DNA of 46,003 bases. Source: Kangiellaceae bacterium. GTDB lineage: Bacteria > Pseudomonadota > Gammaproteobacteria > Enterobacterales > Kangiellaceae. How positions within the stretch are numbered: the stretch's first letter is position 1; every line of letters starts with the position of its first letter. The notes under the pieces are model-generated. The model made no database searches and had not been told where the DNA came from. It saw nothing but the letters and a program-made list of their open reading frames with translations. This document shows positions 1-46,003 of this stretch, piece by piece. Where the stretch lies: NCBI GenBank assembly GCA_026196875.1, contig JAPHTP010000093.1, positions 1-46,003 on the forward strand, in the 5' to 3' direction. The translations under genes and the position numbers were made by a program.

Positions 1-1
1 A

Positions 2-619
2 GATCATGTGCGAGGGGCGGGAATCTCTCAGAGCTCTGAAAGTACAACCAGAAATTCTTATTCAATTACTAGCAGATTTAATCTTGTAAGCGGGGGAGGG
101 GAAATAACTCTAGGTGGGGACAAGCGAAATTCTGCAGGGGTAATGCTTGATTTAACTTCTATTGAAATAGAGGGATTGTCCTTTGCTGTAATTATCAATG
201 GCTCAGAAAGAACTCGCGTCAAAGCGGGAGAGACTACATTCGTCGCACTATCACCGTATCAGTCGTACCGTCTTACATTGTCGCCAAAAGGAGGCTCGTT
301 AGTTGATTTTGATAATTCTCCTAAAGAGTTTACTTTGTATCCGGGCAATGTAGAAAACTTTAAATGGGATATCGAGCAAGTCAAAGTGGTGGTAATGCAG
401 TTAATCGACCGCGCCAACCAGGTATTTGCAAATGCCAGATTACAACACGAGTATATTTATGCAACTACGGATGACCTAGGCTGGGTTCAAATGGAAATTG
501 CCAAGCCGGGTCAATATTTGTTTGTGAAGAGAAATGGTGAGCAATGCTCTGTCTCGATTGCTCCGTCACATTTCCGGGAAACGGTTAACTTTATCGGTAC
601 GGTTAATTGCGCGGACTAA
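2..619 (+). CDS. Fimbrial outer-membrane usher, C-terminal part (CS1/TcfC-like), 5' end outside window
   Basis: The reading frame is open from the first bases of the window, so only the last 206 residues are present. The fragment is beta-rich and has the order expected at the C-terminus of CS1/alpha-type ushers. There is a plug/barrel-end segment, then a 'YPGNV' motif about 115 residues in, followed by a small Ig-like domain in which 'ANARLQHEYIYATTDDLGWVQ' resembles the 'pl.nA.v....g...TD.dG.f' pattern of these domains. Ushers form the outer-membrane pore through which chaperone-bound pilins are secreted and assembled. The neighbouring pilin-like genes on the opposite strand support a fimbrial locus. 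A related surface-adhesin export protein cannot be excluded without the missing N-terminal barrel. Confidence 0.6.
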   Translation, partial: DHVRGAGISQSSESTTRNSYSITSRFNLVSGGGEITLGGDKRNSAGVMLDLTSIEIEGLSFAVIINGSERTRVKAGETTFVALSPYQSYRLTLSPKGGSLVDFDNSPKEFTLYPGNVENFKWDIEQVKVVVMQLIDRANQVFANARLQHEYIYATTDDLGWVQMEIAKPGQYLFVKRNGEQCSVSIAPSHFRETVNFIGTVNCAD

Positions 620-693
620 AATTAAAAACAAAGGTCTGAGTCTAACAACCAATTACTATTTTCAATAATCCGACTGTTATTCTGGCACGGTTG

Positions 694-1155
694 TTATTCC
701 GGTATGACAGTAATGGTTAATAGACCAATGTATCGGCCTGGATTGGCGGCCTGTAAATCGGTACGGCGAAAACGAATATCGATGTTTGCGTTCAACCCTG
801 AAGGACAGTCTATATCATCGGTTGCACGGCTTCGATTAGTTAACGGGATACCGGGGAATACTCGGTTTCCTCCATTTCTATTACGATCTCTAAATCTGAC
901 AACGTAATCTAAGGAATCAACCCCATTACTTACTTGAAAGGTGCCGCCAGGGCCATCGCCCCAAAAAGTGATTTGATAATTAGATACTGGATCGGCATTT
1001 ATACAGATTCTGTCATTTGCGCGAAGTCGGCCGAAGCCGCTGTATAGTCCGAAGTCGAAGTCATCCAGGTTGGATATTTTAACGTCAGCAAAAGCACTAC
1101 CCGCCAGCATTAAAGCAATGCCGGTTGCTAAGGGTTTTAAGTGCGAAGCTTTCAT
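694..1155 (-). CDS. Small secreted pilin-like subunit (paralogue of the next gene)
   Basis: A protein of 153 residues with a clear signal peptide; cleavage is likely after 'GSAFA'. The ATG at 1155 is preferred because an AGGG ribosome site lies about nine bases upstream. The mature part shares an architecture with the gene at 1273-1794: 'SNLDDxxxGxYxGxGxL', a single cysteine 15-20 residues later, an 'NYQIT/NYSIT' strand, a second cysteine near the C-terminal third, and the same ending pattern, 'GxYxGxLTIxVxPE'. Two conserved cysteines suggest one intramolecular disulphide. The strand-rich fold and the usher fragment nearby suggest a fimbrial subunit or minor tip protein. I do not recognise a named family with certainty; spore-coat-U-like and alpha-fimbrial subunits are alternatives. 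Confidence 0.6.
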   Translation of the reverse strand: MKASHLKPLATGIALMLAGSAFADVKISNLDDFDFGLYSGFGRLRANDRICINADPVSNYQITFWGDGPGGTFQVSNGVDSLDYVVRFRDRNRNGGNRVFPGIPLTNRSRATDDIDCPSGLNANIDIRFRRTDLQAANPGRYIGLLTITVIPE

Positions 1156-1222
1156 CAAATCGTGCCCTGCTTTTTAGCTCGGTAAAAAAGAGTAGAAAAC
1201 AAGACCAAAGTTAAGCGGAAAT

Positions 1223-1258
1223 AAATAAGCCCGATTGATAGTTCAAACGGGCTTATTT
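1223..1258 (-). terminator. Hairpin between the two pilin genes
   Basis: A perfect 11-bp stem (1223-1233 with 1248-1258) and a 14-base loop lie 14 bases past the stop codon of the gene at 1273-1794. On the minus strand the stem ends in TTATTT, a weak U-rich tail. It probably lowers readthrough from the first pilin gene into the second, a common way of setting a major:minor subunit ratio. Confidence 0.65.
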
Positions 1259-1272
1259 AAAAGGTCGAAACT

Positions 1273-1794
1273 TTATTCTGGAGCTACAACGATAGTCAAA
1301 GTACCTGAGTAGTTCCCTGCAGGAGCCGCTGCTAAGTCTGCGTTATCGACAGCCACATTTACAGATACGTTGTCTGTTCCACCGCATGTATCGCTAGTCG
1401 TATTCGCGCCAGCTTGGCCTGTTAAAGCTGTTCCAGTTGACATGGCATTGTTTCCGCCATTAACAAATTCAACAGTGTAAGGAAGAGTATTTCCGCCATT
1501 TGCTAAAGTAAACGCGTTAGCTGCCCCACTTCCGGTCATAGTGATTGAATAGTTACCGGCACCATTACGGTAAACACAAAAAGCGTCAGAGCCAGTCAGA
1601 TTACCGGCACCAGCGTATGTACCTAGGTTTATATCATCTAGGTTACTAACGCGCATTAGGTTGTCGATATCTAATGTAATATCTAAAGTACCGGTTGAAG
1701 TTGTACCTAAGGTACCTTGAGTTGCCGCCATAACAGATGAAGAAGCTACACCCAAGGCAAATAAAGTAGTTTTTACTAAACGAGAGTATTTCAT
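1273..1794 (-). CDS. Secreted pilin-like subunit
   Basis: A protein of 173 residues starting at the ATG at 1794, with AAAGG eight bases upstream; a TTG 24 bases earlier has no ribosome site. The signal peptide ends near 'SSVMA'. The mature chain is Gly/Thr/Asn/Ala-rich, low in charge and probably all-beta. It has two cysteines ('FCVY' and 'TCGG') at the same places as in the paralogue at 694-1155, and ends in 'GTLTIVVAPE'. Its N-terminal 'ATQGTLGTTSTGTLDITLDI' resembles a donor-strand-like segment, as expected for a chaperone-usher pilin. It is the first gene of a two-gene unit, with a hairpin after it. Being first and low in charge, it is the better candidate for a major subunit. The family assignment is an inference from context. 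Confidence 0.6.
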   Translation of the reverse strand: MKYSRLVKTTLFALGVASSSVMAATQGTLGTTSTGTLDITLDIDNLMRVSNLDDINLGTYAGAGNLTGSDAFCVYRNGAGNYSITMTGSGAANAFTLANGGNTLPYTVEFVNGGNNAMSTGTALTGQAGANTTSDTCGGTDNVSVNVAVDNADLAAAPAGNYSGTLTIVVAPE

Positions 1795-1975
1795 TTTATT
1801 ACCTTTAATTTTGAACAATAACTAAAAAAGCAAACACAACAATCGAGATTGAAATTAACAGCCCTCTCAACCTCTTCACCCAAAAACAGCCTTGTCTCTC
1901 GTGTCTTTCCATTGATAGATTTTTTCATGCGTAGTGTAATATAAAAGCTAAGGCCTTACAATAAGAAAAAGCCAT

Positions 1976-2085
1976 AACTTATTGATTTAAAAGAATAATT
2001 GCCTGACAAAGTAGGTCAGTTCAGGGTGACCAAATTTGTCACATCAGATCTCAAGAAATGTTTAACTTATTGATAACTTATTGAA
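1976..2085. promoter_or_regulatory. Putative operator region upstream of the pilin genes: two TGAC-N7-GTCA dyads and three 11-mer repeats
   Basis: The 493 bases between the pilin start (1794) and the end of rsmE (2288) hold no gene. They contain two dyads of identical design. CTGAC-N7-GTCAG lies at 2003-2019 and GTGAC-N7-GTCAC at 2026-2042, with centres 23 bp apart (about two helical turns). The 11-mer AACTTATTGAT occurs at 1976-1986 and 2064-2074, and with one change at 2075-2085, so it flanks the dyads. The pattern suggests a dimeric regulator bound in tandem about 210-250 bp upstream of the pilin start. The spacing does not match the CRP consensus. The rest of the region is AT-rich and I see nothing else in it. 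Confidence 0.45.
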
Positions 2086-2287
2086 ATTCAATAAAAAAAA
2101 TCTCTAAAGCCAAAGTTCAGAGAAGAGGTAAGTAGTCAAAATTTCGTCAATTTATATTAGCGTTCAGAAAAAGTATGCTAACCAATTGTTAATATTACCA
2201 TTAATTTAACGCTGTTTTATTAATCTGGGCCGGGTTAAGGATAAAGTGAAGGATAAATTAAAGTCAGTAAACAGGCGTCAGAAACTA

Positions 2288-3013
2288 CTATATATCCCCG
2301 AATCGAGATTGAATTATCGCAATGCACGTAAGCCCCGCCGTCTCAGTGCGCAGAATTCTAGGCCCCAATTTTACCCCTTTTGCTTCAATATTGGCTAAGT
2401 AGGATAAATCGTTATCCGAAAATCCGCCTTCTGGACCAATGATTAAAGCAACCTGATTGGATTTGAGCGATACATTTGAAAATGATTGAATTGCTCTCGG
2501 CTCTAAATAAAACAGAGTGGAGGATGAAGGTAGAACTATAGAGTTAAGTTTAACCGCTGTATTTATCTCTACCTTGAGCGCCCTTCCAGATTGCTCCATT
2601 GCGCTGATTGCAATGTTCTGCCAATGCTCTTGTTTTTTGGCGAGTCTCTTTAAGTCTAATTTCACATTGCTACGTTCACTAAACACGGGCGTGATCTCAG
2701 AAACTCCAAGTTCTACTGCTTTTTGGATAACCAGGTCCATTTTGTCGCCTTTGGCAACACACTGATATAAATGAATCTGGAGAGGTGATTCGTTTTCCAA
2801 TTCAATCTTTCGTAAAACCTTAACGGTAGCGTTTTTACCTTGTAATGATGTTATTTCACAAAGGTAATCATAGCCATCTCCGTTAAATAAATGTAAGTGT
2901 GCACCAAGGGAGTATCTTAAGACTTGAACGCAATGGTGGGCAGCTTGTTTTGGAAGAACAAATTCTTCATCAAGCGAGAGATTAGAATCGACAAAAAATC
3001 GGTGAATTCGCAT
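2288..3013 (-). CDS. rsmE: 16S rRNA (uracil-1498-N3)-methyltransferase
   Basis: A protein of 241 residues, the usual length for RsmE. It methylates N3 of U1498 in helix 44 of 16S rRNA within assembled 30S subunits, using SAM. The N-terminal PUA-like domain begins 'MRIHRFFVD' and contains 'AAHHCVQVLRYSLG' (residues 24-37). The C-terminal SPOUT (trefoil-knot) domain carries 'VALIIGPEGGFSDND' near residue 188 and 'LGPRILRTETA' near residue 217, which form the SAM-binding knot. It lies 74 bases downstream of ahcY on the same strand, but a good terminator separates them. The placement beside the SAM-cycle genes may therefore be incidental. Confidence 0.95.
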   Translation of the reverse strand: MRIHRFFVDSNLSLDEEFVLPKQAAHHCVQVLRYSLGAHLHLFNGDGYDYLCEITSLQGKNATVKVLRKIELENESPLQIHLYQCVAKGDKMDLVIQKAVELGVSEITPVFSERSNVKLDLKRLAKKQEHWQNIAISAMEQSGRALKVEINTAVKLNSIVLPSSSTLFYLEPRAIQSFSNVSLKSNQVALIIGPEGGFSDNDLSYLANIEAKGVKLGPRILRTETAGLTCIAIIQSRFGDI

Positions 3014-3040
3014 GAATAGTTAACGTCAAAGCTAAATTGG

Positions 3041-3068
3041 AAAAAGGGCGGGGAAATTTCCCACCCTT
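3041..3068 (-). terminator. Intrinsic terminator of ahcY
   Basis: On the minus strand an AAGGG...CCCTT stem with one internal C/A mismatch encloses GGGAAATTTCCC and runs directly into TTTTT. It lies 20-47 bases after the ahcY stop and before rsmE. This is a standard Rho-independent terminator. Confidence 0.85.
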
Positions 3069-3087
3069 CTATTTTAGAACGATTATT

Positions 3088-4485
3088 TTAGTAGCGGTAG
3101 TGGTCGGGCTTATATGGACCATCCACATTTACGTTTATATAGTCCGCTTGTTCTTGTGTCAGTACTGTTAATTTTGCACCAATTTTTTGCAAGTGTAATC
3201 TCGCAACTTTTTCGTCCAGGTGCTTAGGTAAAACATAAACTTGGTTTTCATATTTTTCACCATTTGTCCAAAGCTCAATTTGGGCCAAGGTTTGATTGGT
3301 GAATGAGTTAGACATTACAAAGCTCGGGTGCCCTGTTGCACAGCCTAAGTTAACTAGACGCCCTTCGGCTAGAAGAATAATGCGTTTACCGTCCGGGAAG
3401 ATGATATGGTCAACTTGAGGCTTAATGTTTTCCCATTCGTACTGTTTCAGTTCTGCAACTTGGATTTCATTGTCGAAGTGACCAATGTTACAAACAATTG
3501 CTTGGTCCTTCATCGCTTTCATGTGCTCGTGTCGAATAATGTCATAGTTGCCAGTAGTAGTGACAAAAATGTCTGCTTGATCGACAATGTCTTCAACGGT
3601 TACTACGCGGTAGCCTTCCATCGCAGCTTGGAGCGCACAAATCGGGTCAATTTCTGTCACAAATACTGTTGCACCTTGACCACGAAGTGATTGTGCACAA
3701 CCTTTACCAACGTCACCATATCCACAAACAACCGCAATTTTACCTGCGATCATAACATCAGTAGCGCGCTTGATACCGTCAAGAAGTGATTCTCGGCAGC
3801 CATATAAATTATCAAACTTAGATTTAGTGACTGAGTCATTTACATTGATTGCTGGGAAAGGAAGAGTGCCTTCTTTTGCCATCTGATTTAAACGATTAAC
3901 GCCGGTCGTGGTTTCTTCAGTAACACCTTGGATCGCATCACCAACTCGGTCATAAAACGATGAATCTTTTTCCAATTGCTTTTTGATGGATGCGAACATG
4001 AACGTTTCTTCTTCGCTTCCAGGGTTATCTAGAACACTAATGTCTTTTGCTGCTTTTCGACCAAGAATAACGGCTAAAGTCGCATCGCCACCATCATCCA
4101 AAATCATATTAGCAGTTTCGCCGTTACCCCAATCCAAAATACTGTGAGTAAACTGCCAATATTCTTCTAATGTTTCCCCTTTGTATGCGAAAACCGGAAT
4201 ACCACTTGCGGCGATAGCTGCAGCTGCGTGATCTTGAGTAGAATAGATATTACAGGAAGCCCATCTAACTTCCGCACCAAGCTCTATAAGAGTTTCAATC
4301 AACACCGCCGTTTGAATAGTCATGTGCAAAGAGCCGGCGATGCGAGCTCCTTTTAATGGCTTGTCTGCGCCAAATTCTTCGCGCATTGCCATTAAACCTG
4401 GCATTTCTGTTTCAGCGATGGCGATCTCTTTACGGCCCCAATCGGCCAAAGAAAGATCCTTAACGAAAAAATCGTTATTGCTCAT
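3088..4485 (-). CDS. ahcY: Adenosylhomocysteinase (S-adenosyl-L-homocysteine hydrolase)
   Basis: A protein of 465 residues that splits SAH into adenosine and homocysteine using tightly bound NAD, so relieving inhibition of methyltransferases. Family signatures include '[15 protein letters not shown]' and '[14 protein letters not shown]' in the substrate domain and '[18 protein letters not shown]' for the NAD Rossmann fold. It ends in the typical 'KPDHYRY'. The start at 4485 ('MSNNDFF') has GGAG nine bases upstream. The frame stays open 41 codons further, but that stretch is the SAH riboswitch and should not be translated. metK lies upstream on the same strand. Regulation by SAH through the riboswitch is strongly suggested by the sequence. 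Confidence 0.97.
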
Positions 4486-4507
4486 TTTATTAGTCTCCAA
4501 ATAAATT

Positions 4508-4615
4508 GAGCGCCCTTGGTAAGATTGATTGAACTGCTTTTTGAGCGTGACGGTATGGTTTTTAGACTCAATAAAGCCGTATTCCTTCTCCGCTGCAGCG
4601 CCCCTCAAAAAGCAG
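4508..4615 (-). promoter_or_regulatory. SAH riboswitch controlling ahcY
   Basis: On the minus strand the RNA starts with CTGCTTTTTGAG (4604-4615), which pairs perfectly over 12 bp with CTCAAAAAGCAG (4534-4545) as P1. The 5' P1 strand is followed at once by the conserved core GGGCGCTGCAGCGG. The 3' P1 strand is preceded by CCGTCACG, close to the family's CGUCAGG. A downstream GGGCGCTC (4508-4515) can pair with GGGCGC of the core as the pseudoknot, with one G-U pair. This is the known SAH riboswitch layout upstream of ahcY. The pseudoknot lies 22 bases before the start codon and close to the ribosome site, consistent with translational activation by SAH. The match rests on remembered consensus and needs a covariance-model search. 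Confidence 0.9.
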
Positions 4616-4617
4616 TG

Positions 4618-4664
4618 AGCGACTAAACTCGATGATCGCTAATTAGCGTTTAAGTTTAGCCGCT
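4618..4664 (-). terminator. Hairpin after metK, just upstream of the SAH riboswitch
   Basis: On the minus strand a 12-bp stem with one G-U pair (4653-4664 with 4618-4629) encloses a small palindrome CGCTAATTAGCG. It follows the metK stop by 14 bases. The only U-run after it is TTTTT inside the 5' P1 strand of the SAH riboswitch. It may be a leaky terminator, or a boundary element allowing partial metK-ahcY readthrough. Confidence 0.5.
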
Positions 4665-4678
4665 TTGAAAGATTTTGC

Positions 4679-5839
4679 CTAAAGGCCAGCGTCCGCGCGA
4701 AGCGCTTCCGCTTTGTCGGTTTTTTCCCAAGTAAAGTCAGCGTCTTTACGTCCAAAGTGGCCGTAAGCTGCTGTCTTTTGGTAAATCGGACGAATTAAGT
4801 CCAACATTTGAATAATACCGTAAGGGGTTAAGTCAAAGTGTCGTTTGACTAGATCCGCAAGTTTGGCTTCTTCAACTTTACCTGTGCCATAGGTATTTAA
4901 GGCGATACTAGTCGGCTCTGCGACTCCAATAGCGTAAGACACCTGGATTTCACAGCGATCAGCCAGGCCCGCTGCGACAATATTTTTTGCCACATACCGA
5001 CCTGCATAGGCAGCAGAGCGGTCAACTTTTGATGGGTCTTTTCCTGAGAACGCGCCACCACCATGGTGGGCTGAACCGCCGTAGGTATCGACGATTATTT
5101 TACGCCCCGTTAAACCGCAATCTCCTACCGGACCACCAATAACAAAGTTGCCGGTTGGATTGATATGGAATTGGGTATCTGCATGGATTAAGTCGGCAGG
5201 TAAAATTGGCTTAATGATCAATTCTCTAACAGCTTCTTGAAGGTCGCTTTGGCTAACTTCAGGATTGTGCTGAGTGGAAAGTACAACAGCGTCGATAGCA
5301 ACAGGCTTACCACCTTCATAGCGCAATGTTACCTGGCTTTTTGCATCAGGACGCAACCAGTTCAAAGTCCCGTTTTTGCGAACTTGGGCTTGACGCTCAA
5401 CTAGTTGATGCGACCATGTGATTGCGGCAGGCATTAAAACGTCAGTCTCATTTGTAGCATAACCAAACATCAATCCTTGGTCACCGGCACCTTGTTTTTC
5501 TTTACTTTCCCTATCCACTCCTTGATTGATGTCGGGAGATTGCTTGCCAATAGCATTTATTACGGCACAAGTTTGACCATCAAATCCCATTTCTGAGCTG
5601 GTGTAACCAATATCACAGATAGTTGAACGGACTACATCTTCTAGATCAACCCAAGCACTGGTTGTTACTTCGCCAGCAACGATCGCCATACCAGTTTTAA
5701 CCATAGTTTCAACAGCTACACGTGCATTTTGATCTTGCTTTAGAATTTCATCTAGTACAGCGTCAGAAATTTGATCGGCGATCTTGTCCGGATGTCCTTC
5801 AGAAACTGACTCAGATGTAAATAAAGAATACTCTGCCAT
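4679..5839 (-). CDS. metK: S-adenosylmethionine synthetase
   Basis: A protein of 386 residues, normal for the family, that makes SAM from methionine and ATP. Visible signatures are '[24 protein letters not shown]' at the N-terminus (ATP/methionine site, conserved His and Lys), '[13 protein letters not shown]' near residue 117, and '[19 protein letters not shown]' (the phosphate-binding Gly-rich loop) near residue 262. GAGG lies ten bases before the ATG. It is the first gene of a metK-ahcY pair, coupling SAM synthesis to SAH disposal. I saw no MetJ-like box repeats in the 340 bases upstream. Confidence 0.97.
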
Positions 5840-6180
5840 ATGGGGTTAACCTCTACATATTAAACTTGAGCGACATAAAGTCTGCGCCATCCTTAACTTG
5901 AGCCTAAGCTCAGTGGCAAACTTAGCTTATTGGGCCGCAATTGTACCCATAATTGTTCTTATTTACACCAATTTTTGGTGAATTGCGCGATAGCCGCTGG
6001 TTATTCAACATAGCTATGATCAGCATTAATCTCCTTGGTATGCCATGTTTCATATGACACCGATTGTCAAATCTGAGGATGATTCTAAACATTTTTGAAA
6101 TCGCTATGATGCTAGTCGTTTATGCTCAGGCTACTATTTTGGGGAGAGACTAGATTATTGTACTTGTGTTAAAAGAAAAA
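5840..6180. other. Intergenic region upstream of metK
   Basis: This stretch of 341 bases has no gene. It must hold the metK promoter on the minus strand; a possible -10 (TACAAT, around 5950) is present but lacks a well-spaced -35, so I do not call it. A small CACCAA/TTGGTG hairpin lies near 5970. No riboswitch-like conserved core was seen. Confidence 0.4.
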
Positions 6181-6591
6181 TTAAAAATATGAGACTGATT
6201 CTGCGTTATCGGTCAGCAAAACTAAAACTAACGTACCAAATAAGTATGATTTAATTGCTAAGATAGTCCAATTTAAATTACGAGAGAACCAATTTGAATG
6301 AGAGTCCAGAATTAGTATAAAAGTGAATATACAGAAAACTGTCCACAAGAAGGCGACATAACTTTTATCGTTATAAAGGCTTATATAATTCAAGAAGAAT
6401 AGTATTAAGAACAATGTAAAAATTGTTAAGCCCTCCCTATAAATAGTAAGAGAGGCACCGGTGTCAGATTCGAATGAATAAACCACAAAGTTTAGTAATG
6501 CAAACAATGTGATCCACAGGCTTCTAATTAAGTAACTTGTGCTGATGATCTTTGAAGGAAAATTAGAATATATTAATCGGTAATTTCTCAC
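6181..6591 (-). CDS. Four-helix membrane protein of unknown function
   Basis: A protein of 136 residues with a GTG start at 6591; GGAG lies five bases upstream. Four hydrophobic segments are visible at about residues 21-40, 52-71, 77-97 and 108-126, with a basic N-terminus ('MRNYR') and a charged loop ('ESDTGAS') between the first two. There is no recognisable motif, cofactor site or enzymatic signature. It stands alone between metK and sfsA, is AT-rich, and faces the same way as metK. I do not recognise the family. A small inner-membrane protein is the most that can be said. Confidence 0.6.
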   Translation of the reverse strand: MRNYRLIYSNFPSKIISTSYLIRSLWITLFALLNFVVYSFESDTGASLTIYREGLTIFTLFLILFFLNYISLYNDKSYVAFLWTVFCIFTFILILDSHSNWFSRNLNWTILAIKSYLFGTLVLVLLTDNAESVSYF

Positions 6592-6765
6592 GCTTTCTCC
6601 GCAATTATGCCCTATTTAAATTAACGATTTGGAATGTGATTTAGTCCAATAGTTGATACGGAAGAAAGGTAAAATTCGATTATTATCTCAATTCTTTGGG
6701 AAGGTCTGTTTTCATTTTTGGCTTACGATGTTAAAGTCTGCGCGCCTTATCGGAGAATAACTTCA

Positions 6766-7479
6766 ATGAAATTTCCACAAGAGCTAGAACCAACAACCCT
6801 CGTTAAAAGATACAAAAGATTTTTAGCCGATGTGATTCATCCAGAGTTAGGTGAAATGACAGCGCATTGCCCAAATACAGGCTCAATGAAGAACTGTTGG
6901 CAAGAAGGTTGGAAGGCTTGGCTATTGGATAGCCAAAATCCAAAGCGAAAATATCAATATACTTGGTGCATAGTTGAAAACGACCAAGGTGACAAGATCG
7001 GAATCAATACTCATTTCGCCAATGAAGTGGTCTTTGAAGCTATCAATAAAGGAAAGATCAAAGAAATCTCGGATATTGCCGATATAAAAAAGGAAGTGAA
7101 GTATGGATTGGAAAATAGCCGTATCGACATTCTGGTGACAGAATCTTCAGGTCGAAAAGTATATATAGAAGTTAAGAGTGTTACACTTCTGGAGCAAGAT
7201 GGTCAGGGATATTTTCCAGATGCTGTTTCAACTCGTGGTCAAAAGCACATTCGCGAGTTAATCCAAACGGTCGAAAATGGAGATAGAGCGATTTTGTTGT
7301 TTTTGGTCCAGCATAGCGGGATAAAAAAGGTATCTCCGGCTAAGCATATCGATCAAAAATATGCTGAACTGGTAGGAGAAGCTCTAGCAAAGGGCGTGGA
7401 AATTATTGCTTATTCAACAAAAATTTCATCTAAGGAAATTATACTGAATAACTCAATTCCTTTTGATAATATCTCATAA
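6766..7479 (+). CDS. sfsA: SfsA family protein (sugar fermentation stimulation homologue)
   Basis: A protein of 237 residues, typical of SfsA. The ATG at 6766 has GGAG ten bases upstream; a TTG 48 bases earlier would add an unrelated N-terminal stretch and is rejected. Diagnostic motifs are 'AHCPNTGSMKNC' near residue 39, 'NTHFANEVVFEA' near residue 85 and the nuclease-like 'SRIDILV...VYIEVKSVTLL' followed by 'YFPDAVSTRGQKHIREL'. The D...ExK arrangement resembles PD-(D/E)XK folds, but the biochemical role of SfsA remains poorly defined (a DNA-binding stimulator of maltose genes in E. coli). It appears monocistronic. Confidence 0.93.
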   Translation: MKFPQELEPTTLVKRYKRFLADVIHPELGEMTAHCPNTGSMKNCWQEGWKAWLLDSQNPKRKYQYTWCIVENDQGDKIGINTHFANEVVFEAINKGKIKEISDIADIKKEVKYGLENSRIDILVTESSGRKVYIEVKSVTLLEQDGQGYFPDAVSTRGQKHIRELIQTVENGDRAILLFLVQHSGIKKVSPAKHIDQKYAELVGEALAKGVEIIAYSTKISSKEIILNNSIPFDNIS

Positions 7480-7667
7480 TCTGCTATTCGGTCATATTCC
7501 ATGCTAATATATAGGTTATCATTTTTAGTCAGGCATGTTAGTTTTGTAAATTTACGGGCAACCAGGTATTAACTAATTCAAGTTATTTTATGCTTTGCTG
7601 TTAAGTGCCAATAATTAATAACAATATAATAAGGCGTAGAGCATAATGGTTTTTCTAAGGGTTTGAA

Positions 7668-9686
7668 GTGGAAAATAGCAATCACCTGCTGCAAGTAGGC
7701 GAGTTTGTCCTTAATACAAGCAGTCGGAAATTATTTGACAGCCATAATAAAGAAGTGTCTCTTTCCCCGACGCTTTATACTCTATTAAAATTTTTTATTG
7801 AGCACCAAAATCAAATTCTCACTCGAGACATGATTCGAAGTAATGTCTGGAAAGACAAGATTGTTGTTGATGCTAATGTAAATCAAAATATAAAAAAACT
7901 AAGGGATACACTCGGGGATTCAGTTGCTGATCCTAAATACATTGAAACAGTGACCGGAGAAGGATTTCGATTTGTTGCTAATTCGGAAGCTTACAAGGCT
8001 GTTCCAATCGAAAAAAACGAATGGTTAGTCTATGGATTGATTTTGTTAAGTTTCTTACTGCTAGCATCAGTAATATTTGCACCGGATAATAAACAGAAAG
8101 TAGGGACCCAATTAATAGAACTATTTCCCATCACTACCCTAAAAGGGATTGAACATGATCCCGATGTTTCACCTGACCTAAAGTACATTTTATTTAGCTA
8201 TAAGAGTCAAGGAAACTGGGATATTTATTTGAAGCCTTTAGATAAAGAGTCTTACTTTCCTTTAATTGAGTCTTCAAATGATTTGATGTTTCCTAAGTTG
8301 TCTTTTGCACAAGACCAAATTGTTTATTTCGAGAAAGGGGATGATGTCTGTGGTTTATTTATTCGTAAAATTGATTTATCAAGTTTGAATTTAGGTAAAC
8401 CTACATTAATAAAGGAGTGTGACGATCCCGATGGGAGGATTCTAGCAGTTTGGAAAAGCTCCGAAGAGCTTTTCATATCTGTTAACGAAAAACTTCGTCT
8501 GCCGGCGAGCATTTACTTATATAACCTAGAAACCAAAAACCAGACATTGATTTCCAAACCTGATTCGAAAGGGTTTGGAGATTATTCGCTTCAATACTCT
8601 CCTGAACTGGAAAAATTGGCCTATATACGGAATATTGGTTGGTCATCATCTGAAATTTGGGTCTATGACCTAGATAAGCAAACTCACTCTAAGATTAAGT
8701 CATTACCCACTATGCTCAGAAACTTAAGTTGGGAAGATTCAGAATACATATATTTTGCTTCTGGAAGTCGCGAGCTTTCTAAAATTTCCAGCAATGGCGA
8801 CTCAGAAGAAATCGTAGGAAAATTCAGTTCAAATATTTACCTGCCTTTTAAAATTGATAGTGCGCGTTTAGGGGTAATGATTGGAGATTATTTTGTCGTT
8901 GATGTTAGTGTATTTAACTTAGATACTAAAACCAAGAATATTGCGATAAGTTCCAGTTTCAATGACTACTTGGGGGCAAGTGCAGGAAGTTATGTAGCGT
9001 TTGTATCGAATAGGAGTGGTGAGCATCAAATCTGGATTCGTGATGATCAAGGTACTGATAGACAGATCACCAATTTTAAAGATTCCTTCGAAATTCAATG
9101 GTTATCCGCTTCTCCTGATGGAAAGTTTATTATGTACAATAAAAGTGGGAGGACGGTTATTATAAACACTGATGGTGAAGTTATTTTTAATTCTGAAGAT
9201 TACTCAAATCAAGTTCACTATAATCCTGTTTTAGACATGGTAAATGGCCGCTTCCTATATTCTACCCAATATCAATCTGAATGGAATATTGAATATAGAA
9301 CGTTCGATGAGCTCGGCGAGCGGATTACTATGTTTGAAGGGATAACTGCAAGGCCATGTGCATTTGGAGATTGCTTACTTTATTTTAAAGAGGGTGATCC
9401 TTATTTGTATAAGTATGATCCGGTAAATAATTCGAGTTCTAAATTACTCGAAGTCGCATTAATTAGCGAGGCAGAAGAATGGGATGTATTTGACGATGAA
9501 AGGATACTGTATCTAGACAAAAAACGTTCGCCAAATGAAGTCATTATGATTGATTTTGCTACTGGTCGAAAAGAAACTGTTCTAGTAACCACAGCAAATA
9601 GATTCAGTTTTGATAGGAAAAAGAATCTTATCTACACAAATGTTGTCTCAGAAGGCAATACTGAATTAATGTATTTGGTTAAATAA
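7668..9686 (+). CDS. Membrane-bound CadC/ToxR-type transcriptional regulator with a propeller-like C-terminal domain
   Basis: A protein of 672 residues with a GTG start preceded by TAAGGG. Residues 8-105 form an OmpR/PhoB-type winged helix ('SLSPTLYTLLKFFIEH', 'VNQNIKKLRDTLGD', 'YIETVTGEGFRFVA'). Residues 119-138 are one transmembrane helix. The remaining 530 residues should be periplasmic. They show repeated TolB/PD40-like blades: 'DPDVSPDLKYILFSYKSQGNWDIYL', 'SGEHQIWIRDDQGTDRQIT' and 'WLSASPDGKFIMYN'. This is the one-component, membrane-embedded regulator layout in which a periplasmic sensor controls a cytoplasmic DNA-binding domain. The ligand is unknown. A small secreted protein gene follows 118 bases downstream and may be its target or partner. 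Confidence 0.85.
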   Translation: MENSNHLLQVGEFVLNTSSRKLFDSHNKEVSLSPTLYTLLKFFIEHQNQILTRDMIRSNVWKDKIVVDANVNQNIKKLRDTLGDSVADPKYIETVTGEGFRFVANSEAYKAVPIEKNEWLVYGLILLSFLLLASVIFAPDNKQKVGTQLIELFPITTLKGIEHDPDVSPDLKYILFSYKSQGNWDIYLKPLDKESYFPLIESSNDLMFPKLSFAQDQIVYFEKGDDVCGLFIRKIDLSSLNLGKPTLIKECDDPDGRILAVWKSSEELFISVNEKLRLPASIYLYNLETKNQTLISKPDSKGFGDYSLQYSPELEKLAYIRNIGWSSSEIWVYDLDKQTHSKIKSLPTMLRNLSWEDSEYIYFASGSRELSKISSNGDSEEIVGKFSSNIYLPFKIDSARLGVMIGDYFVVDVSVFNLDTKTKNIAISSSFNDYLGASAGSYVAFVSNRSGEHQIWIRDDQGTDRQITNFKDSFEIQWLSASPDGKFIMYNKSGRTVIINTDGEVIFNSEDYSNQVHYNPVLDMVNGRFLYSTQYQSEWNIEYRTFDELGERITMFEGITARPCAFGDCLLYFKEGDPYLYKYDPVNNSSSKLLEVALISEAEEWDVFDDERILYLDKKRSPNEVIMIDFATGRKETVLVTTANRFSFDRKKNLIYTNVVSEGNTELMYLVK

Positions 9687-9804
9687 TATTCAGTCAACAG
9701 ATTTATATCTCATTTATTTTTTTTTATACCAAATTTATTTGCATGATTAACCCTTGTTGAGACAACATCGAATTGCGAATCGTAATTTACTTCAGGAGAG
9801 AATC

Positions 9805-10071
9805 ATGTACAAAATATTTGCGGTCCTTCTACTATCTGTTTCAATTTCAACATCGGCAAATGAAACTGACCAAGAAGAAGAACAATCTAGAACTGAGATG
9901 GAACAAAAAGAAGAAAACCTTTCTATTTTGCAAAAGCTTATGGAAACTCAGTATAGCTGTGACAGATTTCCCGATTGCTTTGGCCTTGAAGTTGACGATC
10001 CTGAAAGCGAAAAGAGTGAAACTGACCCGTCGGCTCCAACCGAAAGCAATAATCAATCCCAATCTAATTAG
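9805..10071 (+). CDS. Small acidic secreted protein, unknown function
   Basis: A protein of 88 residues; the ATG at 9805 is preceded by AGGAGAG. An N-terminal signal peptide ('MYKIFAVLLLSVSISTSA', residues 1-18) is followed by a strongly acidic, Glu/Gln-rich helical segment and then a 'YSCDRFPDCFG' motif with two cysteines six residues apart. The tail is Ser/Asp/Glu/Asn-rich and probably disordered. I do not recognise it. The gene follows the membrane regulator at 7668-9686 in the same direction, and the two cysteines could form a small disulphide loop in the periplasm. Accessory-protein status for the regulator is only an inference. Confidence 0.6.
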   Translation: MYKIFAVLLLSVSISTSANETDQEEEQSRTEMEQKEENLSILQKLMETQYSCDRFPDCFGLEVDDPESEKSETDPSAPTESNNQSQSN

Positions 10072-10082
10072 TCAATAGTTGA

Positions 10083-10121
10083 ACTGGGGAGTAAGCATTT
10101 GCAATGGTTACCTCCCCCAGT
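10083..10121 (+). terminator. Imperfect hairpin after the small acidic protein gene
   Basis: ACTGGGG...CCCCCAGT with bulges and an inner AGTAA/TTAC pairing starts 12 bases after the stop codon. The tail is CTAAAATC with no proper U-run, so termination would be inefficient. Confidence 0.4.
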
Positions 10122-10393
10122 CTAAAATCTATTCTTATATATTTGTTGATTAAAAAACAAGCAATTAATATCTATTTATATCCTTAATCTTAAAAAAATC
10201 ACTTTTTTATATTGATTTATCTCTTTTTATTTCAATGGCTTACACAAATTTATCTCAATTTATTGGTTTCTGAGAACTTTTCACTGTAACTTCGATTGTG
10301 TGTTCAGTTTTTCTCTCAGTGAGATTCGTAACTGAAGAAATTTTGAACTACAAAAACCCTTTAAAAGCAAACACGCGAACTTGGAGAATTAAA
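10122..10393. other. AT-rich intergenic region upstream of the higBA-like pair
   Basis: This is a very AT-rich stretch with homopolymeric A and T runs and no supported gene. It should hold the promoter of the toxin-antitoxin pair. A reading frame open from about 10298 is an upstream extension of the toxin frame with no ribosome site. I see no clear palindromic operator. Confidence 0.4.
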
Positions 10394-10657
10394 TTGAAAG
10401 TTGTAGCCGCACAGCGAATTAAAGAAGCCCAGCAACGCTATCCAGCTGCGCATATGCATCTCGATGGGTGGTATCAAATCCTATCGCAGAGCGAATTTAA
10501 TTCTGAGCAATCACTTAGAGCTGCGTTTGGGGACATACGTGGATTTAATTTCCACTATAAGTTTCCAATACCCGAAACCACACTCTTGGTTCACACCCTT
10601 ATTAACTTTGAATCACAAGTTGCTTACATCGATACGATTAAGCCTGGCAACCACTAG
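10394..10657 (+). CDS. HigB-like toxin of a HigBA (E. coli YgjN/YgjM-type) pair, possibly inactive
   Basis: A protein of 87 residues from a TTG at 10394, with GGAG seven bases upstream. The N-terminal half aligns by eye with E. coli HigB: 'KVVAAQRIKEAQQRYPAAH' matches its start, and 'SLRAAFGDIRGF' matches 'SLKAVFPSLDNF'. 'INFESQVAYID' matches 'FFESQKCYIR'. HigB is a ribosome-dependent mRNA endonuclease. Two usual features are missing: the central glycine/asparagine-plus-basic segment is replaced by 'PIPETTLLV', and the chain stops at 'IKPGNH' where HigB proteins continue with a TH.EYD-type motif. The toxin may therefore be weakened or dead. The antitoxin gene starts 11 bases downstream. Confidence 0.7.
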   Translation: MKVVAAQRIKEAQQRYPAAHMHLDGWYQILSQSEFNSEQSLRAAFGDIRGFNFHYKFPIPETTLLVHTLINFESQVAYIDTIKPGNH

Positions 10658-10668
10658 AGGACTTAACA

Positions 10669-11076
10669 ATGCAAGAAACCTTGGAAAGAGCGGTACACCA
10701 CTGGAACATGGTTGCTCCAGTAGTGGATACTCCAAAAACTCATGAAGACTACGAAGCGTTACTCAGCAACCTGAAAACTACCATGGAATTGGTCGAAAAT
10801 CGTACTAATAGCCCACTATCGGGTTTAATTAAAGCGATGTCTCGAGCAGCCCAAGATTACGAGAAGACGCACATTATTTCTAAGCAAGGCGGTGCTTTAT
10901 TCGCGCTTCGTTATTTAATTAAACTGCATAATGTTAAGCAGGCGGACCTAAGAGAAATTGGAAGTCAGGGCGTAGTTTCTGAAATCCTTAACGGTAAACG
11001 TTCACTTACCATTAGGCATGTGCGTGAGTTAGCTAAGCGGTTTAATGTATCACCTAGTACATTTATTGACGCGTAA
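10669..11076 (+). CDS. higA: HigA-type antitoxin, HTH-XRE family
   Basis: A protein of 135 residues matching E. coli HigA (YgjM) along its length. The N-terminal helical part contains 'MVAPVVDTPKTHEDYEALL', the toxin-binding side. The C-terminal helix-turn-helix is at about residues 75-130, with 'ALRYLIKLHNVKQADLREIG', 'VVSEILNGKRSLTI' and 'LAKRFNVSPSTFID'. It neutralises the HigB toxin and normally represses its own operon by binding the promoter. The order toxin-then-antitoxin with a short gap is typical of hig loci. A strong terminator follows. The antitoxin looks intact although the toxin looks degenerate. Confidence 0.85.
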   Translation: MQETLERAVHHWNMVAPVVDTPKTHEDYEALLSNLKTTMELVENRTNSPLSGLIKAMSRAAQDYEKTHIISKQGGALFALRYLIKLHNVKQADLREIGSQGVVSEILNGKRSLTIRHVRELAKRFNVSPSTFIDA

Positions 11077-11102
11077 AGCTGACTGATCGTTAACCCTATT
11101 AG

Positions 11103-11136
11103 AGAAGGTCCTTTAATTTTGAGGACCTTCTTTATT
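11103..11136 (+). terminator. Rho-independent terminator after higA
   Basis: A perfect 10-bp stem AGAAGGTCCT/AGGACCTTCT with a 9-base loop is followed by TTATTTTATT, 26 bases after the higA stop. Confidence 0.9.
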
Positions 11137-11629
11137 TTATTCTAAGCTTGGCGCGGCCAGCAGAATTTTGCCTACCTACGTAGTTTCCATTTTGTCATGA
11201 ATATTATCTGCTAAAAATACCTACCCGAGACCATGGGAAGAACGGAAAATATGAAATCCGAATCTAAGCTGTTTTCCTCCTGAATACTGTCAATTACCTA
11301 TATTGCTTTAATAGTTATTGTGAAGGAATACGAAGCAGCAAAAGAAAAATAAATGAAAAAAACGCCAAAGCTACCTAAGCTCAAACGCTAATTATAGTTT
11401 CAGATGTAACAAAATTGAATTTGGCAACTTGTTACTAACGGAAATATTTTTGTAAAAAAGCCTTCATCTTTTAGCAATAAATCTCATCTAGTCTATAGCC
11501 GTTCGCGTTCCAAGATATTTTTTATTTGGAGCCGCTTACCTAAAAAAATTCGAATAGTTATTAGTCTTTATAGTCTAGCTATTTATTAACAACGCATATT
11601 CCAATAATTCAAACACGATGGAGTGTCCC
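11137..11629. other. Upstream region of the alkaline phosphatase pair
   Basis: There is no gene in these 490 bases. A 7-bp inverted repeat GTAACAA/TTGTTAC (11406-11412 and 11429-11435) about 195-225 bases before the first phosphatase start could be a regulator site. I looked for a Pho box (tandem CTGTCAT halves 11 bp apart). Only an isolated TTGTCAT near 11192 was present, so Pho control is not supported. Confidence 0.4.
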
Positions 11630-13213
11630 ATGAAACTAAAACATACGCTTGTAGCTGGTGTAGCGTCGCTATTTGTCGCTTCCAGTTTGCACGCAGCTGT
11701 TTTGCCTGAGCACCAAACACAAAGTATTTGGTACACAGATTCTCAAACTACAATTAGCCAAAAGTTACAACAGCAGACAACTACGCGGGCCAAGAACGTT
11801 ATCCTATTTATTGGTGACGGTATGGGGATTTCTACTTTAACCGCTTCGCGAATTCTTGAAGGTCAATTAGCTGGAGGAAACGGAGAAGAGCATAACCTTT
11901 CATTTGAAACTTTCCCTCATACTGCGCTAGTTAAAACTTACAATGTCGACGCACAAACACCTGACTCTGCTGGCACAATGACTGCAATGATGTCCGGTAT
12001 CAAAACTGATGTTGGTGTGATCGGTGTTGATGAAGATATTGAAAGAGGAAATTGCTCTACCGTTGCAGGAAACGAGTTAGTAACAGCTCTCGAGCTAGCT
12101 GAAATCAAAGGCCTTTCCACCGGCGTTCTTTCGACGGCTCGGATCACGCATGCTACCCCTGCGGCCACTTACGCAAAATCAGCTGATCGTAACTGGGAAG
12201 ATGTATCTGATATGCCCGTTGAAGCTGTAGATGCAGGATGCAACGATATCGCTGATCAGTTGATCAAATTCGAAGACAACTTAGAAAACCGCTTCCTTGG
12301 TGTTGACGTTGATGGTATTGACGTTGTTATGGGCGGTGGCCGTCGTCACTTTTTACCAAAAGATCCGGCATTTAACTCTGCTGATGCTGTGAGCAGCACC
12401 GAAGGAGACCGAACTGATGCGCGCAACCTGACTGCTGAATGGCAGGAAAAATACGAAAATGGCGTATATGTGATGGATCAATCAGGCTTTGATTCTATCG
12501 ACACTGAAACAACTGAAAAAGTTTTCGGTCTGTTTAATGAGTCTCACATGCAATACGAAGCTGACCGTCAAAATGATATTGCCGGTGAACCTTCTCTGAG
12601 CGAAATGACCACTAAAGCGATCAACATCTTGGACAATAATGATAAGGGATTTTTTCTTATGGTTGAGTCTGGACGAATTGACCATGGTCATCACGCGGGC
12701 AGTGCCTACAATGCTTTAACAGATACCATCGAGTTTGCAAAAGCCGTTAAAGCTGCAGTCGATAACACTAACCCAGAAGAAACGCTGATCATTGTAACTG
12801 CTGACCATTCGCACGTATTTACTATTGCTGGTTACCCAAAGCGTGGTAATCCAATTCTGGGTAAAGTTGTAGCTGTTGGCGGTACAGAGCCATACCTCGC
12901 TTCTGATGGTATGCCCTACACTACTTTAGGTTATACCAATGGCCGTGGTTTCCGAGATCTAGGTACCGAAACTAATGCTGACGCTACCTATGACTCGGAC
13001 CCTGTTGCAGGACGCACAGATTTAACTAGTGTTGATACCGAAGCTTCAGGATTCCACCAAGAAACAACCGTACCCAAAAGTTCTGAAACACACGCCGGTG
13101 AAGATATTTCTATTCACGCAACCGGACCAGGATCACATTTTGCGCAAGGTAATGTTGAGCAAAATGTCGTGTTCCACATGATCAATCAAGCACTCAACTT
13201 GATCACTGAATAA
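11630..13213 (+). CDS. Secreted alkaline phosphatase (PhoA superfamily)
   Basis: A protein of 527 residues from the ATG at 11630, which has GGAG six bases upstream; an ATG 12 bases earlier lacks a ribosome site. The signal peptide is about residues 1-22 ('MKLKHTLVAG...SLHA'). Catalytic-core motifs are visible: 'NVILFIGDGMG' (metal ligand Asp near residue 63), 'TPDSAGTMTAMMSG' (nucleophile Ser near residue 113), 'GGGRRHFLP', 'FFLMVESGRIDHGHHAG' and 'VTADHSHVF' (zinc ligands), and a late 'ETHAGEDISIHATGPGSH'. It should release phosphate from phosphomonoesters in the periplasm or outside the cell. It forms a 13-base-spaced operon with a second, very similar phosphatase. Confidence 0.93.
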   Translation: MKLKHTLVAGVASLFVASSLHAAVLPEHQTQSIWYTDSQTTISQKLQQQTTTRAKNVILFIGDGMGISTLTASRILEGQLAGGNGEEHNLSFETFPHTALVKTYNVDAQTPDSAGTMTAMMSGIKTDVGVIGVDEDIERGNCSTVAGNELVTALELAEIKGLSTGVLSTARITHATPAATYAKSADRNWEDVSDMPVEAVDAGCNDIADQLIKFEDNLENRFLGVDVDGIDVVMGGGRRHFLPKDPAFNSADAVSSTEGDRTDARNLTAEWQEKYENGVYVMDQSGFDSIDTETTEKVFGLFNESHMQYEADRQNDIAGEPSLSEMTTKAINILDNNDKGFFLMVESGRIDHGHHAGSAYNALTDTIEFAKAVKAAVDNTNPEETLIIVTADHSHVFTIAGYPKRGNPILGKVVAVGGTEPYLASDGMPYTTLGYTNGRGFRDLGTETNADATYDSDPVAGRTDLTSVDTEASGFHQETTVPKSSETHAGEDISIHATGPGSHFAQGNVEQNVVFHMINQALNLITE

Positions 13214-13226
13214 GCAGGAGCTAACA

Positions 13227-15047
13227 ATGACTCACTATAAATTAACATTGGTTGCATTGGCCATTGCATCTCTGGCTGGGTGTGAAGACGGCGACAATGG
13301 TATCAACGGCTTAGACGGTTCTAATGGGCTAAGCAGTTTGGTTAAGCAAACTCAATTGTCAGTTGGAAACGTTGAGTGTCGTAACGGAGGTGTTCAGATT
13401 GAATCTGGATTGGATTCAGATAGCGACGGTATATTATCTGCCTCAGAAGTAACAGCAACAGAGTATGTATGCAATGAGCCTATTCGCTCATTAGCATCTC
13501 ACGATATTTTAAATAACACCAATAACCCCTGGTATATTCAAGCTGAACAAGGTGTAGAAAACACACAAGACAGTATCGCCGAAATAGTCAAAACAAAAGG
13601 TGAAGCTAAGAACATTATTTTGTTCATTGGTGATGGAATGGGGATTTCTACGGTAACTGCCGCGCGCATTCTTGAAGGTCAAAATAAAGGGATGATGGGT
13701 GAAGAAAATCAATTGAGCTTTGAAAAAATGCCGTTCGCTGGTTTGGCAAAAACTTATAATGTTGACGCTCAGACACCAGATTCTGCGGGCACTATGACCG
13801 CAATGATGTCCGGTATTAAAACTGATGTTGGTGTTATTGGTGTGGATGAAGATATCTCTCGTTCTGATTGTACTACCGTTGCAGGTAATGAATTAATCAC
13901 TGCATTGGAATTGGCCGAAATAGCAGGTATGTCAACAGGCGTTCTTGCTACAGCTCGTATTACTCATGCTACTCCAGCTGCCACTTATGCAAAATCAGCA
14001 GACCGTAATTGGGAAGATGTTTCCGATATGCCAGCAGCAGCTGTAACCGCTGGCTGTAAAGATATTGCAGATCAGTTAGTAAACTTCGAAGCTAACTTAG
14101 AAGCAAAGTTTGCCGGATTAGATGTCGATGGTATTGAAGTTGTTATGGGCGGCGGACGTCGTCATTTCTTACCTAATGATGCGGCGTTTAATTCTCCGGA
14201 TGCAGTGAGTAGCGTGGAAGGTGACCGTACCGATGGACGAAACTTAGTTGCTGAATGGCAAGCGAGTTATCCGGCAGGAGCTTACGTATTTGATCAAACA
14301 GGATTTGACGCGATCAATGCGGAAGTTACCGAAAGAGTATTTGGTTTGTTCAATGAATCTCATATGCACTACGAAGCTGATCGTCATAATGATATTGCCG
14401 GTGAGCCCTCGTTAACTGAGATGACATCAAAAGCGATCGATATCCTAGACAACAATGATAAGGGATTCTTTTTGATGGTTGAATCTGGCCGTATTGATCA
14501 TGGCCACCACGCAGGTAGTGCTTACAACGCATTAACAGACACCATTGAATTTGCCGAAGCAATTCAAGCTGCGATGGATAGAACTAATCCTGAAGAGACT
14601 TTGATTATTGTAACAGCCGACCACAGTCATGTGTTTACCATCGCCGGTTACCCTAAGCGCGGTAATCCTATTTTAGGTAAAGTTGTCGGTGTTGGAGAAA
14701 CCGAACCAGCATTAGCGTCAGACGACATGCCATACACTACTGTCGGTTACACTAACGGACGCGGTTATCGTGATTTGGGAACGGAAACTAATGCTGATGC
14801 AGTGTACGGTGAAGCTCCGGTTATAGGCCGCGTAGATTTGACTAGTGTCGACACAACAATGTCAGGATTTCACCAAGAAACTTTGGTACCACTGTCTTCT
14901 GAAACTCATGCTGGCGAAGATGTTGGCGTTTATGCTATCGGCCCGGGTTCGCATCTAATTAACGGAACTAACGAACAAAGCCTCATTTTCCATGTAATGG
15001 ACTTTGCAGGTGATTTAGTTGCGAAGGCTGATTCAGTTGTAGATTAA
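13227..15047 (+). CDS. Alkaline phosphatase lipoprotein with an N-terminal DUF7151-like domain
   Basis: A protein of 606 residues; AGGAG precedes the ATG. A lipobox 'SLAGC' puts the lipidated cysteine at residue 19. The short collagen-like 'DGDNGINGLDGSNG' and the segment to about residue 85 ('GLDSDSDGILSASEV', two cysteines) fit the small calcium-ligand-rich DUF7151 type of surface-lipoprotein domain. Residues 127-600 repeat the catalytic domain of the preceding gene at roughly 80% identity by eye, with the same motifs ('ILFIGDGMG', 'TPDSAGTMTA', 'GGGRRHFLP', 'VTADHSHVF'); the nucleophile is near Ser186. This looks like a tandem duplication in which one copy gained a membrane anchor and spacer. 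Nucleotides differ widely at third positions, so the duplication is not recent. Confidence 0.92.
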   Translation: MTHYKLTLVALAIASLAGCEDGDNGINGLDGSNGLSSLVKQTQLSVGNVECRNGGVQIESGLDSDSDGILSASEVTATEYVCNEPIRSLASHDILNNTNNPWYIQAEQGVENTQDSIAEIVKTKGEAKNIILFIGDGMGISTVTAARILEGQNKGMMGEENQLSFEKMPFAGLAKTYNVDAQTPDSAGTMTAMMSGIKTDVGVIGVDEDISRSDCTTVAGNELITALELAEIAGMSTGVLATARITHATPAATYAKSADRNWEDVSDMPAAAVTAGCKDIADQLVNFEANLEAKFAGLDVDGIEVVMGGGRRHFLPNDAAFNSPDAVSSVEGDRTDGRNLVAEWQASYPAGAYVFDQTGFDAINAEVTERVFGLFNESHMHYEADRHNDIAGEPSLTEMTSKAIDILDNNDKGFFLMVESGRIDHGHHAGSAYNALTDTIEFAEAIQAAMDRTNPEETLIIVTADHSHVFTIAGYPKRGNPILGKVVGVGETEPALASDDMPYTTVGYTNGRGYRDLGTETNADAVYGEAPVIGRVDLTSVDTTMSGFHQETLVPLSSETHAGEDVGVYAIGPGSHLINGTNEQSLIFHVMDFAGDLVAKADSVVD

Positions 15048-15189
15048 CCGAGCTTAATGTTTCAATTTAAGTAATAAAGGATAATTGGGGACAAGGAGGT
15101 CTTGTTATACCTAGGGGCTTGTTGGCAATAGATCGCCAAGCCCTGATGCGTAAGCAATTTGTTTGCGCTTATACAATTTGGAGTAATAA

Positions 15190-15942
15190 GTGAAGAAATT
15201 ATTTTTGATAGGGATCACTTTGTTAAGCTTTTCCGTTAGCGCAAAGGAAACAATAGAGTGTGGGTTTGATCTAAAAGTCCATGGTGCAAGATATTTGGTA
15301 ACGCAGAAAGCACAAGGTTCAAATAAATTTTCCAATCAGTACCGAGTGAATTTATGGCGGCATGAAGATCAAGTTGCGTACGAATATCCCAAAAAGCAAC
15401 TGACAGAAGTATGGAATTTAGTATCCAATGGTCAAATTCGCCCTGTTAGACTTTTTGATAAATTTAAGAGAGGTATCGAATATCAGCCATTAGAAGTCAA
15501 TGATGGTAAAGGCGACAAGGATTGGAGCGCAAAATATCAGATTGTGAGTCAGAGCTTGTTGGAAAAGCTTGAACTAAAAGCCACGAAAAATGACGGCTGT
15601 TATACATGGTCTGAAAGAGCTGGAGCTGAAAAAAGCAGTAAGGTAGATATCATCTGGTTAGAGAAAGTTAAATTACCTAAAGAACTTACGGTTGACCGAG
15701 GAAACATTATTGAGCATTGGCAATTAATCGATATAGAGAAAGACATACAGGTGGTGAAAAGAGTATTTACTCAAAGGGAGAAATATCAATTAACCGATTA
15801 CGCCGATATCGGTGATAACGAGTCAGATCCTTTTTTACTGAAAATGCTCAAAATAGGATTTGTCAGTTCTAGCAGCCCACTAGAATCGAAACAAAAAAGT
15901 ACCCGTATTATGAAAAGTTCGCACGATCATTCCCATCACTAA
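15190..15942 (+). CDS. Secreted protein of unknown function with a His-rich C-terminus
   Basis: A protein of 250 residues from a GTG at 15190 with GGAG seven bases upstream. The signal peptide ends near 'SVSA' (residue 18). The mature protein is mixed alpha/beta, rich in Trp/Tyr and charged residues ('NLWRHEDQVAYEYPKKQ'), and has two cysteines. The last residues are 'SSHDHSHH', a likely metal-binding tail. I do not recognise the family. It follows the tandem phosphatases by 142 bases in the same direction and could be co-transcribed, since no clear U-tailed terminator separates them. Confidence 0.65.
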   Translation: MKKLFLIGITLLSFSVSAKETIECGFDLKVHGARYLVTQKAQGSNKFSNQYRVNLWRHEDQVAYEYPKKQLTEVWNLVSNGQIRPVRLFDKFKRGIEYQPLEVNDGKGDKDWSAKYQIVSQSLLEKLELKATKNDGCYTWSERAGAEKSSKVDIIWLEKVKLPKELTVDRGNIIEHWQLIDIEKDIQVVKRVFTQREKYQLTDYADIGDNESDPFLLKMLKIGFVSSSSPLESKQKSTRIMKSSHDHSHH

Positions 15943-15993
15943 TAGATTAGAAGACTTCATTTCTGTTCAATAAAACTTCAGAAAAAGTCTGTT

Positions 15994-16036
15994 TAAAAAA
16001 GAGGCGCCGGATAGTGGGGTTACAATATCTGGCGCC
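15994..16036 (-). terminator. Terminator of hoxX (minus strand)
   Basis: An 11-bp stem with one G-U pair (16003-16013 with 16026-16036, GGCGCC core) and a 12-base loop is followed on the minus strand by TCTTTTTT. It lies about 145 bases after the hoxX stop, between convergent genes. It may also stop the plus-strand gene, but no U-run exists on that side. Confidence 0.75.
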
Positions 16037-16181
16037 AAACCCTCCTTTAATAGGAGCACATTGCTTTAGGGGATCGGATATTTGCATCATTGTGCTTCAA
16101 CAAATAGACGTTATATTAACGATCACCGATCAAATGGGTTGACAAGAATATTTGGTACACTGTGCCAAAAAACTATGTAGG

Positions 16182-17870
16182 TTAACAATCAAGAAATCCC
16201 ATAGGTTCTTCTATCGCGGTCTTTAATCTTTCCGGCGTTTTGCCACAATTAATTTTATATACGAAATTCCTACGCAATGTATGATAACTGCTTTGAGGGT
16301 CATCAAAAGTTTGGCGCATTAGCTTTAATTCTTCGTCGCGATAAGATTGAAGTGACTTTTGTGCTTCTTCTTGAGCCCGCAACTCTCTTTTGCTTGTTAT
16401 AAGAGAATCATAATCGTCACTATTGGCTAGGGTCTTACAATATTCTTTAAGCTCGATTAAATAATCTTCCATATTCTCAGCGAAAACAGTATCAACGTAA
16501 TTAATTTTTTCCGCTTCACTTGCAAGGATTGGCAAACACTCAGTGGTCAGTTTTTGTGCCATATTTTGACCTACTCTTTTGGGGAGTAGGTAAGTCCAAT
16601 ATTCTGAACCTGATAACCCCATCGTTTTATAATGAGGATTAAAAACTATACCATCGCGCGCGATAACATAATCACAGGCTAATGGCAGAATAGCACCACC
16701 GGCGCCGGCATTACATTTTAATGCAGCGACAGTTAGTTTAGATTCACACTCAATTATGCTTTTAACTAGATCATTAATAGCGTTAATATTACGCCAAGAT
16801 TCTGCAGTAGGATCTGATGCCGACTGAATACAATTTAGGTTAATTCCGTTGCTAAAAAAATCGTCTCCTCCCATCAAAACAATAACTTTTATTTCTGGAG
16901 CATTTTTAAGTTGATTGAACGCGGATAATAATTGCAAACAGTTTTCAGTTGAAAATGCTCCGTTATAAAAGTTGAAATGAAGGTAAGCGACCCGACTTCT
17001 TACTTCAATACGAACATCATTTTGTACATCGGAAAAAATTTCTGGAACGCTGATATCGAGTTTTCGTAACGCAGGCAGTTTGAATGAGTTGCCCTTTTGG
17101 CTTCTTTCTCTGAGCTGTCTAATCCATACCGCGCCATCTATGGTTGCTCTGCATATAGCTTCATCTCTCATTCCGATAATTTCGCCAGGTGTTACATTGT
17201 GTTGTAAATTTTCAGCAATTGCTCCATACAAAAAATATTCTTGATTTTCAATTTTATCGAGAACACCTGGAAAGGAATCTGCCGCATTTATTTTTCGAAC
17301 AATATCTTCAGATGAATCGTTTCTCCAATTAATTTGTCGATCAGCTTGTTTCATCAAAGGTTGTTCTTTACCTACAATTGGAAAGGCTGAAAGATCAACT
17401 TGGGTTTTTCTAACGGTTTCGAAATTTCCTGCCGCGTCCAAAATTAGTTTTGATGCATTATTGGTAACAGAGTGACGATAGATACTTGCCTTAGAAAGTT
17501 TTGAATTAACTGAAAAGTATCGACTTCCCCAAATTTCGCCTGCGTCATAAACCGCATTTGCTTGCAGGAGTGTCACGCCCCAAGTGTTAGACTTATTAGT
17601 TATAGCCCAATCCAATGACGAAGGTCCTCGGTCACCAACAATGCCAGGGTGAAGTACAAGGCAGGGGATTTTGCTCCAAATAGAATCTGGAATGCGATGC
17701 TTTAAAAAGGGGCAAATTATCAGTTCGGGCTGAAAGTTCTTGAAAGCTTGCAACATTGTATTTGAATCAGGGGAGAGTTCAAAACAAACCCTATGGCTGG
17801 CATTCAAAAGTTCTTTATGAATACGTTGGCAAAGTCCGTTGTATGCAGTTGCAAAAATTAAAATTTTCAA
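16182..17870 (-). CDS. hoxX: HoxX, CO-producing hydrogenase-maturation-type enzyme (formyltransferase plus crotonase domains)
   Basis: A protein of 562 residues, the usual HoxX size. Residues 1-170 are a formyl-tetrahydrofolate hydrolase/transferase-like domain with 'LVLHPGIVGDRGPSSLDWAI' (His74 region) and 'WGVTLLQANAVYDAGEIW' (Asp109). Residues 180-270 are the linker domain. Residues 275-470 form an enoyl-CoA hydratase/crotonase domain with the oxyanion-hole segments 'FFSNGINLN' and 'NAGAGGAILPLACD', and the HoxX-specific 'FNPHYKTMGLSGSEYWTYLLPKRVG'. HoxX is known to turn a formyl group from formyl-folate into the CO ligand of NiFe hydrogenase in aerobes. No hydrogenase or Hyp gene is in this window. 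The gene is alone on its strand and divergent from an ACT-V4R/MHYT operon. Confidence 0.93.
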   Translation of the reverse strand: MKILIFATAYNGLCQRIHKELLNASHRVCFELSPDSNTMLQAFKNFQPELIICPFLKHRIPDSIWSKIPCLVLHPGIVGDRGPSSLDWAITNKSNTWGVTLLQANAVYDAGEIWGSRYFSVNSKLSKASIYRHSVTNNASKLILDAAGNFETVRKTQVDLSAFPIVGKEQPLMKQADRQINWRNDSSEDIVRKINAADSFPGVLDKIENQEYFLYGAIAENLQHNVTPGEIIGMRDEAICRATIDGAVWIRQLRERSQKGNSFKLPALRKLDISVPEIFSDVQNDVRIEVRSRVAYLHFNFYNGAFSTENCLQLLSAFNQLKNAPEIKVIVLMGGDDFFSNGINLNCIQSASDPTAESWRNINAINDLVKSIIECESKLTVAALKCNAGAGGAILPLACDYVIARDGIVFNPHYKTMGLSGSEYWTYLLPKRVGQNMAQKLTTECLPILASEAEKINYVDTVFAENMEDYLIELKEYCKTLANSDDYDSLITSKRELRAQEEAQKSLQSYRDEELKLMRQTFDDPQSSYHTLRRNFVYKINCGKTPERLKTAIEEPMGFLDC

Positions 17871-18200
17871 TTTTTTTCCTTTTGTTTTTTTTATTTGATC
17901 TAGAGCGTGATGGACTAATCTATTTTATTTTGCCCGAAAAATCCAAATGCACAGTTCACAAAAATATTTTTATCTCTTTGCGAGTTTGTGCCTATCTCGA
18001 AAAGAGAAGTAAGAGCAGTGGTCAAACAGTTGACTGTATATCTCATGCTCTATATTATTGCTGCGCCCCAATTTTTAAATTTAAAAATTTAGCCATGCTA
18101 AAAAACATAATGTATAACAAAAAAGAAATAGAAATTTAAAAAGATTAATAAATAAAAAATAATTTGACGAATAAAATAAACAAATAAAAGACTTGGAAAA
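17871..18200. promoter_or_regulatory. Divergent promoter region between hoxX and the ACT-V4R/MHYT operon
   Basis: These 330 bases are very AT-rich, particularly toward 18100-18200. Two symmetric elements stand out. One is GTCAA-ACAG-TTGAC at 18022-18035. The other is a perfect 20-bp palindrome AATTTTTAAATTTAAAAATT at 18070-18089. Either could be an operator shared by both promoters. A reading frame crossing this region on the plus strand (to 18139) has no ribosome site or protein-like composition and is not called. Confidence 0.45.
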
Positions 18201-18923
18201 ATGCTCTACGTATTAGTAAAAGAACAGCCTGGGTTGTTGGTTAAAATTTATCGCTGTTTAAATCAAGCAGATTATAAAATAACTTCACACCACCTGATCC
18301 CAAACCCTAAACAAGGAATGGTTGCAGTTAAGCTAGTTATTGCTGAAGGCGATCTCCCTATTTCATTTACATTGGAAAGCCAGTTGCTGAATATTGATGG
18401 CTGTTTGGACATCATGTACGAGGAGCCTAATTGGGAGCCTTCTGCATTAGATGGAAAAAAATCAAACCAAAACTCTTCAGATGTATTAAGCAAAACAATA
18501 AAAGCTACAGCGTCTGCAATTTTAAATGATTTTTCCAGTATCGAAAATTATGTGAATGGCTTTCGTAGAAAAACGGACGATGGTTCTGCTGCTGTTCATA
18601 TGTACAAGCTGGGATTTGAAGTCGGCACTGCGACTTATAAAAATGAGTTTTCACTCGGTAAACCACTAGAGCTAGAAAAAGCAATTAAAAGAATGCTTGC
18701 TAATGCAGTAAAAAAATTCGGTGATGTTTCGAGCAGCAAAAGAACTTTAACCATCGAAAATAATATATTCTGCAATCATCGTAATCCGGATAGTGAATGC
18801 GATTTTACTAAAGGTTTTGTCACCGGATTTTTAAAAGCTTCACCAAAAACAAAAAATGTAGCTGTGCACAATAGTTCATGTCGTTCTCATGGACAATTAG
18901 CTTGCACTTTTGAATTTCAATAA
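18201..18923 (+). CDS. ACT domain plus V4R-like domain protein, putative small-molecule or redox sensor
   Basis: A protein of 240 residues. Residues 1-74 look like an ACT domain ('LYVLVKEQPGLLVKIYRCLNQADYKI', a typical beta-alpha-beta start). Residues 80-110 are a polar linker. Residues 130-240 resemble a V4R (4-vinyl reductase) domain, with 'YKLGFEVGT' and the C-terminal cysteine pattern Cys191, Cys200 ('SECDFTKGFVTGFL'), Cys227 and Cys235 ('SCRSHGQLACTFEF'). V4R domains occur in regulators that bind phenolics or sense redox state, often with zinc or thiols. There is no DNA-binding or output domain, so it may act with a partner. It lies 14 bases before the MHYT gene and is divergent from hoxX, suggesting a functional link. 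Confidence 0.7.
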   Translation: MLYVLVKEQPGLLVKIYRCLNQADYKITSHHLIPNPKQGMVAVKLVIAEGDLPISFTLESQLLNIDGCLDIMYEEPNWEPSALDGKKSNQNSSDVLSKTIKATASAILNDFSSIENYVNGFRRKTDDGSAAVHMYKLGFEVGTATYKNEFSLGKPLELEKAIKRMLANAVKKFGDVSSSKRTLTIENNIFCNHRNPDSECDFTKGFVTGFLKASPKTKNVAVHNSSCRSHGQLACTFEFQ

Positions 18924-18937
18924 ATTGGGGGTAATAA

Positions 18938-19654
18938 ATGGAATATAATATTGGGCTATTAGCTCTTTCTTTTTGCGTAGCGGTTTTTGGTTCATTTACC
19001 GCGTTACAGTTAGCGATTCGGATTCCTACGGCGGATGGCAAGTCGCTTTGGTTCTGGGTGCTTACCGCTGGACTGGCTTTAGGAGGCGGCGGGATCTGGT
19101 CGATGCATTTTATTGGAATGCTCGCGATGGAGATGCCTTTTGCAATGTTATTTGATTTACAACTGACCATCGCATCACTTGTAATAGCGATTATTTTCGT
19201 TGCATTCGGTCTACTGATCGCTGGAAAAGATCTATTTGGAGACTCCAGCTTAATTATTGGCGGCGTAATTGCGGGCTTAGGAGTTTCTGCTATGCACTAC
19301 GTTGGAATGTATTCGATGATAGTTCCGGCTGATGTTGCATACAATGTTGGTATTGTAACCTTGTCGGTAGTGATTGGCGTAGTCGCTTCCATCGCTGCTT
19401 TATGGTTAGCGTACAATTTACGTGGAAATCTGCAGCGTTTCGGTAGCGCATTTATTATGGGGATCGCCGTTTGTGGAATGCATTACACTGGGATGTACGC
19501 AGTTAGTATGACGCCTAATCCTAGTTTGACATTGGCAGAAGGAATTTCTGGTAATGGTTTAGCTGGTGTTGTGTCTGCGATTACAGTTGTTCTTCTGCTA
19601 TCAATTCTATTTTTAGCACAGTTAAAGTCGAAGCAAAGAGTAAGTATGGTTTGA
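18938..19654 (+). CDS. Stand-alone MHYT-domain integral membrane sensor
   Basis: A protein of 238 residues, GGGGG eight bases before the ATG. It is almost entirely hydrophobic with about seven transmembrane helices. The three diagnostic repeats are 'SMHFIGMLAM' (56-), 'AMHYVGMYSM' (119-) and 'GMHYTGMYAV' (181-), each near the periplasmic end of a helix and each followed within a few residues by a proline. MHYT was proposed to bind copper and sense O2, CO or NO; it is also found in CoxC/CoxH of CO-oxidising bacteria. Unlike many family members it lacks a fused GGDEF, EAL or kinase domain. It forms an operon with the ACT-V4R gene and is followed by a strong terminator. Confidence 0.9.
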   Translation: MEYNIGLLALSFCVAVFGSFTALQLAIRIPTADGKSLWFWVLTAGLALGGGGIWSMHFIGMLAMEMPFAMLFDLQLTIASLVIAIIFVAFGLLIAGKDLFGDSSLIIGGVIAGLGVSAMHYVGMYSMIVPADVAYNVGIVTLSVVIGVVASIAALWLAYNLRGNLQRFGSAFIMGIAVCGMHYTGMYAVSMTPNPSLTLAEGISGNGLAGVVSAITVVLLLSILFLAQLKSKQRVSMV

Positions 19655-19757
19655 GCGTACTACTTTAAATATTAAAAATGGAAGCTCGGATGAAGACTTA
19701 ATTTTTTAGTTGATAATATTTCATCCTGAGTTTATGGGAAATATAATTTTGTTTTAG

Positions 19758-19785
19758 GCCGCGTATTTCGCGGCTTTTATTTTTG
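19758..19785 (+). terminator. Rho-independent terminator of the ACT-V4R/MHYT operon
   Basis: GCCGCG-TATTT-CGCGGC followed by TTTTATTTTT, about 100 bases after the MHYT stop. The rest of the 311-base gap to the dodecin gene shows nothing else I can support. Confidence 0.9.
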
Positions 19786-19966
19786 GCCCTTAGCAACGAA
19801 TCCTTAGTTCAAAACCTTTGTTTACATCTGCGCAATTGTTTGCCTTTCTTTCTGCTGTGCGGTAGAACAAATCCAGGACAACGGAAAAGTAACAACTGAA
19901 TTAGACATTTTGAATCGCTGTCGACTAAGCTTTGAGTAGGACAAAATGAATCGTTTAGGAGAAAAA

Positions 19967-20182
19967 ATGTCGGATCATCATACCTACAAGAAAATCGAAG
20001 TTGTTGGGTCTTCAAAAAACAGTACCGATGAAGCCATAAGGAACGCTATTGCGGAATGTAATAAGTCGTTAAAGAATATGGACTGGTTTGAAGTGGTTGA
20101 AACTCGCGGGCATATTGTCGATGGCGAAGTTGGGCACTTCCAAGTGACTCTAAAAATAGGGTTCAGAATTGAGGGAAGTTAA
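19967..20182 (+). CDS. Dodecin (flavin-storage protein)
   Basis: A protein of 71 residues starting at the ATG at 19967, with GGAG six bases upstream; a frame-mate ATG 21 bases earlier has no ribosome site. The sequence fits dodecin throughout: 'YKKIEVVGSSKNSTDEAIRN', 'LKNMDWFEVVETRGHI' with the flavin-stacking Trp, and 'VGHFQVTLKIGFRIE'. Dodecins form hollow dodecamers that bind flavin or coenzyme A and protect cells from free flavin. The gene is monocistronic. Confidence 0.93.
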   Translation: MSDHHTYKKIEVVGSSKNSTDEAIRNAIAECNKSLKNMDWFEVVETRGHIVDGEVGHFQVTLKIGFRIEGS

Positions 20183-20360
20183 ATTATCAAGCCAATGCTA
20201 CCAAAGACGACGTGCTATGCAAAAATAGCCGTTTAGTTATTCATCTATTATGGCGAGCTATTAAAATTGCACTAATAGTAATTTTTGGTGCTATCAATCA
20301 TTTATTAGAGCCGTTGTGCTAGTTTAGAAGAAACTATTCCTGAGTAGGGAGGACGTCATT

Positions 20361-20580
20361 ATGGCCCGGCTTCGTTCCAATATTTCATCTAGCATCGGCT
20401 CCCATCCCGTTTTCAATAAAGCAGACTTCTGTCGTATATTAATTTGTTCGTTAAGGTGGAATCGGCTAATCCAATTGGTTTGCTAAAGGATCGTTTGTTG
20501 CTTGGAGCTATAGCGGCAGTGGCAGACTATGACAGAGTTTCTGAGCTTGATACCGTTGCGGCCGTAGTCGCTTCAACCTA
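20361..20580 (+). pseudogene. Remnant of a cysteine synthase-like gene (N-terminal part, frameshifted)
   Basis: A GGGAGG ribosome site is followed by an ATG at 20361 and a frame beginning 'MARLRSNISSSIGSHPVFN', like the 'sIGnTPLvrL' start of cysteine synthases. The similarity then moves to another frame from about 20432: 'YINLFVKVESANPIGLLKDR' then 'LLLGAIAAV' and 'ELDTVAAVVAST', ending in a stop at 20580. This matches the CysK pattern 'NLfVKvE.fNPmgSvKDRlAlgvI..A......L..gqTVvEaTSG', including the PLP-lysine motif NP.g..KDR. The sequence stops where TSGNTG would follow. The product would be non-functional. The rest of the gap (20183-20360) shows nothing. Confidence 0.65.
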
Positions 20581-20602
20581 GAAGGTTGGATTATAGTTTT
20601 TA

Positions 20603-21376
20603 ATGGTCGTTAAAGAGAGCTACGCATTGATAAAATTAATTCTTAATTGGCTGTTGATTATGTTCGCTTCTAGTTGTTTGGCGCTTTGGGCGCAAAACGG
20701 ATTGGAAGCAAATGAAAGTACGAGTAATGATAAAATGCAGCAGCTTATTGCAGAAATAAAACTTGATGTAAAAGCAACAGCTAACTCCACCGGGGTTACT
20801 GCTTTGTCGCCCGAAGTAATTGATGCGCTCTTCAATGTAAAGCGCCATCAATTTGTTGATACTGCCTATCTTCGCTACAGCTATCAAAATCGCCCGCTTC
20901 CGATATCCGATGGCCAAACGATTTCACAGCCTTTCATTGTTGCCATAATGACGGAATTCTTACAACTAACAGGTAGCGAAAAAGTGTTGGAAGTTGGCAC
21001 TGGCTCAGGATATCAAGCGGCGGTATTAAGCCTATTGAGTAAACAGGTTCATTCAATTGAAATTATCGAATCGCTTGCCATCTCAGCCAGGTCACGGTTA
21101 AAACAACTCGGATATGAAAATGTGATTGTACACCATGGTGATGGTTACAAGGGAATTGAAAAGCAGGCACCCTTTGATGCAATTATGGTGACTGCTGCGC
21201 CTGAACATGTTCCGGCGCTATTAGTCGAACAATTGAAAAATGGTGGTCGCATGATAATCCCTGTTGGTAAGCAAGATCATGTTCAAATGCTGACACTAAT
21301 AACTAAGAATTCAGAAGGACGGGTTTCATACAAAGAAGTCTTACCAGTTAGTTTTGTTCCGCTAACCCGTGATTAA
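20603..21376 (+). CDS. pcm: Protein-L-isoaspartate O-methyltransferase with an N-terminal membrane anchor or signal
   Basis: A protein of 257 residues against about 210-220 for ordinary Pcm. Residues 8-30 ('ALIKLILNWLLIMFASSCLALWA') form one hydrophobic helix, absent from cytosolic Pcm. The catalytic part follows, with 'ISDGQTISQPFIVA' (101-114), SAM motif I 'VLEVGTGSGYQAAVL' (128-142), 'HHGDGYKGI', 'APFDAIMVTAAPEHVPALL' and 'GGRMIIPVG'. Pcm methylates L-isoaspartate in damaged proteins using SAM. The helix could be an anchor facing the cytoplasm or an export signal, but SAM is not expected in the periplasm. The annotated ATG has a poor ribosome site; a TTG 21 bases on has GAGAG seven bases upstream and keeps the hydrophobic helix. 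Confidence 0.88.
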   Translation: MVVKESYALIKLILNWLLIMFASSCLALWAQNGLEANESTSNDKMQQLIAEIKLDVKATANSTGVTALSPEVIDALFNVKRHQFVDTAYLRYSYQNRPLPISDGQTISQPFIVAIMTEFLQLTGSEKVLEVGTGSGYQAAVLSLLSKQVHSIEIIESLAISARSRLKQLGYENVIVHHGDGYKGIEKQAPFDAIMVTAAPEHVPALLVEQLKNGGRMIIPVGKQDHVQMLTLITKNSEGRVSYKEVLPVSFVPLTRD

Positions 21377-21458
21377 CCAGGCACAGCCTGATCTCGATCA
21401 ATTTTTTCTCGACAGTTTGATTTAAAGTGGTCAAATTGGGTTATTTTCGGGAAGTTTG

Positions 21459-21851
21459 ATGGTAGAAAAATATACTAAACCAATTGTTTATTCGTGTTCA
21501 GGGTGTTCCAACCTGGCTCAAATGGCGCATGACATTGCGCTCAATATGGATCGTGACGGTATCGCGGAAATGTCTTGTGTTTCCGGAGTAATTGGCAAAG
21601 TCCCCCCAATAGTCGAATTGGCTACTTCCGGTAGGCCCATATTTGCCATTGATGGATGTAGCTTATCCTGTACTAAAGCTTGTCTTGATGCCAGCAATAT
21701 TCCAATTAGGATGCACTTTGACTTGAGCCAGTTTGGATTGGAAAAGAAGAGTAAACAAGACAATTCGTTTAATGAAAGTTGTGTGGCTATGAAATTAACC
21801 TATGAAGCGCTTATCAAGGCGGGTTATTCGATTGAAGAAGAGTCCGGTTAA
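21459..21851 (+). CDS. DGC-domain putative zinc-binding protein
   Basis: A protein of 130 residues starting at the ATG at 21459, with GGGAAG five bases upstream. It has the cysteine layout of the DGC family: 'YSCSGCSN' near residue 11, a 'MSCVSGVIG' cysteine, then 'AIDGCSLSCTKACLD', which contains the name-giving Asp-Gly-Cys. These proteins are predicted to bind zinc, and their role is unknown. It lies 82 bases after pcm in the same orientation and may be co-transcribed with it. Confidence 0.85.
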   Translation: MVEKYTKPIVYSCSGCSNLAQMAHDIALNMDRDGIAEMSCVSGVIGKVPPIVELATSGRPIFAIDGCSLSCTKACLDASNIPIRMHFDLSQFGLEKKSKQDNSFNESCVAMKLTYEALIKAGYSIEEESG

Positions 21852-21937
21852 GGGAAAGTTTTAAGCCTGTTGCAATTAATGCTAGATAAAAGTTAGTCTT
21901 AGGTCCGCATATTCCAATTAATCACCAAGGACTTACG

Positions 21938-22645
21938 ATGGCTTTGTCAGAGTTTAGCGACTTATTATCTCGAAGCTTTGAAGACTTTCATCTTTCTAAC
22001 GATGAAAAGAAACTAATCACTTTATTGTGTGAAGAACTCAAGTCAAAAACCGCTAATTTAAATTATGCGCGCAATAAGGCATTTGAACTAGTCAGGGATG
22101 CAACAGAGAAAAATCCACAAATGATGCTCAAAAACTTGAAGTGGTTGCAAGGGGTAGTAAAGGCTATCGACAGTGTGCGTCATTCACCAGAAGTTGAAAG
22201 TATCAAAGTAGCTTTTAGCCCAGGAAAAGATTGTGAAGATAGCATTATTAGGCAGCTTGAAAAAGCAGCTTGCACGGTAGATATTTGCGTATTTACGATT
22301 TCCAATGACTTAATCACAAAAAGCATCGAAAAAGCTCATAAGCGAAATGTAAGAGTTCGCATTATCAGTGACAACGATAAAATGCATGATCGAGGCAGTG
22401 ATATCCAATACCTGTGCAAATTAGGCATTCCTATTCGAGTAGATAAAACGGACAATCATATGCATCATAAATTCGCTCTATTTGACAATACTACTTTGAT
22501 TAATGGCAGTTACAATTGGACTCGAAGCGCGACTAAGTACAATCAAGAAGATATTGTTATCCAGAAAATACCTCAAGTAGTCGAGAAGTTTAAGCAACGA
22601 TTTGAACGGCTATGGCAAGAAACCAAAGCACTGAGTTACGCTTGA
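21938..22645 (+). CDS. Phospholipase D-like nuclease (single HKD motif)
   Basis: A protein of 235 residues. Residues 1-80 are a helical, charged N-terminal region unlike the catalytic fold. Residues 88-225 are a PLD domain with one HxKxxxxD motif (His176, Lys178, Asp183) followed by 'TLINGSYNWTRSA', characteristic of the Nuc endonuclease/PLD6 subgroup. A single HKD implies a homodimer with a shared active site. Likely substrates are nucleic acid or cardiolipin-type phosphodiesters. There is no signal peptide, so it should be cytoplasmic, unlike many Nuc proteins. No mobile or defence genes are next to it. Confidence 0.85.
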   Translation: MALSEFSDLLSRSFEDFHLSNDEKKLITLLCEELKSKTANLNYARNKAFELVRDATEKNPQMMLKNLKWLQGVVKAIDSVRHSPEVESIKVAFSPGKDCEDSIIRQLEKAACTVDICVFTISNDLITKSIEKAHKRNVRVRIISDNDKMHDRGSDIQYLCKLGIPIRVDKTDNHMHHKFALFDNTTLINGSYNWTRSATKYNQEDIVIQKIPQVVEKFKQRFERLWQETKALSYA

Positions 22646-22689
22646 TTATTTCGGTCTAAGATTATCTTAGATTTCGGTTAAGGACTATT

Positions 22690-23736
22690 CTAGATGCCAA
22701 TGCTAGCACCGAGAGGTGTTGCTTCAATTGCGCCATCACCGACCAGGGTTTCATAGTTATAAATACAATTGCGCCCATTCTCTTTTGCATAATAAAGTGC
22801 TTTGTCTGCAGAGTGTAATATGGCTGGAGGGTAATCTGACTCGTTAATTCTTGCGTAACCTATGCTAACCGTAACTTTTCCAACTAACGGAAATGTGTGG
22901 CTGGCAATTGCTTCACGAAAACGGTCCAATGTGACAAAAGCTTGCTCCTGCGGGTGAGGTTCAAGAATAACAACGAACTCTTCTCCACCAAATCGAAACA
23001 GATAATCGCTCTGACGGAAGCACTGTTTCATTTTATGAGATAATAATAGCAATACACCATCTCCAAAAACGTGCCCGAATTTATCGTTGACCATTTTAAA
23101 ATGATCAACATCTACTATTGCCAGCCAAGCTTCTGAATATGGTTTCAGAGAGCGCTTTTCTGAGTCGCTTTTGCTCTCTACCAAGTGTAGCTGTTTGTTT
23201 CGTTGAACTTGTAAAAGGCGGTCGAGTTTTTTATCAAAGGTTCGACGATTAAATAGACCTGTCAATTTATCTCGTTCACTTTCGTTTAATATAAATAAAT
23301 AGTTTTCATATATTCGCATCATTGCTTCAAGAGTTTTGATATAACGTGAAAGATCCGAGTTGGATTTTATATCCAAAGCAGCAACTACCTTGTTATCACA
23401 CACAATTGGAATAATGAGTCTTAGGGTGTTTTGTTGTTCATCGAACTTAACTTTCAGGGCGGTGTTAAAACAATTTAATATATCAGGATCCTTATGGACA
23501 ACTATAGGGCCTTGGCTCCAAAGTACATCTTTGTCGCCAGTTTTTGGATCTAGCTTCATTGCCAAGTGTAGGGTTTGCTCTAGCTGAGTTTGGTATCCAT
23601 CATCGACCATTTTGTATACTGAAATGTCGGTAACTGGGATCATTTCCGCCAAAGTTGCAACTAAGCTGTACTCAAGGGAATCGACATCACGCTGGTTGGT
23701 GATCTTAATAACTGAATTGAGGATGCTATGGTCCAC
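22690..23736 (-). CDS. Diguanylate cyclase with N-terminal GAF-like domain
   Basis: A protein of 348 residues with a GTG start and GGGA about nine bases upstream. Residues 15-150 resemble a GAF sensor domain ('LRLIIPIVCDNKVVAALDI'). Residues 155-330 form a GGDEF domain starting 'DKLTGLFNRRTFD', with the active signature 'GGEEF' at 250-254 and an intact inhibitory I-site 'RQSD' at 241-244. It should make cyclic di-GMP from two GTP, with product inhibition. No membrane segment is present, so the signal is cytoplasmic. It appears monocistronic. Confidence 0.93.
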   Translation of the reverse strand: MDHSILNSVIKITNQRDVDSLEYSLVATLAEMIPVTDISVYKMVDDGYQTQLEQTLHLAMKLDPKTGDKDVLWSQGPIVVHKDPDILNCFNTALKVKFDEQQNTLRLIIPIVCDNKVVAALDIKSNSDLSRYIKTLEAMMRIYENYLFILNESERDKLTGLFNRRTFDKKLDRLLQVQRNKQLHLVESKSDSEKRSLKPYSEAWLAIVDVDHFKMVNDKFGHVFGDGVLLLLSHKMKQCFRQSDYLFRFGGEEFVVILEPHPQEQAFVTLDRFREAIASHTFPLVGKVTVSIGYARINESDYPPAILHSADKALYYAKENGRNCIYNYETLVGDGAIEATPLGASIGI

Positions 23737-23965
23737 TTCAACTTTCCCTGTTTGAGATATTTAGGTTTGTTTAAATTAACTATATATGCCTTTTCCCATT
23801 GGTGTAAGTTATATTTCAAAAAGGCTTATAAAGTCGATTTTCTAGTCGCCAGGGTTATTTGTAAGAGGGGCTGTCGGATTAAAGAGGGATGGGCGTTTAG
23901 CGATTGCGGCCCGTCAAATTTCTGAGATTCTAGTATAAGAGTTTTAAATCTAGACTTTAGCTTCG

Positions 23966-24730
23966 CTAAAGCCTGGCACCTCCATCGACTTCAATAACTC
24001 GACCGTTGATATAATCATTATCAAAAATAAATAAAATGGTTTTTGCAATTTCTTCGCTTTCCCCCATTCTTGCTAAAGGGATCTGCATTTCAGCACGTCT
24101 AATTGCTTCAACAGGCATGCTTGCGGTCATTTCTGTCGCAATAAACCCAGGCGCAATCGCGCAGCTACGAATTCCATGGCGAGCCAACTCTTTTGCCCAG
24201 GTGACAGACATTGCGGCGACACCCGCTTTGGCCGCCGTATAGTTTGTTTGGCCGAAATTTCCTGCACGACTAATGCTCGAAATATTTATGATAACGCCTT
24301 TAGATTTAGTTTCTATCATTGCGGTGGCAGCTTCTCTTGCACAAAGAAAAACACCTGTGAGATTAACATCGATTACCGATTGCCAATCTTCTACAGATAG
24401 CTTACTGACAACCTCGTCACCTTTTGCTTTGACCAACATTCCGTCGCGTAATATGCCCGCGTTGTTTACTAGCCCATCTATTCTTTGAAACTGAGATTTT
24501 ATTTGTGAAAAAGTTTGTTCGACCTGAGATTCAATAGCGACATTTGTAATGAAGCAGGCTACTTCATTTGCACCTGCTGTCATGCATTGTTGTTTTGCTT
24601 GTTCAAGGGAATCTTCGTCCATATCAATCAATGCTAGTTTGGTTCCGTATGAAGCAAGTAATTTGGCCATTGAAAGCCCTAAACCCCGTCCTGCACCAGT
24701 GATTGCGATTACCTTATTTTCCATCTCCAC
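23966..24730 (-). CDS. Short-chain dehydrogenase/reductase (FabG-like)
   Basis: A protein of 254 residues. The GTG at 24730 has GGAG seven bases upstream, while the ATG two codons later has none at a workable distance, so the GTG is preferred. The NAD(P) fold shows 'TGAGRGLGLSMAK' and 'NNAGILRDGM'. The catalytic Ser-Tyr-Lys appears in 'INISSISRAGNFGQTNYTAAKAG'. A short insertion ('KAKGDEVVSKLS') follows the NNAG motif. The end 'GRVIEVDGGARL' is typical. It probably reduces a 3-oxoacyl thioester or a similar carbonyl, but the substrate cannot be read from sequence. It stands alone, so no pathway is implied. Confidence 0.9.
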   Translation of the reverse strand: MEMENKVIAITGAGRGLGLSMAKLLASYGTKLALIDMDEDSLEQAKQQCMTAGANEVACFITNVAIESQVEQTFSQIKSQFQRIDGLVNNAGILRDGMLVKAKGDEVVSKLSVEDWQSVIDVNLTGVFLCAREAATAMIETKSKGVIINISSISRAGNFGQTNYTAAKAGVAAMSVTWAKELARHGIRSCAIAPGFIATEMTASMPVEAIRRAEMQIPLARMGESEEIAKTILFIFDNDYINGRVIEVDGGARL

Positions 24731-25065
24731 TTTGAAGCTCCGATTGCGATTGACTTAATTGTTAGGACCTTAATATAGCTTGAGTTGCAACAAGAGTTAA
24801 GTACAAAAATATGACAGAAGATGACTCATATAGATCTCATGTTCGGTACAAGAAGGAAATGCAATAGATATTCAAAACAAAAATACTGATTAAACTATCG
24901 CAATTTCTGCGGTACCACTTTCATTTTTAAGTTTGGACTTTATATTTCCGTGAAATATCTATATCTATGCTTACCGAGAAAAGTATTAATTTAATGAATA
25001 AGGTTTATTTTACCGATTATTTTGGTGCTAAGTATTGAAAGTCGAGGGAGAAATTGGCTTCTGCT
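24731..25065. other. Intergenic region between the dehydrogenase and a lipoprotein gene
   Basis: AT-rich, 335 bases. No coding frame, repeat or hairpin that I can support. It should carry the dehydrogenase promoter on the minus strand. Confidence 0.4.
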
Positions 25066-25503
25066 CTAATTCATCGAGCAATAACCCTTTATTTTATATC
25101 GAGCTCTTTCAAATTTTGATTCTTCGATTTGGTAACCAGCAGGACACAAGTTGTTTTTAGCTAAATTTGATTCAAGCAAAGTATATGCCTGTTCTTCCAT
25201 CCTAAACTTGAGCGGGACTTTAGCGTCTTCTGGATTTTGTGGCGTTGGAGCCCTTTCTCCAGACCTCTGAGATTTAGTACCCTTGCTACCTTTTCTTGCT
25301 CCTCGTTTCGTCCTTTCAGAAGGCATTTCAGTAAAGGTTTTTTCGCTTTTTTTAGACAGGTTAGTTAAAGTAATGAACTGCGAAAAATATTGCCGCCCAT
25401 CGCTATCTTTATATGAATAAAAACTACCGTCAAATTCTTCAATCGGTGTGGTAGAGCAAGCCGCAAGTAGAACTGATGATAGAAACAAGTAGATAACTTT
25501 CAT
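25066..25503 (-). CDS. Small lipoprotein with a basic, low-complexity middle
   Basis: A protein of 145 residues beginning 'MKVIYLFLSSVLLAACS'; the lipobox LAAC puts the lipidated cysteine at residue 16. Residues 60-95 are rich in Lys/Arg/Ser/Gly/Thr ('ERTKRGARKGSKGTKSQRSG') and probably disordered. The last 45 residues are more globular and have two cysteines. I do not recognise a family. The basic stretch could bind acidic polymers at the envelope, but that is speculation. Confidence 0.65.
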   Translation of the reverse strand: MKVIYLFLSSVLLAACSTTPIEEFDGSFYSYKDSDGRQYFSQFITLTNLSKKSEKTFTEMPSERTKRGARKGSKGTKSQRSGERAPTPQNPEDAKVPLKFRMEEQAYTLLESNLAKNNLCPAGYQIEESKFERARYKIKGYCSMN

Positions 25504-25737
25504 TATTTTTCTCTATAAACCTTGATAGTTATAAGATATTTAAAGGAGAAGATGGTTCTGTAAAGTTATGTAAATAGCCGCCAGAAATCAACAAGTTTAC
25601 ATAACCTTGTCGCTAGAAAGGCTTTAGTTGCCTTTTTATTTTACTTTATAAATATCATCTTGGCTTCTGATTCTAATAGTGTCGGCGAATAATTTGGTTT
25701 AGTATATGGCGTATGTGTATTGCAAAAACTGATCATT

Positions 25738-25974
25738 GTGAAAAATAGACTCACTTCGCTACCTATTTACTTATCCTTGCTTGTTCTTTCGGGCTGTATT
25801 GATGATTATTACGGTTATACGCAGCAAGAGTGGAATAACCTTTCGCAGGAGCAACAGAAAAAAGCTATCGACAAATACAATAAGCTGGTTGCTGGCAAAA
25901 ATAAAATGGTAGAAGGCGATAAGCTAAAGGAAGTAACGGAAGAATTTATTGATCGAAATATTGGTAAGCACTAG
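25738..25974 (+). CDS. Very small lipoprotein
   Basis: A protein of 78 residues from a GTG at 25738; a TTG 18 bases earlier is also possible, and neither has a clear ribosome site. The signal peptide ends in 'LVLSGC', so the lipidated cysteine is at residue 20. The short mature part starts 'IDDYYGYTQQEWNNLSQEQQ' and is helical and Gln/Lys-rich ('EQQKKAIDKYNKLV'). This resembles small gammaproteobacterial lipoproteins of unknown role. A bidirectional terminator follows. Confidence 0.65.
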   Translation: MKNRLTSLPIYLSLLVLSGCIDDYYGYTQQEWNNLSQEQQKKAIDKYNKLVAGKNKMVEGDKLKEVTEEFIDRNIGKH

Positions 25975-26015
25975 GCAATAAGAGTTAGAAGTATTCTTTG
26001 GATTATTTGTTAAGT

Positions 26016-26048
26016 AAAAAGCGCCGAATAGCTCGGCGCTTTTTTTTT
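26016..26048. terminator. Strong bidirectional terminator
   Basis: AAAAAGCGCCGA pairs with TCGGCGCTTTTT over 12 bp around a five-base loop and is followed by TTTT. Because it is symmetric it can end the plus-strand lipoprotein gene and the minus-strand remnant that converges on it. Confidence 0.92.
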
Positions 26049-26307
26049 AAGATTTTTTAGCAAAAGATTTTATAAGCGTTTCGTAGTTACTTTTATCTAA
26101 GTCAAAGTAACGGATTGTTGGAGCATCATACTTCATAGTATATAAACCTTTGGGAGTCGCGAAGCCAGTGACTAGCATTTGATAGGAAACTCCGGTGCGA
26201 CTTTGGTTTTTTAGGTGCAGTCGAAATCCATCTTTACCCGCTACATTAACAGGAGAGTTTTCAACTAGCCTCCATCTGGATACCGACAAGGAAGATTGCA
26301 GCGCCAA
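26047..26307 (-). pseudogene. C-terminal remnant of an envelope lipoprotein-like gene
   Basis: About 75-86 residues remain: 'WRLVENSPVNVAGKDGFRLH', then 'GVSYQMLVTGFATPKGLYTM', then 'YDAPTIRYFDL'. This looks like the end of a larger secreted protein. The only in-frame start is a TTG at 26307 with no signal peptide and no ribosome site, inside the remains of another decayed gene. The 3' end and terminator are intact. I take it as a truncated gene, though a short expressed protein cannot be excluded. Confidence 0.55.
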
Positions 26308-26725
26308 TCATTAAGGCTGCTCGCCCCCGTTGAGCAAACATCAAACGCGTTGATAAATAGGACGGTATCGGAGCCTGTTCTTTTTTTTAAATTTAATGCC
26401 TGGCCAATTGAGTAATCATAATTATCTTGTTTATGCTTCCATCATAATGAGCCAAATTGAATCGCTACAGAACCCACAACCCGGTAAAGAGCAATGTGCT
26501 CATCTTAAGATGGCCTTTTTTCTTCAGTGAGTTCTGGCAAGTTTTGTAACTTGTAATCAGTTCCCCTGGCGACTTGCTCGTTAATCGCCTTTTGGAACGC
26601 TTTTGACGATTCTTCTGACCACTCAGGCACTTCTTTGACAGCTCTTGCTGTAAATTAAATCTGTGAATTTCGACGTCCGTCGGTAAAATCGTTAATTGCT
26701 GAGGTCTATCTTCAATAGTTGTAGA
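26261..26725 (-). pseudogene. Multiply frameshifted remnant of an envelope protein gene
   Basis: Protein-like pieces follow one another on the minus strand in changing frames. Around 26720-26650 there is 'IEDRPQQLTILPTDVEIHRF'. Around 26650-26505 there is 'AVKEVPEWSEESSKAFQKAI', then 'YKLQNLPELTEEKR'. Around 26430-26330 there is 'YDYSIGQALNLKKRTGSDTV', then 'LFINAFDVCSTG'. Around 26340-26261 there is 'GRAALMIGAAIFLVGI'. From memory this order fits a proteobacterial envelope lipoprotein with 'LPtDVev.el', 'vpeWse', 'dYslG...' and 'GAdyaLFv...s.gRaal' segments. Stops and frame changes rule out an intact product. The next gene remnant overlaps its end. Confidence 0.6.
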
Positions 26726-26918
26726 TTACAATCGATTGTGTAGTCGAGCCTTATTCGAGCAACACCCGATTATTGAATAATGAGTTATCTGGTGAAATAT
26801 AAGTATTTGATTAGGTTATTATTAACTCCAAAAGGCGGTTAAAAAATGTGCAGAAATTGTAATGCTTGGCTAATTGGCTGGGATTTATACCGTCGATAGC
26901 CTATAATACATACCGTTA

Positions 26919-27076
26919 GCTCTCGGGGTGCCTGAAAAAGCAGAATTAGTTAAGACTAATACTTGCCATTTCGCTGTGCTGAGATGTTACTTAAAGTAGT
27001 TTGAAGTAGTCACAGATAAACTGCTGTAGCAAACCCGTAGAACCTGATCCGATTAGCATCGGCGTAGGGATGAGCG
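26919..27076 (+). promoter_or_regulatory. TPP (THI-box) riboswitch
   Basis: The conserved elements are in order: TCTCGGGGTGCC (from 26921), CTGAGA (26979-26984), ACCCGTAGAACCTGATCC (from 27033) and CGGCGTAGGGATGAG to about 27075. They form the standard aptamer for thiamin pyrophosphate, here 128 bases before thiC. The stretch between CTGAGA and ACCCGTAG is about 48 bases, longer than usual, so the P3 arm is extended. High TPP should shut the thi operon. Confidence 0.95.
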
Positions 27077-27090
27077 ACAAGTCAATTCTT

Positions 27091-27123
27091 ACAGTGTTAG
27101 TAATATTTTGAAAGAAACACTGT
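27091..27123 (+). promoter_or_regulatory. Possible expression platform between the TPP riboswitch and thiC
   Basis: A perfect 8-bp stem ACAGTGTT/AACACTGT with a 17-base loop is followed by CTTTGTCTCTC. It is weak as a terminator. It could still be the switching element, or control may act on the ribosome site (GAGGA near 27193). Confidence 0.35.
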
Positions 27124-27194
27124 CTTTGTCTCTCAATCGCCTCGCTACGTTAGTTAAATCTTTTTAAGTGACAATTAGAGTCATTTATAGCTGA

Positions 27195-29108
<1,914 letters not shown>

Positions 29109-29148
29109 CGAACATTGATATCGTGCTTTTGAAGTAAGAAAGAAATAT

Positions 29149-30270
29149 ATGCCAAACCAACTCAAGATAGGAATAGTCGGTGCCGGAATAATGGGTAGGC
29201 TGCTCGCGTGGCAGTTATCCAACGCCGGCCATCAGATTACTATTTTTGATAAAGATCCTATTGAATTTGGAAACGCTGCGGCTTATACCGCTGCGGGAAT
29301 GTTAACACCTTATTCTGAAGTCGAATCAGCTGAAATGTTGATCTTTCAGATGGGAATGCGCTCATTAGAACTATGGCCAGGTATTGCGAAAAGACTAGGT
29401 TCAGATCTTGGTTTTTATCAAAAGGGAAGTTTGATTGTCAGCCATGTAAATGACCGCGCGGATTTACTTAGGTTTAATCAACAATTAAATTTTAAGTTCA
29501 ATGATTTTAATCTTGCCGAATACGCAGATAAGCCGCGCCAAATTGATCGTTCTCAGCTGTCACAGCTTGAACCAGAAATAGCTTCCCACTTTAGTGAGGC
29601 CACTTACTTACCCCAAGAGAGTTGGCTTTGCACCAAATGTGTGATGCGTTCTCTTGCCGATCAACTTCTTGAAAGAAGAGTTGCCTGGTATGCTCATTCC
29701 GAAATTACGGAGCTCGGAGAGAATTTTGTACAACTCAATAAGCAACGATTCGATTTTAATTGGGTTATAGATTGTCGAGGTTTAGGCGCTAAACGAGACA
29801 TCAATGAGCTAAGAGGCGTGCGTGGAGAAGTGATATTACTTGAAGCGCCCGATGTGAAAGTCAGTCGGCTTGTGAGGTTGATGCATCCCCGTTATCGACT
29901 CTATGTAGTACCCAAAGGTAGAGATAACCTATACACGATTGGGGCGACTCAAATTGAAAGTGATGACGATGGCCCCATTAGTGTTCGCTCAGCGCTAGAG
30001 TTATTGAGTGCCGCTTATAGTTTGCACCCAGGATTTGCCGAAGCAAAAATATTGGAAACTAAAACCAACTGTAGGCCGGCGTTAATTGACAACTTGCCGC
30101 GCGTAGATATTAGTCAAGGGTTAATTCGAGTGAATGGCTTATATCGACATGGGTTTTTATTAGCTCCGACAATTGCTGCAGAAATAGAGAAAGCGATCAG
30201 TTTTGCTGGTAATTATGCTTCCCCTTTTGAAGCCTTGTTCCGCTCATTTGAAGTTGAAGAGTGTGCTTGA
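29149..30270 (+). CDS. thiO: Glycine oxidase ThiO (FAD-dependent)
   Basis: A protein of 373 residues of the DAAO/ThiO family. It oxidises glycine to dehydroglycine for thiazole synthesis, replacing the ThiH tyrosine lyase of E. coli. The N-terminal dinucleotide fold is 'IGIVGAGIMGRLLAWQLSNAG' without its last residue (about residues 7-26), followed by 'YTAAGMLTPYSE'. The C-terminal part has 'YVVPKGRDNLYTIGATQIESD' (less the last residue) and 'GLIRVNGLYRHGFLLAP', a conserved FAD/substrate segment. It lies 40 bases after thiC, and its stop overlaps the start of thiS by one base, implying translational coupling. Confidence 0.92.
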   Translation: MPNQLKIGIVGAGIMGRLLAWQLSNAGHQITIFDKDPIEFGNAAAYTAAGMLTPYSEVESAEMLIFQMGMRSLELWPGIAKRLGSDLGFYQKGSLIVSHVNDRADLLRFNQQLNFKFNDFNLAEYADKPRQIDRSQLSQLEPEIASHFSEATYLPQESWLCTKCVMRSLADQLLERRVAWYAHSEITELGENFVQLNKQRFDFNWVIDCRGLGAKRDINELRGVRGEVILLEAPDVKVSRLVRLMHPRYRLYVVPKGRDNLYTIGATQIESDDDGPISVRSALELLSAAYSLHPGFAEAKILETKTNCRPALIDNLPRVDISQGLIRVNGLYRHGFLLAPTIAAEIEKAISFAGNYASPFEALFRSFEVEECA

Positions 30271-30470
30271 TGATTGAAATTATTTTAAATGGAACTAAGC
30301 AAACAAGTTCCGAAACTAATTTATCTTTGTTTTTATCAAGTCGAGAAAATCAGGGGGCCAACTTTGCGGTTGCATTGAATGAGGAATTTGTTCCCAAATG
30401 CAATTATCAAAAAATTGAATTGAAATCGGGAGATCGCATTGAGCTCGTTGTGCCGATGCAAGGTGGGTAA
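30270..30470 (+). CDS. thiS: Sulphur carrier protein ThiS
   Basis: A protein of 66 residues with the ubiquitin-like fold and the essential C-terminal Gly-Gly ('VPMQGG'). The ATG at 30270 overlaps the thiO stop (TGATG). As a C-terminal thiocarboxylate it donates sulphur to ThiG. 'FAVALNEEFVPKCNYQKIEL' is typical of the family. No thiF adenylyltransferase is in this operon, so activation must use a gene elsewhere (ThiF or MoeB). Confidence 0.93.
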   Translation: MIEIILNGTKQTSSETNLSLFLSSRENQGANFAVALNEEFVPKCNYQKIELKSGDRIELVVPMQGG

Positions 30471-30490
30471 ATGACCACCGTATATTGATT

Positions 30491-30516
30491 GTCATTTCCG
30501 CGAGGGCAGGAGTGAC
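30491..30516. repeat. REP-like palindrome between thiS and thiG
   Basis: GTCATTTCC-GCGAGGGCA-GGAGTGAC resembles the common proteobacterial extragenic palindrome of the form GTCAT.CCCGCGAA.GCGGGAATGAC, with mismatches. It is a single copy here and looks degenerate. It may form a hairpin in the mRNA between thiS and thiG. Confidence 0.5.
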
Positions 30517-30556
30517 GATAACATAATGTTTTTGTATTAAAGCCAAGAGAAAGACT

Positions 30557-31336
30557 ATGTGGCAGTTAGCTGATAAACAACTTGAAAGCCGATTATTAAT
30601 CGGAACCGCGTTATATCCATCTCCGGAAATTATGATGCAATCAATTAAAGCATCGGGTTCTCAGGTCGTAACTGTTTCCTTACGCAGACAAAATCCGACC
30701 GAGTCGGGTGGTAAAGATTTTTGGAAGATGATCCAATCATTAGACTTGAATATCTTACCAAATACAGCAGGGTGTCATTCAGTTAAGGAAGCCATAACTA
30801 CGGCACAAATGGCGCGCGAGTTGTTTAATACCAATTGGGTTAAACTTGAAGTTATTGGCGACGATTATAATCTTCAGCCCGATCCATTCGCGCTATTAGA
30901 AGCGACCCAGGAATTAATCTCACAAGGCTTCGAAGTCTTTCCTTACTGTACTGACGATTTAGTATTATGCGAAAAATTAGTGGCAGCAGGCTGCAAGATT
31001 TTGATGCCTTGGGGCGCACCTATCGGAACAGGTAAAGGTCTTGTGAATCCTTATGCTTTAAGAACCTTACGGGAAAGAATGCCGAACATAACTCTAATTG
31101 TCGACGCTGGCATTGGCGCTCCCTCTCATGCAGTGGAAGCCTTACAAATGGGATATGACGGGGTGTTGTTAAATACTGCGGTGGCACAAGCGTCTGATCC
31201 GGTTAAGATGGCACAAGCTTTTAATTCTGCAATGTTGGCGGGTCGGCTTGCGTATGAATCGGGAGTTATGCCTGAGAGAGATTTAGCGCAACCCAGTACG
31301 CCAACTTTAGGCACGCCGTTTTGGCATCAAGGTTAA
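30557..31336 (+). CDS. thiG: Thiazole synthase ThiG
   Basis: A protein of 259 residues, normal length, with a TIM-barrel fold. It condenses deoxyxylulose 5-phosphate, dehydroglycine (from ThiO) and ThiS thiocarboxylate into the thiazole phosphate. Motifs are '[14 protein letters not shown]', '[10 protein letters not shown]', '[11 protein letters not shown]' with the Schiff-base lysine, '[16 protein letters not shown]' and '[20 protein letters not shown]'. It is separated from thiS by 86 bases carrying a REP-like palindrome. Confidence 0.97.
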
Positions 31337-31485
31337 GATTTTTCGCTCCATTACGGTTATAATGCTGGCCCCTGTTAGTTTCTGATTAAGAATCTAAGGT
31401 GGATTAAAAACCACCAGGGGAGTAGATAAAATAAAAGAAACTAAAAGAAATTAAAGAATAATCATTAAGTTTTAAGTAGTCAGTT

Positions 31486-32967
31486 ATGCCAAGTCATCCA
31501 AAGAATAAACCAGTAGTCTTGACCATCGCCGCCAATGATTCAGCCGGTATGGCAGGGATTGCTCAGGATATTCGTACCTTAGCAGCTCTGGATGTGCATG
31601 CCGCTAGTGTTGTGACAGCGAACACAGCACAAAACAATTTTGAAGTACTTGGAATTAATCCGGTAGATGAAGCTACCCTAAGTCAGCAATTACTAGCGGT
31701 GAGAGAATTGCCAATAGTGGTCGTTAAGGTTGGCTTATTAACAAGTCTGGCTCAGGTTAAAGTTGTTGCTCAGTTTATTCAGTCAACTAACCTTCCGCTA
31801 ATTCTTGATCCTGTTTTAAGTTCAACCAGCGGCTTTGAATTTTTTCCTCGTAAAGATCTGGCTGCCTATGTGGACACCTTACTCCCTTTGACCACTCTGA
31901 TTACACCCAACCGTGAAGAAGCGGCCGAATTAGCTTACTTGACCGTTTCTACACCTGAAGAAGTCGAGTTAGCTGCTGATTCGTTAATGCTTCTTGGTGC
32001 AACTAACATTCTGATTACTGGTGGAGAAGTCGATGGTAAGCTCTGCCAAGATTATTTTACCAGCGATGAAAAAAGCTTCTGGTTATCATCAAATAAGAAG
32101 AAGACTAAAAACACCCGTGGTTCAGGTTGTGCAATGTCATCGACTATCGCCGCTTGTATGGCTAAAGGTTATTCACTATTTGATTCTGTGGTTATTGGTA
32201 AGATGGCTGTTAATCAAGGGTTGAGAGAAAGCTATGCAGCAGGTGAGCAAAAAGGTCCTGTGTTTATTGCTCGCTTCCCTGATCAAGGGACAGATTTGCC
32301 GGTACTCTCTGATGCCGCTGATATCAAAATTGATCGTGAAAGATTCCCAGGATGTAATTTGGTTGCTGGTGAGCACAAGAAGCTCGGCTTGTACCCGGTT
32401 GTTGATAGTGCCGAGTGGATTGAAACCCTGTTACCTCTAGGTGTAACCACCATTCAGTTAAGGGTTAAGGACTTACGTGGTGAAGAGCTAGAAAAGGAAA
32501 TAGAAAAGTCAATTGCCCTTGCTAAGCGGTATGACAGTCGATTATTTATCAATGACTTCTGGCAGCTAGCTATTAAGTATGGAGCGTATGGTGTTCATTT
32601 AGGTCAGGAAGATTTGGATACTGCCGATATAGATGCGATTCACGCTGCAGGTTTAAAACTTGGAACGAGTACTCACTGTCACTACGAAGTGGCGCGGGCA
32701 ACTCAATATAAACCATCCTACATTGCTTGTGGACCTGTGTATCATACCAATACTAAGCAAATGCCCTGGATTCCTCATGGTATTGAGGGTTTAGCATATT
32801 GGCAAAAGGTGCTTGATTATCCTCTAGTTGCTATTGGTGGAATTAATGATGAGAGGATTAAGGCTGTTGCTGCGACCGGAGTGGATGGTTTAGCGATGAT
32901 TACGGCTATTACTGAGGCCGATGAGCCTGAGGAAGTGGCGAAAAGCTTTTTGAAACTTTTCGAATAA
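31486..32967 (+). CDS. thiDE: Bifunctional ThiD-ThiE fusion (HMP-P kinase / thiamin-phosphate synthase)
   Basis: A protein of 493 residues made of two enzymes. Residues 10-265 are ThiD, a ribokinase-fold HMP/HMP-P kinase ('[20 protein letters not shown]', 'DPVLSSTSG', '[10 protein letters not shown]', and the phosphate-binding '[14 protein letters not shown]'). Residues 300-490 are ThiE, the synthase that joins HMP-PP and thiazole phosphate ('[14 protein letters not shown]', '[15 protein letters not shown]', '[11 protein letters not shown]', '[13 protein letters not shown]', '[14 protein letters not shown]', 'AIGGI'). The fusion performs the last steps of thiamin phosphate synthesis. It starts 149 bases after thiG; that gap has a TATAAT-like box near 31360 and a GGTGG/CCACC hairpin, so an extra promoter is possible. 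Confidence 0.96.
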
Positions 32968-33213
32968 AGGTTAATTGTTGTTTTTCTGAAGCTTCAGTCG
33001 AGTTTCTGTTTCGCATCACTTTGCCTGCGTGAGAACCTGTCGTCAATAAAACATAAAAGTCCGCACACGGAGAAAAAAATCGTTTAATCTCATAAGGATA
33101 TAAAAATAACTTTGTAAGAAATCTCTCACACTGCCTTAATCCATCTCCTAAAGACAACTTTTTAAAAAGAATATATTATTTCCCACGCATTGAGCGACCA
33201 CAAGGATGTAATC

Positions 33214-33438
33214 ATGTTAAATACGCCAAGGATATCAGACACGCCAGGAGCGCAACTGTATAATCGATCAGATAGAGTCATTATCAATGATGAAGGCTAT
33301 TTCTATCGAACTCGTGAGCAGGATCTCATGGGACCCTTTTCCACGGAGTCGGAAGCTCTGTTTGACCTTAATGTGTTTCTCCAGGTTACTGAAATTGAAC
33401 AAGAGCTTAAGGATGAGTTCTTTCTTGATGTAGCCTAA
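33214..33438 (+). CDS. Small conserved protein, DUF6316-like
   Basis: A protein of 74 residues from the ATG at 33214, which has AAGGA seven bases upstream. Its core 'YNRSDRVIINDEGYFYRTRE' then 'QDLMGPFSTESEAL' resembles the DUF6316 pattern of R..R....G.WYF.TREg...GPF......A. No function is known for that family. The helical, acidic C-terminus is 'EIEQELKDEFFLD'. A strong convergent terminator follows. Confidence 0.7.
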   Translation: MLNTPRISDTPGAQLYNRSDRVIINDEGYFYRTREQDLMGPFSTESEALFDLNVFLQVTEIEQELKDEFFLDVA

Positions 33439-33487
33439 AAAGCTCGATTCGAAGTTATCTAAAAACTCAGTTAGATGTTATAAGGTT

Positions 33488-33524
33488 AACCGATTAATGG
33501 ATTTATCCATTAATCGGTTTTTTG
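33488..33524. terminator. Bidirectional terminator between convergent genes
   Basis: AACCGATTAATGGAT pairs with ATCCATTAATCGGTT (15 bp, tight loop) and is followed by TTTTTGG on the plus strand. On the minus strand it overlaps the last codons and stop of the cupin gene. Confidence 0.85.
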
Positions 33525-33965
33525 GTTTTCTTTGATAGTGATTGGTAGTCCTTTGACTCCTGCATAGAAAACCACTATTACTGCGTTTTCATCAGTCTCA
33601 TTGATTCCGTAATGCCATTCTTCAACTAACTCGACTATTGGATCGCCGGCCTTCATTTTCAGGTTTTCACCCTTTTTTGAAACTACCGTCAGTTCTCCGC
33701 TGAGTAACAATCCGGTATTTATTACGGTATGTTTGTGAATAGGCAATCGGGTTTTTGGTGGAATTGTGATCTTGAGGAGCGTGACTTCAGGTTGACCTTC
33801 AGGATAAGTGGGCAACCGATTACCATTCCAACTTTTAGAGCTTTGAACAACTTTTTCTACTTTTACAGTCTTAGTGTAATGTGGCTCGGCGGCAATTGCC
33901 GTCAAAGACCAAACCGAAAAAACGCTCACTAAAAATGGAACTATTTTCTTCAACTTTTTATCCAT
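33510..33965 (-). CDS. Secreted single-domain cupin
   Basis: A protein of 151 residues with a signal peptide ending near 'LTAIAA' (residue 26). It carries a cupin motif 1-like 'LPIHKHTVINTGLLLSGELTVV' (two residues shortened here: 'PIHKHTVINTGLLLSGELTV') in which the histidines are metal-ligand candidates. Motif 2 is the later 'GDPIVELVEEWHYGIN'. Many small cupins of this type have no known substrate. Its start lies seven bases after the tal stop, so it is likely translated from the gnd-tal transcript or a tal transcript. A periplasmic cupin beside cytoplasmic pentose-phosphate genes is not obviously a pathway partner. Confidence 0.8.
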   Translation of the reverse strand: MDKKLKKIVPFLVSVFSVWSLTAIAAEPHYTKTVKVEKVVQSSKSWNGNRLPTYPEGQPEVTLLKITIPPKTRLPIHKHTVINTGLLLSGELTVVSKKGENLKMKAGDPIVELVEEWHYGINETDENAVIVVFYAGVKGLPITIKENQKTD

Positions 33966-33972
33966 TCTTAGC

Positions 33973-34926
33973 CTATAACCTCTCGCTAATCATTGCTTCC
34001 AATTTTTCTTGGTCAGCAGCAAACAATCGAATACCTTCAGCTGTTTTTTCCGTCGCCATCGCGTTTTGGTTAAGCTCCCAGCGGAATACTTGTTCTGTCA
34101 TTTTTTCAGGCTTAGCTTCAATGGCTTCGGGCTGTTTAAGTTTTTGAATGACAGTTCCTTGCGACTGCGAAAGCTCATCCATCAATGCAGGACTAATGGT
34201 TAACCGGTCGCATCCAGCTAGTTCTAAAATTTCTCCAACATTTCTAAAACTTGCTCCCATTACAATCGTTGGATAATCGTGCTGTTTATAGTAATTAAAA
34301 ATATCGGTGACTGAGAGGACTCCGGGATCTTCATTTGCTGGAATAGAGTCTTTCCCGGTTGCCTTTTTATGCCAATCCAAAATTCGACCGACAAAGGGGG
34401 AGATTAAAAATATTCCTGCTTCAGCGCAAGCTCTCGCCTGAGCAAAGCTAAATAGAAGTGTCAAATTACAATTAATATTTTCTTTTTCCAGTTGTTCAGC
34501 TGCTTTTATACCTTCCCAGGTGGAAGCTATCTTTATCAAGATCCGAGACCTATCTATGCCTAGAGATTCATACAGAGCGACCAACTTGCGAGCTTTTGCC
34601 ACGGTTTTTTTGGTATCAAAAGATAACCTTGCGTCTACTTCTGTGGATACTTTCCCTGGAATTAAGGAAAGTAATTTTTTACCGATTAAAACGCTCAAGT
34701 AGTCAACCGCTTCTTCAACTTGCCGAGCCTTATCTTGTGAGCTTTGTTTGGCATAGTCTATGGCTTGCAAAATGGTTTCAGCATAGTTCGGCAAGGCTGC
34801 GGCTTTTAGTAGCAATGATGGATTAGTCGTCGCATCTTCCGGAGAAAAGTCTGCAATAGCGTTAAAGTCACCTGTATCGGCGACGACAGTAGTCATAGTT
34901 TTTAATTGTTCGAGTTGATTTTTCAT
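33973..34926 (-). CDS. tal: Transaldolase
   Basis: A protein of 317 residues, TalB type. It moves a dihydroxyacetone unit between sugar phosphates in the non-oxidative pentose phosphate pathway. Recognisable segments are '[19 protein letters not shown]' near residue 26, '[13 protein letters not shown]', and '[20 protein letters not shown]' holding the Schiff-base lysine (residue about 130). '[20 protein letters not shown]' and '[14 protein letters not shown]' follow. gnd lies upstream on the same strand, and the cupin gene follows after seven bases. Confidence 0.97.
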
Positions 34927-35100
34927 GTTCTTAACCGTAAAAAGAAATTAGTATGACATTAGATAATTGGAGTTCTAGGGTCAATAACAACTATATGACG
35001 ATAATGAATAAGACGATTCAAATCTTGTTTTGAGCAGTGGTTTTCAACGAACGCAAAGTATTATTGCTTCGTGGCAAACTCTTGCTAATCAATCTTTCTG

Positions 35101-35131
35101 CAGTACTATCTCTGATTTAGAGATAGTACTG
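35101..35131 (-). terminator. Perfect 13-bp hairpin after gnd
   Basis: CAGTACTATCTCT (35101-35113) pairs perfectly with AGAGATAGTACTG (35119-35131) around a five-base loop, 22 bases past the gnd stop. No U-run follows on the minus strand, so it may stabilise the gnd 3' end rather than terminate efficiently. Confidence 0.5.
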
Positions 35132-35153
35132 GATGCATCGTCAATTAACGTTG

Positions 35154-36686
35154 TTATACCGGGTAAATGGGTCGGTCTTTACTTGACCAATCCACGTGAA
35201 ATTTCTTGCCGGCTGGTTGATCGACTCTTTCAAAAGTGTGTGCTCCAAAGAAGTCGCGTTGCGCTTGCAGCAAATTCGCCGGCAATGTCTCACAACGATA
35301 AGAATCATAGTATGCAAGTGCACTGCTAAACGCGCCACAAGGAATACCAACGAGGGTGGCATTCGCAATCGCTTTGCGCCAATTGGTTTGGTATACGTTA
35401 ATTTGTTCTGCAAAAAATGGATCTAACAGCAAGTTGTTTAAATCTTCATTACGCTGGTAGGCATCAGTGATTGACTGTAAAAAAGCCGCACGAATTATGC
35501 ATCCAGCACGCCAGATTTTTGCGATGTTGGCAAAGTCTAACGACCACTCATGTTCATCTGAAGCCATTTGCATCAGTTGAAATCCTTGGGCGTAAGCACA
35601 TATTTTAGAGCAGTATAAAGCATCGTGTAAGCTCTGGATTACTTCTTCTTTGTTTCTTAATAATTCTGATTGTTGCTCTGGACCTTGCAGTAAGTGTGAT
35701 GCACTTACCCTGTCTTGTTTTAACGTTGAGAGCGAACGAGCGTAAACTGCCTGGGCAATTGTCGGTGCCGGGCTGCCAATTTCTAGACTGCTAACCGCAG
35801 TCCAAAGTCCAGTGCCTTTTTGACCCGCTTTATCTAGAATTAGGTCGACCAATGGGAGTTGAGTTTCGTTATCAATTTGTTTGAGGACTTCTGCCGATAT
35901 TTCAATTAAGTAGCTTTCGAGTGCGCCTTGGTTCCATTTAAAAAATACTTCGCTGATTTCTTGAGGAGTCATCTTAAGGCCTGAACGCATCAAGTGGTAG
36001 GCTTCACAAATGAGTTGCATATCAGCATATTCAATACCGTTATGAACCATTTTTACATAGTGGCCTGAGCCACTAGGACCGATGTAAGCTGCACAGGGCT
36101 CGCCGTCTTTTACTGGATTGCCCGCTTCGAATCGTTCAATCGCTTTACCTGACTGAGAGTCTACCTTTGCTGCGATTGCCTGCCACACAGGTTCAATCCT
36201 CGCCCAAGCGTAGGGATCACCTGAAGGCATTAATGAAGGGCCGAATCTTGCGCCAATTTCTCCGCCAGATACTGCGGTAGAAAAAAAGAAAAACTGGCCG
36301 CGGTAATCTTTTTCTCTTCTAACTGTATCACTCCACAAGCTATTACCCGTGTCGACAACAATATCGTCGGCTTTAATGCCTGCATCTATCAATTTGTGGC
36401 AGACATCATCAACGATTTCGCCTGCAGGAATGGAGAGAATAATCAGATGAGGAACACTGAGTTTGGAAAGTAATTCAGTGTAAGAACTACAGCCGACAAT
36501 TCTACCGCCTTCACCCGATTCCTGTCTGTCTTGCGCGATAGCGTCTTCGATTTTTTGATGGTCTAAATCGAAGGCTGCAATTTTATAGCCATTATCTGCG
36601 AGATTTAACGCCAGGTTTTTCCCCATAACTCCTAGCCCGATAAAACCAATATCGCATTGGTTTGGGCGTGCTTCTACTTGAGACAT
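35154..36686 (-). CDS. gnd: 6-phosphogluconate dehydrogenase, decarboxylating
   Basis: A protein of 510 residues, slightly longer than the 468-482 of E. coli-type enzymes. It oxidises 6-phosphogluconate to ribulose 5-phosphate, CO2 and NADPH. Visible motifs are the cofactor fold 'IGFIGLGVMGKNLALNLADNG' (less its final residue), 'VDTGNSLWSDTVRR' and 'FSTAVSGGEIGARFGPSLMP'. 'YIGPSGSGHYVKMVHNGIEY' holds the catalytic Lys. 'KAGQKGTGLWTAVSSLEIG' and the C-terminal 'QRDFFGAHTFERVD' complete the set. AGGAG lies six bases before the ATG. It is upstream of tal, so the two branches of the pathway are neighbours. Confidence 0.96.
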   Translation of the reverse strand: MSQVEARPNQCDIGFIGLGVMGKNLALNLADNGYKIAAFDLDHQKIEDAIAQDRQESGEGGRIVGCSSYTELLSKLSVPHLIILSIPAGEIVDDVCHKLIDAGIKADDIVVDTGNSLWSDTVRREKDYRGQFFFFSTAVSGGEIGARFGPSLMPSGDPYAWARIEPVWQAIAAKVDSQSGKAIERFEAGNPVKDGEPCAAYIGPSGSGHYVKMVHNGIEYADMQLICEAYHLMRSGLKMTPQEISEVFFKWNQGALESYLIEISAEVLKQIDNETQLPLVDLILDKAGQKGTGLWTAVSSLEIGSPAPTIAQAVYARSLSTLKQDRVSASHLLQGPEQQSELLRNKEEVIQSLHDALYCSKICAYAQGFQLMQMASDEHEWSLDFANIAKIWRAGCIIRAAFLQSITDAYQRNEDLNNLLLDPFFAEQINVYQTNWRKAIANATLVGIPCGAFSSALAYYDSYRCETLPANLLQAQRDFFGAHTFERVDQPAGKKFHVDWSSKDRPIYPV

Positions 36687-36802
36687 CAGCGCTCCTGTAA
36701 GTTTGATAATTATTTGTGGGTAGTTATTGGGATAGTCGCACTGAAGATTCTAACTTAATCTGCACTTCAAATCATCGTCTTCAAATTAGAATAGCTGAAT
36801 AA

Positions 36803-36830
36803 TAAAAAAGGCCCCTGTTGGAGCCCTTTA
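36803..36830 (-). terminator. Terminator of purC
   Basis: On the minus strand AAAGGGCTCC-AACA-GGGGCCTTT, with one bulge and one mismatch, is followed by TTTATT. It lies 20-47 bases after the purC stop. Confidence 0.8.
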
Positions 36831-36849
36831 TAAGTCGCGATGCTTAAGA

Positions 36850-37968
36850 TTAATCAATTAATCCATATTCATCTTTTAGGATCTGGATAATCTCTGCTTT
36901 AGGATTATCCGAAAGTCTAATTTTCTCACCCGTGATCTTTTCGGCAATTCCGGTATATGTTTCCGAAACGGCCATAAGAACTGACTCAGGCAACTCGTTG
37001 TCTCGAGCAAGTGCCGATCTTTCTTCCATACGATCCTTATTTAGTAAAATGTCCGGATCAGGGAAGTGACTAAGTAATTGCTGGCGGAAAGCTTCCTTGG
37101 ATTTTTCGACGATTTTACCTTCGCGTTGTGACGGGCCGTCCCAAATACGCGAAGAATCTGGTGTACCCACTTCATCCATATAGATAAGTTTCTCGTTACC
37201 TGATTTGTCTGTGACATAACCAAATTCAAATTTAGTGTCGACAAAGATTTGGTCAAGTTTGGCAAGTTCATCGCTGATCATATCGAAGCCTTCTTTGAGT
37301 AACTTCTCGTAAAGATCGATATCATCTTTGTTTTTGAAGTTAAATGCTTCGAAGTTATCATCAATATTTTGGCGAGTGATATTTACATCATCTTGGGCAG
37401 GTACGCCTGGGATCCCTTCTAAGATCCCTTTAGTGGATGGTGTAATAAGTAGTTCAGGAAGCTTTTGATCTTTCTCTAAACCTTCTGAGATTTGTATACC
37501 GCAGAATTCTCGCTCGCCTTTGGCATAAGCGCGCCACATCGAGCCTGTGATGTATTGACGAGCAATTGCCTCAATCATTACTGGCTTGGCCTTTTGAACG
37601 ATCCATACGAATGGATGAGGGATATCGAGAATGTGGCTGTCGGCCAAACCATTTTCACGGAATAACTTGAACCAGTGATTAGAAATAGCATTAAGCGCTG
37701 CACCTTTTCCAGGAACACCGTTCATTCCGCCTTCGCCGCGCCAGATACAATCAAAGGCGGAGATGCGGTCGCTAATTACCATAATGGCTAATGGCGCGTC
37801 AGGAGCTACATCATAACCTTTTTCTTCGATTAAGCGACGACTGTCTTCTTCAGTTAACCAATAAACGGAGCGAACTTTGCCACTATGAACAGGTTGCTCT
37901 GTACGGATCGGTAAATCGTTATTTACTGCCAGAACCTTGTCCGCAAGGCGATTTTCAGCAGAACTCAT
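36850..37968 (-). CDS. purC: SAICAR synthase (long form)
   Basis: A protein of 372 residues, the long form known in several marine gammaproteobacteria, against about 237 in E. coli. It joins CAIR and aspartate with ATP in purine synthesis. Motifs: '[11 protein letters not shown]', '[17 protein letters not shown]', '[15 protein letters not shown]', '[22 protein letters not shown]', '[11 protein letters not shown]' and '[14 protein letters not shown]'. The extra C-terminal 110 residues include '[20 protein letters not shown]' and '[19 protein letters not shown]'. It is monocistronic, with its own terminator. Confidence 0.96.
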
Positions 37969-38282
37969 ATCAATATGTCCTCTTTAAGGCCTAAGTTTTA
38001 AATTCTTTAAGATAGTCTAAAAAATCGGAGTGAGCGCGATGAAATTTTTCAGCTTTGCTCTTTTGTCTGTAAGTGGTTGATTTTAAAGCACCAGACAAAG
38101 AAGGGGATTTCTTAGACGCAGGATTATACCAGAACGTAAAAATGGTGCAAAAATAAGCAGTTTAACTGAGCAAATAACCTTATAAAGTGTAGGTCTTAAC
38201 TATTTTGAAATTTAGAGAATTTAATGATGGGAAACATAAATATTTCCCATCATTAAAATGCTGAGTGGCTTTCCATTATTTT
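37969..38282. other. Intergenic region with a 15-bp hairpin, between the M9 peptidase gene and purC
   Basis: These 314 bases hold the purC promoter and a perfect 15-bp stem (38220-38234 with 38243-38257, loop CATAAATA) located 25 bases after the M9 gene's stop. The hairpin has no U-run on the minus strand. Its second arm ends in TTAAAA on the plus strand. I see no gene. Confidence 0.5.
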
Positions 38283-40049
38283 TTAAGCATCAATATGACG
38301 ATGTTTCTGGCCATATTTGATTTCTTTGGGCATTAAATAATCGCGATACAAATATCTATAAAGACCACGCGGCTTTTCTCTTTTTGCTTTTGGTTCGGGT
38401 TTATAAGTCGCTAAATGCTGTTGTTGCCATTTTAAAAATGTTGGTTGGTGTTTTTGTGCTAGTTCGCTTAGTAGTTTTTCGTAAGACTCAAAGTCATTCT
38501 GCTTTAAATGTCTGGCTAGCTCCCTAAAGTTCTGTTTATCGTTTTCAGCTAAAAAGCGAATTGCTTGATAAGACCATTTGTAGGTTCGGTCTAAACCATC
38601 TTGATAAGTTGTTGCAAATTCTTGCTCTAGCGTGGGCCATTCTTCAAGTGGCGTGTCTTTCAATAATTTAAACGCACTCGGGTTATGGTCTCCTTTTGAA
38701 ACATATTCTGCTAACCCTTCAGACCACCAAACGAGTTTACTAGGGAAATGTCCGAACGCACCGTATTTGACAAAACGCCCATCTAAATAATGGATATATT
38801 CATGGTTTAAATTCCACACGGAAAATTCTGGTCGCTCCCAGAAGGCTTCAAAGGAATAAAAAGTGGCTTGGTTGCCTTTTTTACTCGGGTCGCCCTCAAT
38901 ATACATACCGCCATTATTGGTATGAATATTAAAAGTTAACGAACCATATTGGTTATATTGACTATAGTTGTCGAATATAACAACACGTAAGGAAGTATTA
39001 AAATCATCTCCCGTCGGTTCGTTTTTGGTATCAAGTAACTCGTGAAAGAATGATTCTTGTGAAGTCAATTTAGTACAAGATACGGTTAATTGTTCTGGAG
39101 TCATCTGATTAGCTCGAATAAATAGCGAGTCAGAACATTTATGATTGATAGGTAGTGCTTCATCAATAGTTGGAATTACGCAGCGATCTTTAAAGCTACC
39201 CAAACAATCATCTTGCACTCTGTAAGAGTTAACTAAATATCGGTTTGAAAAAGCAAACTTCTTTTCGTTTTCGCTGAGAAAACTGGCGTTATCAAAGATA
39301 CGCATCATTTGCTCGTCGATGGCTTCGGCATCTTTGTCTTCACTAACATTTTGAATGTAGGCCGTCGACCAGATCCCGTGCTGAAAAATCCAGTTGTTTT
39401 GTTTTTGGTGGCGAGTGATTGCGATTAGCGTGTCGGCGAGCTTTTTGTCAGCGGTCAAGGACTTTTGCATTTCTTCATTTCGCCTCGCTTCATAGCCTAA
39501 AAATGCAGCAGCACGAAATGCTTCCCAAAGTGTATATTGAGCTTGCTCGGAAATAGTTAAAGCCTCAACTTCACTAAACTGCTGCAAAATTCTGATCAAA
39601 TTAGGGCGATGTTCGAGAACTCTTGCGTGAAGTTTTTTGTTGGAAAAATAGAGATAAAGTGCGACCAGATAATTTTCTTGTAATCGTAATCCTTGTTCAT
39701 CGTTAGAATAAAAACTATTGGAACGAGAAGTTTCATGAAGGGCTCGATTAAGTTTTTCCGATTGCTCGTCAGTTAGTTCTATGTCAGCTGCAAAGTAGTT
39801 ATAAGTACGTAAATAGTAAAGTAGTTGATCCAGTTCCTGCGACTTTTCCGGTTGTTTAGCGTATAGCCCAATATATTCAATAACAGCATCCAACCGACCC
39901 TTTCTATCATGGGCAAACTCTAAGCTCCAGGTGTTATTTGAAGGATCGAAGATATCGGAAATCAGAGGAATAGTTTTTTCGCATCCACTAAGTGTGAGCG
40001 CACTTGCTAACGACAAAGCGATAAATTTCTTTTTAGAAAACAAAGACAT
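38283..40049 (-). CDS. M9-family (collagenase-like) zinc metallopeptidase lipoprotein
   Basis: A protein of 588 residues. The lipobox 'LTLSGC' puts the lipidated cysteine at residue 23. An alpha-helical activator-like half (residues 60-330) precedes the peptidase unit. That unit has zinc motif 'HEYIH' at 416-420 and a glutamate in 'GLAEY' at residue 448. That is 28 residues later, as in clostridial ColG (H523-x3-H527, E555), so the catalytic set is complete. The helical end 'KWSYQAIRFLAEND...FRELARHL' matches the helper subdomain of M9 enzymes. It is shorter than secreted collagenases, with no PKD or collagen-binding domains, and being lipid-anchored it may act on small substrates at the envelope. 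Confidence 0.9.
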   Translation of the reverse strand: MSLFSKKKFIALSLASALTLSGCEKTIPLISDIFDPSNNTWSLEFAHDRKGRLDAVIEYIGLYAKQPEKSQELDQLLYYLRTYNYFAADIELTDEQSEKLNRALHETSRSNSFYSNDEQGLRLQENYLVALYLYFSNKKLHARVLEHRPNLIRILQQFSEVEALTISEQAQYTLWEAFRAAAFLGYEARRNEEMQKSLTADKKLADTLIAITRHQKQNNWIFQHGIWSTAYIQNVSEDKDAEAIDEQMMRIFDNASFLSENEKKFAFSNRYLVNSYRVQDDCLGSFKDRCVIPTIDEALPINHKCSDSLFIRANQMTPEQLTVSCTKLTSQESFFHELLDTKNEPTGDDFNTSLRVVIFDNYSQYNQYGSLTFNIHTNNGGMYIEGDPSKKGNQATFYSFEAFWERPEFSVWNLNHEYIHYLDGRFVKYGAFGHFPSKLVWWSEGLAEYVSKGDHNPSAFKLLKDTPLEEWPTLEQEFATTYQDGLDRTYKWSYQAIRFLAENDKQNFRELARHLKQNDFESYEKLLSELAQKHQPTFLKWQQQHLATYKPEPKAKREKPRGLYRYLYRDYLMPKEIKYGQKHRHIDA

Positions 40050-40135
40050 GAGTGTACTCTCTCAATTTTTCTCTTAATTTAAGGTCAATCAGATGAAGTT
40101 TTGATTAGCCAGAGATTTGGTTAATCATTGATTAT

Positions 40136-40180
40136 ATTGTATGCAATGATATGTTATGCTTGATAATACATTGTGTGCAA
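40136..40180. promoter_or_regulatory. Repeated ATTGTRTGCAA motif upstream of the M9 peptidase gene
   Basis: ATTGTATGCAAT (40136-40147) and ATTGTGTGCAA (40170-40180) are near-identical direct repeats 34 bp apart; a further ATGCAAT follows at about 40185. Each is partly symmetric (ATTG...CAAT). They lie 90-130 bases before the M9 start and could be sites of an unknown regulator. Confidence 0.35.
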
Positions 40181-40328
40181 AAAAATGCAATATCTCATTT
40201 GAATAAATGTTGGACAGGTGTGCTAGGGATTGGAAGTTTCTAGTTGCTTCTTAAACGGAAATTGCTGGCTTGATTTTAATTTAGCGATAAGGCGTACTCA
40301 GTCAGTTGTCAGTCTCATGAGCAATTAT

Positions 40329-41132
40329 TTAGGCGACTATCTCTACTTTATCCTGGAGGTTTATTGTTCCCACATTTCTTGGGATCAAGTTCATCCCAAA
40401 TAACACTCCACCGGGGCCTCGACGGTATTGACTAAGAGTTTTGAGAGGTTCGCCATCTGGTCTTTTTTGGCCGGTATCAGGATCTACTGTAGTAAGAACG
40501 CAACGGCTGCATCGTTTTACTGCGTCAAAAACGACATCGCCAACTTTGATTTGTTTCCAATCATCTTCAGCAAATGGAGTGCATCCGTCTACAACTAAAT
40601 TGGGTCTAAAGTTTCTCATAGAAACAGGTGTGTCCAGTCTGGAATTTAGTTCGTCCAGTGAGGCTTGAGAAATGACAAGCAAAGGAAATCCGTCTGCGTA
40701 ACTTACTGCATCACCTTTAACTGAATACTCTGGATCAGTTGGCCTAAGATTATTAGTATCGTAGCTTACTAGTTTGACTTGTCTTTTTAGGATAGACGAA
40801 AACCATTGGTTGACAGAATCTTTCGCGACATAGCCTGAGCATTTATCTTTCCATACTTCAACGTCGATTGTACTAGCACCGAAGTCTGTATCGGTATTCA
40901 TGACAAGCGAGTTATCTTTACCGTTGAAAAAAATTAGTTCGTTGTTCGCTTGGTTTTCTAATTTTAGCGAAGCGAGTTGAGGGTATTTTCTTTGGGATAT
41001 AAACACTCCGCTTTCATCAACTAACATCATCATGCGATCATTTTTCAGGCCGAGAGGCGATACTTCACTTTGTGATATTGAAGATCCGGCGAGCGACTTC
41101 ACACGATAAATATACATTTCCGAAAGGTGCAT
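40329..41132 (-). CDS. MOSC domain protein (YcbX-like)
   Basis: A protein of 267 residues. Residues 1-115 fit the MOSC N-terminal beta-barrel ('YIYRVKSLAGSSISQSEVSP', 'LGLKNDRMMMLVDE'). Residues 120-265 are the MOSC domain with the conserved cysteine region 'AVKRCSRCVLTTVDPDTGQ', whose Cys is thought to bind the molybdenum cofactor. 'MRNFRPNLVVDG' and 'FGMNLIPRNVGTI' complete the family pattern. E. coli YcbX reduces N-hydroxylated compounds using Moco, a likely role here. GGGA precedes the ATG. It is monocistronic and convergent with nothing obvious. Confidence 0.92.
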   Translation of the reverse strand: MHLSEMYIYRVKSLAGSSISQSEVSPLGLKNDRMMMLVDESGVFISQRKYPQLASLKLENQANNELIFFNGKDNSLVMNTDTDFGASTIDVEVWKDKCSGYVAKDSVNQWFSSILKRQVKLVSYDTNNLRPTDPEYSVKGDAVSYADGFPLLVISQASLDELNSRLDTPVSMRNFRPNLVVDGCTPFAEDDWKQIKVGDVVFDAVKRCSRCVLTTVDPDTGQKRPDGEPLKTLSQYRRGPGGVLFGMNLIPRNVGTINLQDKVEIVA

Positions 41133-41287
41133 ACTTGTATTCCCGTGACAAATATTAAGATATCTGACGAATTTGATTAGCTAAGACGTTACGTCAGTCG
41201 CTTTGATTATTCAAGCGCAAGTTTTGGGTTGGCTTGAAACAAACTTGTTAGCTACAATTCCATTTAATCACTTTGGATAGAGTATTC

Positions 41288-42688
41288 ATGATGCAACAAG
41301 AACAAAAAATAGTCGTTGGAAGCGAAGAGTGGTGCGCCTTTCCTCAATTGGGCGTTCCTGCAATTAAAGCTAGAGTTGACTCAGGTGCGAAAACGTCTTC
41401 GCTGCACGCGTTTAACATTCAGACTTTTAAACGCGATGGTGAAGCCTGGGTTAGTTTTGAAGTTCATCCATTGCAACAGAATCGTCGTACTGTGGTTCGT
41501 TGCGAAGCAAAAGTTATTGACCGTAGAAGTGTTAAGAGTTCGAGTGGAACCTCTGAGAAGCGGTATGTCATTAAAACTATGTTGCGTTCCGGTGGCGAAC
41601 ACTGGGAGGTTGAATTAACTCTGACCAATCGAGACTCTATGGGGTATCGGATGTTGTTGGGGAGAGAAGCAATGGTAGGACGGATCTTAGTCGATCCTGC
41701 AGAAAGCTTTTGTCTAGGGAATGTTGCTGAGGATGAATTGAAGCTCCATTATCCCAGCGATGAAAGCTCGGCGGATAATGCATTAAAAATTGGTTTGTTA
41801 GCCAGTAACCCGGATCTATATAGCAACAAAAGGATCATAGATGCAGCCAAGGAGCGAGGACACCAAATAGAGTTTTTTAACATCAAACAGTGTTATATGA
41901 AGCTCGATGCCGTTTCTCCGGAAGTACATTATCGAGGCGGAAGGGTATTGAATAACCTGGATGCAGTAATCACTCGAATTCGGCCGAGTCTGACTTTTTA
42001 TGGTTGCGCGTTAGCGCGTCAGTTTGAAAGCATGGGCGTGTACACTTGCAATAAGTCCGAAGCAATCACTCAGTCAAGGGATAAACTCTTTTCTCTTCAG
42101 CTAATGCTAAAAAGCGGCATCAACATTCCAACTAGCGGATTCGCCAATTCACCCATAGATACAAGCGACTTGATCGATATGGTTGGCGGAGCACCTCTGA
42201 TTGTAAAACTACTTGAAGGGACTCAAGGTCGAGGAGTCGTATTGGCTGAAACGCCTAAGGCCGGAGAGAGTGTTATAAACGCTTTCAAGTCGCTTAAGGC
42301 TAATCTCCTGGTGCAAGAGTTTATCAAGGAAGCCGATGGTAAAGATCTACGCTGTTTCGTGATCGACGGAAAAGTTGTCGCATCGATTGAACGAACTGCC
42401 GCACCTGGTGAATTCCGCGCTAATATACACCAAGGAGGCTCGGCCTCGATTATTAGGATAACACCTGAAGAGAGAAGGCTCGCAGTGCTAGCCGCTAAGA
42501 CTATGGGGCTTAAAATTGCTGGCGTAGATATCATTCGCTCTAAGAACGGCCCGCTTTTACTGGAGGTTAATTCTTCGCCGGGACTAGAAGGTATCGAAAC
42601 TGCTACAGGCAAAGATATCGCAGGAATGATGATCGCGTCTATCGAGAAAAAACTTGGTTGGAAACGACAGCTCGCCAGCTCCAACTAG
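41288..42688 (+). CDS. RimB-RimK fusion: retropepsin-like protease domain plus ATP-grasp S6 glutamate ligase
   Basis: A protein of 466 residues from the ATG at 41288 (GGATAGAG upstream). Residues 8-150 are a RimB/'ATP-dependent zinc protease' domain, retropepsin-like, with '[14 protein letters not shown]' (catalytic Asp about 31) and '[10 protein letters not shown]'. Residues 165-455 are RimK-type ATP-grasp ligase: '[20 protein letters not shown]', '[19 protein letters not shown]', '[19 protein letters not shown]' and '[17 protein letters not shown]'. RimK adds glutamates to the C-terminus of ribosomal protein S6, and RimB trims them in Pseudomonas. The fusion would place adding and removing activities on one chain. 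Confidence 0.9.
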
Positions 42689-42705
42689 CTGGCGAATTTG
42701 CTTAC
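42672..42705 (+). terminator. Hairpin overlapping the rimBK stop codon
   Basis: A perfect 9-bp stem TCGCCAGCT/AGCTGGCGA (42672-42680 and 42687-42695) spans the stop codon and is followed by ATTTGCTTACTT, a loose U-rich tail. It separates the gene from the convergent LysR gene. Confidence 0.5.
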
Positions 42706-42721
42706 TTATTTTTGAACGAGA

Positions 42722-43627
42722 CTAGCTGTTCGCAGTAGATAAACTGGATAAAGATTCACTTAATAATTCAATAAATTTTTGGGCAGTTTTTCCTAATTTC
42801 TTTTCCGCACGCCATACTAAGTGCGGGGTAAACGAAAAGCGTGAGCCATTACGATAATTGACTTCAATTAAGCTACCATCAGCAAGTTCTTCTTCAACCA
42901 AATATTTAGGCATCCAGCCAAAGCCAATGCCTTGCATGAGCGCTTCTTTTTTACTTTTAAAGTCGCTTAAAAAGAACATAGTTTCTGCGCCGAAATGCAT
43001 ATGTTCGACGTCGTAGTGTTCTTGCTCGCTTGAATCGTGCACGCTTAATTCAACGTATTGTTGAAGCTCTGACACGGAAACATCTTTTAATTGAGACAGG
43101 GTATTAAAAGGGCTAACGCAGAGAATGCATTCAACTTCCGGTAATGGTTTAGATAAAAGGTGGGTAGAGTTTTTGAATTCTTTTACCAGCATTAAGTCTG
43201 CTTGGTTTTTATCAAATCGGTACTGCACCCCACCTAAATATTCTTGGGTGAGAGAAATATTTGTCGGAATGCCTTCCAACAATAGTTTCTTCATTGACTC
43301 CATGATCCAATCAATTTGCAGAATACCGTCAATCACAAGTTCAAATTTCGGCTCCCATTCATGGTTTAGCTGGCTTGCTAGTTCTTCGATATATTCGGCC
43401 TGATTTAACAACCGAATACCTTCATCAAGAATAAGTTGCCCTTCAGCGGTTAGAACTGCGCGGTATTCACTTCGGTCAAATAGCTCCAGGTCGAGAGCTT
43501 CTTCCAGCTTTTTTATCTGGTAACTTATCGCAGATTGAGCACGATGAAGTGTTTTGGCTGCGGCGGCAAAACTCCCTTTTTCTACGATAGTTTTTAGAAC
43601 GCGTATTGAGTCTAGATCGAGTTTCAT
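42722..43627 (-). CDS. LysR-family transcriptional regulator
   Basis: A protein of 301 residues with the N-terminal winged helix at 1-60 ('LDSIRVLKTIVEKGSFAAAA', 'KTLHRAQSAISYQIKKLEEA', 'LDLELFDRS'). The effector-binding periplasmic-type domain follows from residue about 90. Effector and targets cannot be inferred; the divergently placed typA is a housekeeping gene and not an obvious target. It resembles LysR proteins that modulate general metabolism, but I do not name one. Confidence 0.93.
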   Translation of the reverse strand: MKLDLDSIRVLKTIVEKGSFAAAAKTLHRAQSAISYQIKKLEEALDLELFDRSEYRAVLTAEGQLILDEGIRLLNQAEYIEELASQLNHEWEPKFELVIDGILQIDWIMESMKKLLLEGIPTNISLTQEYLGGVQYRFDKNQADLMLVKEFKNSTHLLSKPLPEVECILCVSPFNTLSQLKDVSVSELQQYVELSVHDSSEQEHYDVEHMHFGAETMFFLSDFKSKKEALMQGIGFGWMPKYLVEEELADGSLIEVNYRNGSRFSFTPHLVWRAEKKLGKTAQKFIELLSESLSSLSTANS

Positions 43628-43883
43628 GGGTAAGGGGTAAAATAATCAATTAATTGGATGGTTTGGGCAAGATTATCATAAATCTGCTTCCATAAATATG
43701 ATTATGTCTAAATGGTATTAAGCCCTAAATTCGGATCCGACAGGTTTCTGATGAAAAAATCGGCAATAAAGGTGCTTCATCGGCAAAATAAGCGTAGAAT
43801 ACGCGCCTATTTTTTCCCGCGCACAGGCTGTCTGTTGAAGGTACCATTTTGTGCGCTTTAAGCTGCTTGAGGCAAAGATCACT

Positions 43884-45704
43884 GTGATTGAGAATCTAAG
43901 AAATATCGCGATTATCGCCCACGTTGACCACGGTAAAACGACCTTGGTTGACAAACTATTGCAACAGTCCGGAACGCTTGACCAACGCGCAGAACCGACT
44001 GAAAGGGTAATGGATTCCAATGATTTGGAGAAAGAACGCGGCATAACGATCCTGTCGAAGAATACAGCGATCCGTTGGAATGATTACCGTATCAATATTG
44101 TCGATACCCCCGGACACGCCGATTTCGGCGGTGAAGTTGAGCGTATTATGTCGATGGTTGATTCGGTTTTACTACTTGTTGATGCCGTTGATGGTCCGAT
44201 GCCGCAAACGCGATTTGTAACTCAAAAGGCATTTGCACAGGGACTTAAGCCTGTTGTTGTTGTCAATAAGATAGACCGACCCGGTGCTCGGCCTGACTGG
44301 GTTATTGATCAGGTATTTGATCTTTTCGATCAATTGGGGGCAACTGATGAGCAACTGGACTTTCCGATCATCTACGCTTCTGCATTGAATGGTTATGCTT
44401 CCGAAGATGATGCCGCACGTGATGGTGATATGACACCTCTGTTCGAAGCAATCGTTAAACATGTTAGTCATCCGCAAGTTGAAGTGGAAGGCCCGACTCA
44501 AATGCAAATCACGTCGCTTGATTATTCCAGCTATGTTGGTGCAATTGGGGTTGGTAGAGTCACTCGAGGAAAGATTCGCAAGAACCAACAACTCGTCAGC
44601 ATTGATGCAGAAGGGAATACTCGTAAAGTAAAAGTAGGCCAAGTGCTTGGGTATATGGGCCTAGAGCGTTCCGAAATTGAAGAAGCCAGCGCTGGTGACA
44701 TCATTGCGATAACCGGTGTTGGTGAGCCTAAAATTTCAGACACCTTTTGTGATCCGGAAAATATCGAAGCATTGCCGGCGTTAACGGTTGATGAACCAAC
44801 CGTCAACATGACTTTTCAGGTTAATAGCTCGCCTTTTGCTGGTAAAGATGGAAAGTTTCTAACCTCGCGTCAGATACTAGAACGTCTTGAGAAAGAACTG
44901 ATTCACAATGTGGCACTCCGTGTTGAACAGTTAGATGATGCAGACAAATTTAAAGTATCTGGCCGTGGTGAACTGCATTTGTCTGTTCTTATCGAGACAA
45001 TGCGCCGAGAAGGATTTGAGCTTGCCGTATCTCGACCTGAAGTGATTATGAAAGAAGTTGATGGGGTGATGATGGAGCCCTATGAAAACGTAACTGTGGA
45101 TATTGAAGAAGAACACCAGGGTACAATTATGGAACGCCTGGGCGAGCGTAAAGCTGAAATGCGTGATATGCAGTTAGACGGAAACGGTCGAGTTCGCATT
45201 GACTTCTATATTCCGTCTCGTGGTCTTATTGGATTCCAAACAGAGTTCATGACAGCAACTTCTGGAACAGGCCTTATATACCATACGTTTGATGCTTACG
45301 GTCCTGCTCATACAGGTTCACTCGCGCAGCGTCATAACGGCGTAATGATATCAAATGGTACAGGCAAAGCGCTTGGTTATGCCCTGTTTAACTTCCAAGA
45401 ACGTGGGCGTTTATTTATTGGGCACGGAGTTGAAGTATACGAAGGTATGGTGATTGGTATTCATTCACGCGACAATGACCTGACGGTAAACCCGCTTAAA
45501 GGTAAGCAGCTTACCAACGTTCGTGCTTCAGGAACTGATGAGAATATTCAGCTAACTCCACCAATAGTGATGACACTTGAGCAAAGCCTTGAGTTTATCG
45601 ATGATGATGAGTTGGTTGAAGTCACGCCAAACCATATTCGAATTCGCAAAAAGCACTTAACTGAAAGTGAAAGAAAGCGTGCTTCCAGAGCTCCGAAAGA
45701 ATAG
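43884..45704 (+). CDS. typA: Ribosome-associated translational GTPase TypA/BipA
   Basis: A protein of 606 residues from a GTG at 43884, beginning '[20 protein letters not shown]' as in E. coli BipA ('[17 protein letters not shown]'); GAGG lies 11 bases upstream. G1 is 'AHVDHGKTT', G2 lies around 'ERGITI', G3 is 'DTPGHADF' and G4 is 'NKID'. Domain III and the C-terminal BipA domain are present with '[15 protein letters not shown]'. It binds the 70S ribosome and acts in ribosome assembly and stress or cold adaptation. A strong terminator follows. Confidence 0.97.
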
Positions 45705-45729
45705 TCGGTTTTACTTTGAGACTAATGAT

Positions 45730-45759
45730 AAAAAAGGCGACCTTTAGGTCGCTTTTTTT
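45730..45759. terminator. Bidirectional terminator between typA and an M9 gene
   Basis: GCGACC-TTTA-GGTCGC with flanking AAAAAA and TTTTTTT (one G-U pair between) works in both directions for the convergent genes. Confidence 0.92.
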
Positions 45760-46003
45760 ATGACATTGATTTTTTCGATTGTTGATTAACTATAGCTCTA
45801 AGCCACCGCTCAAAGTCTTCGTCCATATGGTTATCCCATGAACGGATGAGTGCTTGGTAGCGGGGAAAGTCGCCAGCTCTCAGAAAAGTTAGCATTTGTT
45901 CAATTTTATCGCGTTGCTTCTCCATCATATAGCGTGCTGCAAAATAGCCCCAATAGTACACTCGATCGCCGCCGCCGTTGTGCTCATAGCTGGTATTAAA
46001 AAT
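45758..46003 (-). CDS. M9 collagenase-like protein, C-terminal part, 5' end outside window
   Basis: The minus-strand frame is open to the edge of the window, so only the last 81 residues are seen. 'YEHNGGGDRVYYWGYFAARY', then 'MMEKQRDKIEQMLTFLRAGD', then 'FPRYQALIRSW' match the end of the catalytic unit of M9 microbial collagenases (pattern Y.WGYLAvRfm.e.....v..mL..lR.GD...Y...i..W......F..WL). Its C-terminus is 'NQQSKKSMS', with no PKD or collagen-binding domain after it. It is paralogous in this segment to the lipoprotein peptidase at 38283-40049. Start, signal and catalytic motif lie outside. Confidence 0.8.
   Translation of the reverse strand: MFNTSYEHNGGGDRVYYWGYFAARYMMEKQRDKIEQMLTFLRAGDFPRYQALIRSWDNHMDEDFERWLRAIVNQQSKKSMS

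What the first reader, a model, noticed from the sequence alone, without database searches (positions are those of the whole stretch)
16182..19654. Orphan hoxX divergent from an ACT-V4R and MHYT sensor operon: possible CO-signalling module
HoxX (16182-17870) is a complete formyltransferase-crotonase protein of the type that makes CO for NiFe-hydrogenase maturation. No hydrogenase, Hyp or Hox structural gene is in the window. Back to back with it lie an ACT-V4R protein (18201-18923) with four C-terminal cysteines and a stand-alone MHYT membrane protein (18938-19654), a domain proposed to sense O2, CO or NO and found in CoxC/CoxH of CO oxidisers. Divergent genes often share regulation. The combination suggests an enzyme making CO and two proteins able to sense a gas or a redox or ligand change, independent of hydrogenase. 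This is inference from context.
Basis: partly seen in the sequence, partly recalled or inferred. Interest (0 to 1): 0.8.

Follow-up and report, generated by a model that had tools for sequence, protein, structure and literature searches.

The report
CO-making enzyme paired with gas sensor
A bacterium in which no NiFe-hydrogenase was found carries an enzyme known for making carbon monoxide for such hydrogenases, next to a membrane protein of a kind known to sense gases such as carbon monoxide, and other bacteria show the same pairing, so some bacteria may use self-made carbon monoxide as a signal.

Summary
In detail: a complete HoxX/HypX (CO synthase of NiFe-hydrogenase maturation) stands divergent from a V4R-like gene and a stand-alone MHYT gene. 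The genome (completeness 100) has no match to the NiFe-hydrogenase large subunit or HypD. The neighbourhood is not unique: the genome holds a second, diverged copy of the module, and its only two MHYT genes sit beside its two hoxX. Congeners keep the module. Two Bacillaceae have hoxX followed by MHYT-PAS-GGDEF-EAL; twelve methanotroph genomes have hoxX, a receiver protein and an MHYT kinase. These form three separate HoxX clades. Of 50 MHYT genes in 80 hoxX genomes, 20 lie within 8 kb of hoxX (0.28 expected); 21 other hoxX genomes sampled across the phylum gave none. All five proposed catalytic residues are kept in 19 of 19 linked HoxX. Best reading: HoxX makes CO from formyl-folate and MHYT reads it. 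Function is inferred. Ten of the twelve methanotroph genomes have HypD, so only the window's genus and the Bacillaceae argue against hydrogenase service. No listed paper joins HypX/HoxX with MHYT.

The parts
16182..17870 (-). hoxX (hypX), 562 aa, TTG start: formyl-transferase plus crotonase-type CO synthase
   Evidence: catalytic residues H74, D80, D109, Y414, E423 present
18201..18923 (+). V4R-like protein, 240 aa, with four invariant C-terminal cysteines; ACT-like N-terminus unproven
18938..19654 (+). stand-alone MHYT membrane protein, 238 aa, 14 bp after the V4R gene
17871..18200 (.). AT-rich divergent intergenic region of hoxX and the V4R-MHYT pair
   Evidence: alignment of four such regions
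18030..18058 (+). promoter-like site TTGACT-17-TATTAT for V4R-MHYT; the block around its -10 is also seen in A. coralliicola
   Evidence: consensus match only (3 sites found, 1.6 expected in shuffles)

Best explanation
A hydrogenase-independent CO signalling module. HoxX takes the formyl group of 10-formyl-tetrahydrofolate, passes it to its bound CoA and decarbonylates it, releasing CO. CO reaches the MHYT protein in the membrane and binds there, probably at copper held by the Met/His motifs and in competition with O2, and changes its state. Here the state is probably passed to the neighbouring V4R protein, whose cysteines suggest a redox- or metal-dependent receiver. In the Bacillaceae the same input feeds a fused GGDEF-EAL (c-di-GMP) output, in methanotrophs a histidine kinase and receiver proteins. 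The signal would report the formyl-folate (one-carbon) pool against O2. Shown: gene content, conserved catalytic and motif residues, repeated linkage, and no match to two hydrogenase markers in six linked genomes. Inferred from published homologues: CO production and CO sensing. Guessed: the V4R relay and the physiological meaning.
For: No PF00374 and no HypD in G000, G285, G294, G002 (A. coralliicola), G003 and G004. Second module in the genome, 55/46/68% identity. G000 has two MHYT genes, both beside its hoxX genes; G285, G002, G003 and G004 have one each, beside hoxX; the one of G294 starts a contig while hoxX starts another. 20 of 50 MHYT genes within 8 kb of hoxX against 0.28 expected. 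Gaps of 55 and 41 bp from hoxX to MHYT in the Bacillaceae, 10-26 bp from hoxX to the receiver gene in four methanotroph loci checked. Three changes needed on a 49-row tree, bootstrap 3-3; one clade rejected. All five proposed catalytic residues in 19 of 19 linked HoxX. HypX releases CO from formyl-THF (review PMC12134894, passages; PMC6802093, passages). The MHYT domain of CoxC senses CO with copper, O2 antagonist (PMC11347149).
Against: No CO production or binding was measured for any of these proteins. MHYT is not CO-specific: MucR and NbdA are tied to NO. 10 of 12 methanotroph genomes with the operon have HypD, and one of the two without, G009, has PF00374 matches. L090, inside the methanotroph MHYT clade, has no MHYT nearby. 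G057 has hoxX, no hydrogenase marker and no MHYT. Other hoxX have neither hyp nor MHYT neighbours. Counting only three independent events, chance linkage has a Poisson tail of 0.003, far weaker than the gene count suggests. The V4R protein has no visible output domain.
Confidence: 0.6

Rival explanations
1. HoxX makes CO for some other purpose, and the MHYT protein guards against CO, O2 or NO (feedback or detoxification) instead of reading CO as a message.
For: MHYT proteins answer to CO, O2 and NO; CO is toxic; the divergent arrangement here fits feedback on hoxX.
Against: No consumer of CO was seen in the neighbourhoods listed (by reading); the linked outputs in Bacillaceae and methanotrophs are broad regulators.
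Confidence: 0.17
2. This HoxX no longer serves CO: it disposes of excess formyl-folate through formyl-CoA, and the MHYT protein senses O2 alone.
For: Formyl-CoA is an intermediate of HypX (PMC6802093, PMC12134894, passages); the linked clades are well separated from hyp-linked HoxX.
Against: Tyr and Glu proposed for decarbonylation are kept in 19 of 19 linked HoxX.
Confidence: 0.12
3. HoxX still serves a hydrogenase: a class that PF00374 and HypD miss, or, in methanotrophs, an ordinary one encoded elsewhere.
For: 62 of 80 hoxX genomes searched have HypD, among them 10 of 12 methanotroph genomes with the hoxX-MHYT operon.
Against: Neither marker in G000, G285, G294, G002, G003, G004, while the controls rang.
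Confidence: 0.08
4. The genes are neighbours without a shared function.
For: V4R is confined to one genus in what I searched (genus only).
Against: 20 of 50 MHYT genes near hoxX against 0.28 expected, three separate clades, tight spacing, the module twice in one genome.
Confidence: 0.03

Closest known systems
HypX/HoxX of NiFe-hydrogenase maturation (Cupriavidus necator, Aquifex aeolicus)
   Same: Full-length two-domain protein, E 2e-132 to 6j0p, all five proposed catalytic residues
   Different: No match to hydrogenase large subunit or HypD in the genome; the neighbours are sensor genes, not hyp genes
CoxC of Afipia carboxidovorans, MHYT-LytTR CO-responsive repressor (PMC11347149: abstract, passages, first part of the Discussion)
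   Same: MHYT membrane sensor genetically tied to a CO-related gene
   Different: CoxC controls consumption of CO and has a DNA-binding domain; here the neighbour is a CO-making type and the MHYT protein stands alone
MHYT proteins with GGDEF-EAL (NbdA, MucR, CdgB; as described in PMC11347149)
   Same: Architecture of the hoxX-linked Bacillaceae protein, MHYT-PAS-GGDEF-EAL
   Different: hoxX lies 41-55 bp upstream here; a hoxX partner of those proteins is not known to me (recalled, not searched)
MsvR, redox regulator of methanogens with a V4R domain (PMC3729527, passages)
   Same: Weak match over residues 134-238 (18.3 bits, cut-off 220); cysteine spacing 200/227/235 resembles C206/C232/C240 of MaMsvR
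   Different: No DNA-binding domain found here
Haem oxygenase-derived CO signalling of mammals (PMC6195638, passages)
   Same: A CO-making enzyme and a separate receptor, if the reading is right
   Different: Substrate formyl-folate instead of haem; the review calls the role of endogenous CO in microbes unclear

Membership tests
HypX/HoxX | Formyl-transferase N, formyl-transferase C and crotonase domains in one protein | tested here: met
   (formyl-transferase N below cut-off, 21.3 of 26.1 bits), full-length match to HoxX 6j0p
HypX/HoxX | His74, Asp80, Asp109, Tyr416, Glu426 (A. aeolicus numbering, PMC6802093) | tested here: met
   H74, D80, D109, Y414, E423 in the window protein; residue list
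HypX/HoxX | Makes CO from 10-formyl-THF | not testable with these tools
   needs an enzyme assay
NiFe-hydrogenase maturation system | Hydrogenase large subunit in the genome | tested here: not met
NiFe-hydrogenase maturation system | HypD scaffold in the genome | tested here: not met
NiFe-hydrogenase maturation system | HypA, HypB, HypC, HypE, HypF in the genome | not tested
   searched only in the fetched regions, not genome-wide
MHYT sensor domain | PF03707 repeats with conserved Met, His and Tyr | tested here: met
   the first motif has Phe for Tyr
MHYT sensor domain | Copper-dependent CO sensing | not testable with these tools
   reported for CoxC (PMC11347149)
CoxC-type regulator | MHYT fused to a LytTR DNA-binding domain | tested here: not met
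   MHYT only
V4R domain (PF02830) | Score above the curated cut-off | tested here: inconclusive
   20.7 of 31 bits; 28.9 in the paralogue; the structure job did not finish
ACT domain | Profile match | tested here: inconclusive
   E 0.17, 12.5 of 27 bits

The most novel reading that the evidence does not exclude
Some bacteria have a dedicated gas-transmitter system: a CO synthase of the hydrogenase-maturation type (HoxX), paired at least three times in evolution with copper-type MHYT sensors that drive c-di-GMP enzymes, histidine kinases or (here) a V4R partner, so that endogenous CO is a bacterial messenger reporting formyl-folate status against O2. HoxX fused to bacteriohemerythrin in methanotrophs would be an O2-tuned version.
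Probability: 0.5. Interest if true: 0.93.

Novelty: new variant of a known kind. Interest (0 to 1): 0.82.

Why it matters
Whether bacteria use self-made CO as a signal is open: a 2018 review lists specific functions and targets of CO as unclear and the role of endogenously made CO as unclear (PMC6195638, passages). Here an enzyme of the CO-making type and a domain of the CO-sensing type are genetically bound in genomes where two hydrogenase markers are missing, three of them named isolates (Aliikangiella coralliicola M105, Peribacillus huizhouensis DSM 105481, Bacillus aerolatus CX253). That makes the question testable: delete hoxX, add CO back. It also warns that the automatic name 'hydrogenase maturation protein' for HoxX can mislead.

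Tried and rejected
HoxX as a leftover of hydrogenase maturation: unlikely for this genome, because two hydrogenase markers are absent while both HoxX copies keep the five proposed catalytic residues.

All hoxX-MHYT pairs as one inherited cluster: the trees and the AU test speak against it. The quick tree of 112 rows needs five changes, the careful one of 49 rows three; the difference is L090 (no MHYT nearby) and L098 (contig ends), both left out of the small tree. A quick tree of 27 MHYT domains needs two changes of the label 'HoxX-linked', with unlinked MHYT between linked ones, but has long branches.

V4R by sequence against solved structures: one chance-level hit. Shared operator in the divergent region: by eye only the -10 block is shared with A. 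coralliicola; the paralogous copy and G285 align poorly. Stand-alone MHYT genes of methanotrophs away from hoxX showed no common partner that I could see.

Left out or uncertain: hoxX was not tested in congeners G514-G516 (only V4R, absent). The HoxX of G511 was not fetched. In L156, L161 and L164 my ORF caller picked other frames; HoxX was taken from tool coordinates and the hyp neighbours of L156 and L161 were read by eye. That G002 is G513 and that G001 is G294 is inferred from sizes and coordinates. L001 was labelled MHYT-linked by hand, because its contig starts inside hoxX. L134 (G437) is among the 20 genes within 8 kb, but its MHYT gene is not in the hoxX operon, and it was left out of the MHYT group of the trees. 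L030, L028 and L166 were dropped from the tree (fragments, duplicate). Several methanotroph regions are cut by contig ends.
Full report
OBSERVATION. The minus-strand ORF 16182-17870 gives a 562-aa protein with a TTG start behind a purine-rich stretch. It matches Aquifex HoxX (6j0p) almost end to end at E 2e-132. Pfam sees the crotonase and C-terminal formyl-transferase domains over cut-off and the N-terminal formyl-transferase domain just below it. The 240-aa protein 18201-18923 matches V4R below the curated cut-off (20.7 of 31 bits) and ACT only at E 0.17, so 'V4R-like' is fair and 'ACT' unproven. The 238-aa protein 18938-19654 is a clear stand-alone MHYT protein (E 1.2e-44).

HYDROGENASE TEST. 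PF00374 finds nothing in the genome (6,276,235 bases, 188 contigs, completeness 100, contamination 2.19), nor does HypD PF01924; both searches rang in control genomes. The same holds for the congeners G285 and G294, for G002 (Aliikangiella coralliicola), G003 (Peribacillus huizhouensis) and G004 (Bacillus aerolatus). HypA, B, C, E, F and other hydrogenase classes were not searched genome-wide.

THE MODULE IS DUPLICATED. HoxX is in 9 of 295 genomes of the order. This genome has a second HoxX on contig C143 at 3069-4781 (55% identity), again divergent from a V4R-like gene (46%) and an MHYT gene (68%). A PF03707 search shows two MHYT genes in this genome, one beside each hoxX. G285 has the module (55/45/66%), A. 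coralliicola too (65/73/78%). In G294 hoxX starts one contig and V4R-MHYT starts another, as expected if the assembly broke between them. Of 7 genomes of the genus, 4 have V4R: those in which I had found hoxX, taking G513 to be A. coralliicola; hoxX was not tested in the other three.

OTHER LINEAGES. A scan of GTDB species contigs gave 30 HoxX loci. Of these, 16 have hyp or hydrogenase genes within eight ORFs, 9 have an MHYT gene within three, and 5 have neither. The MHYT cases are A. coralliicola; Peribacillus huizhouensis and Bacillus aerolatus, with hoxX followed after 55 and 41 bp by an MHYT-PAS-GGDEF-EAL gene; and six methanotroph loci with hoxX, a receiver protein of about 282 aa, an MHYT-PAS-histidine kinase and, where the contig goes on, further receivers (domains scanned in one protein of each kind). 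In the family of methanotroph G007, 50 of 151 genomes have HoxX. Of 63 loci examined there, 0 have hyp or hydrogenase genes within eight ORFs and 11 have MHYT within three, one of which (L134) is not in the hoxX operon. As background, 22 of 398 genomes sampled across the phylum have HoxX. Of the 21 besides this genome, 15 loci have hyp or hydrogenase genes (13 of 18 by script; L156 and L161 by reading) and none shows MHYT nearby; 18 of those 21 genomes were also in the PF03707 search, with none near hoxX. In the Bacillaceae samples HoxX is rare: 1 of 43 and 1 of 24 genomes, each the starting genome itself.

ENRICHMENT. Of 80 genomes chosen because they have hoxX, 39 have MHYT. I merged the motif hits into 50 genes; 20 lie within 8 kb of a hoxX, not counting G294 across its contig break. 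A uniform expectation is 0.28. Genomes within a lineage are not independent, and the set was chosen partly because linkage had been seen; if only three events are counted, the Poisson tail is 0.003. In G000, G002, G003, G004 and G285 every MHYT gene that the search found is a hoxX neighbour, and in G294 probably so.

TREES. A quick tree of 112 HoxX puts the MHYT-linked rows in three clades; holding them together as one clade is rejected (AU p 2.6e-98). A careful tree of 49 rows needs three changes, bootstrap range 3-3, forced by supported branches. The Bacillaceae pair sits with Bacillus sp. V3B and Oceanirhabdus, whose genomes do have hydrogenase and HypD. A quick tree of 27 MHYT domains also has unlinked domains between the linked ones. 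So the link probably formed more than once, with a different output each time.

RESIDUES. The five residues proposed for HypX catalysis (PMC6802093, passages) align as H74, D80, D109, Y414 and E423 and are present in 19 of 19 MHYT-linked HoxX. Elsewhere among the 112 rows, four Bacteroidota proteins have Thr for the Tyr, two rows have Glu for D80, two lack the N-terminal part, and one methanotroph copy (L102) has lost H74 and D109. The Met-His pairs and the following Met of the three MHYT motifs are invariant in 13 of 13 linked MHYT domains aligned. The V4R cysteines C191, C200, C227 and C235 are invariant in 5 of 5; the spacing of the last three resembles the redox cysteines of MsvR (PMC3729527, passages).

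MECHANISM. HypX is described as releasing CO from 10-formyl-THF by way of formyl-CoA (review PMC12134894, passages). The MHYT domain of CoxC senses CO with copper, O2 acting as antagonist (PMC11347149: abstract, passages, first part of the Discussion). Together they give a signalling pair: formyl-folate to CO to MHYT. The outputs are visible in the Bacillaceae (GGDEF-EAL) and methanotrophs (kinase, receivers) and hidden in the window's genus, where the V4R protein is the only candidate. What CO reports is a guess; formyl-folate supply against O2 fits the substrate of the enzyme and the competition at the sensor.

RESULTS AGAINST. Ten of twelve methanotroph genomes with the operon have HypD (all but G009 and G373), and G009 has PF00374 matches, so hydrogenase service is possible there. 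MucR and NbdA, also MHYT proteins, are linked to NO. Several hoxX have neither hyp nor MHYT neighbours. G057, a relative in another family, has hoxX, no hydrogenase marker and no MHYT. No structure could be obtained.

RELATED FINDING. In 31 of 63 methanotroph loci HoxX carries a C-terminal bacteriohemerythrin domain (PF01814 26.7 bits, cut-off 25.3, in the one protein scanned; full ligand motif in 30 of 31). A DJ-1/AraC-type regulator lies within two ORFs in 43 of the 63 loci, fused HoxX or not (one scanned). A second gas-binding kind of domain joined to HoxX points the same way, though most of these genomes have HypD.

LITERATURE. 303 papers hold HypX, HoxX or MHYT; of the 40 listed, papers with more terms first, none holds MHYT together with HypX or HoxX. 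HypX with hemerythrin: 0 papers. Enoyl-CoA hydratase with formyltransferase and MHYT: 0. The 10 papers with 'formyltetrahydrofolate decarbonylase' are, by title and start of abstract, on hydrogenases or on C. necator. The library lacks most subscription journals and holds no preprints, so this does not prove absence.

Noticed in passing
L118:7613-9796 and 30 further methanotroph loci: HoxX fused at its C-terminus to a bacteriohemerythrin domain, mostly with a DJ-1/AraC-type regulator gene upstream.
   Followed up: partly
L083, L086, L138, L030: hoxX followed by two small membrane-protein genes, sdhA and sdhB (succinate dehydrogenase, by sequence impression and one seed search).
   Followed up: no
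L048:6914-8630, L049:6883-8796, L036, L039: HoxX split into two neighbouring genes, formyl-transferase and crotonase, with hyp genes around them.
   Followed up: no
L167, L168 (Mycetohabitans megaplasmids): hoxX annotated as hydrogenase maturation protein with no hyp or hydrogenase gene annotated within 9 kb (the gene tables are incomplete).
   Followed up: no
L160, L162, L163: Divergent hoxX without hyp genes nearby in three genomes of one genus; in L162 and L163 between an oxidoreductase-like and a P-loop-kinase-like gene (read from sequence only).
   Followed up: no
L021, L022, L026, L027: Bacteroidota HoxX near hyp genes have Thr in place of the proposed catalytic Tyr416.
   Followed up: no
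L044:4774-6681: Beside the second hoxX copy, convergent with it, a response-regulator-like gene and a HisKA_3 histidine kinase gene.
   Followed up: no
window 11618-15047: Two adjacent, similar alkaline-phosphatase-like genes, probably a tandem duplication (by reading).
   Followed up: no
window 10298-11076: Small HigB/HigA-like gene pair (by reading, not searched).
   Followed up: no
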